The position numbers and the translations under genes are program-made. 64,000 bases of DNA from Actinomycetota bacterium (GTDB taxonomy: Bacteria > Actinomycetota > Thermoleophilia > Gaiellales > Gaiellaceae). Below, in pieces: positions 1 through 64,000 of this stretch; positions within the stretch are counted from its first letter, which is position 1; each line of letters opens with the position of its first letter. A model generated the notes under the pieces. The model ran no database searches. It was not told the DNA's origin and saw only the letters and a list, made by a program, of their open reading frames with translations. The stretch spans positions 248,001 through 312,000 of the forward strand of contig WLID01000001.1 of assembly GCA_009702325.1 (NCBI GenBank), given 5' to 3'.

Positions 1-154
1 AGCCCGTCGCGTTGACGATCACCGCTGGCCCGGGCAGCGAGCTGAGGACGGTGCGAACGACGACGGGAATGCCACAGCCTTGGCAGAGCGAGTGCCCACC
101 TCGGAGCGGTGGAACCCCGTGCTCGTTCTCAACCAGGCGCTTTAGGCGGGCCAT
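1..154 (-). CDS. 2-oxoacid:ferredoxin oxidoreductase beta subunit, N-terminal part (runs off the window)
   Basis: The reading frame opens at ATG 154 and continues to the window edge (51 codons seen). It contains GGHSLCQGCG with Cys24 and Cys27, followed by a hydrophobic PAVIVNATG stretch. This GHxxCxGCG start is typical of PorB-type beta subunits of pyruvate or 2-oxoacid:ferredoxin oxidoreductases, which bind thiamine diphosphate and a [4Fe-4S] cluster in the cytoplasm. Only the N-terminus is visible, so the substrate and remaining ligands cannot be judged. The alpha-subunit gene normally lies upstream, but the 230 bases upstream here show no convincing coding sequence. Confidence 0.65.
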   Translation of the reverse strand, partial: MARLKRLVENEHGVPPLRGGHSLCQGCGIPVVVRTVLSSLPGPAVIVNATG

Positions 155-387
155 GTTCGCTCCCGGACGCCGAAGTGGGCTGGGGTGCCGCCGCCGAAGA
201 TAGTGCGCACGTTGCTCAGGCGCCAAGCAACGCCGCGCTCGCAGCGTTCAACGATCCGCTCTGCCGGCCCCATTGAGTGGAGTGCACGGCGACACAGGAT
301 CTTGTGTCGCCAAGCCCTCCTAAGAAGTCAACGTCAATAGATTGGAACAGGCCTCTCCGCAGCTAGGGCGTCGTCATTTGGCGTTCG
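155..387. other. Intergenic region with hairpin
   Basis: This lies between the SF2 helicase stop and the PorB-like start, both minus strand. A perfect 9-bp inverted repeat with a 6-base loop (288-296 / 303-311, arm ggcgacaca) could terminate helicase transcription, but no T-run follows. A 43-codon minus-strand frame (142-273) overlaps the PorB start. It shows no family resemblance and I do not call it. Confidence 0.4.
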
Positions 388-2019
388 CTAGCTCTTGACG
401 ATCCACTTCTCGCCGGCGCGGAGGCGGCGCTCGAGCTGGTCGATCGTCGCTTCGGCGACCTTGCGCACACCCGACAGGCGGTTGAGTTCCGCGTTGACGG
501 CGGCGTGCGTCATGCCAGTTCGGCGGACGAGCTCACGCGCGATCGCGGCATTCTCGTCGCGTAAGTAGAGCTTCTGCTCTCGCCGTGTGAGCCCGCCGCC
601 CTCAGCGTCGTCCAACGCGCCGGTGTCGCCTGAGAGTGGGGGTGGAGGCCCGAGAGTGAGCTCGACGTCAAGGCTGCCACCCAGGTCATCAGGCTCGTCG
701 AGGTCGTCGTAGACCAGATCGGCGTGATCGTCCGCACCGGTCGCAACGGCGGAGATGACCGCGAAGAGCGACATCTGCTCCTCCTCCGATGGCACCTCAT
801 CGAGGACGCCCTCGTCTTCCTTCCTCTCAAACGGCACCTCGAGACCATCACGCCGCAACGAATGGCGGCGTTGCTCGGCAATGCGCGCAGCCAAGATGCG
901 TAGGCGCGCGTCATCAGGGATATAGAGCCATGCGCGCTGCTTCGGAACGCCACGTGTCCAACGCACAAGGCGCCCAACCGCCTGCCGAAAAAAGAGCTCG
1001 GTCGAGGTGGTTGTCGCATAGACGCCCACACGGAGACGCGGAATATCGACCCCCTCCGAGACCATGCGGACGGCAACCAGCCACGGCTCGTTGCTCGTTG
1101 AAAAGGCGGCGATGCCCCCAGAGGCGTCGGGATCGTCTGAGGTCACGACTCGCGCGGTTGTTCCAAAGCGGGTGCGCAGGATGTCGGCGATGCCCCGCGC
1201 ATGATCCTGGTCGATCGCAATCACAAGCCCACCCGCGTTTGGCTGCTCCTTCCGCACCTCCATGAGCCGTGCGTTCGCAGCACGGAGAACCGTGGGAAGC
1301 CAGTCGCCCTCCAGCGAAAGCGCCGTCCGCAGACGCTGGCTTGCGCGCGTGTTGGAGAGCTGGTCGTCAAACGACGCCGAATGCATTGAGCCGTCGGGGG
1401 CCGACCACTCCATGTGGCCATTCGTTCGGGGGAAATAGACAGGGCGAACGACCCGCCTGTCGCGAAGGGCGTCTCCGTACCCGTACTCGTAGTCCGGTAC
1501 CGCTTCGTCACCGCGGTAGGCGATAAACGGGATCGCCTGGGTGTCAGAGCGAAACGGTGTTCCCGAGAGAGCAAGGCGCTTGCGCGCATCGGCGAACGCC
1601 TCGGCAATCGCCGCACCCCACGCGCGTTCCTCGGCCGCATGGTGCAACTCGTCGAACACAACGAACGCGCCGCGCGAGAGGCGAGCGAGCACAGCTGCGC
1701 TTGAGGCGACCTGCTGGTACGACGTCACGATCCCATGCATGTCTGACGGGAGCCGACCATCGGCCGCCGACCACGACGGGTCGAGGTGGAGGGAGAATCG
1801 CGCAGCGGCTTCGGCCCACTGAATCTTCAGATGCGCTGTTGGCGCAACGATCACCAGGCGTGACGGTTCGACGGCGAGCTCGTGTCGGGCCACCGTGAGG
1901 GCGAACGTTGTCTTGCCGGCGCCCGGTGTTGCGACCGCGAGAAAGTCGCGTCGATCCGCCTCGACAAACTGGTCGAGGGCGGCCTTCTGCCAGGGTCGGA
2001 GACGTACGGTGCGAGTCAT
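388..2019 (-). CDS. SF2 DEAD/DEAH-type helicase
   Basis: A 543-residue ATP-dependent superfamily 2 helicase. I chose ATG 2019 because the helicase core begins about ten residues later; the longer frame upstream reads through the DprE1-like gene's start region. Visible motifs: a Q-like RPWQ near residue 8, Walker A TPGAGKTT with Lys36, motif Ia VAPT, motif II DELHH, motif III LSGTPFRSD, and a C-terminal RecA lobe with QAVGRLVRW (motif VI). It resembles the restriction-type DEAD/DEAH (ResIII) group, but no methylase or nuclease lies nearby, so a role in DNA repair or processing is only a guess. The acidic C-terminal part ends in a short helical segment. The gene is divergent from the DprE1-like gene, with about 110 bases between the starts. 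Confidence 0.85.
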   Translation of the reverse strand: MTRTVRLRPWQKAALDQFVEADRRDFLAVATPGAGKTTFALTVARHELAVEPSRLVIVAPTAHLKIQWAEAAARFSLHLDPSWSAADGRLPSDMHGIVTSYQQVASSAAVLARLSRGAFVVFDELHHAAEERAWGAAIAEAFADARKRLALSGTPFRSDTQAIPFIAYRGDEAVPDYEYGYGDALRDRRVVRPVYFPRTNGHMEWSAPDGSMHSASFDDQLSNTRASQRLRTALSLEGDWLPTVLRAANARLMEVRKEQPNAGGLVIAIDQDHARGIADILRTRFGTTARVVTSDDPDASGGIAAFSTSNEPWLVAVRMVSEGVDIPRLRVGVYATTTSTELFFRQAVGRLVRWTRGVPKQRAWLYIPDDARLRILAARIAEQRRHSLRRDGLEVPFERKEDEGVLDEVPSEEEQMSLFAVISAVATGADDHADLVYDDLDEPDDLGGSLDVELTLGPPPPLSGDTGALDDAEGGGLTRREQKLYLRDENAAIARELVRRTGMTHAAVNAELNRLSGVRKVAEATIDQLERRLRAGEKWIVKS

Positions 2020-2132
2020 GGAATGTCGGGCGCGACGGCCCCGCTGGAGGAGATCCAACGGTCGGCGCCTGCTGCCGACGATACCGCCCGCGCCTGTCGA
2101 CGCGGCGGCGCCGAATCCCGTACAACACCAGC

Positions 2133-3500
2133 ATGGGATCGGAGACAGAGTCCGCACGACGGCTGCTCACCGGCTGGGGACGGACAGCGCCTTCCGCGGC
2201 CGAGGTGATTCGACCTGCAACAACGGAGGCGCTCGTCTCCGCGCTGTCGCGTCGCCCAGCACGGGGGGTGATCGCTCGCGGGCTTGGGCGCAGTTACGGC
2301 GACGTCGCCCAAAATGGCGGTGGCACGGTGCTCGACATGACTGGGCTCGACGCGATCCATGCGTTCGACCCAGATCAGGGAACTATCACCGTCGCCGCCG
2401 GCTGTTCACTTGCGGCACTCCTCGACCGCGTGGTCGCCGCAGGCTGGTTTTTGCCTGTCACGCCCGGCACGCGTTTCGTTACGGTCGGCGGCGCGATCGC
2501 CTGCGATGTGCACGGCAAGAACCATCACCGCGACGGCTCGTTTGGCGAACACGTCACCGCCCTGACGCTGCTCACAGCGTCAGGGGACATGCTCGATCTC
2601 ACCCCTGAAGGTACGCCCGACGAGTTCTGGGCGACCGTCGGCGGGCTGGGACTGACTGGCATCGTCATCTCCGCCACGATCCAGTTGCTTCGCGTCGACT
2701 CATCAGCGATCCGTGTCGACACCGAACGCACGGCCGATCTTGCAGAAACCTTCGCGAAGCTTCGCGCATCCGATGACACCTACCGGTATTCCGTGGCATG
2801 GCTTGACTGCGCGGCCGCAGGCCGTCTCGGGCGGGGAATCGCGATTCAGGGAGATCACGCCACCCGAGACGAAGTCGACAGCGTTCCGCCCGTTCCAGGA
2901 CTGAAGCCGCGCATCTCGTCGCCACGATGGCTCTCGCTCGCCCCGATCCTTCGCAGCCCCGCCATCAGCATCCTCAACGAAGTTCACTTTCGGCGGGCAC
3001 GAACCGCTGCCGGCCAGATCGAGGCGATCGAACCGTTCTTCTACCCGCTTGATGCTGTCGGCGACTGGAACCGAATGTATGGACGTGGCGGCTTCCTGCA
3101 GTACCAATTCGTGGTCCCGCTCGATCGCGAAGACGTGGTGCACACCGCGCTCGAGTTGCTCCACCGTGAGAGGATCCGCTCCACGCTTGCAGTGCTGAAG
3201 CGGTTCGGTCCCGGTTCGCGCGCCCCGTTGTCGTTCCCAATGCTTGGCTGGACGCTCGCACTGGACATCGCGTTGCCCGCGCCTCGTGCCGCACGCGTGC
3301 TCGCCGCAATCGATGAGCATGTCGCCGAGAGTGGAGGCCGGGTGTATCTCGCAAAGGATTCGCGGCTGCGCCAAGAACTTGTGGATGTGATGAATCCGCG
3401 CCTTCCGGAGTGGAACACCGTGCGGCGACGTCTCGACCCAGATGGCGTATTCCAGCAAGACCTGGCTCGACGGCTCGGACTCACCGGAGCGTCACCATGA
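2133..3500 (+). CDS. dprE1: Decaprenylphosphoryl-beta-D-ribose 2'-oxidase-like FAD oxidoreductase
   Basis: A 455-residue FAD-linked oxidase close in length to mycobacterial DprE1 (461). It would oxidise decaprenyl-phospho-ribose at C2', the first half of epimerisation to decaprenyl-phospho-arabinose for cell-wall arabinan. Start ATG 2133. The FAD_binding_4 region contains GLGRSYGD and TPGTRFVTVGGAIACDVHGKNHH, nearly matching the mycobacterial signature. The C-terminal ALO-type domain contains VYLAKDSR, whose Lys corresponds to catalytic Lys418. The residue matching M. tuberculosis Cys387 (GWNICVDF) appears to be Ala (GWTLALD). The stop overlaps the next start (ATGA). With the DprE2-like and UbiA genes this forms a coherent arabinose-donor operon, which makes the assignment strong. 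Confidence 0.88.
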   Translation: MGSETESARRLLTGWGRTAPSAAEVIRPATTEALVSALSRRPARGVIARGLGRSYGDVAQNGGGTVLDMTGLDAIHAFDPDQGTITVAAGCSLAALLDRVVAAGWFLPVTPGTRFVTVGGAIACDVHGKNHHRDGSFGEHVTALTLLTASGDMLDLTPEGTPDEFWATVGGLGLTGIVISATIQLLRVDSSAIRVDTERTADLAETFAKLRASDDTYRYSVAWLDCAAAGRLGRGIAIQGDHATRDEVDSVPPVPGLKPRISSPRWLSLAPILRSPAISILNEVHFRRARTAAGQIEAIEPFFYPLDAVGDWNRMYGRGGFLQYQFVVPLDREDVVHTALELLHRERIRSTLAVLKRFGPGSRAPLSFPMLGWTLALDIALPAPRAARVLAAIDEHVAESGGRVYLAKDSRLRQELVDVMNPRLPEWNTVRRRLDPDGVFQQDLARRLGLTGASP

Positions 3501-4231
3501 ACGACGCGTTCGGGCTGCCCTCGCGCATCGTCGTGCTCGGCGGAGGATCAGAGATCGGCCAGGCGATCGTCGCGGCGATCGTGGCGGAGAAGCCAGCTGA
3601 TGTGGTGCTCGCCGGTCGAACACCCGTGACGCTCCCGGACGTGCCGGCGGCGCGATCGCTTGAGCGCATCGAGTTCGACGCAACCGCCACCGAAAGCCAC
3701 GGCGCGTTCTTCGACAGTCTCTTCGCGGCCGGCGATGTCGACCTCGTCGTTCTCGCCTTCGGTGTTGTTGGTGAGCAGGCTGTGGCCGAGCAAGACCCTG
3801 CCGCCGCCGTCGAGATCGCGATGACGAACTATGTCGGCGCTGTCTCATCGCTTACGCATGTCTCCACGCGACTCGCGGCACAGGGCCACGGCACGATCGT
3901 TGTGCTCTCGTCCGTTGCTGGGCAGAAGGCTCGTCGGTCGAACTCCGTGTATGGCTCGTCAAAGGCCGGACTTGATGCCTTCACGGAAGGCCTCCAGCTG
4001 GCATCCCTCGGAACAGGGGTTGGCGTGATCCACGTTCGACCAGGATTTGTGAAGACGAAGATGACGGCCAACCTTAAGGCGGCGCCGTTTGCAACCACGG
4101 CCGAGGCGGTCGCAACCGCGGTCGTCGCGGAGTTGGGGAAGGGCAACCGTACGGTTTGGGTTCCCGCGATCCTGCGGCCCGTGATGTGGCTGATTCGCGC
4201 GATGCCACCGCGCGTACTTCGTTCTCTGTGA
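3497..4231 (+). CDS. dprE2: Decaprenylphosphoryl-2-keto-ribose reductase-like SDR
   Basis: A 244-residue short-chain dehydrogenase starting at ATG 3497, which overlaps the DprE1-like stop. The Rossmann motif GGGSEIGQAI lies near residues 14-23, and the catalytic Ser and YGSSK follow (SSVAG, then YxxxK). In mycobacteria DprE2 reduces the 2'-keto intermediate made by DprE1, using NADH, to give decaprenyl-phospho-arabinose. Position directly after the DprE1-like gene and before a UbiA-type transferase supports the same role here. The sequence alone would only say classical SDR; the specific function rests on context. The C-terminus ends in a hydrophobic PVMWLIRAMPP segment, as in membrane-associated family members. 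Confidence 0.82.
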   Translation: MNDAFGLPSRIVVLGGGSEIGQAIVAAIVAEKPADVVLAGRTPVTLPDVPAARSLERIEFDATATESHGAFFDSLFAAGDVDLVVLAFGVVGEQAVAEQDPAAAVEIAMTNYVGAVSSLTHVSTRLAAQGHGTIVVLSSVAGQKARRSNSVYGSSKAGLDAFTEGLQLASLGTGVGVIHVRPGFVKTKMTANLKAAPFATTAEAVATAVVAELGKGNRTVWVPAILRPVMWLIRAMPPRVLRSL

Positions 4232-5094
4232 CACTGATCGCCCTCCGTAGCGCGGTCGTTGCGATGCGGCCGAGGCAATGGACGAAGAACCTGCTGCTCT
4301 TCGCAGGGCTCGTGTTTGCACGCCGGCTCGACGACAAGCACGCCTGGCTCCATGCCACCGTTGCGTTCGGGCTGTACTGCGCCGCGTCGAGCGCGGCCTA
4401 CCTCGTCAACGACGTACGCGATGCAGAACACGACCGGCACCACCGCACGAAGCGTGATCGTCCGGTTGCGGCCCGTCTTCTCACAGAACACGCGGCGCTC
4501 GCTATCGCGGCTGCCCTGGCATTGGCCGCGCTTGCGGGTGGCGCGGCTCTTGGGCTGTGGTCGCTCGCGCTCGTCGCCCTGTTTCTCGCTGTGCAGCTTT
4601 CCTACTCGCTCGGCCTGAAGCGGATCGTAGGAGTCGATCTCCTGCTGATCGCAGGCCTCTTCGTGATCCGTGCGGTCGCGGGCGCTGTGGCAGTGCACGT
4701 GTACATCTCGGGGTGGCTGATCGGCTGCACGATCGTCCTCTCACTGTTTCTCGGACTGTCGAAGCGACGAGCCGAGCTGCATCAGGTTGCGGCGGGCACG
4801 ACACCAGGTCGGCCGGTGCTTCGCCGCTACGCAACAGATGTGGTTGATCGCCTGGTGACGGCGACCGCGGCGATCGCCTCGCTCTCGTACATGGCCTACG
4901 CCGTGTTTGGCCCAACACCATGGATGGTCGTGACCGTCCCGTTTGTCCTTGTCGGGTTGGCTCGGTACTTGCGGCTCGCCCACCGAGGCCTGCTCGGGGA
5001 GTCGCCAGAGGAGATCTTGCTCACCGACGCGATCGTTCTCGGTTCGGTGACTGGTTGGATCGTGAGCGCTGCGTTCGTGCTGCTTGTCGTCTAG
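4228..5094 (+). CDS. UbiA-family decaprenyl-phosphate phosphoribosyltransferase-like protein
   Basis: A 288-residue polytopic prenyltransferase starting at GTG 4228, overlapping the SDR stop. N-terminal MRPRQWTKNLL precedes the first membrane segment. The first Asp-rich motif is NDVRDAEHDRHH with KRDRPVAA downstream, typical of UbiA enzymes that bind a diphosphate through Mg2+. Around eight hydrophobic segments follow. In mycobacteria the homologue Rv3806c transfers 5-phosphoribose from PRPP to decaprenyl phosphate, giving the substrate that is dephosphorylated and epimerised by DprE1/DprE2. The three coupled genes therefore form most of a decaprenyl-phospho-arabinose pathway. A generic UbiA role is the alternative if the lipid acceptor differs. 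Confidence 0.85.
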   Translation: MTLIALRSAVVAMRPRQWTKNLLLFAGLVFARRLDDKHAWLHATVAFGLYCAASSAAYLVNDVRDAEHDRHHRTKRDRPVAARLLTEHAALAIAAALALAALAGGAALGLWSLALVALFLAVQLSYSLGLKRIVGVDLLLIAGLFVIRAVAGAVAVHVYISGWLIGCTIVLSLFLGLSKRRAELHQVAAGTTPGRPVLRRYATDVVDRLVTATAAIASLSYMAYAVFGPTPWMVVTVPFVLVGLARYLRLAHRGLLGESPEEILLTDAIVLGSVTGWIVSAAFVLLVV

Positions 5095-5124
5095 CGTGAC
5101 CAGCGAACGCTCACCCTCGAGACG

Positions 5125-6384
5125 ATGAACACTCACCAGCCGCTTCTCCCTCGCGACAGTCGGTGGTCGCGCACCCTGCTCGCGTGCGTCGCGGCCTACC
5201 TCATCGTCGTCGCAATCTGGTTCGCGGTCACTGTGCTCAAGCGATCTGTCGGTGACTACGGGCTGCTCGAAACGTGGATCGGCCCCCAGTACTTTGCCGA
5301 CTACAGCCACGGGTTTGTGAGACGCGGCCTGCCCGGCGAAGTGCTTCGACGACTCTCCGACCGGAGTTCCTTCGCTGTACTCGCCGCGATGTGGGTGCTC
5401 ACGTTCGCGGCACTCGGCGGGCTGCTTCTGGTCACAGCCAGAGTTGCGAGTCGCGCACGTTCGGCGGGTGCCGCGAACGTTGTGATCGTGATTGCCCTTG
5501 TCCTCGTCTCGCCGATCAGCTTGTCGGAGATCGTGCTTGATCCGGGGCGCTACGACTTTGTGGGCATCACCGCCGTTGCGCTGCTTTCGCTCATCGTTCT
5601 CATTCCGTCGCCACGTGTGGGTCTGGCGACGGCGACCGTCGTGGTGGCCGTGGCCGTCGCAAGTGAAGAGCTCCTGCTGGTGTTCACGGCGCCGTTTGTG
5701 GTCGTCCTTGCGGTTCGTGCTGTCGGCGGTGCGGCAGGCCGACGTCAGATTGCGCGCGTTGCGTCGCTTGTGTTGCTTCCGGGTGTAGTGCTGGCAGGCA
5801 TCAGCGCGGTGCGTGAGCCGTCGGCGGGCTCTGTCGCTGCGATGCTTGCCGGAGCGGGGCATCCCGCATCCGAGATCTACAACTCGGCAACGGTTCTTCG
5901 GCTGTCGTTCACCGATGAGGTGCGCCTCGCGTACGACTGGTCACATGGGCTGCCGAACATGCTGCTTTCGGCGGGGGTCTGGTTCGTCGTGTACGCAGTG
6001 GCCCTGCTCGCCCTTGCCCTGCTGCTACCCAAGCTTCCGGCGTTGTTTTGGCACGGTGCGGCGTTCTTTGCACTCGTTGCTGCCGGGCTCGGGCTCGTCG
6101 GTGTCGACGACCGCAGATGGTGGACGCTGGCGTTCGTCGCGCAGCTTGCGTTCTTAACGGTGCTTGAGCCGGGAACGCGCACTGAGCAGCTCACGGGATG
6201 GGTCACGGCTCATCTCCCGCGGGCCGAGCGCGTTGTGCCGGCCGCAGCTCTCGCGATCGCGCTTCTTGCCTACAACCTGCCGCTGACCACGATCTTCGTG
6301 TCAGACGTCGTTAATCGCGGCTACTGGAGTGCGCTCAACCACCTGTGGTGGGCGCCGCTTCGCTGGCTCGTTGGGCTGCTCTAG
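5125..6384 (+). CDS. Polytopic membrane protein of the arabinose cluster
   Basis: A 419-residue protein with roughly ten hydrophobic segments, 30 bases downstream of the UbiA-like gene and probably in the same operon. After the first membrane segment comes a polar stretch with GPQYFADYSHGFVRRGLPGEVLRRL, a look shared by uncharacterised envelope-polysaccharide membrane proteins. I cannot assign a glycosyltransferase or flippase fold from the sequence. Its place after arabinose-donor genes suggests work on the lipid-linked sugar or its polymer at the membrane (inference). Its stop overlaps the convergent cytochrome gene by 4 bases. Confidence 0.7.
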   Translation: MNTHQPLLPRDSRWSRTLLACVAAYLIVVAIWFAVTVLKRSVGDYGLLETWIGPQYFADYSHGFVRRGLPGEVLRRLSDRSSFAVLAAMWVLTFAALGGLLLVTARVASRARSAGAANVVIVIALVLVSPISLSEIVLDPGRYDFVGITAVALLSLIVLIPSPRVGLATATVVVAVAVASEELLLVFTAPFVVVLAVRAVGGAAGRRQIARVASLVLLPGVVLAGISAVREPSAGSVAAMLAGAGHPASEIYNSATVLRLSFTDEVRLAYDWSHGLPNMLLSAGVWFVVYAVALLALALLLPKLPALFWHGAAFFALVAAGLGLVGVDDRRWWTLAFVAQLAFLTVLEPGTRTEQLTGWVTAHLPRAERVVPAAALAIALLAYNLPLTTIFVSDVVNRGYWSALNHLWWAPLRWLVGLL

Positions 6385-7136
6385 CGGCGGAAGTCGATGG
6401 CGCCACGCAACGTGCGGCTACCGGCCTTCACGGTGACCGTAGCGCCAAAGCGTTCCATGCTCAACGTCTGTGCACGGGTGAGCACGACGAACCCTGTGCC
6501 TTTCGGACAGTTGACACAGTTGAGAGAGACCGGGGCGAGCCCACTCGTAGAAACGAACGCGAGCGTGCCGGTTGGTGCGGCACCGGTGCCTTTCACCGTG
6601 AACTGCCATTTGAAGGCCCGATCGGCGAGCGTCGCTGAAAGGTGGCCTGTGCTCGCGCCGCCCTTGAGCGCAACCTCAATCGGAAGGGGGGTGGGCGGGT
6701 ACAAGCTGGCGCCCGGTACGGGGCCCGGCTGGCCGGCATAGAGCGCAACGAACTTCGAGACGTCGTAGATCTGCTCGTACGTCAGCTGCTTGAGCAACAT
6801 CTTCGATGCCACGCCACCCTGACCGCCTGACGTAATCAACGTCACGATCTTTGTGAACGTGGGCTTTCGGGCGTCGAGCTCGGTGCCCAGCTTGACCGTC
6901 CCTTCAATTCCGGCCGCCTTCATGTTGTGGCAGCCCGAGCAGAACGCACGGAAGATCGCGACACCTGCGACCGGATCGCCCGGCAGGTCTCCCTGATCTT
7001 TGAGTCCGGGGAAGAGGCCGGCAGGGTTGACGTCATCGCGGGCGCTCGATGGCGAAGCCTGCGCGATCGCTGCCGCCGCAACGGCGAAAGCCGCCATGGC
7101 AAGAAGGGACACGAGCAGGGGGGAGCGTCTCCTCAC
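6381..7136 (-). CDS. Secreted cytochrome c with unusual C-terminal domain
   Basis: A 251-residue exported protein. GTG 7136 gives an arginine-rich N-terminus followed by a hydrophobic LLVSLLAMAAFAVAAAAIAQA core, a good signal peptide; the longer frame would run into the upstream gene. A single heme c site CSGCHNM is followed by SKMLLKQLTYEQIYDVSKFVAL, the usual class I cytochrome c ending with a candidate Met ligand. The last 80 or so residues form a separate beta-rich part with CVNCPKGTGF, a Cys pair that lacks the His needed for heme. It follows another cytochrome gene by 49 bases and is probably co-transcribed with it. The electron partner is unknown. Confidence 0.75.
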   Translation of the reverse strand: MRRRSPLLVSLLAMAAFAVAAAAIAQASPSSARDDVNPAGLFPGLKDQGDLPGDPVAGVAIFRAFCSGCHNMKAAGIEGTVKLGTELDARKPTFTKIVTLITSGGQGGVASKMLLKQLTYEQIYDVSKFVALYAGQPGPVPGASLYPPTPLPIEVALKGGASTGHLSATLADRAFKWQFTVKGTGAAPTGTLAFVSTSGLAPVSLNCVNCPKGTGFVVLTRAQTLSMERFGATVTVKAGSRTLRGAIDFRR

Positions 7137-7185
7137 GACGTCAACTCTTATAACCGATTCGCGACGACGTTGTTGTAAGGACTCT

Positions 7186-7788
7186 TCAATGGGTCGACTC
7201 GTAGACGAACTCCGCCACCTCCGCGATCTCTTCTGTGGTGAGCGACTCGAGGAACGGCGGCATGCCCTTGAAGCCATTCGTCACTCGGTCAACGACACGC
7301 GCAATCGACGGCTTAGCGACGTCAAAATCTGGGCCGATGATCCCGGCGGCCTGGGCCGCCTTCAGCGAGTGGCAGCCGCCGCAGCCAGCTTGGACGAAGA
7401 CACCAAGGCCAACGTCGGAGTTCGGCACCGCGGCAACGGTGAGCACGGCGGTGACGTGCTTCGTCGCCTCTCCGGGCGTCGTAGATGTCAGCGACACCTT
7501 GCCTGCCTTCGCAACCGAGACAACAAGCCGCACCGTCGCTCCCGGCCTGATCGGTTTGGTCGCGTGCCCGTCTACGAAGACGACGTGGGCACGTATGCCT
7601 GCGTTCCTGATCGCGAACGCGATCCTTCCGGGAGATGCGCCGTTTGGCGAGACCGTCACCTTCGTCTCGGTCACGCGAACCGAGACGGTGGTGGGGGTTG
7701 CTGCGAGCGAGCTCAACGGGCCCAGCAATGCGAGCGATGCCGCAGCGCCAATCAGGCAGGGTGTGAGAGACAGCCGCATCGGGATCAT
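7186..7788 (-). CDS. Secreted protein with cupredoxin-like domain and cytochrome c domain
   Basis: A 200-residue exported protein with an N-terminal signal peptide (LIGAAASLALLGPLSSLAA). Residues about 30-115 look like a cupredoxin beta-sandwich (VTVSPNGASPGRIAFAIRNAG, then FVDGHATKPIRPG). The usual Cys-His-Met copper ligands are not evident, so copper binding is doubtful. The C-terminal domain has one heme c motif CGGCHSL and a KGMPPF segment supplying the axial Met, ending in ITEEIAEV-type helices (here TTEEIAEVAEFV). The order resembles small electron carriers that donate to terminal oxidases. The next gene downstream is a second single-heme cytochrome, so the pair probably forms one periplasmic electron-transfer unit. 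Confidence 0.75.
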   Translation of the reverse strand: MIPMRLSLTPCLIGAAASLALLGPLSSLAATPTTVSVRVTETKVTVSPNGASPGRIAFAIRNAGIRAHVVFVDGHATKPIRPGATVRLVVSVAKAGKVSLTSTTPGEATKHVTAVLTVAAVPNSDVGLGVFVQAGCGGCHSLKAAQAAGIIGPDFDVAKPSIARVVDRVTNGFKGMPPFLESLTTEEIAEVAEFVYESTH

Positions 7789-7814
7789 CGTAGGCCGCCT
7801 CAGAGAACGTTGCT

Positions 7815-9590
7815 TTAGAACGTGTCGGAAGGCAGCGAGTCGCTGGAGCGGGGGAGGATGACGGTGAACGTCGCCCCTGCATTGGGCTCGCTCGTGACGG
7901 TGATCTGCCCGCCGGCCTCCGTGACTATGCCGTAGACGGTCGCGAGGCCGAGACCCGTGCCGGTGCTCTTGGTGGTGAAGAACGGGTCGAAGATGCGTTC
8001 CTGCGTTCGCTCGTCGATTCCCACGCCAGTGTCGGACACGGTGATCGTGACGGTGGCGTTGTCGCTCTGGGTTCGGAAGACGATCTCCCCGCCGTCGGGC
8101 ATCGCGTCGCGGGCGTTGAAGGCCAGGTTCAGCAAGATCTCATCGATCTCTACCGGATCGATCTCGACAACGGCTGGCGTGGGGGAAAGATCGGCTTCGA
8201 CCGCGATCCGTCCATGAAAGAGGCGGACGAGCATGTTGGCGGTGTCTTGGATGTGCTGATTGAGGTCGGTCGGCTCCTTCTTGCCTACGGATGACCGTGA
8301 GAACGAGAGCAGCCTTCGCACGAGGTCGGTCGCCTGGTCGCCTGCCTTGATGATCTCGTCGAGGCGTCGTTGATCACGTTCCTCTACCGCATGCCGCCGT
8401 GCCAGCTGGGCGTTGCCACCGATGACGGTCAAGAGGTTGTTGAAGTCGTGGGCGATACCGCTCGTAAGGCGCCCGACGGCCTCGAGCTTGTACGACTGTC
8501 GGAGGCTCTGCTGGAGCGACTCCTCGCGTGTCACGGCGGTCTTCAACGCCCTGACGGTGGCGGCAACCGCGATTCCAATGAAGCCGACGGCGATCAGCCC
8601 GAGGATCACGAACCGTCGCCGCAGCGCCATCGCCGGCGCGAGGGTGGCGCGCGTGTCTTGCGTAGTGAGCACCATCCAGCCAAGTCCCGGGTACGGCGGC
8701 TTCCCCTGCGAGTGGTACGTCGAAACGAACTCTCTCCCGTCGTCGCCGTTGAACAGGTCGCGAGCGGGCACCTCGACGACCTGGCCGCTCGCGATCGCGG
8801 TCATTGTGCGCTGCGCGTTCGGGTCACCGTTCGCGAGCGGCGCGATCACGTCTGGCGTCTGATTCGACGCGATCGCTCGGCCGTAGCGGTTGAGCAGAAC
8901 AACGTCGAGTCCCTCGGCGTGGGATTCGACGACCGACTGATTGACGATCTTCTCCACGATCGCCCACGCCACGAAGTTGATCCACACGCCGACCGCAACG
9001 CCACTGTCATTTCGAATTGCATGGGCGAGCCCCATCTCTTCGTTGTGCAGGGAGCCGTTTGCAAGCTCAGGCAGCATGGGGCTCTTCGTCTCCGTGACGA
9101 CGACCGTGTCGGATCGAAGGGCGCGCTTGAACCACGGCGCGGCACTGACATCCCGACCGACGTATCTTTCTGCAGGCTCGGCATGTGACGCTGGCGGGTC
9201 GTATGCAGCGATGACACGACCGTGGGAGTCGGCGACAAGCAGGAGCTCATAGTTCGGCGCGTAGCTTCCCGCCGCCACCTCCATCAGGTGTCGCACGGCG
9301 GGGGGAGACATTGAGCGTGCAGCGATGCTTTCGCTCATCACCTTCGTATCGCCCCAGCGCTCGAGTAGCAGCGCATCAATCTGGTTGCTGGTGTGGCTTG
9401 CTACTTCCGCAAGCCGGGTCTTTGCGTCGGAACGCAACGCCTGCGCAGCTGACGTGTACCCGACGTATCCCATGACGATCAGCGGCACGATTGCGACTGT
9501 CGCGATGATCGCGGCAATCGACCATGGAAAGAGCGCCCGAAAGCGCGCCAGCCGTCGGGCAGTGACGTTCTCGTTCGGAACGGGTCTCAC
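7815..9590 (-). CDS. Membrane sensor histidine kinase with extracytoplasmic Cache-type sensor
   Basis: A 591-residue kinase with GTG start at 9590. A membrane segment near residues 18-40 precedes a 280-residue extracytoplasmic part of dCache type, then a second membrane segment ([17 protein letters not shown]). A linker leads to the dimerisation/phosphoacceptor helix with [16 protein letters not shown], the His being the likely phosphorylation site. The ATPase domain has N box [15 protein letters not shown]1 DTGVGI, F box FDPFF and G2 GTGLGL. The HDFNN form is common in kinases of two-component systems that carry a receiver elsewhere. No response regulator lies in this window, so it is an orphan here. 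It lies upstream of the two cytochrome genes, separated by 26 bases, and may be transcribed with them. Confidence 0.85.
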
Positions 9591-9699
9591 GTGACGCGTC
9601 TTTTATGCACTAAGTGGACTGTAGGTCTGCAACTCGGTCGCGGCCTAAGGGAGAGTCCGCGATCCTGTTGCGGTATTCGAGTCGAGCTAGTGGTGAAGC
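9591..9699. other. Short intergenic region upstream of the sensor kinase
   Basis: About 110 bases between the CarD stop and the kinase start hold the kinase leader. No clear -35/-10 pair was seen. Confidence 0.3.
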
Positions 9700-9730
9700 T
9701 GGGGCTCAGCTCTCGCCGAGCTGAGCCCCA
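9700..9730 (-). terminator. Strong hairpin at the end of the CarD-like gene
   Basis: A perfect 12-bp inverted repeat (9700-9711 / 9719-9730, arm tggggctcagct) with a 7-base loop spans the CarD stop codon. It would end the infA-carD transcript. The flank is not T-rich, so it may act with Rho or slow RNA polymerase. Confidence 0.6.
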
Positions 9731-10227
9731 ATCCATTCGTCCGCTTCATCGATCGAAACGCCGCGGGCATGTCCGATTTCTGAGGCGAGCAGGCGGCGTG
9801 CACGCTTGTATGAGTCGCGCTCGCTCAGTGAAAGCGATGAGCCTGAGCTCTTCTCTTTCATCGTCTTTTCGCGGCTATGTGCGTCACGGACGATTTCGGC
9901 GAGTCCGATTGAGTCTCCGGCCATCAGCTTCGCGTGCGTCTGGCGCGAGCGGGCGAGCCACACACCAGGCTCGGCAGGCGCGTCGGACTTGAGGGTGCGC
10001 CGAATCTTGCCGAGATCGGTGTCGTTCGCAACCGAGCGCAATGCTGTCTGTGCAAGCTCGGTGGGAAGACTGATCGTCAGTCCGTCGCTAAAGGTGATGA
10101 TGACGATCTCTTTGTCGCCCGTCTTCGTCGCGCGCGTCTCACGACCTGTGATGGTCCCCGCACCATGGTTCTTGTAAACGACGATGTCGCCGACGTGAAG
10201 GTCAAGGCTGTCAGTGGCCACGGTCAT
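9706..10227 (-). CDS. carD: CarD-family transcriptional regulator
   Basis: A 173-residue protein starting at ATG 10227. The N-terminal RNA-polymerase-interacting (Tudor-like) domain shows LHVGDIVVYKNHGAGTITGRE, the hallmark CarD/TRCF opening. A helical C-terminal part contains PGVWLARSRQTHAKLMAGDSIGLAEIVRDAHSR and LSLSERDSYKRARRLLASEI, which in CarD contacts the upstream edge of the promoter bubble. CarD stabilises open complexes, notably at rRNA promoters in actinobacteria. The gene follows infA by only 2 bases, so transcription initiation and translation initiation factors are coupled here. The stop lies inside a strong hairpin. Confidence 0.9.
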   Translation of the reverse strand: MTVATDSLDLHVGDIVVYKNHGAGTITGRETRATKTGDKEIVIITFSDGLTISLPTELAQTALRSVANDTDLGKIRRTLKSDAPAEPGVWLARSRQTHAKLMAGDSIGLAEIVRDAHSREKTMKEKSSGSSLSLSERDSYKRARRLLASEIGHARGVSIDEADEWIGAQLGES

Positions 10228-10229
10228 CT

Positions 10230-10457
10230 TCAGTTCCCGCGGTGTCTGTAGGTGATACGGCCGCGTGTGAGGTCATACGGAGAGAGTTCTACCGTGATTC
10301 TGTCGCCCGTCACAATCCGGATGCGAAAGCGGCGCATTCTGCCGGAGGTGTAGCCCAGTGTTTCGTGCCCGTTGTCGAGGATGATGCGGTACATACCGCT
10401 ACGGAAGGCTTCAACGATCTCGCCCTCCATCTCGACCTTCTCTTCCTTTGCGCTGAT
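10230..10457 (-). CDS. infA: Translation initiation factor IF-1, apparent AUC start
   Basis: IF-1 is the S1-fold factor that binds the 30S A site. The region from residue 10 matches the family strongly: GHETLGYTSGRMRRFRIRIVTGDRITVELSPYDLTRGRITYR. The first ATG in frame (10430) would give 66 residues and cut off the conserved N-terminal strand. The frame upstream encodes SAKEEKVEMEG, the expected IF-1 start (compare E. coli AKEDNIEMQG). The codon before it is ATC at 10457-10455, six bases after a good Shine-Dalgarno AAGGAG. No ATG, GTG or TTG is available at that point. I therefore place the start at AUC, giving 75 residues, the normal family length. The carD start follows 2 bases after the stop. 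Confidence 0.82.
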   Translation of the reverse strand: MSAKEEKVEMEGEIVEAFRSGMYRIILDNGHETLGYTSGRMRRFRIRIVTGDRITVELSPYDLTRGRITYRHRGN

Positions 10458-10469
10458 AGCGAACTCCTT
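10455..10469 (-). promoter_or_regulatory. Shine-Dalgarno and AUC initiation site of infA
   Basis: On the minus strand AAGGAG (10469-10464) is followed by a 6-base spacer ttcgct and ATC. The placement is ideal for initiation at AUC. The alternative ATG at 10430 has only a purine-rich coding stretch upstream and would truncate conserved sequence. Confidence 0.65.
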
Positions 10470-10473
10470 GTGA

Positions 10474-10511
10474 GAAAAGAAAAGGACGGGCGCGCCCTGA
10501 GGCGCGCCCGT
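10474..10511 (-). terminator. Rho-independent terminator of the cold-shock gene
   Basis: An 11-bp GC-rich stem (10486-10496 / 10501-10511, arm acgggcgcgcc) with a 4-base loop is followed on the minus strand by a T-rich ccttttcttttctc. It lies just after the csp stop and separates csp from infA. Confidence 0.88.
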
Positions 10512-10519
10512 GTGATCGT

Positions 10520-10726
10520 CTAGCCGACGATGGTGACGTTCTGGGCCTGTGGGCCCTTCGGTCCATCCTCAGTCTGGAATTCGACCTTCGCGCCTTCGGC
10601 GAGGGACTTGAAGCCATCGCCCGGGAGAGCACTGAAGTGAACGAACACGTCCTTACTGCCATCCGCCGGGGTGATGAAGCCAAACCCCTTTGCGTCGTTG
10701 AACCACTTAACGGTTCCGGTTGCCAT
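10520..10726 (-). CDS. csp: Cold-shock domain protein
   Basis: A 68-residue single cold-shock domain, the normal length for CspA-type RNA chaperones. It begins [18 protein letters not shown] and carries both RNA-binding motifs: RNP1 KGFGFI and RNP2 VFVHF. It ends in QAQNVTIV. Single-stranded RNA binding melts secondary structure, especially in the cold. The start has a strong Shine-Dalgarno (GAGGAGGTG, about 9 bases upstream) and an A/T-rich spacer. A leader of about 150 bases separates it from the DEAD-box helicase stop, enough for a structured cold-shock 5' UTR, though no fold was computed. A T-rich terminator follows the gene. Confidence 0.95.
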
Positions 10727-10882
10727 AGAAATACACCTCCTCTGCCATGAAAGAACGGGCAGAGGCCGCGCAACTGCGCAACCGGTACTCGCTCGTGTAC
10801 GTGATCAACCTAGCAGCCTCGGGGCGTTCCGCGGGGTCCGCGCCCGAGGTTGACGCTAGGAATGTGTTTGCAGTGATGACGA

Positions 10883-12064
10883 CTACCGCGACGGTCGGCG
10901 GCGCTGGCGCTTGCGGCCGGTTGGGGCCGAGCGGTGCGTGACGGGAGCGACGAGGCCAGCTGCGGCGAACTGTGCGGCGTGACCGAGGCGCTGTGCGAGA
11001 CGACCGACGTCTGCAAGCTGATCAGGCAGCACGAAGGTAACGCCGGTGCCTGAGCGGCCTGCGCGGCCGGTGCGGCCGACGCGGTGGACGTAATCTTCGT
11101 CCTGGCCGGGCGGGTCGAAGTTGATGACGTGGCTGATGTCGTCGACATCAAGGCCTCGTGCTGCAACGTCGGTGGCCACGAGCGTCCTCACGCGACCGGT
11201 TGAGAACTGGAACAGGGCCCGCTCGCGCTGGTTCTGCGTCATGTTCCCGTGCATCGCGACCGCCGTGACGTTCTTATCCTTGCCGAGCTTGCGGGCGAGC
11301 TTGTCGGCGCCATGCTTGGTGCGGACGAAGACGATCGCGAGCTTGTCGGCGGCATTCAGGTGGTCGACGAGGACGTCGATCTTGTCCTCCATCGTCACCG
11401 GCACGAAGGTGTGCTCGATATCGCCCTTGGCAAGGTCGGCCGGCAGTTCAGCTTCATACCGGGCCGGGTTGTTCGTGTACTGCTCGGCGAGTTCGGACAC
11501 CGCACCATCGAGCGTTGCCGAGAACAGCATTGTCTGCCGGTTCGTCGGGACGCGCTTCAGGATCCGGTCGACCTGCGGACGGAAGCCCATGTCGAGCATC
11601 CGGTCGGCCTCGTCAAGCACGAGCACGCTGACGGCCTCGAGTGACAGCAGGCGTCGGTCGATCAGGTCGAAGAGGCGGCCGGGGGTGCCGACGATGACGT
11701 GGGCGTGCGAGGCACGCTTGGCCTGGGCGGTGAGTGAGACGCCGCCATAGACGGTTGCGACCTTCAGGTTCGTCGCGTTCGCGAGGATGGTGAGTTCCTC
11801 GGCGACCTGAACAGCCAGTTCGCGCGTCGGCACCATCACGAGTGCGGCGGGGCGCGCGTTCGAACCAGCAGTGCGGGCGATCAGCGGGAGGCCGAAAGCA
11901 AGCGTCTTGCCCGAGCCGGTCGGTGACTTCGCGAGGATGTCGAGGCCAGCGAGTGCGTCGGGGAGCACGAGCTCCTGAATCGCAAAGGGCTTCGTGATGT
12001 TGCGTTTGGCGAGTGCGCGCACGAGTGCGTCACTGACGCCGAGCGCGTCAAAGGTCAGAGATAT
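10883..12064 (-). CDS. DEAD-box RNA helicase, probable non-AUG start
   Basis: The helicase core is clear: Q motif ITKPFAIQ, Walker A SPTGSGKT, PTREL, DEAD (LDEADRML), SAT (FSATL), GRTGRAG. The first standard start is GTG 12022, which would remove the residues before the Q motif. The frame upstream reads SLTFDALGVSDALVRAL, the expected lead-in of DEAD-box proteins with the conserved Phe. The only start candidates there are ATA 12064, 7 bases after AAGGAG (12077-12072), and CTG 12058, 13 bases after it. I use ATA (393 residues). The C-terminal tail is short and basic (RKRQRRRP). Such helicases act in ribosome assembly and RNA unwinding in the cold, fitting the csp neighbour. Confidence 0.8.
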   Translation of the reverse strand: MSLTFDALGVSDALVRALAKRNITKPFAIQELVLPDALAGLDILAKSPTGSGKTLAFGLPLIARTAGSNARPAALVMVPTRELAVQVAEELTILANATNLKVATVYGGVSLTAQAKRASHAHVIVGTPGRLFDLIDRRLLSLEAVSVLVLDEADRMLDMGFRPQVDRILKRVPTNRQTMLFSATLDGAVSELAEQYTNNPARYEAELPADLAKGDIEHTFVPVTMEDKIDVLVDHLNAADKLAIVFVRTKHGADKLARKLGKDKNVTAVAMHGNMTQNQRERALFQFSTGRVRTLVATDVAARGLDVDDISHVINFDPPGQDEDYVHRVGRTGRAGRSGTGVTFVLPDQLADVGRLAQRLGHAAQFAAAGLVAPVTHRSAPTGRKRQRRRPSR

Positions 12065-12205
12065 GAGAGAACTCCTTGTTTCAGTGCAGGTCGAGATGCA
12101 AGAGACTCGAACGCCTGAACAGGAGGAACGAGAAGCTGAATCTCACGGCGCCGGACGGCGTTCCGTACGAGAACCGTAGCAGTACTGCTCTACGCAGGGC
12201 TTTCG
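12065..12205. other. Leader of the DEAD-box helicase gene
   Basis: 140 bases between the HAD gene stop and the helicase start, both minus strand. It contains the helicase Shine-Dalgarno at 12072-12077 and must hold its promoter if the gene is not read from upstream. No convincing promoter hexamers or terminator with a T-run were recognised. Confidence 0.3.
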
Positions 12206-12910
12206 CTACGTCGGGGACGCGAGATCTGCAAGCCGGATTTCGCTGAGATCGGTCACGACACGGTACGCGCCGGTGAAGTCCTCACCCTCGGTGAACAGGC
12301 TTGGCGTGACGAGGCAGCGGATGCCGGCACCGAGGGCCGCGTGGAGCCCAATGTGGGAGTCCTCAATTGCTACTGCGTCGTTGGCGGCCACACCGAGTCC
12401 GTCGAGTGCGAGCTGATAGATCGCAGGGTCGGGCTTCTTTGCCTGCACGTCGTCGCCCGCAAAGATCGCGATTGCATCCACGATCACGGGGTCGAGGACG
12501 CGACGGACGATCGCCGAGACCGCCGGCTTCGCCGAGGTCGAAGCGACCGCGAGCTTCCAGCCAGCATCGAGCGCTTCGTGCGCGAGCCGGTTCACACCTG
12601 GGCGCGCGTGCAGCTCGAGGTCGCGGAGCAGGTCGCCGAGCAACTCGGTCTTCCGTGCGTGTACGCGGGCTACAAGCGCATGCTGCTCTTCCGGGTCGGC
12701 CGGCAGATTGCGTGAGGCGACGAACTCCGGCGTCAGCAGCCCGGCGATCCGCTCCTTGCCGCCACCGGTAAGCAGGCGGTCTGCGTAGTCGGCGCGCGTC
12801 CACTGGAGGTCGAAGCCGAACTCGGCGAGCGACCGATTGAATGCGGGCAGGTGAAGATCGCCTTCGGTTTCGGCAAGGACACCGTCGCAATCGAAGATCA
12901 GGGCGTGCAC
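12206..12910 (-). CDS. HAD-superfamily hydrolase, CbbY/phosphoglucomutase-like
   Basis: A 234-residue haloacid-dehalogenase phosphatase. Motif I is FDCDGVLAETE (nucleophile Asp8, acid Asp10). An alpha-helical cap (about residues 16-90) contains DRLLTGGGKERI. Motif II is ASTS, motif III the Lys in KKPDPAIY, and motif IV IEDSHIGL. This order and the KPDP signature are typical of CbbY/beta-phosphoglucomutase enzymes acting on phosphosugars. The natural substrate cannot be told from sequence. It is divergent from the class III aminotransferase gene. Confidence 0.85.
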   Translation of the reverse strand: MHALIFDCDGVLAETEGDLHLPAFNRSLAEFGFDLQWTRADYADRLLTGGGKERIAGLLTPEFVASRNLPADPEEQHALVARVHARKTELLGDLLRDLELHARPGVNRLAHEALDAGWKLAVASTSAKPAVSAIVRRVLDPVIVDAIAIFAGDDVQAKKPDPAIYQLALDGLGVAANDAVAIEDSHIGLHAALGAGIRCLVTPSLFTEGEDFTGAYRVVTDLSEIRLADLASPT

Positions 12911-13053
12911 GCGATTCCACCCTAGTGCTTCCGCTGCCGCCCCAGCGGCGGCTCGGTCATCTGCCGACGCGTGCGTACCGTTGGGTGAGCGATCGAAGAA
13001 TCACGCGGGTGATTTCGGTGGCGGCAGGTGGAAGGAGCGTTAGGATCTCTGCG

Positions 13054-14289
13054 ATGACTGAGCGTGCGTTCTGGAATCCGATGGCGAACATGGGTGCCTT
13101 GCGCGAGCAGGCGATCACGTTCGTCCGTGGCCAAGGTTCGACCGTGTGGGATGACAAAGGCACGTCGTACATCGATGCATCGGCGTCGCTTTGGTACTGC
13201 AACATCGGCCATGGTCGCGCGGAGCTCGCTGACGCGGCGAGCCATCAGATGCGCCAGCTTGAGGCGTACCAGACCTACGAATACACCTCGCCTCCGGCAG
13301 AGGCGCTTGCGTATCGCATCTCAGCGATGTCACCGATGGACGGCGCGAAGGTCTTCTTCACCTCCGGTGGTGGCGACTCGATCGACACCGCTGCGAAGCT
13401 CACGCGCGCCTACTGGGCGGCGGTGGGGAAGCCCGAGAAGCAGGTGCTGGTGTCGAGGCAGTTCGCCTATCACGGTTCAAACGCCTACGGCACGTCGCTC
13501 GGCGGCATCACTCCTCTGCTCGAGCACTACGGCCGTCTCGTGCCTGACGTTGAGCAGGTTGCGTGGAACGATCCCGACGCGCTCGCTGAAACGCTCGATC
13601 GGATCGGCCCCGAGCGCGTCTCGGCCTTCATCGCCGAGCCGGTGATCGGCGCGGGCGGGGTGTTGGCGGCCCCTCCCGGGTATTTCGACGCGGTACGCAA
13701 GATCTGCACCGACCGCGACGTGCTGCTGATCGCTGACGAAGTGATCACTGGTTTCGGTCGCCTGGGCGAGTGGTTTGGGTCACAGCGTCTTGGCTTCGTG
13801 CCCGACCTGATGACGTGTGCGAAGGGCATCACCTCGGGCTATCTGCCGCTTGGTGCCGTCGTTATCTCTGGTCGTATCGCCGAACCCTTCTGGGAGGTCG
13901 GGACGACGAACGTGTTCCGCCACGGGTTCACCTACTCGGGTCACAACACGGCGTGTGCTGTGTCGCTCGCAAACATCGACGTGCTTGAGCGAGAGCAGCT
14001 TGTACCGCGGGTGCGGGAGCTCGAGCCGTTGCTGGCCGCGACGCTCGCGCCGCTTGCCGAGCATCCACTGGTGAAGGAAGTCCGTTCAGGACTTGGTCTG
14101 CTCGGCGCCGTGGAGCTTCACGATTCGACGAAGCTCGCTGCCGTCGTCGCGGCTGCGCGAGACCGCGGTGTTCTCACGCGTGTGATCCGCGGCGTCGCGT
14201 TGCAGTTCTCGCCGCCGTTCGTGGTGACCGAAGACGAGCTCGCACACATCGGCACGGCTGTTGCCGGTGCGCTCGACGCTGTCGCGTAG
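13054..14289 (+). CDS. Class III PLP-dependent aminotransferase
   Basis: A 411-residue fold-type I aminotransferase. ATG 13054 gives the usual N-terminus (AFWNPMANMGALR) and lies downstream of AAGGAG-like sequence. A long frame upstream is antisense to the HAD gene and was not used. The cofactor region shows LLIADEVITGFGRLGEWFG (Asp contacting the pyridine nitrogen) and TCAKGITSGYLPLGAVV with the Schiff-base Lys. Relatives include omega-amino acid:pyruvate aminotransferases and BioA; no biotin genes are near. Amine substrate with pyruvate or oxoglutarate as acceptor is the likely chemistry, specificity unknown. Confidence 0.88.
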   Translation: MTERAFWNPMANMGALREQAITFVRGQGSTVWDDKGTSYIDASASLWYCNIGHGRAELADAASHQMRQLEAYQTYEYTSPPAEALAYRISAMSPMDGAKVFFTSGGGDSIDTAAKLTRAYWAAVGKPEKQVLVSRQFAYHGSNAYGTSLGGITPLLEHYGRLVPDVEQVAWNDPDALAETLDRIGPERVSAFIAEPVIGAGGVLAAPPGYFDAVRKICTDRDVLLIADEVITGFGRLGEWFGSQRLGFVPDLMTCAKGITSGYLPLGAVVISGRIAEPFWEVGTTNVFRHGFTYSGHNTACAVSLANIDVLEREQLVPRVRELEPLLAATLAPLAEHPLVKEVRSGLGLLGAVELHDSTKLAAVVAAARDRGVLTRVIRGVALQFSPPFVVTEDELAHIGTAVAGALDAVA

Positions 14290-14376
14290 CCGCAGCACCT
14301 CAATTCGGGCTGCGCCACCTCGCCGCTCAGTACCTCCGCGGCAGGCGGCCTTGAGCGCCGGAAGGAGCAGGATTCG

Positions 14377-14904
14377 ATGACGGTTACGAACCGCCTGAGT
14401 GTTAGGCGCTCATTGGCACTGCTCGCCCTGCTAGGCGTTGTCGGGTTGGCCGCGTATGTGGTGGCCACAGCGCGTGCGTCGTCGGTGACGGCTGTGCATT
14501 TTACGCCGGATACGTTTGTGTCTGCGAGTCCTGGGGCGACGTGGACGATTGATTTCACGACGACGGGTGCGGGTGCGTTGGTTGTAGGGAACGCGGTTGA
14601 TGTGACGTTTCCTGCGGGTTTTGATGTGTCTGGTGCGTCGGCGGCGTTTACGGCGACGGGGTTCACGGGTGGGTGCACGACGCCGGTGGTGGCGCATCCT
14701 GCTGCTCAGACGGTGAGTGTGCCGTTGACGGGTGGTATGTGTCAGTTGGCTGCGAACACCGCGGGTTCGATCACGATCACGGGGATTAGTGCGATCGCGA
14801 CGCAGTATTCGCGTTTTGGTTTCTCGGTTTCGACCTACGCTGACACGACGTTTACGACACCGATTGATGGCAGCGGGTCATGTCGATGCTCCTTGGTCGG
14901 TTGA
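14377..14904 (+). pseudogene. Secreted beta-rich surface protein, cut off at the 3' end
   Basis: A 175-codon frame with good start signals (AAGGAG before ATG 14377) and a clear signal peptide (LALLALLGVVGLAAYVVATARA). The rest is Thr/Gly/Ala-rich beta sequence with a Cys pair (GGCTTPVV ... GGMCQL), like repeats of large actinobacterial surface proteins. It stops without a recognisable domain end or anchor and its last 27 bases run into the 3' end of arsR on the other strand. Codon use between about 14490 and 14860 favours GTG, TTT and GGT more than its neighbours, suggesting a different origin. I read it as the 5' remnant of a longer gene joined to arsR by a deletion. Confidence 0.6.
14852..14881 (-). 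pseudogene. Start of a lost gene downstream of arsR
   Basis: On the minus strand an ATG at 14881 overlaps the arsR stop as ATGA and has AAGGAG (14894-14889) seven bases upstream, ideal translational coupling. The frame ends after nine codons in what is antisense to the secreted-protein remnant. ArsR genes of this type are often followed by a coupled partner gene, which is missing here. Confidence 0.5.
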
Positions 14905-15222
14905 GAGGAGGGCGTCGATGCGTTCGACGCGGTCGCGCCACAGCGCTTCGAACTGGTCGAGGAGATGGCGTGCTCGGTCGAGGTTGTCGACCTCCGCGCG
15001 CACCAGTTGTTCCCGTCCGTGGCGGTGCTTGCTGATGAGGCCGGCGCGTTCAAGTACGGCAACGTGTTTCTGCACGGCGGGGAGGCTCATCGGATACCGG
15101 CGGGCGAGTGCCGAGACGGACTGCTCGCTCGCGAGCGCGACCGTGAGGATGTCGCGGCGCGTCGCATCGGCCAGAGCGTGGAAGATCAGGTTGGCCTGAG
15201 CGGGCGGAAGATCTACAACCAT
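14878..15222 (-). CDS. ArsR/SmtB-family transcriptional repressor
   Basis: A 114-residue winged-helix protein starting at ATG 15222. It has FHALADATRRDILTVAL and the recognition helix region YPMSLPAVQKHVAVLERAGLISKHRHGREQLV, the common core of ArsR regulators. No Cys-rich metal site (such as CxC in alpha3) is visible, so it is more likely a non-metal member, the kind often coupled to an SRPBCC/AHSA1 partner. The stop codon overlaps an ATG with its own ribosome-binding site, but the expected partner is gone. Confidence 0.85.
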   Translation of the reverse strand: MVVDLPPAQANLIFHALADATRRDILTVALASEQSVSALARRYPMSLPAVQKHVAVLERAGLISKHRHGREQLVRAEVDNLDRARHLLDQFEALWRDRVERIDALLSTDQGAST

Positions 15223-15291
15223 ATGGTTTCAGAATACGGATGAGCGGCGCTCACGTCAACGTGTCTGCCGCGGTCGCGTAGCCATCATCCG

Positions 15292-16029
15292 ATGGCTCAG
15301 GCTCCTACCCTTACGGCCGACGCACTCGTGCTTGATGTTGGTGGTGGTGCGGCGCACGACTCGCGTGCGAACTGGGTGATCGATCTGACCTCATGGGAGA
15401 ACCGCAACTGGTTCTACAGCGAGCGTGGCGAGCTGTCAGGCACGCACGACCAGATTCCGCCGGGGCGGTGGGTTCAGCGTGACATCTGTGATCGCGACCC
15501 GTGGCCCTTCGAAGACGGCCAGTTCGATTTCGTGATCTGTTCGCACACGCTTGAAGATGTGCGCGATCCCGTCGGGGTGTGCCGCGAGATGATGCGGGTC
15601 GGTCGCGCGGGATGGATCACGACTCCCGCTGCGGTCACGGAGCTCACTCGAGGAATTGAGTCGCCGCATTGGTGTGGGTGGCGTCACCACCGCTGGCTTG
15701 TCGAGCGGGAGGGTGATGGAATCGTGTTTCTCGCGAAGCCGCATAACGTCAACGATCCCACGTGGCCGGCGGCTGTCCGGTCGCCGCGTTTTCTGCGGCC
15801 GGGCGCGCTGGAGCCATTGAGTTTCTACTGGGAGGGCTCGTTTCCGGTGCGCGAGGAGATCACCATCGACGGTGATGTCTTCGACGCACGCCTTGATGCG
15901 ATTGCTGCGGCGGCTCGTCGTGCTGACCCTGTTGGGTCGGCTGTTATTGCCGCACGGTCCGTTGCCGGGGCTGGGTATCGCGAGGGTCGTCGCACTGCCG
16001 GTCGGCTCGTCCGCCGTGTTCGTCGTTAG
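15292..16029 (+). CDS. SAM-dependent methyltransferase-like protein
   Basis: A 245-residue protein starting at ATG 15292. The nucleotide-fold opening is LVLDVGGGAAHDSRANWVIDL. A later FEDGQFDFVICSHTLEDVRDP and CREMMRVGRAGWITTP match the class I (Methyltransf_11) layout, where Asp and the SHTLED segment contact S-adenosylmethionine. The C-terminal half (WCGWRHHRWLVERE onward) is not typical and may form a separate substrate-binding part. No substrate can be named. It runs in the same direction as the broken YCII gene and the small secreted protein downstream. Confidence 0.72.
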   Translation: MAQAPTLTADALVLDVGGGAAHDSRANWVIDLTSWENRNWFYSERGELSGTHDQIPPGRWVQRDICDRDPWPFEDGQFDFVICSHTLEDVRDPVGVCREMMRVGRAGWITTPAAVTELTRGIESPHWCGWRHHRWLVEREGDGIVFLAKPHNVNDPTWPAAVRSPRFLRPGALEPLSFYWEGSFPVREEITIDGDVFDARLDAIAAAARRADPVGSAVIAARSVAGAGYREGRRTAGRLVRRVRR

Positions 16030-16038
16030 GATCGCGCG

Positions 16039-16332
16039 ATGCGTCGGTTCCTGATGCTCATGCACGACGACACGATGCGTCCCGAGGACGGCGACGCCTA
16101 GGGCCCGTATCTCGAAGGGCTTCGCGCGAGCGGACGGTTCGACGGTGGGAGCTCGCTTGGGCCAGGTCGAACAGTGCGCGCGAGTGGGGGCCCCGGCGCC
16201 CCTGCGGATCACATCGTCGGCTACCTGTTCGTCCAGGCCGAAGACCTTGAAGCGGCGCAGGCATTCTTGCCGGGCAACCCCGTCTTCGAGGCGGGCGGGA
16301 CGGTCGAGTTCCGCGAGCTCGTCGAGGATTAG
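16039..16332 (+). pseudogene. YCII/DGPF-like small protein with in-frame TAG
   Basis: From ATG 16039 the frame reads MRRFLMLMHDDTMRPEDGDA, then TAG at 16099-16101, then continues without further stops as GPYLEGLRASGRFDGG to ADHIVGYLFVQAEDLEAAQAFLP and ends at 16332. Together the 97 codons resemble the YCII-related (DGPF) family of small ferredoxin-like proteins. The residue at the stop would be expected to be Trp (TGG changed to TAG) before GPYL. The intact frame on both sides suggests a recent nonsense mutation or a base-call error rather than old decay. Confidence 0.7.
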
Positions 16333-16337
16333 GGTTG

Positions 16338-16790
16338 ATGCGGAGGGGCACTGTCCTCGTTGCCTTTGGGGTTCTGCTTCTTGCGCCTGTCGCGCGTGCG
16401 TCACCGGGCCAGGCTGAGAACCTTCGGATCTACCAGGGGATCGTCACCGAGCTACGAACGGCATATCTCGCGATCTGCGCCCCGAAGGATCGTGCGGCAT
16501 GTGCACGCGAGACCGCCGGGCCACTTGTCGGGCGCAGCTGCCACACCGCAATCGGCGACCCGCAGTCGTACTGCGGCACCTACCGCATCTTCTATGGGCG
16601 GTATCGAGGCAAGGAGTACGCCGTCGCCGACTTCTGGGGGCGCCATACCGGCGGTACAGACCAGCCCATTCGTTTTGCCCGCGCTGTTGGTGGTTCGTGG
16701 CGGTACGTCGGCGACTCGGGAGACCCGTCGTCGTGTGGGGTGCCCGACGCGGTCGCGAGCGTTTGGGCCTGGCATCGCTGTACCGCCTGA
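16338..16790 (+). CDS. Small secreted protein, unknown function
   Basis: A 150-residue protein from ATG 16338 (a TTG three bases earlier is also possible). A signal peptide (VLVAFGVLLLAPVARA) precedes a mature part with six cysteines, including CAPKDRAAC, SCHTA and QSYCGTY, and a final HRC near the C-terminus, suggesting disulfides. Other visible pieces are YAVADFWGRHTGG and RYVGDSGDPSSCG. I do not recognise a family. It lies 6 bases after the broken YCII gene and upstream of the tRNA on the opposite strand. Confidence 0.65.
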   Translation: MRRGTVLVAFGVLLLAPVARASPGQAENLRIYQGIVTELRTAYLAICAPKDRAACARETAGPLVGRSCHTAIGDPQSYCGTYRIFYGRYRGKEYAVADFWGRHTGGTDQPIRFARAVGGSWRYVGDSGDPSSCGVPDAVASVWAWHRCTA

Positions 16791-16803
16791 ACGTCGCAAC
16801 CTC

Positions 16804-16828
16804 CACCCACCGCTCCCACGCGTGGGTG
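16804..16828 (-). terminator. Hairpin downstream of tRNA-Arg
   Basis: A 7-bp inverted repeat (16804-16810 / 16822-16828, cacccac / gtgggtg) with an 11-base loop lies just 3' of the tRNA on its strand. There is no T-run, so it is a possible terminator only. Confidence 0.35.
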
Positions 16829-16835
16829 AGCATCA

Positions 16836-16907
16836 TGCCCCCGACAAGAATCGAACTTGTGCACGCGGTTTAGGAAACCGCTGCTCTATCCACTGAGCTA
16901 CGGGGGC
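16836..16907 (-). tRNA. tRNA-Arg (anticodon CCU)
   Basis: The minus strand folds as a standard cloverleaf. The acceptor stem GCCCCCG pairs with CGGGGGC, followed by discriminator A. The D arm region is GCTCAGTGGATAGAGC. The anticodon stem GCGGT/ACCGC carries loop TTCCTAA with anticodon CCT, and the T arm contains GTTCGATTC. CCA is not encoded. It would decode the AGG arginine codon, rare in such GC-rich genomes. Confidence 0.93.
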
Positions 16908-16964
16908 GGGGGAACAAGTCTAGATCGGTTCACCGGGCCGCCCACGGCCGGTGCAGCGTAGGCA

Positions 16965-17004
16965 CGCGGGGTGGCGTGGCCTGTCGTCGGCACGCCACCC
17001 CGCG
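16965..17004 (-). terminator. Long GC-rich hairpin after the propeller/FN3 gene
   Basis: A perfect 14-bp inverted repeat (16965-16978 / 16991-17004, arm cgcggggtggcgtg) with a 12-base loop starts 6 bases beyond the stop of the large surface-protein gene. It is a likely transcription end for that gene; no T-run follows. Confidence 0.6.
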
Positions 17005-17009
17005 CGTTG

Positions 17010-19127
17010 CTACGTGATCGTCGTTGTGACGGTTTCGGTGTTGTTGCCCTTCACCGGATCGACCTGATCGGCAGTGAGGGAGGCCCGGCACGTGGCCGGT
17101 TCGCGGTTGCGCGGGCGCACCGTGATCTTGACCTGCACGGTCTTGCCCGCACCAACGTTGCCGATCTCGCAGACAAGGCTTCCCGTTTGGGAGCAGCCGG
17201 GCGCAGAAACGAGATCCGCTGAACCCGATGTGAGCTTGGTCGTAAGGCGGACACCGGTTGCGGTGAGCGTGCCGTGATTTGTGATCGTGAAGGTGTAGGT
17301 GAGCGGCTTCTTCACCCGCACCGACGCAGGGCCCGTTCCGGTGAGGCCAAGATTGATCTTCGCCGAAGCGGGAGTGGTTGCCGGGGTTTGCGTCTGCGTC
17401 GGTGTTGGTTGCTTCACAACGGTGAACGGGATCACCGATGCCGAAACAGCCGATGACGGGCTCGTGCCCACACTGTTCGTCGCTGTGACGGTGAACGTGT
17501 ACGCCTTACCGTTGGTGAGACCGGTGACCGTGATCGAGCCGGCGGTTCCCGTTGCGGTATCGCCGTTCGATGAGGTGACGGTGTACTTCGTGATCGTGGC
17601 TCCGCCATCCGAGGCCGGTGGCGTGAAGCTGACGGTGGCCTGCCGGTCACCTGCAACGACCGTGACGAACCCAGGCGCGCCCGGAGCAGTCACGCTCGGC
17701 GCGCCGCCCGACCCGCCACCTGAGCCACCACCCGACACCACTGCGGCGGGAGAGACTGCCGACGATGCACCTGAAGCCGAACCCGGACCCACTGAGTTCG
17801 TCGCTGTGACAGTGAACGTGTAGCTCGCACCGTTCGTCAGGAGCGTGACGACACACGACAAGGGCCCACTCGACCACGTGCATGTGCGACCGCCGGGCGA
17901 TGCGGTCACGGTGTACCCCGTGATCGTCGCGCCACCGTTCGACCCAGGCGCGATCCAGTTCACGGTCGCTTGAGCATCACCCGCGGTCGCTGTGACACCC
18001 GTCGGCGCACCCGGTGCCGTTGGTCCGCCACCAAACTGCGCAAGCTTTGGTCGGCCAACCCCGCCGAGCTGATTGAAAGCCCCCGCCACGTAAACCGCTG
18101 AGTCTGGCCCGACAGCGATCGCCTCCACAACCGAGTCGGCTGTTGGGTTCCAGCTCGTTGGGCTACCGGTTGTCGTGTTGATCGCTGCAACATCGGCGCG
18201 TGCCTGCCCGCCCACAGTGGTGAACGATCCGCCTACGTAGAGCGTCGTGTTGTCCAGCGCGAGCGCGTACACGGAGGCGTCAGCGTCTGGGTTCCACGAT
18301 GACGCGAGTCCTGTGACTGTGCTGAGCGCCGCGAGACGGTTCCGCGACTGCCCACCGATCGACGTGAAGTCACCGCCGGCATAGACGGTCGTGCCCGAGA
18401 CGGTAAGGGCGCGAATAGACCCATCCGCGTTGGGGTTCCAGCTTGTCGCATTGCCGGTTGTCGCATCGATCGCTGCGATGCGGCTACGCGACTGCCCGCC
18501 TATCGCCGCGAAGCTACCGCCCGCATAGACGTTCCCACCCGAGACCGCGAGTGCGGAGACGGTGTCGTCAGCATTCGGATCCCAGCTCGTGGCAAGACCC
18601 GAAGCTGCATTGATCGCCGCGATGTAGTTCCGTGTCTGACCGCCGATCGTTGTGAAGACGCCGGCCGCGTATACCGTCGAGCCCGAGACCGCGATCGATT
18701 GCACGACAGAGTCCGCATTCGGGTTCCAACTCGTCGCCGCACCCGTGGTCGTATCGATCGCGGCAATACGGGCGCGTCCCACCCCACCGACCGTTGTGAA
18801 GTATCCGCTGACATAGAGCGTCGATCCCGAAAGGGCGAGACTCGTCACATCGTTGTTGACGTTCGGGTCCCAACTCGTCGCCGCACCTGTTGTCGTATCG
18901 ATCGCCGCGAGATGGTTTCGTATGACACCACCCACTGACGTGAAGTCGCCGCCCGCAGCAACGTTCGAGCCTGAAGCCGTCATTGCGAACACGACCTCTG
19001 AGCAGCGCGGGTTCCAGCTCGTCGGACTCCCCGTGACCGTGTCGATACCCGCGAGCCGTAGCCGGTTCTGGCCACCGACGTTCTTGAACTGCCCGCCGAT
19101 ATACAGCGTCGGGGGAGGGAGAGAGTT
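17010..19127 (-). pseudogene. Beta-propeller/FN3/DUF11 surface protein lacking its 5' end
   Basis: The frame is open from 19127 (just after TGA 19130-19128) to 17010. It encodes seven 48-residue repeats of the form TLYVGGSFTTVGGQ..R..AAI.TTTG..TSWNP.AD, a partial eighth, two fibronectin type III domains separated by a Gly/Ser linker, a Thr/Pro/Gln spacer and a C-terminal DUF11-type domain. Such proteins are exported and surface-bound. No start or signal peptide exists in front of the first repeat: the earliest usable starts (GTG 18992, ATG 18983) are 40 or so residues inside it. Only 34 bases separate the frame from the upstream gene's stop. The gene therefore looks 5'-truncated, though the rest is undamaged. 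Confidence 0.7.
18102..19109 (-). repeat. Seven tandem 144-bp coding repeats
   Basis: Units begin at 19109, 18965, 18821, 18677, 18533, 18389 and 18245, each exactly 48 codons, with a partial eighth below 18102. Each carries the GG.F..(V/I)GG core and TSWNP/TSWDP end, as in delta-60-like propeller blades. Exact phase and high similarity favour expansion or loss by recombination. Confidence 0.85.
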
Positions 19128-19161
19128 TCAGCGCAAGGTTACCCGGGCCCCAGACGGGCTC

Positions 19162-22050
<2,889 letters not shown>

Positions 22051-22069
22051 CCGAGAGATTGCGGAGCGT

Positions 22070-22116
22070 GGTTCGGTCGGCCGAGGCTGCTCGAAAGCGC
22101 CCCAACCGACCGAACC
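22070..22116. terminator. Bidirectional hairpin between MFS and Usp genes
   Basis: Arms ggttcggtcgg (22070-22080) and ccgaccgaacc (22106-22116) are perfectly complementary, 11 bp with a 25-base loop. The element lies between convergent genes, where a shared terminator is expected. There is no T-run. Confidence 0.5.
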
Positions 22117-22137
22117 GCCCCCCGGCCGCGGCGTCCG

Positions 22138-22608
22138 CTACGCCGCCCGCCCCGCAAGAACTGCAACGTGTGGCGTTGTGTCGACGACGACGTGCATCAA
22201 CGGAAGGTCGACGGCAGCGCGTGCGCGATCGACGAGACCGCGTTCAAGCCAGTTCGAGCGACCCTCAGGGTGGGTCGCAATCAGTACCTCATCGACCTTG
22301 GTGATCTGGAGCGCGTCGGTGAGCGCCTGCATTGGGTTGGAGTCGCCAACCCAGCCCTGCGCGGTGATCCCTTCGAGCTCAAGCCGCTCGATGCAGCGGC
22401 GCAGGCGTCGCTCTGCCTCACGACGTGCCCGATCGATGTCAGACGCCCAGTGGCGGAGACGCGAGTTCAACGCGGGTGCGACCACGAAGGCCTGCACACC
22501 ACCGGCTTCGAGATGCCGGCTAGCGAGCACTTCGTGAATCGCGTCGCCGTCGAGCGTTTCGTTTGCGACGACGAGAATACGACGAGACGAACCAGTTTCA
22601 TTGACCAT
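22138..22608 (-). CDS. Universal-stress-protein-like protein
   Basis: A 156-residue single-domain protein starting at ATG 22608. It begins RRILVVANETLDGDAIHEVL and ends with VDEVLIATHPEGRSNWLERGLVDRARAAVDLPLMHVVVD, the Rossmann-like UspA layout. A helical RRWAS-to-ERLELEG segment lies between. The nucleotide-binding Gx2Gx9G(S/T) signature is not well preserved (HPEGRSNWLERGLVDRA), so ATP binding is uncertain. Usp proteins are stress-induced cytoplasmic proteins of mostly undefined biochemistry. Confidence 0.7.
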   Translation of the reverse strand: MVNETGSSRRILVVANETLDGDAIHEVLASRHLEAGGVQAFVVAPALNSRLRHWASDIDRARREAERRLRRCIERLELEGITAQGWVGDSNPMQALTDALQITKVDEVLIATHPEGRSNWLERGLVDRARAAVDLPLMHVVVDTTPHVAVLAGRAA

Positions 22609-22788
22609 GCTGCCCTAGCTCCTTGTTCGATACTCGGGATGGGAGCCCGTCCACTTGACTATTCGTGTCAAATGCCTCAATTGGATTGCATGAGAGGGAC
22701 AATCAGTTGAGCGTGGCACTCGCTACCCTTCCGCGGCCGGTGCGCGAAGCAAGCGTGACGTGACCCTGGCACCCGACCTTCCGTGCCC
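22609..22788. other. Divergent intergenic region before the NCS1 permease
   Basis: 180 bases that must hold promoters for the Usp gene (leftward) and the permease operon (rightward). I looked for a TPP or purine riboswitch because of the NCS1 family and found neither the TPP consensus nor a purine three-way junction. A short repeat gcgtggcactcgct is visible near 22710. Confidence 0.3.
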
Positions 22789-24150
22789 ATGAACGACGCG
22801 CCCAACTGGGGAATCGAACCCGTGCCCGAGCGGCTGCGGCTGCTTGGCGCGCTCGACGGCGTCCTGCTTTGGGCGAACCTGTCGGTGTCGCTGCTCGTGA
22901 TCGTCGCGGGCGCGCTGCTTGTGTTGCCGGGCGATCAGGGTGGCCTTGGTCTCGCCCTCCCGTCGGCGTTCGCTGCAATCGTCGCGGCGTCGCTTGTTGG
23001 CAACGCGCTGCTCGGTGTGGGCGGTCTGATCGGCGCGCGCGCTCGCGTGCCCGCAATGGTGCTCCTGCGGGCTCCGCTTGGTCAGCGCGGTTCGCTGCTG
23101 CCGAGCGTGCTCAACATCGCCCAGTGCCTCGGGTGGTCGGTGTTCGAGCTGATCATCATCGCGACGGGCGCGAGCGCTCTCTCGCAACAGGTGTTTGGCT
23201 TCGGGGAGCTCGCACTTTGGAAGATCGTCTTTGGTGTGGTTGCCACGCTGCTCGCGTTGATGGGGCCGGTTGGCTTCGTCCGTCGCTACATCCGCAAGTT
23301 CGCGATCTGGGTCGTGATCGCGTCGCTCATCTACCTCTCGTGGTGGTCGCTCGACGGAGGGGACGTCGGTCGGCTCTGGGATCAGCCAGGCGACCACGCC
23401 TTTTGGGCAGGATTCGATTTCGTGCTCGCGAGCATCATTTCGTGGACGCCGCTCGTCGCTGACTACACGCGTTTCTCACGCCGCGATCGCGACGGTCTGA
23501 TCGGGGCAGGGCTCGGCTACTTCCTCCCGTGCATTCCGCTGCTTGGCCTCGGAGCGGTGATCGCACTGTCTCGACACATCGGCGATGCGCCCGGATTGCT
23601 GACCGCGATCGCGGCTGGCGGAGCGGCGAGCATTCTCGCGTTGCTCGCACTTACCGTCGACGAGAGCGACGAGGCGTTCGCGAACGTGTACTCCGCCGCG
23701 ATCTCCCTCCAGAACGTGTTGCCGCGCGTGCCCCAGCGACTCCTCGTGTCCGCGTGCGCGGCCACCGCGACGGTCGGTGCGCTCCTGATCGACCTGCGCA
23801 ACTACCAGCCGTTCCTCTTCCTCCTCGGCTCGTTCTTCGTGCCACTCTTCGGCGTGCTGCTGGCCGACTGGCTTGCGTCGGCACGGAACTACAGCGAACA
23901 ACGGATCTTCCACGGGCCGGCCTGGCGACTCAACACGATCGCCGCGTGGATTGCCGGCTTCTGTCTCTACCAATGGCTCGCCCCAGTAGGGCCTTCGTGG
24001 TGGACACGCATCGTCGAGCACACCGACCCGCACCCGCTTCCTTGGGGTGGGGCATCGCTGCCGAGCTTTGCTGCAGCGTTCGCTCTCACGTTCGTGTTGG
24101 GCTTTGCCGCCCGCACGACCGCGCGAGCGGGCGATACTGCGCGTTCGTGA
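22789..24150 (+). CDS. NCS1-family nucleobase/vitamin permease
   Basis: A 453-residue, roughly 12-TM transporter. ATG 22789 is preferred to GTG 22783. The N-terminal NWGIEPVPERLR ahead of TM1 and the GAR.RVPAM...R..LGQRG loop fit the NCS1 group (cytosine, uracil, allantoin and hydroxymethylpyrimidine permeases), sodium- or proton-coupled. The downstream PfkB kinase gene, coupled by GTGA overlap, suggests uptake followed by phosphorylation of a nucleoside, nucleobase-derived sugar or vitamin precursor (inference). Substrate-determining residues cannot be assigned by eye. Confidence 0.82.
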   Translation: MNDAPNWGIEPVPERLRLLGALDGVLLWANLSVSLLVIVAGALLVLPGDQGGLGLALPSAFAAIVAASLVGNALLGVGGLIGARARVPAMVLLRAPLGQRGSLLPSVLNIAQCLGWSVFELIIIATGASALSQQVFGFGELALWKIVFGVVATLLALMGPVGFVRRYIRKFAIWVVIASLIYLSWWSLDGGDVGRLWDQPGDHAFWAGFDFVLASIISWTPLVADYTRFSRRDRDGLIGAGLGYFLPCIPLLGLGAVIALSRHIGDAPGLLTAIAAGGAASILALLALTVDESDEAFANVYSAAISLQNVLPRVPQRLLVSACAATATVGALLIDLRNYQPFLFLLGSFFVPLFGVLLADWLASARNYSEQRIFHGPAWRLNTIAAWIAGFCLYQWLAPVGPSWWTRIVEHTDPHPLPWGGASLPSFAAAFALTFVLGFAARTTARAGDTARS

Positions 24151-24917
24151 TCGCAGTTCTCGGAAATCTCTCGCGCGATCTCCTCCCCGGCGAACCACCA
24201 AAGACCGGCGGCGGGCCCTTCCATGCGGCGCGGGCACTGAACCGGCTCGGCGCCGGAACGTCCCCCATCTACGTGCGCTGCGCCGACGACGATCGGGCCG
24301 AGTTGCTTCCCGCATTCGATGCGTTCGGCCTGCCGGTGGAGATTCTCTCTGGAGAGTCGACTGCAACATTCCACCTGGCCTACGACGGCGACCAGCGAAC
24401 AATGCGGGTCGATGCCATCGGCGATGTCTGGCACCCGAACGACCTTCCAACGATCCCATCGGCGATCGAGTGGGTGCAGGTCGCGGCGCTTGCACGTTCC
24501 GACTTTCCCGAGCCAACGCTCGCAACGCTCGCGCGCAACCACAAGGTGCTCTACGACGGGCAAGGCCTCGTTCGTCCCGCCGCCGTTGGCCCTCTCGTAC
24601 CCGACGGTGGGTTCGACCATCGCCTCCTGCGCCACGTCACCGTGCTGAAGCTCTCCGACGATGAGGCTGCCGTCGTCGGCGACCCCGAAGCTCTGGGCGT
24701 TCCGGAAGTACTGCTGACCTATGGCTCGCGAGGTGCAACGGTCATCTTCGACGGCAAAGCGATCGAGATTTCGGCCGTTCCTGTGGCGGCCGACCCGACA
24801 GGTGCTGGCGACATGTTCGGTGCGGCCTACCTTTCCGCCCGAGCTGCCGGCGAGGCACCCGATGAAGCGGCGCGTCGAGCGACCGACCTCGTGCACGGGA
24901 TCCTGTCCGATCTGTGA
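24147..24917 (+). CDS. PfkB-family carbohydrate/nucleoside kinase
   Basis: A 256-residue kinase starting at GTG 24147, overlapping the permease stop. It begins VIAVLGNLSRDLLPG and has GGGPFHAARALNRLG, the first PfkB substrate motif. The second motif ADPTGAGDMFGAAYL contains the catalytic Asp and anion hole GAGD. It is shorter than ribokinase (about 300), lacking part of the lid. ATP-dependent phosphorylation of a sugar or nucleoside taken up by the adjacent permease is the best guess. Confidence 0.85.
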   Translation: MIAVLGNLSRDLLPGEPPKTGGGPFHAARALNRLGAGTSPIYVRCADDDRAELLPAFDAFGLPVEILSGESTATFHLAYDGDQRTMRVDAIGDVWHPNDLPTIPSAIEWVQVAALARSDFPEPTLATLARNHKVLYDGQGLVRPAAVGPLVPDGGFDHRLLRHVTVLKLSDDEAAVVGDPEALGVPEVLLTYGSRGATVIFDGKAIEISAVPVAADPTGAGDMFGAAYLSARAAGEAPDEAARRATDLVHGILSDL

Positions 24918-25300
24918 TCGCGCTTGTCGAGACCGTCGCGGGAACCTATGCCGTCGATCTCGACGACGTCGACGTCTCTCCCGCCGCGACATTCGTGCCG
25001 GAACCGCAGCCCGACATCAACCTCCCACGCGTGGTCTGCGTCGCAGCATGTGGATCGACGATTGCCGCGCTCGTCGATGCGAAGCCGCCGCTGCTGCTCT
25101 CCTACGACGCCGGTACGACCTGGCAAGAAGGTGGGCGAGGACTGCCTCCCGGGCGCGCCGTTGCGATTGCGGCGAGTGACCCCGATCTGCTCGTCTACGC
25201 CGCCAGAAACCGTCTCTACATCTCGCGAAACGCGGGGGTGTTCTGGACAGCCCTTGAGGTCGAGCTTCCCGAGATTGTCGCTCTCGCGATTACGGAATGA
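24914..25300 (+). CDS. Small BNR/photosystem-II-stability-type repeat protein
   Basis: A 128-residue protein starting at GTG 24914, overlapping the kinase stop. Two BNR-like units are visible: LLLSYDAGTTWQEGGRGLP and LYISRNAGVFWTALEVELP, with the Asp-box form S.DAG..W. Larger sialidase or sortilin-type propellers carry many of these; two repeats cannot close a propeller, so it may oligomerise or be a fragment. No signal peptide. Its link to the permease and kinase is positional only. The stop overlaps the convergent PhzF gene by 11 bases. Confidence 0.6.
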   Translation: MIALVETVAGTYAVDLDDVDVSPAATFVPEPQPDINLPRVVCVAACGSTIAALVDAKPPLLLSYDAGTTWQEGGRGLPPGRAVAIAASDPDLLVYAARNRLYISRNAGVFWTALEVELPEIVALAITE

Positions 25301-26144
25301 GGTATTCGCCGCGCGCGACGACAACGGCCGAGCCGCCGACGAGGATCCGGTCGATCTGCGTTTCGCTGCCGTCGACCTGAGCCCAAAGCGTCGACGGACG
25401 CCCGATCTCTGTCCCCTGAGAAATGCGGATCGTGTCGCCCCAATTGATGCGACCGTGGCGGGCAAGGTGAAGCGCGAGTGGGCCCGCAGCGGAGCCTGTC
25501 GCAGCATCCTCGGGAACGCCCGACCCTGGCGCGAACATGCGGGTCTTCCAGCCGTCGCCCTCGCGGGCAAAGCAGTTGACACACGCGCTTGTGAGTGTCG
25601 AGATCAATCCGAAGTCAGGCTTCAACGCGGCGACCGCTTCTGGTGACGGGAACTCGACAAAGATGTGCTTCGGGCCAAGGTGGTAGAGGTCAACGGGGCA
25701 GGTCGGGTCCTCAAACTGGCCGAACGAGCGAATCAGGCGAATTGCACTGTCGAACGCCTGCCACCCGGGGATCGGCTGCTGCATCCAACCGAACGTGATC
25801 TTCGAGCCTTCACGCGTCAGGTCGACAGGAACGATCCCGCCTTCGGTCTCGATCGTGATGCGAATCTTCTGCATCGGCCCACCAAGAACAAACGCCGTAC
25901 CGAGCGTTGGGTGGCCCGCGAACGGCAGCTCCGTCTCAGGCGTGAAGATGCGAATCCGAACGTCAGCCTCAGGGCTTGTTGGTGACATCACGAACACCGT
26001 CTCGGCAAACCCGATCTCCGCGGCGAGCTGTTGCATCGTGAACGCATCAAGATCACGAGCATCCGTAAACACGGCGAGCTGGTTACCTCCCGCAAGCGGG
26101 GTGTCGGTGAAGACGTCAGCGAATACGTAACGGAGTCGGCGCAT
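25290..26144 (-). CDS. PhzF-family isomerase/epimerase
   Basis: A 284-residue protein from ATG 26144, the normal size for the diaminopimelate-epimerase-like PhzF fold with two related domains. It begins RYVFADVFTDTPLAGGNQLAVF, with the G.N.AV motif, then IGFAETVFV, where the Glu corresponds to the PhzF catalytic Glu. FTPETELPFAGHPTLG and, in the second half, GSGVPEDAATGSAAGPL are family signatures. No phenazine genes are near, so the role is unknown, as for most PhzF-like enzymes. Confidence 0.88.
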   Translation of the reverse strand: MRRLRYVFADVFTDTPLAGGNQLAVFTDARDLDAFTMQQLAAEIGFAETVFVMSPTSPEADVRIRIFTPETELPFAGHPTLGTAFVLGGPMQKIRITIETEGGIVPVDLTREGSKITFGWMQQPIPGWQAFDSAIRLIRSFGQFEDPTCPVDLYHLGPKHIFVEFPSPEAVAALKPDFGLISTLTSACVNCFAREGDGWKTRMFAPGSGVPEDAATGSAAGPLALHLARHGRINWGDTIRISQGTEIGRPSTLWAQVDGSETQIDRILVGGSAVVVARGEYLIP

Positions 26145-26185
26145 ATGTCGAACGGTAGCGGGCCAGAACCCTTTACTCTTGGCCG

Positions 26186-26569
26186 GTGCGCATAATTGTC
26201 GTCCGACACGCCGAAGCAGCCCCCGGGGAACCCGACGAGCTTCGCACTCTCACGCCGCGTGGGCGAGAGGATGCTGCGTCGCTCGGAGCAACGCTCGCAG
26301 GGGAGCGCCTCGACGCGATCGTGACGAGCCCGCTTCTGCGTGCCCGTGAAACCGCCGACGCAATCGCTGCTGCCGCAGCGCTCGCCCCGATCGTTGACGA
26401 GAGGCTCGCGCCGGGCGCAACCGAGGACGATCTGCGCGCAGCTGCCGAAGGCCGCGGGGAGACCGTCGCCGTCGTCGGTCACCAGCCCGACCTTGGGCTT
26501 GCAGTGCTCGCAATGACCGGCACGGAACATGCGTTTCCCCCAGGCGGAACGGCGGTCGTCGAGCTATGA
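26186..26569 (+). CDS. sixA: SixA-type phosphohistidine phosphatase
   Basis: A 127-residue histidine-phosphatase protein starting at GTG 26186. It begins RIIVVRHAEA, with the RHG-type nucleophile His, and contains LTPRGREDA, TSPLLRARETADAI and VGHQPDL with the second catalytic His. The short length without a cap insert is typical of SixA, which removes phosphate from His of phosphotransfer domains. Its stop overlaps the ABC ATPase start (ATGA), so it is the first gene of a three-gene operon. Confidence 0.85.
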   Translation: MRIIVVRHAEAAPGEPDELRTLTPRGREDAASLGATLAGERLDAIVTSPLLRARETADAIAAAAALAPIVDERLAPGATEDDLRAAAEGRGETVAVVGHQPDLGLAVLAMTGTEHAFPPGGTAVVEL

Positions 26570-27423
26570 CCATCGCCGTCTCAGTACGCGACCTTCGCAA
26601 GTCGTACGGCGAATTCGAGGCTGTCAAAGGCATCGACTTCGAGATCGCGGCCGGTCAAGTATTCGGTCTGCTTGGCCCGAACGGTGCTGGCAAGACAACC
26701 ACCGTCGAGATTCTCGAGGGGTACCGCAACCGCAGCTCGGGCGACATCTCCGTCCTCGGCGAAGATCCACAACACGCCGGCCAGGCGTGGCGTTCCCGCA
26801 TCGGCGTCGTGTTGCAGTCTTCCTCGCTCTATCCAAACTTGACGCCGCGCGAAAGCCTGCGCGTCTTCGCCGGCTACTACGCGACCCCGCGTCCGGTTGA
26901 CGAAGTGATCGAGATCGTTGGGCTCGGCGAAAAGGCCGACGCCCGCGTCCGCACACTCTCCGGCGGACAGAAGCGGCGCCTCGACCTTGGCCTTGCGCTG
27001 ATCGGCAACCCGGACATGATCTTCCTCGACGAGCCGACCACCGGTTTCGACCCAGGCGCGCGACGCGCCGCGTGGGAGACGATCCGCAACCTCCGCTCCC
27101 TCGGCACCACGATCCTGCTCACAACGCACTACCTCGACGAAGCCGAACAGCTCGCCGATCAGGTGGCGGTGCTCCGCGGCGGCGTGATCGTGCGGGCAGG
27201 CTCGCCCGCAGAGCTCACCGGTGGAGCCTCCGAAACCGAAATTCGCTACCGGCAGGCGGGTGAGGAGATCCTCGAACGGACAACCGACCCAACCCGCCGG
27301 CTCCATGAACTCACGAGCGCAGCGCTCGAACGGGGCGAAGTGCTCGATGGCATCGAGGTCCGCCGCCCCACGCTCGAAGAGGTCTACCTCGAACTGACCG
27401 GATCGGAGACAGGCGCCGAATGA
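26566..27423 (+). CDS. ABC transporter ATP-binding protein (ABC-2 exporter)
   Basis: A 285-residue ATPase starting at ATG 26566. Walker A GPNGAGKTTT, Q loop VVLQSSSLYPNLTP, signature LSGGQKRRLDLG, Walker B MIFLDEPTTGFDP, and H loop TTHYLDEAEQLADQ. The C-terminal extension (about residue 220 onward) is typical of drug or polysaccharide exporter ATPases of the DRA/CcmA group. It pairs with the permease gene downstream, overlapping by 4 bases. Exported substrate unknown. Confidence 0.9.
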   Translation: MTIAVSVRDLRKSYGEFEAVKGIDFEIAAGQVFGLLGPNGAGKTTTVEILEGYRNRSSGDISVLGEDPQHAGQAWRSRIGVVLQSSSLYPNLTPRESLRVFAGYYATPRPVDEVIEIVGLGEKADARVRTLSGGQKRRLDLGLALIGNPDMIFLDEPTTGFDPGARRAAWETIRNLRSLGTTILLTTHYLDEAEQLADQVAVLRGGVIVRAGSPAELTGGASETEIRYRQAGEEILERTTDPTRRLHELTSAALERGEVLDGIEVRRPTLEEVYLELTGSETGAE

Positions 27424-28175
27424 AGCTCTTCGTCCATCAGCTGCGCACCGAACAGCTGCTCTTCTGGCGCAATCGTGAGGCAGCGTTCTTCACGTTCTTC
27501 CTACCCGTCATCTTCTTCCTGATCTTTGGCGCCATCTACGGCGACACCGACATCAGCTCCGAGCACATCAAAGGCTCCTACTTCCTCGAAGCCGGAATGA
27601 TCGGCTACGGCGTCGCCTCAACCTGCTTCGCCGGCCTCGGCATCACACTCGTCGTCCGACGCGAACTTGGAATCCTGAAGCGCGTCCGCACAACACCACT
27701 CACACCACTCACCTATCTCAGCGCCGTCCTCGGCTCCATCTTCATCGTGTTCCTCTTCGAGGCAGCCTTGATCATCCTGATCGGCCGAGTGCTCTTCGGT
27801 GTTCCCTTCCCAACGCAGGCGTTCTCCGTGCTCGTCGTGCTCCTGATCGGCGCCGTTTGCTTCGCAGCCATGGGGCTCGGCATCTCCGGGTTCGTTCGCT
27901 CCGCCGAAGGCTCATCAGCCGCAATCAACGCCGTGTACCTCCCAATGGCGATCATCTCTGGCACCTTCTTCACCCCCAAGGGCTACCCAACGTTCCTGAA
28001 GGTGATCGCCGACGCGCTTCCGCTGACCCACTACACCAAGGTCACACGCGACGTCATGGTCCACGGCGTCCACGTCTGGAGCGACTGGAAGCAGCTCCTC
28101 GTCGTGCTTGCATGGGGCATCGCCGGAATGCTCGCGGCTCTCAAGCTCTTCCGCTGGCAGCCTCGTGAAGCGTGA
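27420..28175 (+). CDS. ABC-2-type transporter permease
   Basis: A 251-residue membrane protein with six hydrophobic segments, starting at ATG 27420. The N-terminal helix LRTEQLLFWRNREAAFFTFFLPVIFFLIFG leads into TM1. The end of the core has YLPMAIISGTFFTPKGYPTFLKVIADALPLTHYT, the ABC-2 family signature. It forms the membrane half of an exporter with the preceding ATPase, probably as homodimers. Confidence 0.9.
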   Translation: MKLFVHQLRTEQLLFWRNREAAFFTFFLPVIFFLIFGAIYGDTDISSEHIKGSYFLEAGMIGYGVASTCFAGLGITLVVRRELGILKRVRTTPLTPLTYLSAVLGSIFIVFLFEAALIILIGRVLFGVPFPTQAFSVLVVLLIGAVCFAAMGLGISGFVRSAEGSSAAINAVYLPMAIISGTFFTPKGYPTFLKVIADALPLTHYTKVTRDVMVHGVHVWSDWKQLLVVLAWGIAGMLAALKLFRWQPREA

Positions 28176-28193
28176 TTATCGGCAAGCACGCTT
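28168..28193. terminator. Weak hairpin after the ABC permease
   Basis: Arms aagcgtg (28168-28174) and cacgctt (28187-28193) pair perfectly over 7 bp with a 12-base loop, overlapping the permease stop. It lies between convergent genes. Confidence 0.35.
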
Positions 28194-28265
28194 GAAAGTC
28201 GCAGGCACTCCAAAGAGGGTCGGCTAGGTCGACGTTAAGAGCTGAGTGCGCGAGGCGTAGGGCGA

Positions 28266-30881
28266 CTACGCTGCGAGGCGGCGGAGCACGAACGGCAGGA
28301 TGCCGCCGTGGCGGACGTACTCGCGCTCCTTCGGTGTGTCGAGCCGTAGGGTGGCGCGGAAGGTCTTGTCGTCGGCGCGCACGGTGACCTCGCGGGCCTC
28401 GGCGTTTTCGACACCTTCGATCGCGAACGTCTCGTGCCCGGTCAGGCCAAGCGTTTCGAGGTTCTCACCGGGATGGAACTGCAGCGGCAGGATGCCCATC
28501 ATCAGCAGGTTCGAACGATGGATCCGCTCGTAGCTCTCGGCGATCACCGCACGGACGCCAAGCAGCTGCGGGCCTTTCGCCGCCCAGTCGCGCGACGAAC
28601 CTGAGCCATACTCCTTGCCCGCGAGCACGATCAGCGGCGTCGCTTCAGCCGCGTACTTTACGGCCGCATCAAAGATCGACATTTCCTCGCCGGAAGGGAT
28701 GTGAACCGTCCAGGTTCCTTCGGCGCCCGGCACGAGCTTGTTGCGCAGGCGGACGTTCGCGAACGTGCCGCGCATCATCACCTCGTGGTTGCCGCGGCGG
28801 GAGCCGTACGAGTTGAACTCCGCGCGCTCGATGCCGTGCTCGGTGAGATAGCGGCCTGCAGGCGAATCGAATTTAATCGAACCTGCCGGCGAAATGTGGT
28901 CGGTTGTTACCGAATCGCCGATCGACACGAGACACTTGGCGCCCGCGATGTCAGGCACCGTGCCCGGCTCGCGCGGCACGTTCTCGAGGTAGGTCGGGCG
29001 CCGAACGTAGGTCGACTCGGGATCCCACGCAAAGAGGTCGCCTTCGGGCACCGGCAGGTTCTGCCACATCGCGTCGCCCGAGAACACGTCGGCGTACGAG
29101 TTGCGGAAGAGATCGCCCTGAACAGCCTGCGCAATCGTGTCCGACACCTCCTTCGCCGACGGCCAAATGTCGCGCAAGAACACGTTGGCGCCGGAGTCGT
29201 CCTGGCCGAGCGGTTCGGTGTCGAGATCGAGAACCATCCGGCCCGCCAGGGCGTAGGCGACAACGAGCGGGGGTGAGGCGAGGTAGTTCGCTTTGATCTC
29301 AGGATGGATGCGCGCCTCAAAGTTGCGGTTCCCCGACAGCACGGCGCAGGCAACGAGGTCGCCTTCGCCAATCGCGGCCGAGATCTCGTCGGGCAGCGGG
29401 CCCGCGTTGCCGATACACGTCATGCAGCCGTAGCCGACCGTGTTGAAGCCCAACGCGTCGAGGTACTCCTCGAGTCCCGCGCGGCGGTAGTAGTCGGTGA
29501 CCACACGTGATCCAGGGGCAAGCGACGACTTGACCCACGGCTTGCGTGTCAGCCCGCGCTGCACAGCGTTCCGCGCAAGGAGACCCGCCGCGACCATCAC
29601 CTGGGGGTTCGACGTGTTCGTGCACGACGTGATCGAGGCGATCACGACGGCACCATGGCCGATCTCAGCCTGCTCACCCGCGGTGGTCAAGCTGACGCGC
29701 GTCGACTGCTGCGCCTCGTCAACGCCGAAGCTGGCGAGCGCCTTCGAGAACGAGCTCTTCGCGTCGGAAAGCGCGAGGCGATCCTGCGGCCGCCGTGGGC
29801 CGGCAAGCGACGGTACGACATCACCGAGATCGAGCTCGACGATCTGCGAGTACTCCGGCGACGTATCGCTTTCATGCCACAGCGCATTCTCGCGACAGTA
29901 CGCCTCGACCAGCGCGACGCGAGCATCGCTGCGGCCAGTCAGCCGTAGATAGTCCAGCGTCAGCTCGTCGACCGGGAAGAAGCCGCAGGTGGCGCCGTAC
30001 TCGGGCGCCATGTTCGCGATCGTGGCGCGGTCGGCGACGGGCAGCCCGGCAAGACCCGGCCCGAAGTACTCGACGAACTTGCCCACAACCCCGGTGTGGC
30101 GAAGGATCTCGGTGACCGTCAGCACAAGGTCGGTCGCGGTCGCGCCTTCACGGAGCTTGCCGCTCAAGCGGAACCCGACCACCTGCGGAACGAGCATTGA
30201 GAGCGGCTCGCCAAGCATCGCCGCCTCAGCTTCGATGCCACCGACACCCCAACCGAGAACACCAAGGCCATTCACCATCGTCGTGTGCGAGTCGGTTCCT
30301 ACGAGCGTGTCGGGGAACGCGAGACCGTTGCGGTCTTCAATCACACGCGAGAGGTACTCAAGATTCACCTGGTGGCAGATGCCGGTGCCGGGAGGGACCA
30401 CGGCGAACTCCCGAAGCGCACGCTGCCCCCAGCGAAGGAAGAGGTAGCGCTCACGGTTGCGCTGGAACTCAAGCTCGACGTTGCGCGCGTACGCGCCCGA
30501 CGTCGCGAAGGCATCGACCTGCACCGAATGGTCGATCACGAGCTCGGCGGGGATCAGCGGATTGATCTTGCCTGGATCGCCCCCGAGGTCGGCCATCGCG
30601 TTGCGCATCGCTGCCAGATCGACGACGGCGGGAACACCGGTGAGGTCCTGTAGCAGCACGCGTGACGGAGAAAACGAGATCTCACGCGACGGCTCGTCCG
30701 CCGGATTCCAAGCTGCCACAGCTGCGACGTCGGCTTCACCTCCTGCGCGCAAGACGTTCTCGAGCAGGACACGCAGGCTGTAGGGCAGACGCGCGATTTC
30801 GACGTTCGGCGCGAGCTCGCGCAGCCGGTAGATGTCGTACGACTCCCCGCCAGCAGTCAGTCGGGAGGGTCGCGCAGTCAT
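28266..30881 (-). CDS. acnA: Aconitate hydratase A
   Basis: An 871-residue aconitase converting citrate to isocitrate in the TCA cycle, the usual AcnA length. ATG 30881 was preferred to the TTG four codons upstream. Visible signatures: [26 protein letters not shown], the first cluster Cys in [12 protein letters not shown], and the pair in [14 protein letters not shown], giving the three ligands of the [4Fe-4S] cluster. The swivel domain has [17 protein letters not shown] and [15 protein letters not shown] single gene with its own promoter, divergent from the S51 peptidase. Confidence 0.95.
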
Positions 30882-30952
30882 CACCCGATTCAATCAAAAG
30901 TCGGTCGCTCCCACCGCAGTTCCTATTAGTCGGGCGACTACACTCGGGCGCC

Positions 30953-31633
30953 ATGGCGGCAATCCGGCACATCGTTGGGCTTGGCGGATACCCGGTTCCT
31001 GAGGGCGATCGACGCCTCTGGAAGTGGGTCGCGGGCCTGACCGAGAAGAAGAACCCAAAGATCCTCTTCGTTCCGACGGCCGTTGGCGACCAGCCCGAAT
31101 ACATCGCGTGGTTCGAGGAGTCACACGCGGAGGTCGGGCAACTCGCAACCCTCCCGTTCTTCCCCTTCCCTCCCGAGAACCTCCGAGAATTCGTGCTGTC
31201 GCACGACGCAATCCACGTGTGCGGCGGCAACACGGCGAACGCGCTTGCAATCTGGCGCACCCACGGCTTCGACGCGATCCTGCGCGAGGCGTGGGAGCAG
31301 GGGATCGTGCTCTACGGAGGAAGTGCCGGAATGATCTGCTGGTACGAGGCGGCGATCACCGATTCCTACGGGCCGCAGCTCGCAGGGATGCGCGATGGGC
31401 TCGGGTTTCTACCAGGGAGCGCGTGCCCGCACTACGACAGCGAGCCTCTACGACGTGTGCGCTACCGCGACCTGATCGACGATGGCTTCCCGGCAGGCAT
31501 TGCTGCTGACGACGGCGTCGCTATCCACTATGTCGGGACCGAGATCCACGAGGTTGTCTCGGTGCGAGAGAACGCCTCCGCCTACCTCGTGTCGAAGGAC
31601 GGCGAAGTAGTGCTTCCCGCCCGCGCTCTCTAG
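30953..31633 (+). CDS. S51-family peptidase (dipeptidase E-like)
   Basis: A 226-residue protein starting at ATG 30953. It begins RHIVGLGGYPVPEGD and has ICGGNTANALAIWRTHG-like sequence (HVCGGNTANAL), then the nucleophile elbow VLYGGSAGMICW with the catalytic Ser, and SACPHYDSE with a His. The gatekeeping GGSAG and GGN motifs match Asp-dipeptidase E and related cyanophycinase enzymes, cytoplasmic serine peptidases that cleave Asp-X dipeptides. Which of those substrates applies cannot be told. Confidence 0.85.
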   Translation: MAAIRHIVGLGGYPVPEGDRRLWKWVAGLTEKKNPKILFVPTAVGDQPEYIAWFEESHAEVGQLATLPFFPFPPENLREFVLSHDAIHVCGGNTANALAIWRTHGFDAILREAWEQGIVLYGGSAGMICWYEAAITDSYGPQLAGMRDGLGFLPGSACPHYDSEPLRRVRYRDLIDDGFPAGIAADDGVAIHYVGTEIHEVVSVRENASAYLVSKDGEVVLPARAL

Positions 31634-31856
31634 CGCGAAACGCGCTTAACCGACCGTTAACGCGGAAACCCGGTTTGGGCCTGTCGGAGCGGGATATACA
31701 GAACGCAGCGATCTGGCCGAACGCGCTTCGGCCGAAGAGATGGCTGCGGCCCGCCTGCCTGCCCGGGCCGCGGCCATGCTTTGCGTCCCGCGGGCGCTGC
31801 TCGGCTGACGGGGTGTCGTCCGAGCAGCGCCGCGCGGGGCGGCGTAGTCTTTCCCT
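31634..31856. other. Intergenic region with 11-bp hairpin
   Basis: 223 bases without a gene. A perfect hairpin (31794-31804 / 31820-31830, arm gcgctgctcgg, 15-base loop) lies 26 bases before the next start. It could terminate the S51 gene or attenuate the next. The preceding 150 bases are GC-rich with several short complementary stretches; I recognise no riboswitch or structured RNA class. Confidence 0.4.
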
Positions 31857-32198
31857 ATGGAGCGAGGGCAGGTTCTATTCGAAGAGACCGTCGTCGAGGA
31901 GGAGGAACTCTGGCACGACGACGAGGACAACTACGAGGGGTGGCACTGCGTTCGAACAGACCCGTTCCCGTGCCCCGCTGCCGGCTGCACGTTTGTGGCC
32001 GAATTCATGACCGCCGCGCACCTGATCCTTGTTTGGCAGGAGCGTGACGATCCAAACCTCTTAAAACACGCCGCGCGCGCCCGCGACGTCGGACGGAACC
32101 CCCGTGTGGTCGCGTACCGATCCGAATATGGCCCGAGCGCGTCGTACTACGCGTGGATTGCGGCCGGTCGCCCCGTGCACGGAATCCGCGCGAGTTGA
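31857..32198 (+). CDS. Hypothetical acidic zinc-finger-like protein
   Basis: A 113-residue protein starting at ATG 31857. The N-terminal 30 residues are very acidic (EETVVEEEELWHDDEDNYEGWH). Then comes RTDPFPCPAAGCTFVAEFMTAAHLILVW, where CPAAGC and a downstream His resemble a single C2H2 or C2HC zinc finger. The end has PRVVAYRSEYGPSASYYAW. I do not recognise the family. The next gene's TTG start overlaps its stop, suggesting an operon with the GCS2-type ligase. Confidence 0.6.
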   Translation: MERGQVLFEETVVEEEELWHDDEDNYEGWHCVRTDPFPCPAAGCTFVAEFMTAAHLILVWQERDDPNLLKHAARARDVGRNPRVVAYRSEYGPSASYYAWIAAGRPVHGIRAS

Positions 32199-33295
32199 CG
32201 GCGACGCCGAGCACATTCGGGAAGTACCCCACGCTCACGATGGGGGTCGAGGAAGAGTTGATGATCGTCGATCCGGCGACGCTCGACCTGTTCCCAGGCG
32301 TACAACGCATCCGTGCCCGAGCAGAGTCGTACGACCTGCCTGGGCCCGTCAAGACTGAGCTTCACGCATCGATCTTTGAGCTGAACACCCCGCCGTGTGC
32401 CACCGCGCATGAAGCTGCGGCGTCGTTGACCGCATTGCGGCGGGGCATCGCAGAGGTGGTTGCGGCTGAGGGGCTCGCTTTTGCTGCCGCCGGCTGCCAC
32501 CCGTTTGCCCGGGCGCTCGATCAGGAGATCGTCGACGACGAGCGATACCAGCACTTCGTTGGCTGGGCTGGTGTCTCGGCGCAGCGGCAAGGAGTGCAAG
32601 GTCTGCACGTCCACCTTTCGATGCCCGACGGTGAGACGTGCTGGGGCGTCCTTGAAGGGATGCTCCAGTGGCTCCCTGTGATCCTCGCGCTTTCCGCGAA
32701 CTCGCCGTGGTTCGAAGGCGTTCAGAACGGTGTCCACTCAAACCGAGCCGAGATTCTGCTTGATCTCCCGCGTACCGGAGCGCCACCGCCTTGCGGCTCC
32801 TATGCCGGGTGGGAGGCGTGGGCGAATCGCCTCATCGCGCTCGGCATCTTCGAAGACGCGACGCGCCTCTGGTGGGACGTTCGCCCCAATCCGCACCTCG
32901 GGACGGTCGAAGTGCGGATCGCCGACCAACAGACCGACGTGCGGCGCTCGGCGGCGCTCGCGGCGCTCATCCAGGCGCTTGCGGCAACGATCATCGAGGC
33001 TGGGCCGTCGGGCGACGTTGACCCGTCGCGACGCGGCGACTACCACCACAACCGTTGGGCGGCCTCCCATTACGGGCCGCTCGCGACGCTGATCCACCCT
33101 GAGGGCAACCGCATTGCGACGGCCGCAGAGCTTGGCGCGGAGCTGCTTGCCTTTGTCGCGCCTGCTGCGACGGCGCTTGGGTCGAGCGACCTGCTCGCGA
33201 TCATCAACCCTGACGTTTGCGAAGCCGACCTCCAGACGGTGCTCAGCACACCGCACGAAGTTGCCGCTGACCTCGTCGCCCGTTCGCTAGCGTGA
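32195..33295 (+). CDS. Glutamate-cysteine ligase family 2 (YbdK-like carboxylate-amine ligase)
   Basis: A 366-residue protein. I place the start at TTG 32195, overlapping the upstream stop, since it gives family length; ATG 32240 is the next possibility. The signature GVEEELMIVDP opens the core, followed by VKTELHASIFELNTPPC and LHVHLSMPDGE-like catalytic Glu/His segments (GLHVHLSM). The later part has RAGAPPPCGSYAGWEAW-like and WWDVRPNPHLGTVEVRIADQQ. YbdK has weak gamma-glutamyl-cysteine ligase activity in vitro; actinobacterial members may act on other amines. No glutathione or mycothiol gene is adjacent. Confidence 0.85.
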   Translation: MTATPSTFGKYPTLTMGVEEELMIVDPATLDLFPGVQRIRARAESYDLPGPVKTELHASIFELNTPPCATAHEAAASLTALRRGIAEVVAAEGLAFAAAGCHPFARALDQEIVDDERYQHFVGWAGVSAQRQGVQGLHVHLSMPDGETCWGVLEGMLQWLPVILALSANSPWFEGVQNGVHSNRAEILLDLPRTGAPPPCGSYAGWEAWANRLIALGIFEDATRLWWDVRPNPHLGTVEVRIADQQTDVRRSAALAALIQALAATIIEAGPSGDVDPSRRGDYHHNRWAASHYGPLATLIHPEGNRIATAAELGAELLAFVAPAATALGSSDLLAIINPDVCEADLQTVLSTPHEVAADLVARSLA

Positions 33296-33299
33296 GCTG

Positions 33300-33518
33300 A
33301 TGGCCACCGTGACCGACACAATCGAAGTGACCGGCGTGAAGTGTGAGCGTTGCGTCATGCGTCTCGGCAAAGCGCTCGAAGGCCACGACGGGCTTCTCGC
33401 GGCGAACGCGACCCTGATGGGTCAGGTCTTCGTCACCTACGACGACGAGAAGACGACACGTTCTGCCCTTGTCGCGGCGCTCGCCGAGGGCGGTTGTCGC
33501 GAGCGATCCGCCTGCTAG
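33300..33518 (+). CDS. Heavy-metal-associated domain protein
   Basis: A 72-residue single HMA domain starting at ATG 33300. The metal site is GVKCERCVMRL (CxxC rather than the more usual GMTCxxC). It folds as a ferredoxin-like chaperone for Cu+ or Zn2+. The C-terminal CRERSAC adds two more Cys. No metal ATPase lies nearby. It follows the ligase gene by 4 bases and precedes the broken sigma factor. Confidence 0.75.
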   Translation: MATVTDTIEVTGVKCERCVMRLGKALEGHDGLLAANATLMGQVFVTYDDEKTTRSALVAALAEGGCRERSAC

Positions 33519-33593
33519 ATCCCTCCGAAAGACGGTTTGCGGGAATCTCAAGAGGCCCGGTCTCGTTATGACTGATTGGTAGGGTGGCTAGGG

Positions 33594-34179
33594 ATGAGCG
33601 AAATCTCACCGGACGCCACTGACGCACGCCGCATCGCGGAGGTTGAACGTGATCGTGTCCGATTCGAAGAAGACGCTCTTGCACTCGCCGACCAGGTGTA
33701 CCGGGTTGCCCGGCGCATGGTGAACTCGCGCGAGGAAGCTGAGGATCTCGTGCAGGACACCTATCACGTGCGTTCCGTGCCTGGCAGCAGTACCAAGCAG
33801 GCACCATCTCCGGGCCTGGCTGCTGCGCATCCTCACGAACCTCAACATCGATCGTGGACGGAAGGCGCAGCGCTCGCCCGATTCGCAGCCGCTTGAAGAG
33901 GGCGACTACTTCCTCTACAACAAGCTTGAAGAGACGATCTCCGAGGAGAACCCCGACGAGGAGCGCGTCATCGAGCGACTTTCGCAGAACGTGGTGGTTG
34001 AGGCGCTCGCCGAAGTGCCACATGACTTCCGTGACGCGGTCGTCCTCGTCGATATCGGCGAGTTCTCGTACGCCGATGCGGCCCAAATCCTCGATATTCC
34101 CGTGGGAACAGTGATGTCGCGGCTCCATCGCGGACGTCGCATCCTCAAGGCGAGCCTGGCAGAGAAGGCGGTGGCGTAA
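33594..34179 (+). pseudogene. ECF-type sigma-70 factor with two frameshifts
   Basis: The start at ATG 33594 encodes region 2 (ALADQVYRVARRMVNSREEAEDLVQDTY). After TAT the frame is lost: restoring one base near 33764 gives YLRAFRAWQQYQAGT, and restoring a second near 33805 gives NLRAWLLRILTNLNIDRGRKAQRS. The frame then runs undamaged through the region 4 segment LAEVPHDFRDAVVLVDIGEFSYADAAQILDIPVGTVMSRLHRGRRILK to 34179. Two single-base losses 41 bases apart in an otherwise well-kept gene suggest recent inactivation or base-calling error. ECF factors recruit RNA polymerase to stress promoters; the intact anti-sigma gene overlaps the stop. Confidence 0.75.
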
Positions 34180-34406
34180 TGGCGCATTGCGACGACTGCG
34201 AGCAGATGATGCAGCCCTATCTCGACGGGATGCTCTCCGACGTCGAAGTCACTGAGGCGCGCGCGCACCTTGAGGCCTGTCCGTGGTGTGAGCGGCGCTT
34301 CATCTTCGAAGAGAAGCTCCGCCATTTCGTGATGGTCGCTGCGACTGAGCCGATGAGCGACGAGCTCCGGCACCGTCTCAGCGAACTGCGTTCGTCGCAG
34401 TCGTAA
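34179..34406 (+). CDS. Zinc-finger anti-sigma factor
   Basis: A 75-residue protein starting at ATG 34179, overlapping the sigma stop (TAATG). It has ARAHLEACPWCERRF, the His-x3-Cys-x2-Cys zinc anti-sigma motif, and an additional CDDCEQMMQPYLDGML front. No membrane segment follows, so it is a soluble ZAS protein like RsrA, which releases its ECF factor on thiol oxidation. The pairing with the frameshifted sigma gene fits a redox or thiol stress switch, provided the sigma factor is made. Confidence 0.8.
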   Translation: MAHCDDCEQMMQPYLDGMLSDVEVTEARAHLEACPWCERRFIFEEKLRHFVMVAATEPMSDELRHRLSELRSSQS

Positions 34407-34409
34407 GCC

Positions 34410-34937
34410 TCAGCGCAACGAGTCGGGCAGCAGATCGGGCGTGTCGATGTCGCCCGGATCGCTGAGGTCGGAGCAGTCGATGAGCGTTGCTTCGAGCGCG
34501 CGGAGTCCCTCGTCGGGGATTGCCGTCCAGAGCGAACGGTCGACCGCCAGCGGGTGACTTCGGGTTCCGTCGTAGGTTGCGGCGACGAGCGCGGCGTCAC
34601 CGCGGTGGTCGAGGATCCGCGCGATCGCGCGTGGATCGAGGTGGGGGCCATCGGCAAGCAGCACGAGCGCGACCGCACAGTCATCTGAAAGCGCACGCAG
34701 GCCGGCCCGCAGGCTCGCGCCGGGGCCAACAGCCCAGTCGTCTGCCGTCACGCGGCGAGCACCGTCAAGATCGACTGTGGCGAGCGAGTGTGCGCCCTCG
34801 ACGACGACGAGGTCGCTGATCCCTGCCGATCGCGCCGCTCCGAGAACCGACGGCAGGAGGATCACTTGCTTCGGCCCACCGAAACGCGACGCGGCACCCG
34901 CGGCGAGCACGATCGTGCCAATGGTGCGGTCGGTCAT
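34410..34937 (-). CDS. MobA-like nucleotidyltransferase
   Basis: A 175-residue NTP-transferase domain protein starting at ATG 34937. It begins TIVLAAGAASRFGGPKQVILL, the L.AG.S.R.G.PK nucleotide-binding motif of molybdenum-cofactor cytidylyl- or guanylyltransferases. ALVLLADGPHLDP follows, where the usual LxxDxP metal site is kept. The length is slightly short of MocA/MobA (about 190-200). Substrates could be molybdopterin or another phosphorylated cofactor. Its start overlaps the cyclophilin stop (ATGA), so the two are co-translated. Confidence 0.75.
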   Translation of the reverse strand: MTDRTIGTIVLAAGAASRFGGPKQVILLPSVLGAARSAGISDLVVVEGAHSLATVDLDGARRVTADDWAVGPGASLRAGLRALSDDCAVALVLLADGPHLDPRAIARILDHRGDAALVAATYDGTRSHPLAVDRSLWTAIPDEGLRALEATLIDCSDLSDPGDIDTPDLLPDSLR

Positions 34938-35620
34938 CCGTTGGTGCCGACGGTGACCTTGGTGATCTCGACCACTTCGGTCGGCTGCTCACTTTGGTCG
35001 CCGAGCGTGCCGATGCGATCGACGACGTCAAGGCCTTTCGTGACGGTTCCGACGATCGCGTAGTCGGCTGGGAGCTGCACGTCGGCGCCGGTCACGATGA
35101 AGAACTGGCTGCCGGCCGAACCGGCTGGATCGGCTCCGGTCTTGGCCATCGCGACAACCCCATGTGTGTACCGGGCGCTCGCTGGCGGCTTATCAACCGT
35201 CGAATATCCTGGGCCGCTCGTCCCAGTCTGGGTGGGGTCGCCGCCCTGAATCACAAAGCCGGGAACGATTCGGTGGAAGACGGTGCCGTCGAAGAACCCC
35301 TTCTCTGCGAGCGAGACGAGCGAGGCCGCGGTGTTCGGCGACTGCTTCTGGTCGAGCGTCACGGTGAATGACCCGCAGTTGGTCGCAAACGTCAAGGTGT
35401 AAATCGTTGCCGGGTCGAGTGAGTCGGTGGGCTTTGGCTCGGTGCGCTCAGCCGGGGCTGGTGCAGTGACAACCTCGCAGCCGCTTGCGCTCGTTGACGT
35501 GGTCGAGGCACCGGTTGTCGTGTCCGACGTTGACGAACCTCCCGAGCGGGTGCCGAGCGCAATGGCGAGCGCCAAGAGTCCTCCGGCCACCACGACCGCA
35601 ACAACGATCCGCATGTTCAT
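34934..35620 (-). CDS. Membrane-anchored cyclophilin-type peptidyl-prolyl isomerase
   Basis: A 228-residue protein starting at ATG 35620. An N-terminal membrane anchor (IVVAVVVAGGLLALAIALG) precedes a Ser/Thr-rich linker and a cyclophilin domain: FFDGTVFHRIVPGFVIQGGDPTQTGTSGPGY, FFIVTG (often FFI.T), and YAIVGTVTKGLDVVDRIGT. The catalytic Arg is in FHRIVPGF. It is expected outside the membrane, assisting folding of exported proteins at X-Pro bonds. It is the first gene of a two-gene operon with the MobA-like protein. Confidence 0.9.
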   Translation of the reverse strand: MNMRIVVAVVVAGGLLALAIALGTRSGGSSTSDTTTGASTTSTSASGCEVVTAPAPAERTEPKPTDSLDPATIYTLTFATNCGSFTVTLDQKQSPNTAASLVSLAEKGFFDGTVFHRIVPGFVIQGGDPTQTGTSGPGYSTVDKPPASARYTHGVVAMAKTGADPAGSAGSQFFIVTGADVQLPADYAIVGTVTKGLDVVDRIGTLGDQSEQPTEVVEITKVTVGTNG

Positions 35621-35641
35621 CGACTGTGCACCCTAGCCGCC

Positions 35642-36787
35642 TTAGGCGGTGACCGATTCGATGTCGGCGAGATGGATCATCCGGAAGATCAACCGGACGC
35701 GGTCGAGGCGATCGGGGTCGCTTGTGAGCTGTGGCAATTCGTCCCACAGATCACGGGCCACCTCGAGCAGTTCGCGAATGCGGTCAGTGATCTCCTGATG
35801 ACGGTTGCGTTCCGCGCAGGTCGTAATTGCCAGCGTCAGCAGCGCCATCGTGTCGGGCTGACGTGTCCACAGAAGCGGTGTCGCCATCGAGAGGTACTGG
35901 TGCACCCGAGCAAGCTGAATCGACTGGTCGAGCGAATCGGGGCCGATTGGCGAGCTTGGTTCAGGAAGCGGCTCTCCGTCGGCGAGCGCGTTCGCGGTGC
36001 CGGCAAGCATCGCCCGCAGCTCGCGGTCGCGATACCCAGCCCGGATCGCGGTCTTGAGCGCGATCAGCAGGGAGCCAGGCTGCTGCCCGTACGGATAGTC
36101 GGACGCCCACATCACCTGTTCGGGCGGAATCTGGCGGTAGAAGTCGAGGAGGTCGACCGGGCTCCAGGTGGAGGTGTCAAACAGCACCCCCTTGCGGCCC
36201 GCGGTGTACCGAGCGAGCTCGGCCATGTCAGCGATGCCTGCGTGCGCGATGATCAGCGTCGCACCGGGGTGACGTTCAACGAGGCCTGCGAGCCCTTCGG
36301 CGATGGGTGGCAATCCTCGCCCACCGTGAATCAAGATCGGCACGCGGCGCTCGGCAGCGAGGGCAAACACCGGCTCAAGTCGACCGTCTGCCATATCGAA
36401 GCGCTGCGCGCGTGGGTGCAGCTTGATTCCGCGCGCGCCCGCATCGAGGCAGCGTGTTGCTTCAGCGATCGGATCCTCATTGAGGTCGAGTCGAACAAAC
36501 GGAATCAGTCGGCCATTTGACCGTGCGGCATAGGCGAGCGTGCGATCGTTCGCCGCCTTGAACGCCGGGTGACGGTCGGGCTCATCGAGGCAGAACATGA
36601 AGGCACGCGAGATGCCATGCGCCTGCATCACGGCCTCGAGCTCGTCGTAGTCGCCGACCATGCCGTCGATGTCGTTCCCGAGGTGGAGGTGGACGTCGAA
36701 CATGTCGGCGCCGGGCGGCAGGATCCGCCGGAGCTCCGCCTCGTACCGTTCGGTCAGTTCGTGCGCGCGCGCTTCGAGGTCGGCCAT
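35642..36787 (-). CDS. Amidohydrolase (TIM-barrel metal-dependent hydrolase)
   Basis: A 381-residue protein. HLHLG (FDVHLHLGN, residues about 31-36) gives the first metal ligands. IKLHPRAQRF, ILIHGGRG, LIIAHAGI and WASDYPYG supply the others, the order of Amidohydro_2 enzymes such as decarboxylases and lactonases. After the barrel (about residue 270) comes a helical C-terminal extension of some 110 residues, absent from most members. Substrate unknown. It is divergent from the M24 peptidase. Confidence 0.8.
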   Translation of the reverse strand: MADLEARAHELTERYEAELRRILPPGADMFDVHLHLGNDIDGMVGDYDELEAVMQAHGISRAFMFCLDEPDRHPAFKAANDRTLAYAARSNGRLIPFVRLDLNEDPIAEATRCLDAGARGIKLHPRAQRFDMADGRLEPVFALAAERRVPILIHGGRGLPPIAEGLAGLVERHPGATLIIAHAGIADMAELARYTAGRKGVLFDTSTWSPVDLLDFYRQIPPEQVMWASDYPYGQQPGSLLIALKTAIRAGYRDRELRAMLAGTANALADGEPLPEPSSPIGPDSLDQSIQLARVHQYLSMATPLLWTRQPDTMALLTLAITTCAERNRHQEITDRIRELLEVARDLWDELPQLTSDPDRLDRVRLIFRMIHLADIESVTA

Positions 36788-36841
36788 CCCCGGAGGCTAC
36801 CGCGCCTCGGGCATCCCGTGTCTCATGGTTAGAGTGCCCGT

Positions 36842-37984
36842 GTGGGTGACGTTCTGATCTTCGGCGACACCGAGCGCTCGCCAGAAATGCGCCATGAGAT
36901 TCCCGTGGGAATCGGCGACCCCTTCCTCTACGTCGAGGTCGGCGGAGAGCGCCACGTGGTCGTCGGCTCACTTGAGGTGCCGCGGCTCGAAGGGCTGGGG
37001 CTGCAGATCCACCCGCTCGAAGCATTCGGCGTCGAGGAGGTTCGTCGCCAGCTCGTCGGGCAGCCGATCAGCGCGCTGATCGAAGAGGTCTCGCGTCGTG
37101 CCGTCGTTGCGCTCGGAGTGACCGCAGCGTCGGTGCCAGCAACGCTGCCCGTGTCGTTTGCCGACGCGGTGCGCGCATCGGGCGTCGAGCTGACGGTAGA
37201 TCGGACGCTGTTCGACGGGCGTCGCCGGTCGAAGTCCCCGCATGAGCTCGACGGGATTCGGCGCGCGCAAGCCGCAGCCGAAGCCGGAATGACCGCGGTT
37301 CGCGACCGTCTCGCCGCCGCAACGATCGGCGATCTGGGCGAGCTCTCCTTGGACGGCGTGCCGTTGACCTCCGAGGTGTTGAAAGCGGCGGTGTCGCTCG
37401 CCTTCTCTGAGCACGGCGCGTCAGCAACGGAGTTCGTCGTGTCACACGGCGCGCAGGCGGCAATTGGCCATCACGGTGGTGGCGGGGCAGTGCGCGCTGG
37501 CGAGACGGTTGTTGTCGACCTGTGGCCGATGGATATGGAGTCGGGGTGTTACGCCGACATGACACGCACGTTCGTGGTTGGCGAAGTGAGCGACGAGATC
37601 GCGATCTGGTGGAAGCTCTGCAAGCGCGTGCTCGACGAAGTCACCGAGATCGCCCGCCCGGGCATCACGGGCAAGGAGCTCTACGACCACGCGTGCGACA
37701 TCTTCGAGCCGGCCGGCTTTCCCACCCAGCGCACGAAGGAAGACGGCGTGGTGCTCTCCGACGGGTTCTTCCACTCCCTTGGTCATGGGGTCGGCCTCGA
37801 AGTGCATGAGGAGCCTCTCCTTGGGCTCGTCGGTCGCGAGAAGCTTGTTCCAGGCGACGTGATCGCGATCGAACCGGGGCTGTATCGCGCGGGCCACGGC
37901 GGCTGCCGTCTCGAAGATCTCCTGCTTGTCACCGAGACCGGTGTCGAGCGGCTCACGACGTTTCCGTACGACCTCGCGCCCTAA
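36842..37984 (+). CDS. M24 metallopeptidase (Xaa-Pro aminopeptidase-like)
   Basis: A 380-residue protein starting at GTG 36842. The N-terminal creatinase-like domain (about 1-140) precedes the pita-bread peptidase domain, where HGAQAAIGHHGGGG, VVVDLWPMDMESGCYADMTRTF (two Asp ligands), SLGHGVGLEVHEEP (His) and VIAIEPGLY (Glu) form the dinuclear metal site. It would cleave N-terminal residues before Pro from peptides. It belongs to the group of cytoplasmic aminopeptidases P of about this length. Confidence 0.88.
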   Translation: MGDVLIFGDTERSPEMRHEIPVGIGDPFLYVEVGGERHVVVGSLEVPRLEGLGLQIHPLEAFGVEEVRRQLVGQPISALIEEVSRRAVVALGVTAASVPATLPVSFADAVRASGVELTVDRTLFDGRRRSKSPHELDGIRRAQAAAEAGMTAVRDRLAAATIGDLGELSLDGVPLTSEVLKAAVSLAFSEHGASATEFVVSHGAQAAIGHHGGGGAVRAGETVVVDLWPMDMESGCYADMTRTFVVGEVSDEIAIWWKLCKRVLDEVTEIARPGITGKELYDHACDIFEPAGFPTQRTKEDGVVLSDGFFHSLGHGVGLEVHEEPLLGLVGREKLVPGDVIAIEPGLYRAGHGGCRLEDLLLVTETGVERLTTFPYDLAP

Positions 37985-38073
37985 CAAGACTCTCGTCACC
38001 CGCGCCGTGCTGAAATGCGTAAAGATCGCGCTTGGAGCGCACCGTGTGACCAAGGCGAAAGGGGCAAGCGAAC

Positions 38074-40029
38074 GTGAGTAGTGATTCCGGACAGGCGATC
38101 GACACACTCTTCCAGGAGGAGCGCCGGTACCCACCGTCCGCCGCATTCTCGGCCGCGGCGAACGCGAAGCCGGACATCTATGACGAGGCGTTCGAGTCGT
38201 TCTGGGAGCGCGAAGCCCACGAGCGCGTCACCTGGTTTGAGCCATTCACGTCGCTCTACGAATGGAACCCGCCCTACGCCAAGTGGTATCTCGGCGGCAA
38301 GCTGAACGTCGCCTACAACTGCGTCGATCGGCATGTCGAGGCTGGCCGGGGCGACCGGGTTGCCTACTACTGGGAAGGTGAGCCCGTCGGCGACCGACGC
38401 GCGATCACCTATGCCGAGTTGCAGGACGAGGTCGTCCGTTGCGCAAACGCGCTGAAGGCGCTTGGTGTTGGCAAAGGCACTGCCGTCGGGATCTACATGG
38501 GGATGGTTCCCGAGGCTCCGATCGCGATGCTTGCTTGCGCCCGGCTTGGCGCACCACACACCGTCGTTTTCGGAGGCTTCTCGGCCGATTCGCTCGCCGA
38601 CCGGTTGAACGACATGGGCTGCGAAGTCCTGATCACCCAGGACGAGGCGTATCGCCGCGGCAACCCTGTTCCGCTCAAGACGACCGCTGACGAAGCGCTC
38701 GCCGCAGCCCCAAGCGTCCGCAAGACGCTGGTCTTGCGCCGCACAGGTAATCCGGTGCCGATGACTGACGGGCGCGACCACTGGTGGCATGAGCTTGCGA
38801 CAGACGGCTCGCCATGCGCACCCGAGCCGATGGACTCAGAGGATCTGCTCTACCTCCTCTACACGTCCGGAACGACCGCGAAGCCGAAGGGCATCGTTCA
38901 CACGACCGGTGGCTACCTCGTGGGCGTGGCGACGACCCACAACTACATCTTCGATCTGAAGCCCGAGAACGACGTCTACTGGTGCGCCGCCGACGTCGGT
39001 TGGGTCACCGGCCACAGCTACATCGTCTACGGCCCGCTATGCAACGGTGCGACATCAGTGATGTATGAGGGAACGCCGGACTTCCCCGACAAGGACCGCT
39101 GGTGGGAGATCATTGAACGCTACGGCGTCACGATCCTCTACACCGCGCCGACGGCGATTCGCGCCCACATGAAGTGGGGGCCGCAGTACGCCGCGAAGCA
39201 CGACCTTTCGACGCTGCGTCTGCTTGGGTCGGTCGGGGAGCCGATCAACCCGGAAGCATGGGTTTGGTACCACGAGCACATCGGTGGTGAACGGTGCCCG
39301 ATCGTCGACACCTGGTGGCAGACCGAAACCGGGATGGTGTTGATCTCGCCACTGCCGGGCATCACAACGACGAAGCCGGGTTCGGCGACCCGTCCGTTCC
39401 CCGGCGTCGATGCTGCCGTCTACAGCGAGGAAGGCAACGAGGTTGGGCCCGGTGGCGGTGGCTACCTCGTGCTTCGCAAGCCGTGGCCCGCGATGCTCCG
39501 TGGCGTCTATGGCGACGATCAGCGGTTCCGTGACACGTACTGGTCGAAGTACCCGAACACCTACTTCGCAGGCGACGGGGCGCGCATCGATCACGACGGC
39601 GACTTCTGGCTACTCGGGCGTGTCGACGACGTGATGAACGTCTCCGGGCATCGCATTTCGACCATCGAAGTTGAGAGCGCCCTCGTCGACCACCGTGATG
39701 TCGCAGAAGCGGCCGTCGCCGCCCGCGCCGACGCATTGACCGGGCAGGCGATCGTCGCCTTCGTCACGCTCAAAGGCGGTGTCGAAGGGTCGGTGGAGAA
39801 GCTCGAAGAGCTTCGCAACCATGTCGCCGAGAAGATCGGGCCAATCGCAAAGCCAGCAAACATCGTGTTCACGCCCGAGCTTCCCAAGACCCGCAGCGGC
39901 AAGATCATGCGCCGTCTACTCCGCGACGTGGCTGAGAATCGGCCGCTTGGCGATACGACAACGCTTGCCGACCCGTCGGTCGTTGCGGAACTGCAAGACC
40001 GCGGCGCAGCCGAGACGCACGACGACTAA
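38074..40029 (+). CDS. acs: Acetyl-CoA synthetase
   Basis: A 651-residue ligase starting at GTG 38074, with AAAGGGG upstream. It activates acetate to acetyl-CoA through acetyl-AMP. The ATP motif is YTSGTTAKPKGIVHTTGGY. DVYWCAADVGWVTGHSYIVYGPL and VDTWWQTETG, with the Trp that limits the acyl pocket in true Acs, support acetate over longer acids. The C-terminal domain has GRVDDVMNVSGHRIST and KTRSGKIMRRLLRD, where the Lys is the usual acetylation site for regulation. A full-length Acs with no frame damage. Confidence 0.95.
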   Translation: MSSDSGQAIDTLFQEERRYPPSAAFSAAANAKPDIYDEAFESFWEREAHERVTWFEPFTSLYEWNPPYAKWYLGGKLNVAYNCVDRHVEAGRGDRVAYYWEGEPVGDRRAITYAELQDEVVRCANALKALGVGKGTAVGIYMGMVPEAPIAMLACARLGAPHTVVFGGFSADSLADRLNDMGCEVLITQDEAYRRGNPVPLKTTADEALAAAPSVRKTLVLRRTGNPVPMTDGRDHWWHELATDGSPCAPEPMDSEDLLYLLYTSGTTAKPKGIVHTTGGYLVGVATTHNYIFDLKPENDVYWCAADVGWVTGHSYIVYGPLCNGATSVMYEGTPDFPDKDRWWEIIERYGVTILYTAPTAIRAHMKWGPQYAAKHDLSTLRLLGSVGEPINPEAWVWYHEHIGGERCPIVDTWWQTETGMVLISPLPGITTTKPGSATRPFPGVDAAVYSEEGNEVGPGGGGYLVLRKPWPAMLRGVYGDDQRFRDTYWSKYPNTYFAGDGARIDHDGDFWLLGRVDDVMNVSGHRISTIEVESALVDHRDVAEAAVAARADALTGQAIVAFVTLKGGVEGSVEKLEELRNHVAEKIGPIAKPANIVFTPELPKTRSGKIMRRLLRDVAENRPLGDTTTLADPSVVAELQDRGAAETHDD

Positions 40030-40035
40030 ACGGCG

Positions 40036-41043
40036 ATGCGGGTTGGGAATCTGATTGGGGCCGCGGCGGTTGCCGCGGCCCCAACCGTCTCCGGGGCTTC
40101 GGCGAAACCGAAGCCAAAGGCCAAGCCGAAGCCGAAGGAGCCGACCCCAGAGCAGATCCAGTCGATGTACGACCGTGGGCGTGCGCACGGCAACTGGAAG
40201 CTTGTTGCCGCCGCCGAGCGCCTCGACAACGGGGGTGGCGTCTCGGTCACCGCTCCACTTGCGAAACCACCCGCGCGTGATGCGACGCTGCCACTGCACG
40301 AAGATGCCGAGCTGCGCGTCAAGCTCGCGAAGCTCGGACAGCGATTCCATGGCTGGGCTGCCTTCTGGGTGCACGACCTGCGAACCGGGGAGTACGCCGG
40401 CTGGAACTCCGACGCGCAGTTCCCCGCCGCATCGATCGTGAAGATCGCCGTTCTCGTCGCAGGAATCGAACAGTTTGGCTTCGGGCCGACCTCCCCGATC
40501 GACTATGACCTGCGCGAGATCGGCACCCTCTCCTCGAACCTTGCGGCAAACCATGTGTTCGAACGTGTCGGCCAGTCGGCTGTCGACGACGCCTTGTTGC
40601 GGCTCGGAATGCCGTCGAGCCACTACCCCGGCCTCTACCGGGCAGGTTCCGCTGTCGGCGACGTGCAGAAGGCGCCGCCGCCCGCGCACTACCGTGTCAC
40701 GACAGCGCGCGACCTCGGACGTGCCCTGCTGCGGCTGCAGGCCGGTGCCGCCGGTCGGCATTGGGCGCTCGATCGGCTTGAGTTGACCCAGGCTGAGGCG
40801 GCCGCCGTACTCGGATACCTGCGGCTCCACGCGCTCGGGTCAAGCCTGCTCGCGCCCCCGTCAGGTGCGGTGCTCGCCGAGAAGGACGGCTGGATCTCGG
40901 ACGCACGCGGAAGTGCCGCGATCGCCTACACACGTTTCGGACCAAAGATCATTGTTGTACTGACCTACCGCCCAGGCGTCAGCGAGACCGAAGCGAAAGT
41001 GCTTGGCGCGAAGCTGTCGCGGCTCGCGTTCGCTACGCGCTGA
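40036..41043 (+). CDS. Secreted class A beta-lactamase-like serine hydrolase
   Basis: A 335-residue protein that follows acs by 6 bases. The N-terminus is hydrophobic then Lys/Pro-rich (AKPKPKAKPKPKEP), which suggests export and a wall-spanning tether. The Beta-lactamase2 domain starts near residue 100: AASIVKIAVL has the Ser-x-x-Lys, LSSNLAANH resembles the SDN loop, and EKDGW stands for the KTG motif. A Glu166-type deacylating residue is not obvious. It may be a peptidoglycan-acting or penicillin-binding relative rather than a resistance enzyme. Its stop overlaps the convergent M16 gene. Confidence 0.75.
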   Translation: MRVGNLIGAAAVAAAPTVSGASAKPKPKAKPKPKEPTPEQIQSMYDRGRAHGNWKLVAAAERLDNGGGVSVTAPLAKPPARDATLPLHEDAELRVKLAKLGQRFHGWAAFWVHDLRTGEYAGWNSDAQFPAASIVKIAVLVAGIEQFGFGPTSPIDYDLREIGTLSSNLAANHVFERVGQSAVDDALLRLGMPSSHYPGLYRAGSAVGDVQKAPPPAHYRVTTARDLGRALLRLQAGAAGRHWALDRLELTQAEAAAVLGYLRLHALGSSLLAPPSGAVLAEKDGWISDARGSAAIAYTRFGPKIIVVLTYRPGVSETEAKVLGAKLSRLAFATR

Positions 41044-42304
41044 GCAGCTTCGCGAACCGATCCTCATCCTTGAACGGCCCAATCACCGCAAGGTTGAGGG
41101 CGTTCGTCCGAATCAGATCCTGCGCGACGCGCCGCACATCTTCCGCCGTGACCTTGTCGATCTCGGCTAGATAGTCGACCGGTTCAAGCGCCGAACCCTC
41201 AAGCACCTCACGGTTCAGGCCGTACATGATCAGACCCTGCGGTGTCTCGGTGCGGAGCACGAAGCGGCCCTTCGAAAGTGACCGTGCCTTCTCAAGCTCG
41301 TCAGTCGGCACCGTCTCGTTCGCAAGCCGGTGGAACTGCTCGACGATCACCGACACCGCGTCGTCGATGCGATTGATGTCGACACCGGCCTGCGCGTAGA
41401 GCGACCCGGCGTCGGTGTAGCTGTGATTCGTGCCGAAGACGTAGTAGGCGAGCCCGCGTCGTTCCCGAACCTCAAGGAAGAGCCGCGACGACATGCCGCC
41501 ACCCAGCACCGTCGCGAGCATCGCGAGGGCATAACGATCGGGGTGGCCGATGCCAATGCTTGGAACGCCAAGAATGATGTGCGCCTGGTCGGCGTCCTTG
41601 TGCTGAACACGCACGCGCGGCCCCGTCTGGGTCACGGTCGGGGCCGGCGTCGGACGACCATCGGCCTTGCCAGTCATATCTCCGAGGTGGCCTTCAAGCA
41701 GCGGGATCAGGTCGTCGCCGACCATGCCGCTCACACCCACAACCATGCGGTCGGGGTGGTACCACTCGTCGAGGTACCCAAGGAACGTCTCGCGCGTCGC
41801 CGCCTTGACCGTCTCCTTCGTTCCGAGCACTTCCCAACCAAGCGGGTTGTTGCCGTACATCAGATCTTCGAAGACGTTGCCGATGTGGTCACGTGGGGTA
41901 TCGGCGTACATGTTCATCTCTTCGAGGATCACGCCCTTCTCACGTTCGATCTCTTCGGGATCGAACTTCGAGTGGCGGAGCATGTCGATCAAGACATCAA
42001 GCGCCGTATCGCGATCAGCACCGGCACAACGGACGTAGTAGCCCGTGTACTCCTTTGAGGTGAACGCGTTGAACTCACCACCGATGCCATCAACGATCGT
42101 CGTCAGGTCACGCGAAGAGGGGCGCCGCTCCGTGCCCTTGAAAAACATGTGCTCGGCAAAGTGCGCGATCCCACGGTTTTCGGCACGCTCGTAGCGCGAA
42201 CCGGCAGAGAGCATCACAAAGCACGCAACCGACTGCGCATGCGGAAGTGGAGCGGTCAAAACACGCAGACCGTTCGAAAGCTGCTGCCGTTCAAAAACAC
42301 CCAT
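41033..42304 (-). CDS. M16-family zinc peptidase (processing-peptidase-like)
   Basis: A 423-residue protein starting at ATG 42304. The inverted zinc motif is GIAHFAEHMFFKGT (HxxEH) with a downstream Glu about 76 residues later in the FDPEEIEREKGVILEEM region. The second half matches the inactive partner domain (LVVGVSG, RERRGLAYYVFG). This PqqL/mitochondrial-processing-peptidase layout is widespread in actinobacteria, usually of unknown substrate, often next to rpsO-pnp; those genes are not present here. Confidence 0.9.
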   Translation of the reverse strand: MGVFERQQLSNGLRVLTAPLPHAQSVACFVMLSAGSRYERAENRGIAHFAEHMFFKGTERRPSSRDLTTIVDGIGGEFNAFTSKEYTGYYVRCAGADRDTALDVLIDMLRHSKFDPEEIEREKGVILEEMNMYADTPRDHIGNVFEDLMYGNNPLGWEVLGTKETVKAATRETFLGYLDEWYHPDRMVVGVSGMVGDDLIPLLEGHLGDMTGKADGRPTPAPTVTQTGPRVRVQHKDADQAHIILGVPSIGIGHPDRYALAMLATVLGGGMSSRLFLEVRERRGLAYYVFGTNHSYTDAGSLYAQAGVDINRIDDAVSVIVEQFHRLANETVPTDELEKARSLSKGRFVLRTETPQGLIMYGLNREVLEGSALEPVDYLAEIDKVTAEDVRRVAQDLIRTNALNLAVIGPFKDEDRFAKLLSA

Positions 42305-42329
42305 CCCTTCGATCGTATAGACCTACGGC

Positions 42330-43187
42330 ATGGCCGGGGAGACAAGACGCACGATCTACGCGCAACCAGCGTGGTTGGCAGCCGTTCCCAGGAACCTGCG
42401 ATTCCCTGAGGGCGCCCGTGTTGTCGCAACCGGTTGCGGCACCTCGTTCCATGCTGCCCAGACGAACGGCTACGCCGTCCAAGCGCTGGAAGCCGTGCTG
42501 CAGACCCCTGACGCTGACGTGATGCTTTGCGTCAGCCACGAAGGCGACACCGCGCTCACCCTCGAAGCGGCCCAACGCTTCCCAGGGCCAAAGTGGCTGA
42601 TCACCGGCAAGCTCGACTCGCCCCTCGCAGAACTCGCTGACGAGACCGTGATCGTCACCCCCGAGATCGAAAAGTCGTGGTGCCACACCGGCAGCTACAC
42701 CTGCGCCGTCGCCGCACTCGCCGCCCTCCGCGGCGAACCCATCGATGAGCTCCCCGCCATGGTCACCGCAGCGCTCGTCGAAGAGCCCGCCCCGTGGCAG
42801 TCCCGCTTCATCGTCGCCGGCGCCGGGCCCGACTGGCCAACAGCCCAAGAAGCAGTCCTAAAACTCCGCGAAGGCGCCCATCTGGCCGCCGAAGCGCACC
42901 ACACCGAACAACTCCTCCACGGTCACCTTGCCGCCGTCGACGAGACCGTCCGCGCCTACGTTCTCGAGGGCGAAGGACGCGCCGCCGAACGCGCGCACGC
43001 CGCAGTTGCCGCACTCACCGAACTCGGGGCCGAAGCCACCATCGTTCCCACCGAACACCCCGTCGTCGACATCGTGCGCTTCCAACTACTCACACTCGTC
43101 ATTGCAGAATCGCGCGGCATCGACCCAGACCCGATCCACCGCGACGACCCCCGCTGGGCCCGCGCCGCCGCCGCACACAAGCTGTAA
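42330..43187 (+). CDS. SIS-domain sugar isomerase-like protein
   Basis: A 285-residue protein starting at ATG 42330. Two SIS domains are seen: the first with VVATGCGTSFHAAQ and LCVSHEGDTALTLEA, the second with RFIVAGAGPDWPTAQEAVLKLREGAHL. This mirrors the isomerase half of glucosamine-6-phosphate synthase without a glutaminase domain. AAEAHHTEQLLHG resembles the glucosamine-6-P catalytic loop. It may act as a sugar-phosphate isomerase or deaminase such as AgaS-like proteins. It is divergent from the M16 peptidase by 25 bases. Confidence 0.78.
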   Translation: MAGETRRTIYAQPAWLAAVPRNLRFPEGARVVATGCGTSFHAAQTNGYAVQALEAVLQTPDADVMLCVSHEGDTALTLEAAQRFPGPKWLITGKLDSPLAELADETVIVTPEIEKSWCHTGSYTCAVAALAALRGEPIDELPAMVTAALVEEPAPWQSRFIVAGAGPDWPTAQEAVLKLREGAHLAAEAHHTEQLLHGHLAAVDETVRAYVLEGEGRAAERAHAAVAALTELGAEATIVPTEHPVVDIVRFQLLTLVIAESRGIDPDPIHRDDPRWARAAAAHKL

Positions 43188-43248
43188 CCGGCCCCGCCCC
43201 CGAGGTGGCCTCGCTTAACAAGGCGGGTGTCCGGCCGATGAGTCCCCC

Positions 43249-43410
43249 ATGCGGCTTCTGCTCACAGGCATGTGCAGCGTCTTTTCGGCTGGGCTTGCGT
43301 CATACGCCCCAATGTTCTGGCACGGGGCACCATTCACGACGCAATCGCTCTACTGCGCCGTCGTCGGTGCCTGGGCCGGTCGGTGGATCGGTTACCACGT
43401 CTCTTTTTGA
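43249..43410 (+). CDS. Possible 53-residue membrane protein
   Basis: An ATG at 43249 opens 53 codons ending at TGA 43408-43410. The peptide is MRLLLTGMCSVFSAGLASYAPMFW at its start and ends WAGRWIGYHVSF. It has two short hydrophobic stretches broken by aromatic residues. No strong Shine-Dalgarno is present, so it may be spurious. The 300 bases between the SIS gene and the class V enzyme hold no other candidate. Confidence 0.35.
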   Translation: MRLLLTGMCSVFSAGLASYAPMFWHGAPFTTQSLYCAVVGAWAGRWIGYHVSF

Positions 43411-43500
43411 GGGACAAGCGCCCGAAGGCTTGAAGCTTGGGTCGTTTGGTCCTCAGTTCAAGACCACGGCTGAGGGCCCGATGTCACGCAGGGGCACGCG

Positions 43501-44649
43501 CTAGCGCGCGAGTTCGGCGAGCAGGCCGTCGATCTCGGCCTCGGTGTTCGGGTGGAGGATCCCCACGCGCACGACACCGTCGGGAAGCTGCAGCCGCTTC
43601 ATGATCTCAAGGGCGTAGTTGTCGCCATGCCATACCGCGTATCCGGCGTTGCCGAGCCGCTCGGCGGCCGCGGCAGGAGCTTCCGTCTCGCTCGTCAACC
43701 CGAAGGTCGCGACGCGCCCGTCCATCGTCGCAGGGCCATGGAGCTTCCACTGTGACGGGAGCCCGTCGAGGAACCGCTGGCCGAGCGCGCGCTCGCGCTC
43801 AAGGATGAACTCCCAGCCAACCTCGCCGAGGTAGTCGACGGCCGCGACGAAGCCCGCAAGCAACTCGTGGGCGAGCGTGCCCGTCTCGTAGCGATGACCT
43901 GGCGGGTTGTTGTCGGCCGGGCGCACCTTGTAGGGCCGCCACGTCTCAAGCAGCTCGCGTCGCCCGAACGCAAGGCCAAGGTGCGGCCCATAAAACTTGT
44001 AGGGCGAGCAGAGCAGCACGTCGGCGCCCACCGCCCGCACATCGATCGGGCCGTGCGGGGCGTAATGGACGGCGTCGACCCACGCAAGAGCACCAACCTC
44101 ATGCGCCATCGCGGCGATCTCGGCAACCGGGTTGACCACCCCGAGAGCGTTCGAAGCCCATGTGAACGCCACAACGCGGGTGCGCTCCGAAAGCAACGAC
44201 CGCAGGTGCTCGAGGTTCAACCGACAGTCGTCGTCGACATCGACGAGGTGCACCGTCAAACCCTTGTCGTGCGCGAGTTCAAGCCACGGCGAGATGTTCG
44301 CGTCATGGTCGAGCGTCGTGCAAATGATCTCGTCGCCCGCCTGCCAATCGCGCGCCGCCGCTCGGGAAAGCGAAAAGTTGAGGGTCGTCATGTTCTGACC
44401 AAACGCAACCTCGCCCGCATCCGCGCCGAGGAACGCCCCGGCCGCCTCGTGCGCAAGCTCGACGAGAGCGTCGCTCCGGCGCCCTGTCGCAAAGAGTCCA
44501 CCGTGGTTGGCATTCGACGTCCGCAGGTAGTCGCTGATCGCCTCGATCACCGTGTCCGGGGTCTGCGTGCCGCCTGGCCCGTCAAAGAACGCGAGCGGCA
44601 GGCGAAACGCGCTGAACCGGCGACGGATCTTTTCGATCTCAGTCGGCAC
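43501..44649 (-). CDS. Cysteine desulfurase-like class V aminotransferase
   Basis: A 382-residue PLP enzyme with GTG start at 44649. The N-terminus FFDGPGGTQTPDTVIEAI and NHGGLFATGRRSD match the cysteine-desulfurase-like group. The cofactor Asp lies in AWVDAVHYAPHG and the Schiff-base Lys in LLCSPYKFYGPHLG. The active-site Cys loop of NifS/SufS is not recognisable, so sulfur transfer may not be its job; EgtE-type C-S lyases share this pattern. It lies 2 bases after the OsmC stop, on the same strand. Confidence 0.8.
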   Translation of the reverse strand: MPTEIEKIRRRFSAFRLPLAFFDGPGGTQTPDTVIEAISDYLRTSNANHGGLFATGRRSDALVELAHEAAGAFLGADAGEVAFGQNMTTLNFSLSRAAARDWQAGDEIICTTLDHDANISPWLELAHDKGLTVHLVDVDDDCRLNLEHLRSLLSERTRVVAFTWASNALGVVNPVAEIAAMAHEVGALAWVDAVHYAPHGPIDVRAVGADVLLCSPYKFYGPHLGLAFGRRELLETWRPYKVRPADNNPPGHRYETGTLAHELLAGFVAAVDYLGEVGWEFILERERALGQRFLDGLPSQWKLHGPATMDGRVATFGLTSETEAPAAAAERLGNAGYAVWHGDNYALEIMKRLQLPDGVVRVGILHPNTEAEIDGLLAELAR

Positions 44650-44651
44650 CG

Positions 44652-45059
44652 CTACGACACGTCCCAGTCGTAACGAGGAGCGATCGCGAGCGATGCGCCC
44701 ACGAAGCAGTCACGCTCGGCCTTCTCGAGAAGCTGCGACAGGTCGTCTGTCGCAGGTGGGGTGAGCACGGCCTCGATGCGCAGACCGATCCCGGTGAACG
44801 CGTACCGGCCATCCGACGCCCTGCGGGTGATCGTCCCCCGTGCCGCCCCGATCGCCCGTACCTCATGGCCTGCGCGCTTCGCGTGGTAGGCAAGGCTTGC
44901 GATCGAGCAGCGGACAAGTGCTGCCAGCAGGAGGTGGTCGGGTGTCCAATCGGCCGGCACCGAAACGCTTGAGCCGCCAGGAATCGCAGCTGTTCCGTGA
45001 CGGTCAATCTCGACCTCGTACTCAAAGACTTTCGCCCGCGGCGCGCTCACGGAAGACAC
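44652..45059 (-). CDS. OsmC-family protein
   Basis: A 135-residue protein starting at GTG 45059. It contains PDHLLLAALVRCSIASLAYHAKRAG, with the first conserved Cys, and KAERDCFVGASL, with the second. Together they form the peroxidatic Cys pair of OsmC/Ohr enzymes that reduce organic hydroperoxides. The active Arg is not obvious. Co-transcription with the class V enzyme is likely. It may act in thiol or oxidative stress defence. Confidence 0.8.
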   Translation of the reverse strand: MSSVSAPRAKVFEYEVEIDRHGTAAIPGGSSVSVPADWTPDHLLLAALVRCSIASLAYHAKRAGHEVRAIGAARGTITRRASDGRYAFTGIGLRIEAVLTPPATDDLSQLLEKAERDCFVGASLAIAPRYDWDVS

Positions 45060-45112
45060 GCTACACCCCGGTTCGGTTCGGTCCGTCCGGTCCGGGTCCT
45101 AGAGTGGCGCCC

Positions 45113-45289
45113 GTGAGGCTCAGAACACTCACGGAAGCCGAGTGCTACGTCAGGTGCTGCGGCAGCCGTCCAGACGAAACCGTCAGCGTCATGCGCACCC
45201 TCACGACTCGCGAGTGGCGGAGCGCGATGGCCGACACCAGCACGGAGCAGGAACTCGATCAGTCAACACCCAAGGCGGAGGCAGCATGA
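45113..45289 (+). CDS. Small 58-residue Cys-containing protein before the glycosylase gene
   Basis: A GTG at 45113 opens a short frame LRTLTEAECYVRCCGSRPDETVSVMRTL, with Cys-x3-Cys-Cys, ending at 45289. It lies 138 bases upstream of the uracil/mismatch glycosylase fusion and on the same strand. The CYxRCCG arrangement looks purposeful, but I recognise no family. A second frame (45286-45450) overlaps its stop and is Arg/Pro-rich; I do not call it. Whether the short protein belongs to the repair operon is only positional. Confidence 0.5.
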   Translation: MRLRTLTEAECYVRCCGSRPDETVSVMRTLTTREWRSAMADTSTEQELDQSTPKAEAA

Positions 45290-45427
45290 ACGTCAAGCCG
45301 AAGTGCGCAAGCTGGACATCACGCCGCCGCTACGCACCACCCGTGAAGGGCCGACCACGTCCGCCGATCGCGAGCTCGTGGATCTGCACGGCAACGTGGG
45401 AGTCACGTCTGCCACGCTGTCTGCCTC

Positions 45428-46417
45428 GTGGCCGCGTCAAGCCCAAGTAGCGACTCCGACATCCCGCTCGGCGATGTCCCGGACGTGCTCCGGCCTCAGC
45501 TCGCCTGTGTCTTCTGTGGCATCAACCCCGGCCGGTTCTCGGCGGCAGCAGCGGCACACTTCGCCAACCCACGCAATGACTTCTGGCGGCTCCTGCATGA
45601 CGCCGACTTCACGCCACGGCTCCTTGCCCCGTCCGAGCAGTTTCAGCTGCTCGACCTGGGGTTCGGCGTTACGAACGCCGCTTACCGCACCACACCGGGG
45701 TCGAACGACCTTCGGCGCGGTGACTTCGACATCGCACGGCTTCGCGAGACGGTTCGTATCTACGAGCCGCGGGCGATCGCCTTCGTTGGCAAAGAGGCCT
45801 ACCGTGGCCTCTTTGGGGAGCGTCCAGAGCACGGGCCGCAGCAGCGGGCGTTAGGCAACGCTGGGCTGTTCGTGCTCCCGTCGACGTCGCCGGCGAACGC
45901 CGCTGTTCCCTACGCGGAGCGACTCATGTGGTTCCAGCGTCTTCGCGCGTGGATCGAGCCCGAGCGCCGACAGGCCGTACGCGCACTCGTCGTCGACCCC
46001 GACAACCGGGTGCTTCTCTTCCGCTTCGAGTCAGCCAAGGGTGCTGACGTGTGGTGGGCGACACCAGGAGGCGGGCTCGAGTCGGGGGAAGACGAGTCGA
46101 TGGCGCTGCGGCGCGAACTCGCCGAAGAGGTCGGGCTCGTCGACTTCACGCAAGGCCCGTGGGTGTGGGAGCGGGAGCACGTCTTCCCGTGGCTCGGTCG
46201 GCTGTTGCGCCAGCACGAGCGGTTCGCCCTCGTGCGGGTGACCTCAGCCGACGTCAACCCGACGATCGATCTCGAGCGCGAAGGGATCCATGGGTGGCGC
46301 TGGTGGACGGCTGCGGAACTCGCGACGACTACCGAACGGCTAGGTCCGCCAGCGCTCGCGACGCATCTCGAAGCGCTTCTCCGTGACGGCCCACCGTCCA
46401 CTCCGATTAGCCTATGA
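45428..46417 (+). CDS. Mismatch-specific uracil-DNA glycosylase fused to a Nudix hydrolase
   Basis: A 329-residue protein starting at GTG 45428. The first half (about 25-175) is a Mug/TDG-type glycosylase: CVFCGINPGRFS is the catalytic-loop GINPG motif and NPRNDFWRLL is its usual partner. Then AFVGKEAYRGLFGE and LPSTSPANAAVPY follow. The second half (about 180-320) is a Nudix domain with box GGGLESGEDESMALRRELAEEVGLV, complete with the REL..EE metal site. The fusion joins removal of uracil or mismatched T/alkylated bases from DNA with hydrolysis of a nucleoside diphosphate derivative, perhaps a damaged nucleotide. I know the domains separately; fused forms seem uncommon. Confidence 0.85.
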   Translation: MAASSPSSDSDIPLGDVPDVLRPQLACVFCGINPGRFSAAAAAHFANPRNDFWRLLHDADFTPRLLAPSEQFQLLDLGFGVTNAAYRTTPGSNDLRRGDFDIARLRETVRIYEPRAIAFVGKEAYRGLFGERPEHGPQQRALGNAGLFVLPSTSPANAAVPYAERLMWFQRLRAWIEPERRQAVRALVVDPDNRVLLFRFESAKGADVWWATPGGGLESGEDESMALRRELAEEVGLVDFTQGPWVWEREHVFPWLGRLLRQHERFALVRVTSADVNPTIDLEREGIHGWRWWTAAELATTTERLGPPALATHLEALLRDGPPSTPISL

Positions 46418-46420
46418 ACG

Positions 46421-46876
46421 ATGTTTGAGGTGATCGTCATCATCCACCTGCTCGCCGCCTCGATCTGGATGGGCGGGTCGATCGCCCTTGTGATCGCCGC
46501 TGTCCCGTCGATCCGGACGCTTGAGCTTGAACATCGGGTGATCGCGATGAAGCGGATCGGCCTACGGTGGCGTCCCCTCGGCTACGGCTCGCTGATCGTG
46601 CTTGGTGTGACGGGCGTCGAGCTTGCACGCCACGATTGGGAGGCTGGACGGTCGCCGTTCCAAACGATCCTCTGGATCAAGATCGCGCTTTCTGCAGGCA
46701 TCGTGATTGCGTCGTACCTCCACAACTTTGTGCTCGGGCCACGGGTGCAGGCTGAGGTGCGTGAGCAGCGGCCGCAGGTCACACGGCCGATTCTCGTCGT
46801 CGTCGGCTACACCAGCCTCGCGCTAACGATCACCGTGCCGATCCTCGGCGCCGTGCTCGCGAACCTCGCCGGCTAG
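46421..46876 (+). CDS. CopD-like four-helix membrane protein
   Basis: A 151-residue protein starting at ATG 46421, 3 bases after the glycosylase stop. Four hydrophobic segments are seen. IIHLLAASIWMGGSIALVIAAVP, with the HxxxxxxWxGG motif of CopD/DUF4149-type proteins, is followed by a charged loop, then LIVLGVTGVELARHDW and two more helices, the second with SYLHNFVLGPR. The His residues in the first and third segments could bind heme b or copper. No cytochrome partner is near. Confidence 0.7.
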   Translation: MFEVIVIIHLLAASIWMGGSIALVIAAVPSIRTLELEHRVIAMKRIGLRWRPLGYGSLIVLGVTGVELARHDWEAGRSPFQTILWIKIALSAGIVIASYLHNFVLGPRVQAEVREQRPQVTRPILVVVGYTSLALTITVPILGAVLANLAG

Positions 46877-46888
46877 GCACACCCGGCT

Positions 46889-48550
46889 CTAGCCGCGCCA
46901 GCGATTGGTGATCGGTGTTCGGCGGTCGCGGCCGAACGCCTTCGTGCGAAGCTTCACGCCGGGCGGGGCCTGCCGCCGCTTGTACTCGGCCCGGTCGACC
47001 AATCCCAGCGCACGATCGACGACCGATTGCTCGAAGCCGTCGGCGATTAGCTCGTCGCGCGAACGATCGCCCTCGACGTACGCCTCCAACACCGCATCGA
47101 GCTTGTCATAGGGTGGCAGGGAGTCGTCGTCGCGCTGATCGGCCCGGAGCTCGGCGCTTGGGGGCCGGTCGATCGTCGACTGGGGAATCAGCTCGCGGCC
47201 TGCGCGCTCATTGAGATGACGCGCGAGTCGGAACACGTCGGTCTTGAACACGTCCTTGAGGAGCGCGAAGCCACCCACAAGATCGCCGTACAACGTCGAG
47301 TAGCCAACGGACATCTCTGACTTGTTCCCGGTCGCGACGACGATCCAGCCGAACTTATTCGAGAGGCCCATGAGCAACGTGCCGCGGGCACGCGCCTGGA
47401 TGTTCTCCTCCGTCAGGTCGGCTGGGCGCCCCGCAAACGAGGGGGCAAGCGCCGCGTCGAATGCCTCGACGAGAGGCTCGATCGGGATCTCGCGGAAGTC
47501 AATCCCGAGCGATTCGGCAACCACTCGGGCATCGGAACGAGTGGCATCTGACGAGTAGCGCGACGGCATCGAGACGCCATGCACGCGTCCCGCGCCGAGC
47601 GCGCCGACACAAAGCGCGGCCGTCAACGCCGAATCGATGCCGCCGGAAAGGCCAATCACGACGTCGTCGAACCCGCCCTTTTCGATGTAGTCGTGGAGCC
47701 CAAGCTCAAGGGCCTGCCGCATCTGCTCGAGGTCGTCGAGCTGCGGTGCTGGAGCGGGGCGGAGGCGATCGTTGTGCAACGCCGGTTCGCCAAGCCCGAG
47801 CGTTGGCAGCGCAGGGTTCGACGCCGGCACGTCAACGTCAACAACGAGCAACGCTTCCTCAAACCCCGGTGCGCGCGCGATGACAGAGCCGTCGGCGTCG
47901 ATCACAACCGAATGGCCATCGAACACAAGCTCGTCCTGGCCGCCGACCATGTTGCAGAGGGCAACCACGCAGCCGTTGTCGCGGGCGCGAGCCTGGAGCA
48001 TCTCCTCACGCTCGCGGTCTTTCCCGACGTGGAACGGCGACGCCGAGAGGTTTGCGATTAGGCGAGCACCGCCTGCGGCCAGCCCGGAGATTGTCGGTTC
48101 GGGGAACCAGATGTCTTCGCAGATCGTGGGGGCGACGATCGCGCCACCCGCCTCGAGCAGCACGAGTGCCGAGCCAGACTGGAACCAGCGTTCCTCGTCG
48201 AAGACGCCGTAGTTCGGGAGCAGCTGCTTGCGGTATGTCCCTTGGAGGGCCATGTCGGTGATGATCCACGCCGCGTTATAGAGGTGGGTGCCGTCCTGTT
48301 CGGGGGCGCCAACGAGCGCGGTGAGGCCGCGAGTGTGGGGCAGCAGCTCGTCGATCACTGAGCGGGCCGCCCGCACGAACGCCGGCCGGTGAAGGAGATC
48401 CTCGGGCGGGTAGCCCGTGACGGCGAGCTCCGGAAAGATCACGAGGTCCGCGCCGGCGGCACGGGCCTCGGCAAGGCGCGCGACGATCCGATCGCGGTTA
48501 CCCGTGAGATCTCCGACGACGCTGTTTAGCTGGGCGAGTGCGACTCTCAT
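46889..48550 (-). CDS. nadE: Glutamine-dependent NAD+ synthetase
   Basis: A 553-residue two-domain enzyme starting at ATG 48550. The N-terminal nitrilase domain has the triad: Glu in VIFPELAVTGYPPEDL, Lys in YRKQLLPNYGVFDE and Cys in APTICEDIWFPEP. It releases ammonia from glutamine. The synthetase domain (from about 260) has DVVIGLSGGIDSALTAALCV, the PP-loop for ATP, and NKSEMSVGYSTLYGDLVGG. It makes NAD+ from nicotinic acid adenine dinucleotide, the last step of NAD biosynthesis. Confidence 0.95.
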   Translation of the reverse strand: MRVALAQLNSVVGDLTGNRDRIVARLAEARAAGADLVIFPELAVTGYPPEDLLHRPAFVRAARSVIDELLPHTRGLTALVGAPEQDGTHLYNAAWIITDMALQGTYRKQLLPNYGVFDEERWFQSGSALVLLEAGGAIVAPTICEDIWFPEPTISGLAAGGARLIANLSASPFHVGKDREREEMLQARARDNGCVVALCNMVGGQDELVFDGHSVVIDADGSVIARAPGFEEALLVVDVDVPASNPALPTLGLGEPALHNDRLRPAPAPQLDDLEQMRQALELGLHDYIEKGGFDDVVIGLSGGIDSALTAALCVGALGAGRVHGVSMPSRYSSDATRSDARVVAESLGIDFREIPIEPLVEAFDAALAPSFAGRPADLTEENIQARARGTLLMGLSNKFGWIVVATGNKSEMSVGYSTLYGDLVGGFALLKDVFKTDVFRLARHLNERAGRELIPQSTIDRPPSAELRADQRDDDSLPPYDKLDAVLEAYVEGDRSRDELIADGFEQSVVDRALGLVDRAEYKRRQAPPGVKLRTKAFGRDRRTPITNRWRG

Positions 48551-48585
48551 AGGGCCCGCGGGTTTTGGCCTCGGGAGCGAAAACT

Positions 48586-48777
48586 CTAACGGACGCGGCG
48601 GCGCCAAGCGAGCACGACGAACGCGACCACGAAGAAGACACCATACGACAGCGCAATCAGAAAGCGGTTCTCACTCCGATGGCCGACGGCCGCAAGCGTC
48701 GCCCCGACCACAAGCAGCGCGATGAGGCCGACCCGAACCTGATTCATCGTGAACCGTTCACGCACGAGGGCGAGCAT
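48586..48777 (-). CDS. Small two-TM protein beside nadE
   Basis: A 63-residue protein from ATG 48777 (53 residues if ATG 48747 is used). It has two hydrophobic helices, VGLIALLVVGATLAAV and FLIALSYGVFFVVAFVVLAW, joined by a short polar turn (GHRSENR) and a basic end RRRVR. This is a common small actinobacterial membrane protein shape of unknown function. It is 35 bases upstream of nadE on the same strand. Confidence 0.5.
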   Translation of the reverse strand: MLALVRERFTMNQVRVGLIALLVVGATLAAVGHRSENRFLIALSYGVFFVVAFVVLAWRRRVR

Positions 48778-48860
48778 AGTCCGCGGCTTCTGTCTGCGTA
48801 GCGCTCGCTGGTAGCCTCGACGCCGGGGCCCGTACTGGGCGGGAAAGAGGGAGCGAAACG

Positions 48861-50315
48861 ATGAAGGCACATCTCGTTGCCGACGAGAAGCGCAAGTGGT
48901 GGACGCTTGGGGCGGTCGCGTTCGGACTGTTCATGATCATGCTCGACAACACGGTCGTGAACGTCGCGCTGCCGGCGATCGAAGAGTCGCTGAACCTGAA
49001 GATCGAGGCGCTTGAGTGGGTTGTCGCCGGTTACGCACTCACGTTCGGCGCGCTGATGCTCACCGGCGGCAAACTCGCCGACCTTCTCGGCCGTCGCCGC
49101 ATCTTCGTCGCAGGTCTCGTCATCTTCACGCTGTCGTCGCTCGGCTGCGGCCTGTCGACGAGCGCGACGATGTTGATCGCCGCGCGTGTGGTTCAGGGTG
49201 TCGGCGCGGCCATGATGAATCCCGCAACCCTCTCGATCATTGCCGTCACATTCCCGCCGAAAGAGCGCGGCACGGCGATTGGCATCTGGGCTGGCGTCTC
49301 GGCCCTCGCGCTCGCCATCGGCCCGCTTGTCGGCGGCGTCATCACCGAGCACATCAACTGGAACTGGATCTTCTTCATCAACGTGCCGGTTGGCGTGATC
49401 GCGATCATCGCGGCCTACCTGTTCATCGACGAATCCCGCGACACCTCGCATGAGCAGAAGCCCGACATCCCTGGGCTGATCGCCTCGAGTCTCGGCCTCT
49501 TTGCGCTGAGCTATGCCCTGATCGAAGCCAACACCTACGGGTGGACGTCAAGCCGGATCCTCGTCGCGTTCGCTGTTGCCGCGATCGCGCTTGTCGGCTT
49601 CGTCGTTCTCGAAGCGAAGCAGCGGCTGCCGATGCTCGATCTGTCGCTCTTCCGCAACCGCACCTTCGCTGGTGCCAACGCGACGATGCTCTTTGTGGCA
49701 CTCGCCATGTTCGGCGTCTTCTTCTACGTGTCGCTGTTCATGCAACAGATCCTTGGCTTCTCGCCGACCTCAGCGGGCGCGGCGTTCTTGCCGATGACCG
49801 TGCTGATCATCGTGATCGCACCTCAGGCTGGTCGACTCTCCGACCGCCTTGGTGCTCGTGGCCTTGCGGGCAGCGGCATGGTGCTGCTTGCGATCTCGCT
49901 GTTCCTCTTCTCGCGGCTCGACGAGAACTCGACGTTCTGGTCGCTTCTGCCCGCGATGCTTGCTGGCGGCTTCGGCATGGCGATCACCATGACTCCGACT
50001 ACCGCGGCCGCGATGTCGGCGGTGGCGCGTGACAAGGCAGGTGTTGGCTCCGCTGTACTCAACTCGATGCGGCAGGTGGGCGGTTCGCTTGGAATCGCCA
50101 TCATGGGCGCGATCGTTGCGTCGCAATCGACCTCGTGGCTCCGTGCGGGGCATCCGCAGAAGGAAGCCTTCCTTCACGGCCTCCACGACAGCCTGCTCGT
50201 CGCCTCAGGCATCGCTCTAGTAGGGGCGGTCGTTGCGGTGAGCACCGTGCGGAAGCCGCGCCATCACGGGCATCCGGGTGAAGCCGAGGCACCACCGGCG
50301 GTCGTCGCCGACTGA
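48861..50315 (+). CDS. DHA2-family (14-TM) drug-efflux MFS transporter
   Basis: A 484-residue proton-coupled exporter starting at ATG 48861 (AAAGAGGGAG upstream). FGLFMIMLDNTVVNVALPAIEESL is the DHA2 D1 motif, GGKLADLLGRRRIF motif A, RVVQGVGAAMMNPATLSII motif B and GPLVGGVITEHINWNWIF motif C. The length and 14 hydrophobic segments fit the EmrB/QacA group. It is the second such pump in the window, distinct from the one at 20.4 kb (VNVALPAIEE rather than [10 protein letters not shown]). Substrate unknown. Confidence 0.9.
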   Translation: MKAHLVADEKRKWWTLGAVAFGLFMIMLDNTVVNVALPAIEESLNLKIEALEWVVAGYALTFGALMLTGGKLADLLGRRRIFVAGLVIFTLSSLGCGLSTSATMLIAARVVQGVGAAMMNPATLSIIAVTFPPKERGTAIGIWAGVSALALAIGPLVGGVITEHINWNWIFFINVPVGVIAIIAAYLFIDESRDTSHEQKPDIPGLIASSLGLFALSYALIEANTYGWTSSRILVAFAVAAIALVGFVVLEAKQRLPMLDLSLFRNRTFAGANATMLFVALAMFGVFFYVSLFMQQILGFSPTSAGAAFLPMTVLIIVIAPQAGRLSDRLGARGLAGSGMVLLAISLFLFSRLDENSTFWSLLPAMLAGGFGMAITMTPTTAAAMSAVARDKAGVGSAVLNSMRQVGGSLGIAIMGAIVASQSTSWLRAGHPQKEAFLHGLHDSLLVASGIALVGAVVAVSTVRKPRHHGHPGEAEAPPAVVAD

Positions 50316-50651
50316 GCGTCGCAGCCCGCTGCGTTCGCGCGCAGGAGAGCCCCGGCTGCGGCGCCCTGGGCCCCCCGTGCAGTGCAGTCACCGGTCGGGC
50401 TCCGTGGCGGGCCTCTGCGGCGAAGTCCCATTCCACGGGTTTTCCCATCCAGCTCCACGTCGGGTTCGCAACGAACCAGACGTTCGTTTCGCACTGTAGG
50501 CGCGCCTGAATGTCTCTGTCAAGTGAGCGGTCAAGCAGCAGCTCTGTTTCTGACTTGACCGAAAAGGCGAGCAATGGAGCCTGCTGACCGGACAGGTCTG
50601 AAAGTGCGGATTGCGTCTACTTGACTTCTGCTGCACGCTCAGAGCGTGGGA
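50316..50651. other. Leader of the first XRE-TPR locus
   Basis: About 335 bases without a gene. The right part (50518-50625) contains ACTTGAC-type repeats listed separately. The left part is GC-rich and I see no gene, terminator with T-run, or known RNA in it. Confidence 0.4.
50518..50625. promoter_or_regulatory. ACTTGAC/GTCAAGT repeat cluster upstream of the first XRE-TPR gene
   Basis: GTCAAGT lies at 50518-50524, and ACTTGAC at 50553-50559 and 50619-50625. CGGTCAAG (50528-50535) and CTTGACCG (50554-50561) form an 8-bp inverted repeat with an 18-base spacer. The same ACTTGAC occurs in the promoter region of the second locus (61231-61237). It could be an operator or shared -35 sequence. Confidence 0.45.
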
Positions 50652-51580
50652 ATGAGGGCCGATAGCGGGCGGAGTGCGGTGGGGCGCGTCACAGCGAGAA
50701 CGCACGGTGCCAGTGCTCCGCGCGGGCTGCGGCTGGGGGAGCGCGTCCGGCAACTGCGGGTCTCATCGAACCTCACGCAGTCCGAGCTCGCCGGCGACCG
50801 ATTCTCGAAGGAGTACATCTCCCAGATAGAACGTGGCAAGACCCGTCCCACCAACGAGACGGTCGCATGGCTGGCGGCCCGGCTCGGCGTCGAACTCGAA
50901 TTTCTCCAGAGCGGTGTTTCGAGCGAGGAGCGCGACCGCGCCGAGGCGATCATTGCCCGCGCCGAAGCGCACATCAGTCGCCGTGAATACGGCCAGGCGA
51001 TCGGTGCATTCCGTGAGGCCGCCGCCTCGGTCGCTGGGTTCGCGCTCGGTCGTACGCCGAACGTGCCAAGGAGCGCTACGAGGAGCTCGACGATGCGCTG
51101 AATGTCGGGCGTCTGCTGAACAATCTTGGCAACCTCGACTTCCTGCTCGGCCACCCCGATTCCGCAATCGAGCGACTGACTGCCGCGCTTGAGGTTGCCG
51201 CGTCGCTGGGAAGCGCCGACGAGCAGGCGACCGCGATGTCATCGCTTGCGCAAGTCCATCTCCGGAACGGGGCGGTTGAGCTTGCCGAGCAGGAGGCCCG
51301 GCAGGCGCTGGCGCTTCTCGGTGCGCGGGAGGATCGGCTCGACGAGATCGGAAACGCCGGTCTTGTCCTCGGTCGTGCCCTGCTCGAACAGGGGCGCCTC
51401 GACGAGGCCGACCGTGCCTTCGCCGATGCCGAGAGCGCGCTTGAGCAGCTCTCGTCGGGGTCACACAAAGCAGCCGTGTGGATCGCGCAGGGCGACGTCG
51501 CTGCACGCCGCGGCGACCAGACAAAGGCAGCCGAACTGTTCCGGCGCGCTGCCGAAACGCTCCAAGACTTCAGGTTCTAG
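50652..51580 (+). pseudogene. XRE-TPR regulator with internal deletion and frame break
   Basis: The first part, from ATG 50652, encodes an XRE helix-turn-helix (LRLGERVRQLRVSSNLTQSELAGDRFSKEYISQIERGKTRPTNETVAWLAARLGV) and the first TPR (ISRREYGQAIGAFREAAASVAG). Frame is lost near 51040. In another frame the protein resumes WVRARSYAERAKERYEELDDALNVGRLLNNLGNLDFL and continues through TPR repeats to 51580. Total coding length is about 310 residues against about 440 in the paralogue at 59838, so roughly 120 residues were deleted out of frame. The HTH, start and last repeats are well preserved, suggesting recent damage. The peptide gene 21 bases downstream is intact. Confidence 0.8.
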
Positions 51581-51601
51581 AGGCGGAAGGAGGTGAGAAC
51601 T

Positions 51602-51733
51602 GTGGCGACACGATTTGCGTGGTTGGTGGGGAAGCGCGGGATCCTGCTCGCAGTAGCTGCGCTTGCGGCGGTGATCGGTGCGAAGACCGGCATCGTCATC
51701 AAGCCGTACGGCTTCTGGGATGGTCCCGGCTAG
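51602..51733 (+). CDS. Short hydrophobic peptide ending in FWDGPG (candidate signal precursor)
   Basis: A 43-residue peptide starting at GTG 51602. It has a basic front (residues 4-12 with Arg, Lys, Arg), a hydrophobic core ILLAVAALAAVIGA, then KTGIVIKPYGFWDGPG. AVIGA could be a signal-peptidase site releasing a C-terminal peptide. The Shine-Dalgarno AAGGAGGTGA (51587-51596) complements ten bases of the 16S tail. It follows the XRE-TPR gene by 21 bases and precedes a T-rich terminator, so regulator and peptide form one operon. The C-terminal FW.GP is shared with the peptide at 61298. Too short for ordinary gene callers. Confidence 0.6.
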   Translation: MATRFAWLVGKRGILLAVAALAAVIGAKTGIVIKPYGFWDGPG

Positions 51734-51762
51734 GCCTCGCACGACGTTCAGCGCAGTTCGAA

Positions 51763-51794
51763 ACGGCGGCGACCTCGGTTGCCGCCGTCTCTTT
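51763..51794 (+). terminator. Terminator of the XRE-TPR/peptide operon
   Basis: Arms acggcggc (51763-51770) and gccgccgt (51781-51788), extendable with one G-U pair into gacc/ggtt, are followed by tctcttt. A typical intrinsic terminator. Confidence 0.8.
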
Positions 51795-51886
51795 GCACCG
51801 AACAGACCTAAGACACGGAGCGCGCCACCGCCACATCCACACCGGTTCGCCTCGACCGCCCCAGGCAGCCCGGTAGAGTTCCGCCC

Positions 51887-52783
51887 ATGAACGCCACGTC
51901 GGCAGCCCCGCTACGACGGCGCCGCTTCGAAGTCTCCCAAGAGCTCTACCGGCGGTTCACCCTCCTCAACACGGCGGTACTCGTCCTCATCCTGACGACC
52001 GGCGCCACCGTTCGCCTCACCGGCTCCGGCCTCGGCTGCAAACACTGGCCCGGCTGCCAAGCAGGCCAGCCGTTCCCAACGAAGGACTACCACTCGTTCA
52101 TCGAGTTCTCCAACCGGATCCTCGCCGGCATCATCGTGTTCATCACCCTCGGAGCGTGGATCGTCGCGCTCCTCGCACCCCACGTCCCACGCTGGGTGAA
52201 GTGGACAGCCTTCGCCGTCTTCTTCGGCACCGCCGCCGAAGCGCCCCTCGGCGCAGTCACCGTCTACTACGACCTCAACCCGTACCTCGTCCAGTCGCAC
52301 TTCGTGCTCTCGATCGCTGTGCTCACGCTCGCCACACTCGTCAGCGTTGACGCCGTCGGAATGCGCGGCGCGCTCGTCGCCGTGCAGACACGGGCGATCG
52401 CAGTCATCGTCGCGATCCTCAAAGCGATCATGGTCGTCAGCGGAACGCTCGCCACCGCCGCAGGCCCGCACGCGGGAAGCGTCGACGTACACCGCATCTG
52501 GGACCTCCACTCCGCCGTCTACTGGCACGTCCGGTCAACCGCCCTCTTCGGACTCCTCTTTGCGTACCTCCTCTGGAAGTTCGCGCGCGAAAAGACCGAG
52601 CATTACGAGCGAGGTCTGATCGTGCTCGGCATCCTCGCCGTCCAAATGGTGATCGGTGAAATCCAGTACCGCACACACCTCCCATGGGGAATCGTGCTGC
52701 TGCACGTCACCCTCTCCGGTGTGCTTTGGGTGGCCATGACGGCGTGGGTTGCCGCCATGTTCCGCCCAAGTAGGATGACTTGA
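51887..52783 (+). CDS. ctaA: Heme A synthase-like protein (COX15/CtaA family)
   Basis: A 298-residue protein starting at ATG 51887 with eight hydrophobic segments. It begins TTGATVRLTGSGLGCKHWPGCQAGQPFP, which has the conserved GxxVRxTGSGLxCPDWP-like motif with two Cys. FIEFSNRILAG gives the first heme-ligand His/Glu region, and LVQSHFVLS and HVTLSGVLW carry His residues in other helices. CtaA converts heme O to heme A for cytochrome aa3 oxidase. Its stop overlaps the PAC2 start (TGATG). Confidence 0.85.
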   Translation: MNATSAAPLRRRRFEVSQELYRRFTLLNTAVLVLILTTGATVRLTGSGLGCKHWPGCQAGQPFPTKDYHSFIEFSNRILAGIIVFITLGAWIVALLAPHVPRWVKWTAFAVFFGTAAEAPLGAVTVYYDLNPYLVQSHFVLSIAVLTLATLVSVDAVGMRGALVAVQTRAIAVIVAILKAIMVVSGTLATAAGPHAGSVDVHRIWDLHSAVYWHVRSTALFGLLFAYLLWKFAREKTEHYERGLIVLGILAVQMVIGEIQYRTHLPWGIVLLHVTLSGVLWVAMTAWVAAMFRPSRMT

Positions 52784-53676
52784 TGTCTGAGGAACTCCGG
52801 CTCGACCACCGTCCGGAGCTCCGGCGCCCCATCCTGATCTGCGCATTCAAAGGCTGGAACGACGGCGGCCAAGGAGCCTCACTCGCCGCGTCCTTCCTCC
52901 AGCGCACCTGGGCAGCCGAACATTTCGCTGACATCGATCCCGAAGCGTTCTTCGACTTCACCCAAACCCGCCCTCAGGTCTCACTCGTCGATGGGCTCAC
53001 CCGCCGCATCGACTGGCCGTCAAACTCGTTCTACGAAGCCCGACTGCCCTACGGCGACCGCGACGTCATCCTCCTGCTCGGCTCCGAGCCAAGCCTCAGG
53101 TGGCGCACCTTCTGCGAGATCGTCACCGACCTCGCCAAAGACCTCGGCGTCGAACTCGTGATCTCACTCGGCTCGCTCCTCGCCGACGTGCCCCACACAA
53201 GACCCGCCCCCGTCACCGGTACCGGCTCAGACGCCGAACTGATCGAAAAGCTCGGCCTCGAAGCTTCCCGCTACGAAGGGCCCACCGGCATCGTCGGCGT
53301 CCTCCACGACGCCTGCCGCAACGCCGGGTTGCAATCCGCTTCGCTCTGGGCCGCAGTGCCGCACTACGTGTCGCTCACCCCGTCGCCCCGCGCGGCCCAC
53401 GCGCTCGTCACCCGGCTCGCCGAAATCATCGATGTCCCGATCGACACCACCGAACTTGACGAAGCAGGCGCGTCCTACGTCGCGCAGGTCACCGACGCCG
53501 TTGAGGCAGACAGCGACACCGCGTTGTACGTCGACGACCTAGAGCGCCGCACCGACGTAGAACACGAAGGCGACCTCCCAACCGGCGACGCGCTCGCTGC
53601 CGAGCTCGCCCAATTCCTTCGCGAACGCGAAGAGGCCGACGGCGAAGACCCGCCCGTCGCCCGCGACTCCCAGTAG
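52783..53676 (+). CDS. PAC2-family protein
   Basis: A 297-residue protein starting at ATG 52783. The family opening RPILICAFKGWNDGGQGASLAASFL is followed by GLTRRIDWPSNSFY and ELVISLGSLLADVPHTRPAPVTGTGSDAELIEKLGL, both characteristic of PAC2 (proteasome assembly chaperone 2-like) proteins of actinobacteria and archaea. The acidic C-terminus (EEADGEDPP) is also common. Actinobacterial members have been linked by sequence to 20S proteasome assembly, but no proteasome genes lie in this window. Confidence 0.85.
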   Translation: MSEELRLDHRPELRRPILICAFKGWNDGGQGASLAASFLQRTWAAEHFADIDPEAFFDFTQTRPQVSLVDGLTRRIDWPSNSFYEARLPYGDRDVILLLGSEPSLRWRTFCEIVTDLAKDLGVELVISLGSLLADVPHTRPAPVTGTGSDAELIEKLGLEASRYEGPTGIVGVLHDACRNAGLQSASLWAAVPHYVSLTPSPRAAHALVTRLAEIIDVPIDTTELDEAGASYVAQVTDAVEADSDTALYVDDLERRTDVEHEGDLPTGDALAAELAQFLREREEADGEDPPVARDSQ

Positions 53677-53689
53677 CGGGAACGCCGAG

Positions 53690-56341
53690 CTACTCGGCAG
53701 GTACGGAAGGTGCGGCTGGCGCCGCGGCAGACGCGGAAGGCTCAGGTGGGATGGAAGTGTCGCTCACGGCCCCATCCGTTCCCGATGCGGCGGACGACTC
53801 GCCCGCAGGCTTCGCACCCGCCGGCTTACGGCGACGCCGACGCTTCTTGGCTGCCGACACAGGGCGTGGTGTCGACTCGGTGCCGCCAGAGGCGGTCTCG
53901 CCTTCAGCTTCCGAACCGTCGTCATCACTGTCACCGTCGGCTGAATCGTCGCCACCGTCAGCCGTAACCTCGACCCCGTCCGGGCCCTTCTTCTTCCGCC
54001 GACGCCGACGCCGGTTGCGCGATGGGCCAGACTTCGGGGCCGGAAGGTCGTCTGCTAATGCCGCAGCGATCTCCTCGATCGTCCCAAGCTGCTCGCGTGC
54101 AGCCTCAAGCAGCTGCGTCGACTTCGGCGTGTAGGCCTCAGCGGACGCGAGCAGCGCAACCGCAGCCTCACGAGGCATCTCCAACGCCGACCGCACAAGC
54201 CGGGCCGCGTTCTCTTCGTGGCGATGCCCACGCGAGTTCGCGAGCGCGCCAAGCAGACGCTTCGCCTCAAGATTCTCCTGCGAGGCCTTCCGGTCGAGGG
54301 CCTTACGGACAGCTCGAGCAAGACGCCATGTCCAGCGCGCCCGAATCTGCTCCGGCACCGTCTCGACCTTGCCGTCAGCGATCGCCCGCAACATGATCCG
54401 AACCCCGGCGGCACGATCCTTCTCCCACGGCGGCGCCTGCGACACGAGCGTCACCAAGTCATCGAAGTCCGCGCGCTCAACCGGGGTCGCCACGCGATCG
54501 GCAAGCGCGATCAGCCGAAGACGACGGTTCGGGTTCTGGGCCGCGCAGGTTGACAGGAACACCTCAAGGGCGCGCTTCGACGCCCCGCGCTCCATCAACT
54601 TCTGAACAAACGCCTGACGCTCGTCGAAGCGCAGCTGGCGGCCCGCGATCGTGGCCCACAGCTCCTGCTCGTCGTTATCGAGAAATTTCGGATCGATCCG
54701 CTGCCACTCCCGCTGAATCACAAGCGCCCGGCGACGGACATCAGGGGTGACAGGAACAAGCCACGAGGCGGGCGTCAGCTTACGACGGGCACGGCGCTGC
54801 ATGCGACGGCGCGGAGCCGGGGTAACGCGAGCGCCCTCCCGGTAGAAATCAGCGTCAAGGAGCGAGTGGAGCGAGACGACACGCTCATGGTGGGTCGCGC
54901 TCTTCGGAGTGAAGTCAACGACGATCCCCGCTTCCTTCCGCGGATGGATGCGCATGACACGTCCGATGCGCTGCTGGTAAATGCGCTTCGAGGCGGTCGG
55001 TGCGAGGTGCATCACGACAGTCGCGCGCGGCGAGTTCCAACCTTCAGCAAGGAGCATCGCGTTGATCAGCACGTCGATTTCGCCGCGCTCATAAGCTGCG
55101 AGGATCGCGGCGAGCTTTGCCGGCGGGGTGCGGCCCGACACGGCCTCAGCCTTCACGCCTGCCGCACGGAACGCCGTCGACAGGTTGTAGGCGTGATCGA
55201 CACCGGCGGCATAGACGATTCCCGGAGAGTCACCAAACCGTTCGCGGTAGAGCGTCGCCGCGGCCATGTTCAACGCTTCATGGTCGAGCGCATCGGCCAG
55301 CGCGCGCTCCTCGAAGTCGCCGCCGACGATCGGAACCGAGTTGATCGCCGCCACCGGCGGAACGCGCAGGCAGCGAAGTGGAGCGATCAGGCCACGGCGA
55401 GCTGCGTCGGCGAGAGGCAGGTCATCAACGGAAGCCGGAAACACGTCGGAGACCTGCTTAGCGATCAGCTCTTCCGTCGCGGTCATGCCGACGTAGATCG
55501 GCTCTGACAGCGAACGGATCGCCGCGCTTGTCTTGTCACCGAGTGCGGTGTGCGCCTCGTCACAGATGATCAGCTGGTAGGCGCTGCGTGAGATCTCATC
55601 GACGTGTCGCGCAAACCACGCGTACGTCTGAATCGTGATCGGGTTCACAACCGGCGGGATCGCACCTTCAATCACGATCTCTGTGAAACGACCTGCATAC
55701 CCGTGCTCGGTCAGCTCACGCGAGAACTGATCGACGAGCAGGCGGCGGTGGGTCAGGATCAGCACACCCTCGGAGCGGGCCGCCTCGACAAATCCCGCTG
55801 CGGCGATCGTTTTGCCTGACGCCGTCGGGTGACGGAAGCGGAACCGTCGTTGGGCGCCCGGGTCGTCGGCGACCGCAGGCTCATCATCAATCACATCGGT
55901 GGCGGGGAGGCCGAGGTCGTCGTCTTCCTCGTCCTCGTCGTCCTCAACGACTTCTTCGGCGACGGGGGTGACGCTCACAACCTTCTGATTCGCGGCAATC
56001 AGTTCGGTGAGCATGCCCGCCAGCGCGTCGACCTGATGGCGCCGCAACTCCGTTCCTGATGCGAGATGCGGCGGCTTCTCGGAAAGCGTGCGCGCAAGCC
56101 CCAGCATCAACCCGTACTTGACACGCCAGTCGGGTGAGGGACTACGCAGCCCCGCATCCATCTCAGCGACCGCCGCATCGAGTGCCCGACGGAACGCGGT
56201 TCCGGAGCCAAGGACCATGGCGGGATCATCACCCTCCTGCAGGAAAGGTTCACCTGCCCAGGGCTCTGCTCGGAGGGCGGCGGCCACAATGCCGTCGAAG
56301 TCCTCCGACATGGTCGGGGTTGGGGTAGCTGTCTCGTGCAT
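53690..56341 (-). CDS. Large SF2 helicase with acidic linker and low-complexity tail
   Basis: An 883-residue protein starting at ATG 56341. A 100-residue N-terminal part precedes the ELRRHQVDALAGML Q-like motif and an acidic insert (VVEDDEDEEDDD). Walker A follows as HPTASGKTIAAAG. Then come THRRLLVDQF, DEAH (IICDEAHTALGD), GMTATE, and in the second lobe YAAGVDHAYNL, NAMLLAEGWNSPRATVVMHLAPT and QRIGRVMRIHP (motif VI). After the core a helical domain (about 500-750) leads to a C-terminus rich in RNRRRRRRKKKG, Asp/Ser/Gly and Ala/Pro. Substrate unknown; the charged tail suggests RNA or nucleoid binding. Confidence 0.85.
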   Translation of the reverse strand: MHETATPTPTMSEDFDGIVAAALRAEPWAGEPFLQEGDDPAMVLGSGTAFRRALDAAVAEMDAGLRSPSPDWRVKYGLMLGLARTLSEKPPHLASGTELRRHQVDALAGMLTELIAANQKVVSVTPVAEEVVEDDEDEEDDDLGLPATDVIDDEPAVADDPGAQRRFRFRHPTASGKTIAAAGFVEAARSEGVLILTHRRLLVDQFSRELTEHGYAGRFTEIVIEGAIPPVVNPITIQTYAWFARHVDEISRSAYQLIICDEAHTALGDKTSAAIRSLSEPIYVGMTATEELIAKQVSDVFPASVDDLPLADAARRGLIAPLRCLRVPPVAAINSVPIVGGDFEERALADALDHEALNMAAATLYRERFGDSPGIVYAAGVDHAYNLSTAFRAAGVKAEAVSGRTPPAKLAAILAAYERGEIDVLINAMLLAEGWNSPRATVVMHLAPTASKRIYQQRIGRVMRIHPRKEAGIVVDFTPKSATHHERVVSLHSLLDADFYREGARVTPAPRRRMQRRARRKLTPASWLVPVTPDVRRRALVIQREWQRIDPKFLDNDEQELWATIAGRQLRFDERQAFVQKLMERGASKRALEVFLSTCAAQNPNRRLRLIALADRVATPVERADFDDLVTLVSQAPPWEKDRAAGVRIMLRAIADGKVETVPEQIRARWTWRLARAVRKALDRKASQENLEAKRLLGALANSRGHRHEENAARLVRSALEMPREAAVALLASAEAYTPKSTQLLEAAREQLGTIEEIAAALADDLPAPKSGPSRNRRRRRRKKKGPDGVEVTADGGDDSADGDSDDDGSEAEGETASGGTESTPRPVSAAKKRRRRRKPAGAKPAGESSAASGTDGAVSDTSIPPEPSASAAAPAAPSVPAE

Positions 56342-56489
56342 GGTCGCGACACCAACGTCGTGTCGCCTTCAAAGGTGCGCTCGCGGAAACACTCGCGCGA
56401 GCAGCAACCAAAACACTACCGAAAGTGCGGGCCTTGTAGGGGGCCGGATTGCAGAAATCGCGGCGGACGACCTGCGGTCTCTCGTTCGG
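56342..56489. other. Short leader between two minus-strand genes
   Basis: 148 bases that hold the leader of the large helicase. No hairpin with a T-run or promoter hexamers were recognised. Confidence 0.25.
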
Positions 56490-57074
56490 TCAGCCGGCGA
56501 GTCCGCCGAAAAGCGCAAACGGGTTGTCAGGCACCGACTCCCACACAAGCTCGCCGCCGGGCTCTGCGTCGCCGTGGAAGCGAGCCGCAACGCTCTCAGC
56601 CTCTTCACGCGACGCCACTCCGGCGATCACATAGCGCCACCGTCGCACGACGCCGTACCCGGCCCGCTCAAGCTGATCGGCAAGGGCGTGAGCGGCTGCG
56701 TGGCTGCCGCACGGGATCCGCACCTCCCACGGAGCGAAGCCACGCGCGAGCGTCTCCGACTCGATCGATGGCTCGGCCGGATCGTCGTCCCATCGCTCAG
56801 CGTCGGCAAGCCAATGCTCGCGCACAACATCGACGGGTGCGATCGCCAGTTCGCCAAGCTCGACGCCGATCGCCTTCTCCGCCGAGTCAAGCTCCTCGGA
56901 GCTGCCGACGTAGACGTAGATCCGGTTCCCATCCTTCGTGACCGCAAACCGTTCAGCCTTCAAGTGCGAGACGAGCGCGCGCGCCTCCAACGACAACACG
57001 CCGAGGCTGCCAAGCAGCCCGCCCGTTTCACCCTCACCGAGCTCGATCCGTAAACGCCAATCTTCGTGTGCCAT
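56490..57074 (-). CDS. Hypothetical two-part cytoplasmic protein
   Basis: A 194-residue acidic protein starting at ATG 57074. The first 85 residues include ARALVSHLKAERFAVTKDGNRIYVYVGSSEELDSAEKAI. The second half has EVRIPCGSHAAAHALADQLERAGYGVVRRWRYVIAGVASREEAESVAARF. Each half looks like a small alpha/beta ferredoxin-like unit (SPOR-like beta-alpha-beta), suggesting an internal duplication. No signal peptide or catalytic motif is visible. I do not recognise the family. Confidence 0.65.
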   Translation of the reverse strand: MAHEDWRLRIELGEGETGGLLGSLGVLSLEARALVSHLKAERFAVTKDGNRIYVYVGSSEELDSAEKAIGVELGELAIAPVDVVREHWLADAERWDDDPAEPSIESETLARGFAPWEVRIPCGSHAAAHALADQLERAGYGVVRRWRYVIAGVASREEAESVAARFHGDAEPGGELVWESVPDNPFALFGGLAG

Positions 57075-57123
57075 ACGTCAGTTGTATCGCCCGCACGTCC
57101 GACGCGAAACGGGGATTTCCCGC

Positions 57124-57504
57124 CTATCGCGTATGGACGACGACGGTGCCGTTCGCGCGAACCACCGAGTTCACCGGCAACGTAAACGGCTTGGTGTTGA
57201 TGCGTGGCCCAGCCCAGGTCGGGACGCCGCTCGTTCCCCACACACCCTGGTAGATGATCGTGCGGCTTGCGCTGACAAACATCGCGAAACAGGCGGGCTG
57301 CTTACGCACAGCCGACCCGACCTTGATGTCGATCGTGCCGGGGTTCAGGAACGCCCCAATGGGTGAGCCGGCCATGACATGTGCTCGCTGGGCGGCAGTC
57401 GACGATGCGTTCCACGCGGTGCCACAGCGGACCGAGGTGAGGGGGGTTGCCGCTTGGGCGACGCCAGCGGCGAAAAGCGCCGAAACGAGGATCGCGATCC
57501 GCAC
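57124..57504 (-). CDS. Small secreted protein, unknown function
   Basis: A 126-residue protein starting at GTG 57504. A signal peptide (RIAILVSALFAAGVAQA) precedes the mature part with two Cys (SVRCGTAWN, QPACFAMFV) that could form a disulfide. NPGTIDIKVGSAVRKQ and RTIIYQGVWGTSGVP look beta-rich. No family is recognised. It is in line with pgl and proC on the same strand. Confidence 0.6.
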   Translation of the reverse strand: MRIAILVSALFAAGVAQAATPLTSVRCGTAWNASSTAAQRAHVMAGSPIGAFLNPGTIDIKVGSAVRKQPACFAMFVSASRTIIYQGVWGTSGVPTWAGPRINTKPFTLPVNSVVRANGTVVVHTR

Positions 57505-57525
57505 AGTTCGAAGATACCCGGCGCG

Positions 57526-58194
57526 TTAGAGCTCGCAGGCGGCCGCCGTGTCGACCACCACATCGATCGGCGCGTCACCGGTCTGCAGGAGGCTGCCGGG
57601 ATACCGCTCGTTCGGCGCACCCGCGAATGAACGCGCGACGGCGTTCGCCTTCTCTTCGCCCGTAGCGAGTACGACGATTCGGCGTGCGCGGAGAAGCTCG
57701 GGCAGCGTGAGCGTAATTCTGTCCACGAGTGGATCGAGGCCAGCCGGACCGCCAGCGACGCGTGCATCGCGCTCGGCGAGCTGGGGTGAAACGGGAAACA
57801 GTGAAGCGACATGGCTATCGGAGCCCAAGCCGAGCAGCACGAGGTCGTACGGATCTTGTGGCAGGACGCGTTCATAGGCGGCAGCGCCGGCAACGGGGCC
57901 GAGCTCGCCTGGGATCCGATGCACGATCGGCTGTGTGGTCAGGCCCTTGAAGAGCGTCTCGCGCGCGAGGCGATAGTTGGAGCGCTCGTCTGTCGCTGGG
58001 ACGCACCGCTCATCGCCCCACCACACCTCCACACCACCCCAGTCGGGTTCGAGTGCTCCGACCTGCGCGTACGCCGCACCGGCTGTCCGGCCACCCGTCA
58101 GGACGACCGAGCCACCCGAGCGTGCCAACTCCACGAGGACATCTGCAACGGTGCGCGCCGGATCGTCGGAGACGTGAATCCGGGGTGGAGGCAC
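57526..58194 (-). CDS. pgl: 6-phosphogluconolactonase
   Basis: A 222-residue enzyme starting at GTG 58194, a typical Pgl length. It hydrolyses 6-phosphogluconolactone in the oxidative pentose phosphate pathway. VVLTGGRTAGAAYAQV binds the phosphate; VEVWWGDERCVP, LVLLGLGSDSHVASLFP (the usual GxGxDGH with Ser in place of Gly) and LTLPELLRARRIVVLATGEEKA are the expected conserved blocks. Two bases or so from proC on the same strand; no zwf or gnd is in the window. Confidence 0.9.
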   Translation of the reverse strand: MPPPRIHVSDDPARTVADVLVELARSGGSVVLTGGRTAGAAYAQVGALEPDWGGVEVWWGDERCVPATDERSNYRLARETLFKGLTTQPIVHRIPGELGPVAGAAAYERVLPQDPYDLVLLGLGSDSHVASLFPVSPQLAERDARVAGGPAGLDPLVDRITLTLPELLRARRIVVLATGEEKANAVARSFAGAPNERYPGSLLQTGDAPIDVVVDTAAACEL

Positions 58195-58199
58195 CGGGC

Positions 58200-59000
58200 C
58201 TACTCTTCGCCGCGCGCGAGTTCCTTCGAGCGTTCCATCGCGGCGTTGATCGCGTTCAGGAACGCGGCTCGCACGCCTGCCTGCTCAAGCTCGCGGATCG
58301 CGCGGGTTGTGGTTCCGCCCGGAGACGTCACCATCTCGCGTAGCTCGACCGGGTGCACACCTTCGTCACGCAGCAGCTTGGCTGTGCCGAGCATCGTCTG
58401 CACGACGAGCCGCGTCGAGATCTCGCGGGAGAGGCCGAGCAGCAGGCCGGCGTCGATCATCGCCTCAGCAAGGAGTGCGTAGTAGGCAGGGCCCGAACCC
58501 GAGACAGCAGTGATCGCGTCCATCGCGCTCTCAGGCACCTCGACGACGTCGCCGACGGCGCGGAGCACCGTGGCGGCGCGATCCATGTGCTCGCGGCCGG
58601 CGTGACGGCCAGCGCAGATGCCCGCAATGCCTTCATGCACCGTCGACGGTGTGTTGGGCATGGCCCGCACGACAGGAACGTCGTCGGGCAAGTGCCGTTC
58701 GATTGCGGCGGTAGGAATGGCGGCTGCGACAGACACCACGGTCTGTGAGGCGGAGAGCAGGTGTCCGATCTCGCCGAGCAGCGCTGAAATGTCCTGCGGC
58801 TTCACGGCCAAGACGACAACATCGGCGCCCCGAATCGCGTCGGGGTTCGACGTCGTGGCGTCAACCTTGTAGCGCTCGGCGAGTGCCTGAGCCCGATCTT
58901 CGCGGCGCGAGGTCGCGACAATATCTGCCCAATCGGAGCTACGGAGCCCTGCGATGAGGGACTCCCCGATCTTGCCCGCGCCCAGAATTGCGATCCGCAT
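58200..59000 (-). CDS. proC: Pyrroline-5-carboxylate reductase
   Basis: A 266-residue NADPH-dependent reductase completing proline synthesis, starting at ATG 59000. The Rossmann motif is ILGAGKIGESLIAGL; VVLAVKPQDI, RAMPNTPSTVHEG, AVSGSGPAYYALLAEAMIDAG (substrate loop) and TSPGGTTTRAI complete the family signature. Its first 62 bases are overlapped by the upstream glycosylase gene, which is longer than usual coupling overlaps. Confidence 0.93.
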   Translation of the reverse strand: MRIAILGAGKIGESLIAGLRSSDWADIVATSRREDRAQALAERYKVDATTSNPDAIRGADVVVLAVKPQDISALLGEIGHLLSASQTVVSVAAAIPTAAIERHLPDDVPVVRAMPNTPSTVHEGIAGICAGRHAGREHMDRAATVLRAVGDVVEVPESAMDAITAVSGSGPAYYALLAEAMIDAGLLLGLSREISTRLVVQTMLGTAKLLRDEGVHPVELREMVTSPGGTTTRAIRELEQAGVRAAFLNAINAAMERSKELARGEE

Positions 59001-59841
59001 TCCCTAAGGGTACGAGTCCGGCGTGGTATCCCGCCAATAAGTACACGCTTGCGATGCCCTGAAACTCGCCGTAGGGCTCGAGCAAGACGTCTGTTTCCTC
59101 CGCTTCGACGTGTCGTCCCCAGAGTTCTCCGGCGAGTTTGACGAGCCCAAGGTCACGCGCGAGGCCCCGGTCGAAGCGACCCAAGCCCTCAAGGAAGACG
59201 ACACCCACAGACCAGGGCCCGAGTCCCCGTTCCCGGTCGAGTCGCACTGCTGCGGCGTCACTCTCGATGCCGTGAAGACGCTCTGGGTCAAGCGAGGAGA
59301 GGATCCGAACGAGCGCTGACCCACGACGGGCGCCAAGCCCAAGCCGCCGGAGTTCGGCGGGTGCGAAGCGGGCAAGTTCGGCCGCCACCGGCGCAGCGTG
59401 CAACCCATCGCCCACGAAAGGAGTCGCGGCGCGAATCACGTTGCGCTCGATCTCGCGTGCCCGCTTCGCGAGGATCAGCTGGCCAGCGAACGCGCGCAGT
59501 AGCGCCTGCGTCACCGTGTCGGTACGGAGCGGCCGCAGTCCGCGCAGCGACTTCGTGGCGGGGCCGACCATCGGGTCGTCGGCAAACCGTTCGAGGAACG
59601 GCGTGTGGTCGTCGTCGATCCCGAGCATGAAACGCATGCGGTCGATCCCGTGCTGGGAGGGCGCCTCGATCACGATCGTCCCGTCGGGACGTTGAATCGC
59701 CCGAGCTATCTCGTGGCTCGCCGGCGTGCGTATCGCCGCTGTCAGCACGCCATCGCGAAAGCGGCGGGTGGCGTCAGATGCGTGCCGTGCCGAAAGCCGC
59801 AGCGAGTACGGCCCGGCGGGCCGCAACTCGGCGACGATCAC
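58939..59841 (-). CDS. AlkA-type DNA-3-methyladenine glycosylase (HhH-GPD family)
   Basis: A 300-residue protein starting at GTG 59841, overlapping the XRE-TPR stop by 4 bases. The N-terminal AlkA_N-like part precedes the HhH-GPD core, where RERGLGPWSVGVVFLEGLGRFDRGLARDLGL contains the helix-hairpin-helix and the catalytic Asp. It would remove alkylated bases from DNA, beginning base-excision repair. After AGYHAGLVPLG the frame runs 62 bases into proC with an atypical RNSGRGQDRG end, so a natural stop may have been lost. Confidence 0.8.
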   Translation of the reverse strand: MIVAELRPAGPYSLRLSARHASDATRRFRDGVLTAAIRTPASHEIARAIQRPDGTIVIEAPSQHGIDRMRFMLGIDDDHTPFLERFADDPMVGPATKSLRGLRPLRTDTVTQALLRAFAGQLILAKRAREIERNVIRAATPFVGDGLHAAPVAAELARFAPAELRRLGLGARRGSALVRILSSLDPERLHGIESDAAAVRLDRERGLGPWSVGVVFLEGLGRFDRGLARDLGLVKLAGELWGRHVEAEETDVLLEPYGEFQGIASVYLLAGYHAGLVPLGNADRNSGRGQDRGVPHRRAP

Positions 59842-61154
59842 CGGTCGGCCGCGACCGAGTCGTTCGCGAGGGTGCCAGCGAGCGAGGCAGCGCGATCGAG
59901 CACGTCAAGTGCTTCCGATTCCCGGCCGGAATGGCGAAGGAATCGCGCGAAACCTCGCAGCGACTCGGCGTGCTCGCGCACCGTGCCGACACCCTCAAGT
60001 GCTCCAATTGCCTCGCGCCAAGCAGCCTCAGTCCCTTTGTCGCCCGTCGCGGTCAGCGCCTCGGCCAGCGCCCACGTGGCGAGCGCGCGCTGGTTTGGCA
60101 CGTCAGCAGCGAGACGCTGTGCCTCACGTGCGAGGTCGGCTCCGCGTGGGGCGTCGCCCGTACGGGTCGCGATCATCGCTTCGAGCCACCGAACGATCGC
60201 GAGGTCGCTGTCGGCAGGTCGTGGGCCAAGCAGTGCCACGGCCTGGTCGATCTGTCGGGCGACATCCGCGACGTCTCCTGTCGACGCGAGCGCTGCCGCC
60301 GCGCAGGAGAGGTAGGCGCGGGCAAGGTGGATCGTGTCCTCTGTCGCCTCAAGCAGCGCCACAGCCCGACGAAAATGTTCGAGGGCCGTTTGCGGCTGGG
60401 AGTTTTCGTAGGCGATACGGCCGAGTGACCAGTAGAGCCGCACTCGCGTGTAGGGATCGGCGGCCTCGTTCGAGATCTCGAGCGCATCCTCGACGACCTC
60501 GTTTGCCCGGCGGAGATTGCCGAGATCGGTGAGGGCGTAGCTCAAGTAGGTGCTGAAGCGGACACGGGATGCCGAGTCGTCGGGTGCGAGCTGCTTGAGA
60601 TCGGTGAGCGTGCGTTCAAAGAGGTCGGCGGCGCGTCGCGGATCTCCCGCCATCGAGTAGGAATGGCCGAGCGTCGCGAACACGTCGGGACGGGAGGCTG
60701 CCGTCACGAGCTCCGAGGTGATGGCGCGCTCGAGAAGTTCGATCGCGAGTGCGTGCTCGCCGCGTGCCGCAGCGGCGAGGCCGAGGACGATTTCGGCACG
60801 GACGGCGGAGGTTTCATCGCCTGCGGTGCGGGCCTCGCTGAGGAGTCCGGTGATCTCGCCTGGCGCGTCCCCTTCGAGGCGGAGTCGCAGCTCCGCGTCG
60901 GCGAGGCGCAGCTCCCTGCGCGCGACATCGCCGAGTTCGGACCCTGTTTCGAGATAGTCGGGCGATACGCCGAGCTTCCGAGCGAGCATTCGGAGCGCCT
61001 TCACAGACGGGCGCCGAGCGTCCGCCTCGATGCGTGAGATGTACGCGTAGGAGACACCGGGCGACGAGAGCTCGCGCTGTGACAGACCACGTTCGAGCCG
61101 TAGACGCCGCAGGCGCGCGCCGACAGTCTCGGGAGTTCCAGAAGCGCTTGTCAA
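59838..61154 (-). CDS. XRE-TPR regulator (intact), candidate peptide receptor
   Basis: A protein of about 438 residues from TTG 61154; GTG 61232 would add 26 poorly conserved residues that overlap the promoter area, so the start is uncertain. An N-terminal XRE helix-turn-helix (VGARLRRLRLERGLSQRELSSPGVSYAYISRIEADARRPSVKALRMLARKLGV) is followed by about 350 residues of helical TPR repeats (for example DPYTRVRLYWSLGRIAYENSQPQTALEHFRRAVALLE). The XRE plus TPR layout is that of RRNPP receptors (Rgg, PlcR, PrgX), whose TPR groove binds short peptides. It is divergent from the 28-residue FWGP peptide gene and leads an operon with a DNA glycosylase. Confidence 0.82.
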   Translation of the reverse strand: MTSASGTPETVGARLRRLRLERGLSQRELSSPGVSYAYISRIEADARRPSVKALRMLARKLGVSPDYLETGSELGDVARRELRLADAELRLRLEGDAPGEITGLLSEARTAGDETSAVRAEIVLGLAAAARGEHALAIELLERAITSELVTAASRPDVFATLGHSYSMAGDPRRAADLFERTLTDLKQLAPDDSASRVRFSTYLSYALTDLGNLRRANEVVEDALEISNEAADPYTRVRLYWSLGRIAYENSQPQTALEHFRRAVALLEATEDTIHLARAYLSCAAAALASTGDVADVARQIDQAVALLGPRPADSDLAIVRWLEAMIATRTGDAPRGADLAREAQRLAADVPNQRALATWALAEALTATGDKGTEAAWREAIGALEGVGTVREHAESLRGFARFLRHSGRESEALDVLDRAASLAGTLANDSVAADR

Positions 61155-61190
61155 GGCGCCGTGATCATGCAGGCCCTTTCGGACAACGTC

Positions 61191-61297
61191 AAACGGGTCA
61201 CGTCCGTTTTGGGAGTCAACAAAAGAGGACACTTGACAACAAATGTCGGCACCTCTCTTCTATGGGGTGAGCAACAGCAGAAGGAGGTGAGAAAACG
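61191..61297. promoter_or_regulatory. Divergent control region between XRE-TPR gene and peptide gene
   Basis: It contains AAACGG-GTCACGT-CCGTTT (inverted repeat from about 61192), GTCAA/TTGAC arms around 61215-61237, and ACTTGAC at 61231-61237 overlapping a TTGACA -35-like element (61233-61238). A weak -10 lies near 61258. The peptide ribosome-binding site AAGGAGGTGA begins at 61281. Confidence 0.5.
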
Positions 61298-61384
61298 ATG
61301 GTCAAGTGGATCCAGCTCGGCGCCCTCGCCGGGGCAACCGTTCTTGCCGCACTCGTCGGCGGCGGCCTCTTCTGGGGGCCGTAG
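61298..61384 (+). CDS. Short hydrophobic peptide ending in FWGP (candidate signal precursor)
   Basis: A 28-residue peptide from ATG 61298 to TAG 61382-61384. The front MVKWIQLG is short and basic, then a hydrophobic core (ALAGATVLAALVGGG), then LFWGP at the very end. AAGGAGGTGA 8-10 bases upstream matches the 16S tail perfectly. The 14 bases gaaggaggtgagaa are identical to the leader of the peptide at 51602. The opposite-strand neighbour is the XRE-TPR gene. Size, hydrophobicity and partner match the short hydrophobic peptides of Rgg systems, but a small membrane protein is the alternative. Confidence 0.55.
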   Translation: MVKWIQLGALAGATVLAALVGGGLFWGP

Positions 61385-61522
61385 GTAGCGGGTGCTCGAC
61401 GGGTACCGGAAGACGGGTGGGGACCCCGCGCAGCCCGGCTGGTCTGGTCACTCCAACGATGGTGCGAGATGCCCAGACGTCTTAGGCCGCTCGTCGAGAT
61501 CGGTCGTTGTACCACGGTTACG

Positions 61523-61552
61523 CACGGGCGGAGCACACACACTCCGCCCGTG
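61523..61552 (+). terminator. Hairpin terminator after the FWGP peptide gene
   Basis: An 11-bp stem (61523-61533 / 61542-61552, arm cacgggcggag) with loop cacacaca is followed by tcgtt. It separates the peptide transcript from the methyltransferase gene. The 140 bases between peptide stop and hairpin contain no gene. Confidence 0.65.
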
Positions 61553-61568
61553 TCGTTAACCTCAGCGC

Positions 61569-62180
61569 ATGCTGCGGCAGGTCGCCTCCCGCATCTCGAT
61601 GCGCAGCCGCGAGCGAAAGCTCGAGTTGTTCCTTGAGCGCTTCACCCCCGACGCTACGACGACGGTCGTCGACGTTGGCGTCACCGACGCACCGTTTGGC
61701 GGTGGCTCGACCGACAACTTCTTCGAAGCCCGCTACCCGTGGCCCGCTCAGATCACCGGCGTTGGCCACACGGGGCTCGACCGCTTTGCCGCCGCGTTCC
61801 CAGCGGTCACACCCGTTCGCGCCGACGGGCGGTCACTTCCGTTTGCTGACGGCACGTTCGATCTCGGCTTCTCGAACGCAGTGATCGAACATGTCGCTGG
61901 AGGGTCGGAGGGACAGCAGCAGTTCATCTCGGAGCTGTGTCGCGTTGCGGGCAGGGTGTTCGTCACGACGCCTAACCGGCTGTTTCCATTCGATCCGCAT
62001 ACGCTCCTGCCGGCGGTGCATTGGCTCCCGCAAGGCGTATTGCGGGACAGGCTCCTTCGTGCCCGCGGCTTCGATGATGTTCTTGATCCTCTGAGCCCGA
62101 GGGAACTCGCCGCGCTCTTTCCCTACCCCGTTGAGATCGTGAACACGGGCTTCACCCTGATCGCGATTGGCCCTCGATGA
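61569..62180 (+). CDS. SAM-dependent methyltransferase
   Basis: A 203-residue protein starting at ATG 61569. TTTVVDVGVTDAPFG opens the nucleotide fold, and VRADGRSLPFADGTFDLGFSNAVIEHVAG is the Methyltransf_11 acidic and motif-IV region. Then FISELCRVAGRVFVTTPNRLFPFDPHT. The C-terminal PYPVEIVNTGFTLIAIGP is short. Its stop overlaps the next start (ATGA), coupling it to an O-antigen-ligase-like protein, so it may methylate a surface polysaccharide precursor (inference). Confidence 0.75.
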   Translation: MLRQVASRISMRSRERKLELFLERFTPDATTTVVDVGVTDAPFGGGSTDNFFEARYPWPAQITGVGHTGLDRFAAAFPAVTPVRADGRSLPFADGTFDLGFSNAVIEHVAGGSEGQQQFISELCRVAGRVFVTTPNRLFPFDPHTLLPAVHWLPQGVLRDRLLRARGFDDVLDPLSPRELAALFPYPVEIVNTGFTLIAIGPR

Positions 62181-63616
62181 CCGCCCTCTCATTTCGGCGC
62201 CCGGTTTGGGTGCTTCATGTGTTTGTCGTCGGCCTCGCACTTCACAACCTCATCGCTGCGTTGCTCTGGCGCGTCGGCGTGCGTGGTGTCGCACTTGACG
62301 TCATCTCGGCGTGGAAGGAACTGCTGCTCGCACTCGCGGCGCTCGGTCTGCTGCAGGCGGGCGCGTTTCGCCGCCGGCTCGATGCCATCGACCTGCTCGC
62401 GCTCGCCTACGCCGGCTTCGTGATCGTGTACGCCGTCACCCCGCAAGGGGTGCTCGACGGAGGCGCCACGGCGAAGGGCGTGTTCTATGCGCTGCGCCAC
62501 GATCTCGTTCCGTTTGGCGCCTACGTCGTCGGGCGCGGCCTCGCGCTCAACCGCACCGAGCTCCGTTCGCTGGGAAAGACGATCGTGGTGACCGCGGCTG
62601 GCGTCGCTTCATTCGGGCTCGTCGACGTGTTCTTCGTGCCGCTCTCGTGGTGGCGCTCGTCTGGTGCGGCGGGCTGGTTCACCGAGCAGCTTGGTTTCTC
62701 GTACCAGGGCCTCTCGGGGCTGCCGGAGAACTTCATCTACAACACCGGCGACGAGCAGCCGATTCGGCGCCTCACCTCGACGCTCCTCTCGCCTCTCGCC
62801 GCGTCGTACGTGCTTGGCGCAGCACTGCTCGCTCTTGCTGCGGCGACGCTCATGCGGCCGACCGCTCAGGGGAAGGCGCGCGTCCTGCTTCTCGTGGTCG
62901 TCGGCGTGTTGGTCTCCGGTGTGCTGTGGTCGCACTCCCGCTCGACCGAGCTCGCGCTCGTGGCGGCGTTGCTGCTGCTCGCGTGGGTTCGTCGCGATGC
63001 CGGGAGGCGCGCAGCTGTGGTCGCGCTCGCGGCGCTCGCGCTCCTCGCTATCAGCACGGTCTTTGCCCACGAGTACGCCCACCTCGGGCCTCGAACGTCG
63101 TTCACGTCCGCGGAGCTCGACTGCCAACGTGCGCATGCACATGGGTTGCCGTGTACCGCCGACCATGAGGTGATCACGAAGGCGGCCTCTGTCGCGTCGA
63201 CCGGAACGCAGGCAACCTCGGGCTTCGAGTCGGATGCGAGCACCTCGAGTCACTGGGCGAGCCTCCGCGGCGGGATCGAAACGATCGTCCATCATCCCCA
63301 GGGCTACGGTCTCGGCAATGCCGGATCGACCGCCGCACGGACGGGTGTGCGGATCGAAGCGGGCGAGTCGAGCTTCACGGAGCTTGGCGTTGAGACGGGG
63401 CTTCTCGGTGGACTGATGTTCGCGGCATGGTGTTTCGTGCTGCTCGCTCGGACGTTGCGGGCGCTGCCGTGGGTTGGTGCGTTGTTTGGGATGGTTGTGC
63501 TTCTCGGGCTGCAGACCGATGTGATCGGTGTGCCGTGGCTCGGGTACGTCGTCTGGGCTCTTGCGGGTTCGAGCGCGGCCCTCGTGGCTCGGCAGACATC
63601 CGAACGTCTGCCCTGA
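62177..63616 (+). CDS. O-antigen ligase/polymerase-like membrane protein
   Basis: A 479-residue protein starting at ATG 62177 with about 11 membrane segments. A large external loop (about residues 290-400) contains GPRTSFTSAELDCQRAHAHGLPC and SHWASLRGGIETIVHHPQGYGLGNAGSTAARTGVRIEAGESSFTELGVETGLLGG, the region with conserved Arg/His and ESSFTELG that fits Wzy_C/WaaL-type proteins. These link or polymerise lipid-carried glycans at the outer face. Coupled to the methyltransferase upstream. The glycan is unknown. Confidence 0.8.
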   Translation: MTALSFRRPVWVLHVFVVGLALHNLIAALLWRVGVRGVALDVISAWKELLLALAALGLLQAGAFRRRLDAIDLLALAYAGFVIVYAVTPQGVLDGGATAKGVFYALRHDLVPFGAYVVGRGLALNRTELRSLGKTIVVTAAGVASFGLVDVFFVPLSWWRSSGAAGWFTEQLGFSYQGLSGLPENFIYNTGDEQPIRRLTSTLLSPLAASYVLGAALLALAAATLMRPTAQGKARVLLLVVVGVLVSGVLWSHSRSTELALVAALLLLAWVRRDAGRRAAVVALAALALLAISTVFAHEYAHLGPRTSFTSAELDCQRAHAHGLPCTADHEVITKAASVASTGTQATSGFESDASTSSHWASLRGGIETIVHHPQGYGLGNAGSTAARTGVRIEAGESSFTELGVETGLLGGLMFAAWCFVLLARTLRALPWVGALFGMVVLLGLQTDVIGVPWLGYVVWALAGSSAALVARQTSERLP

Positions 63617-63716
63617 GGCCGGCCGCCCGGGGGTGGGGGCATGGCAGGCGAATCATCTTCGTAACGGGCCGGATTGGACACTTGTGCGGTCGACGGTCAA
63701 ACGCCACGCTGAGCGG

Positions 63717-64000
63717 GTGAGAAAGACACGTCGGCGGATTGCTGATCTTCTGGTGCTCTGCGCGATCGCGGGAGTTGTTGCCTATGCCGTGCTTGAACGG
63801 CAGGGACGGGCTCCGGTTGCTTCTGTACGCGCCGACCCAGTGCGTACGCCTGGTGCCTTAAACCCCGATGTCATGCAGGCCTCGATTGGGGAGACGATCT
63901 GCGTTCGTGGCTGGACGGCCACGGTGCGTCCGCCCACGTCGTACACGTCGGAGCTGAAGCGTCAACAGATGGTCGAGTACGGCGAAACGGGCCCGCCTTC
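63717..64000 (+). CDS. Exported protein of unknown function (runs off the window)
   Basis: A frame from GTG 63717 reaches the window edge. A basic front (RKTRRR) and membrane segment IADLLVLCAIAGVVAYAVLE suggest an anchor or signal. The external part begins ALNPDVMQASIGETICVRGWTATVRPPTSYTSELKRQQMVEYG, resembling a conserved block (NP.V.Q..I..TIC..GWT..VRP..SYT..LK..QM..YG) I know from uncharacterised bacterial exported proteins. The rest is not visible. Confidence 0.65.
   Translation, partial: MRKTRRRIADLLVLCAIAGVVAYAVLERQGRAPVASVRADPVRTPGALNPDVMQASIGETICVRGWTATVRPPTSYTSELKRQQMVEYGETGPP

Follow-up and report, generated by a model that had tools for sequence, protein, structure and literature searches.

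Receptor/peptide systems of the RRNPP type have been described as Firmicutes systems, their mobile elements included (PMC10075063). The Rgg/SHP and ComR/ComS pairs of streptococci resemble the locus reported here in that a receptor of the XRE and TPR type is adjoined by a small gene, whose product has a basic start, a hydrophobic core and a short C-terminal pheromone; in the literature found they are restricted to Firmicutes. The type II XIP is rich in tryptophan, a likeness to the W-containing ends of the peptides studied here. With respect to Rgg and ComR, our system differs in a longer TPR array (about nine helix pairs), in the W-G-P end and in the leaderless genes of 6-9 residues. For AloR/AloP of Paenibacillus, many receptor/peptide pairs per genome and C-terminal signals of six residues are described, as here; unlike here, the phylum is a different one, the propeptides carry an export signal and we met no mention of leaderless forms (PMC7425212). 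Among RRNPP receptors, PlcR of the Bacillus cereus group (PlcR/PapR) is the best match of our regulator profile (E 5e-13) but a weak match in fold (TM 0.34), and with about 290 aa it is shorter than the regulators described here (about 430 aa). The PapR propeptide is longer, is exported through Sec and has its gene on the same strand as that of PlcR; the small gene described here is mostly divergent.

Actinobacteria are said to use small molecules for signalling, and we know of no cognate small peptide for the NsdA family of TPR regulators of Streptomyces. This family (NCBIfam NF053720) is likewise one of actinobacterial TPR regulators, and the regulator under study matches it weakly, with 36.5 bits, far below the family cut-off of 75 bits. 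A 2016 review lists no quorum-sensing report for the class Thermoleophilia (PMC4748050). In agreement with an earlier note on this DNA, which knew of no such system in actinobacteria of this kind, our search of the literature, with subscription journals and preprints outside its coverage, returned no report of RRNPP-type systems in Actinomycetota. The pair presented here, from a Gaiellaceae genome (Actinomycetota), therefore lies outside the known RRNPP range, a range that is descriptive and not mechanistic.

Results

The window locus encodes an XRE-TPR regulator and a small divergent gene

The window, a stretch of 64,000 nucleotides, belongs to a metagenome-assembled genome (MAG) of 1.9 Mb. 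The earlier note had described an XRE DNA-binding domain followed by a long TPR array and, across a divergent control region of 143 bases, a 28-codon gene preceded by a ten-base Shine-Dalgarno, and had read the two as a possible quorum-sensing-like system. Both the small gene and its Shine-Dalgarno are present (Table 1). The domain assignment is upheld by Pfam (HTH_3, E 4.6e-12; TPR families down to 6e-13) and by the AF2 model, and the length of the control region is exact if the regulator starts at TTG 61154. The regulator frame is open further upstream, to GTG 61232, which would give 464 aa; this start is unlikely, because the promoter-like site of the regulator sits inside the GTG extension and would fall within coding sequence. 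TTG 61154, chosen from the promoter position, is thus the likelier start. The resulting 438-aa protein, with its N-terminal HTH and C-terminal TPR array, falls in the 250-500 aa range of RRNPP receptors, and orthologues with 85% identity are present in two congeners.

Table 1. Positions in the window of the elements that make up the locus
Feature	Position	Strand	Remarks
XRE-TPR regulator	59838..61154	-	438 aa from TTG 61154; Pfam HTH_3 and TPR, AF2 model, orthologues
Regulator promoter-like site TTGACG-17-CATGAT	61164..61192	-	0.0 expected by shuffling
Conserved control element GTCAACAAAAGAGGACACTTGACAACAAATGTC	61215..61247	+	inverted repeat GTCAA-13-TTGAC plus the TTGACA of the peptide gene
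Ten-base Shine-Dalgarno AAGGAGGTGA	61281..61290	+	complementary to 16S tail; 7 nt before ATG
Peptide gene MVKWIQLGALAGATVLAALVGGGLFWGP, 28 codons, stop TAG	61298..61384	+	conserved family; purifying selection, strongest at C-terminus
Strong hairpin, 11-bp G+C-rich core, no T run	~61516..61561	+	-32 kcal/mol, z -8.3

The peptide of the window gave no family match in Pfam or NCBIfam. The earlier note was right that a hairpin bounds the gene, but a terminator straight behind the peptide stop was rejected: the region 61382-61450 gives z +0.84, and the strong hairpin lies about 130 nt further on, where it is the probable end of the peptide transcript. Of 77 related loci, 51 show a hairpin that exceeds the 95% shuffle level and lies no more than 200 nt past the stop, in many cases no more than 50 nt. 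As for the C-terminal FWGP, it is indeed found in the window, where it represents one version of a family-wide W-G-P, W-P or P-W-W ending.

Downstream of the regulator and on its strand, a 300-aa frame (58939-59841; window 58200-59841) looks DNA glycosylase-like by eye and is without a Pfam match; proC comes next. Similar frames stand behind the regulator in many relatives, so that the locus looks syntenic. A further XRE-type HTH is encoded at window 50700-51008 (G000:C1:298700-299008, plus strand, L003) as part of an open frame some 158 aa long; it has no peptide gene and is a weak relative of the regulator (37% over the HTH).

A conserved inverted repeat overlaps the promoter of the peptide gene

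The promoter-like site of the regulator falls inside the divergent region of 143 bases or right on its border. The inverted repeat GTCAA-13-TTGAC overlaps the TTGACA of the peptide promoter, and in three congeneric loci about 35 bases of the control element, GAGTCAACAAAAGAGGACACTTGACAACAAATGTCGG, are invariant between flanks that vary. Across 77 related control regions, TTGACAAC occurs in 22 (0.4 in shuffles), CGTCAA, the reverse of the regulator's TTGACG, in 32 (4.6 in shuffles) and AGGAGG in 36 (7.4 in shuffles). The genome-wide search for the operator returned one site per genome, the peptide promoter itself, apart from one match with three mismatches in G012; a wider regulon, considered on the basis of operator matches, was therefore rejected as not visible by this search.

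A second class of control regions carries a GGGCCCGGGGGCTGTCC-like sequence shortly before the peptide Shine-Dalgarno (L025, L028, L029, L031, L032; L015, L021, L027, L039, L040), and part of these also have TTGACTTTTGTC further upstream.

The small gene accompanies most of the related regulators

Relatives of the regulator were gathered by protein and profile searches that covered related genomes, the collection of named genomes and 349 genomes of the class, and the DNA upstream of them was read; the related named records are MAGs of Gaiellaceae and Thermoleophilia. Long frames were scanned for a Shine-Dalgarno, a basic start, an uncharged hydrophobic stretch and a length of 20-36 aa, without demanding Trp, while the scan for micro forms did demand W and yielded 18 peptides, to which L062 and L226 were added by eye.

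The earlier note had named the absence of a conserved peptide beside orthologous regulators as refuting its claim. The claim withstands this check strongly, as such a gene adjoins 87 of the 111 related regulators, which belong to Gaiellaceae and one sister family: a divergent long form beside 61, a long form on the same strand beside six and a micro form beside 20, with none at the remaining 24. The observation is thus confirmed, and it is far more general than the earlier note could see. The 67 long peptides measure 24-32 aa and share the basic start, the hydrophobic core and a C-terminal W; together with the 28-aa peptide of the window, they fall in the range of RRNPP propeptides (10-100 aa, beside the receptor). 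Some genomes, such as G084 and G013, hold several pairs with distinct peptides.

The background of these scans is low. No W-ended long match was found in 262 kb of flanking DNA, and the single micro match there seems to be a duplicate of a genuine peptide gene; beside distant XRE homologues a peptide gene was found in 0 of 15 cases. Moreover, when a profile built from the first 29 peptides was searched against 121 genomes, it ranked the regulator-adjoining peptides at the top, and in genomes outside the training set its seven strongest matches all lie beside such regulators (G070, G073, G076, G084, G085, G092, G094).

In one clade (L106, L111, L120, L047, L123, L231) the peptide gene stands upstream of the regulator on the same strand and starts with GTG; the endings are SPWPGL, APWPGK, GTIWPVTV, GTIWP, GIWPGVR and TVWPPF. 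In L093, a close relative of the L055/L056 pair, the regulator is intact and the peptide gene cleanly gone, possibly a signal-blind variant.

Selection is concentrated on the C-terminus of the peptide

Although the scan did not ask for it, W is found within the last six residues of 71 of 74 long ORFs. Comparison of 17 pairs of related peptide genes gave 133 changes on 384 synonymous sites and 118 on 990 nonsynonymous sites, corresponding to dN 0.13 and dS 0.47 (dN/dS about 0.28). The last eight codons are the most constrained (dN 0.063, dS 0.42; dN/dS about 0.15), the hydrophobic core giving about 0.32. Tandem peptide genes (L067, L109, L065, L073) differ in their leaders but not in their ends, which read GGDPWGPH (two copies), GGCPWGP (two copies) or LGTEPWGPW (two or three copies). 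In L062 the unit ETRSGVWPWGS occurs twice inside one frame. Little weight can be placed on the pair MVRSRLGWF/MLRSRLGWF, since the two loci hardly differ over the whole region. As judged from these comparisons, the functional part of the peptide is the C-terminus and not the membrane segment, since the ends are the most constrained, the tandem ends are identical and one genus is reduced to MxPWGx.

In some lineages the gene is reduced to six to nine codons

Altogether, the peptides range from 6 to 32 residues. The micro forms are mostly 6-9 aa long, below the range of RRNPP_detector. In genus g6, six codons preceded by a strong Shine-Dalgarno stand in place of the long gene, the products being MAPWGC, MAPWGS, MLPWGS, MHPWGS, MYPWGC and MWPWGE; the third bases of the Pro and Gly codons vary, and the amino acids are constant. 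When the MxPWGx pattern was searched in 103 genomes of the family, it was recovered in nine of the ten genomes of g6 and nowhere else, save for one chance match without a stop codon. Other micro forms are MRSKLPWW, MRSKTQWW, MREKWPIW, MREKLPIW and MRDKWPWW in another genus, and MYAGRLWP, MYGGRIWP and MPGGKAWP in the sister family. On the regulator tree, which left out the MRxKxPxW regulators, the PWG micro clade (support 99) is nested in the long-peptide group and the WP clade lies elsewhere; therefore, the short form arose more than once.

Long forms, with their basic start and hydrophobic core, look exportable; micro forms, with neither, do not. The lack of a leader in the latter suggests that some members of the family may signal intracellularly. 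A dedicated peptide gene of comparable length is mccA, the seven-codon gene of the microcin C7 precursor (PMC6495379), which differs in encoding an antibiotic precursor that has a modifying enzyme and is not a regulator's partner; the genes described here reach six codons.

In G121:C91 (L163, L173), the six-codon gene occurs twice on one contig in opposite orientations, either a real inverted duplication or an assembly artefact.

A candidate ligand site lies in two adjacent TPRs

The AF2 model of the regulator (pLDDT 94) comprises an N-terminal helical DNA-binding domain followed by about nine helix pairs. The profile match to PlcR extends over HTH and TPRs, and no other RRNPP receptor figures among the best 60 PDB profile matches listed; in the fold comparison PlcR takes rank 30, and the nearest structures are TPR superhelices of a general kind. 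As HTH families and TPRs are common, membership among the receptors rests mainly on the pairing. Five residues, R190, L195, D201, W233 and R237 (position 1 being the first HTH residue of the model), hardly vary among regulators with a peptide gene and are for the most part replaced in distant homologues that lack one. In the model they map to the A helices of two adjacent TPRs, R190, W233 and R237 being on concave helices, and together they may form the ligand site.

Discussion

These data lead us to favour, with a probability of about 0.7, an RRNPP-type switch, complete in itself, in which the small gene would provide the ligand and the XRE-TPR protein the receptor, so that the interpretation of the earlier note is supported; the 24 regulators with no detectable peptide count against it. 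The ligand would consist of the last five to nine residues, approximately VGGGLFWGP in the window, and the divergent protein would act as cytoplasmic receptor and transcription factor. In the translated long form, the basic start and the hydrophobic stretch may work as a leader for N-in export. Once released, the C-terminal piece would re-enter through an oligopeptide permease and might in this way signal from cell to cell. The window genome encodes one SBP_bac_5 oligopeptide-binding protein and M50 proteases, which are not specific, being found in most bacteria. The peptide is predicted to bind the concave TPR face near R190, W233 and R237, and binding would alter the grip of the regulator on GTCAA-13-TTGAC; as this repeat overlaps the -35 of the peptide gene, the first target would be the peptide gene itself, in a feedback, and any wider regulon would come in addition. 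In several lineages the leader has been lost and the gene would be the ligand alone (MxPWGx, MRxKxPxW, MxxGxxWP), whose action would then have to take place within the producer unless it exits by another route.

Such leaderless forms do not fit simple export-based quorum sensing. They speak for a private intracellular feedback, in which the peptide binds the regulator inside the producer and never passes from cell to cell, the leader setting turnover or membrane location. This possibility, which we regard as doubtful though worth keeping in mind, is favoured by the loss of the leader, which has affected at least two clades of the regulator tree besides the MRxKxPxW group of another genus, and by the remaining 6-9 aa, in which no export signal is left; intracellular action of this kind is reported for ComS of Streptococcus mutans (PMC6211226). 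However, most members keep the basic start and the hydrophobic core under selection, as if export mattered, and a transporter could carry short peptides out.

The position of the hairpin behind a small frame recalls a cis-acting leader peptide, where ribosome stalling at the W-G-P end would control the hairpin and the next gene, in a TnaC-like attenuation. In many members Pro precedes the stop codon, and at many loci the next gene is a Wzy_C-type ligase. Nevertheless, we found no conserved downstream gene under hairpin control: at other loci the gene encodes a glyoxalase, an OTCase, a NUDIX or an NlpC/P60 protein, all unrelated, and some genes, such as those for GMP synthase and an amino acid permease, run towards the peptide gene. 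Because the downstream genes vary, the constant partner is the peptide and not a target operon; for the same reason, control of the neighbouring O-antigen ligase gene was rejected as a general explanation of the main purpose of the locus. Attenuation becomes very improbable when it is added that many peptides lack the Pro end (PWW, PWS, PWGH, FYRGW), that it would give no sense to tandem copies or to the repeat inside L062, and that it would leave the pairing with the regulator and the same-strand variants unexplained. We give hardly more credit, and if anything slightly less, to the reading that the XRE regulator represses a small membrane toxin or membrane protein, as in a toxin-antitoxin-like module or a membrane sensor: the positive start and the hydrophobic stretch resemble small membrane proteins and XRE proteins are common antitoxins, yet the forms of 6-9 aa, too short to span a membrane, keep the W motif, the most constrained part is the C-terminus, and TPR receptors are not typical antitoxins. 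Finally, the small frames are very short and unannotated in MAGs, as chance or an annotation artefact would have it, but the near-zero background, the purifying selection, the ten-base Shine-Dalgarno, the conserved position and the hairpin leave next to no room for this explanation.

Within the receptor/peptide reading, we lean towards a private TPR receptor lineage of Gaiellaceae, whose signals would come from dedicated transcription units, shrunk in some lineages to six codons (MxPWGx, shorter than mccA), the gene being then approximately the unprocessed signal after loss of the export leader. The pairs of these soil and freshwater bacteria look like a new branch of peptide signalling outside Firmicutes. 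If this is true, a widespread multi-paralogue receptor/peptide family exists in a common and hardly cultured soil lineage, and synthetic peptides allow a direct test. The series from 32 aa with a leader to six bare codons would represent a natural experiment on the parts that a pheromone gene requires and on the need for export, and it indicates that functional genes can fall far below every annotation cut-off.

The window genome contains a second pair, consisting of a paralogous regulator (G000:C9:108952-110172; L002, L051) and the peptide MKTKAFTFITALVTLAGIAAGVGWGP. This peptide is almost identical in two congeners, in one of which it is duplicated in tandem (L034), and the convergent genes downstream of the pair encode an AOC-like protein and GMP synthase.
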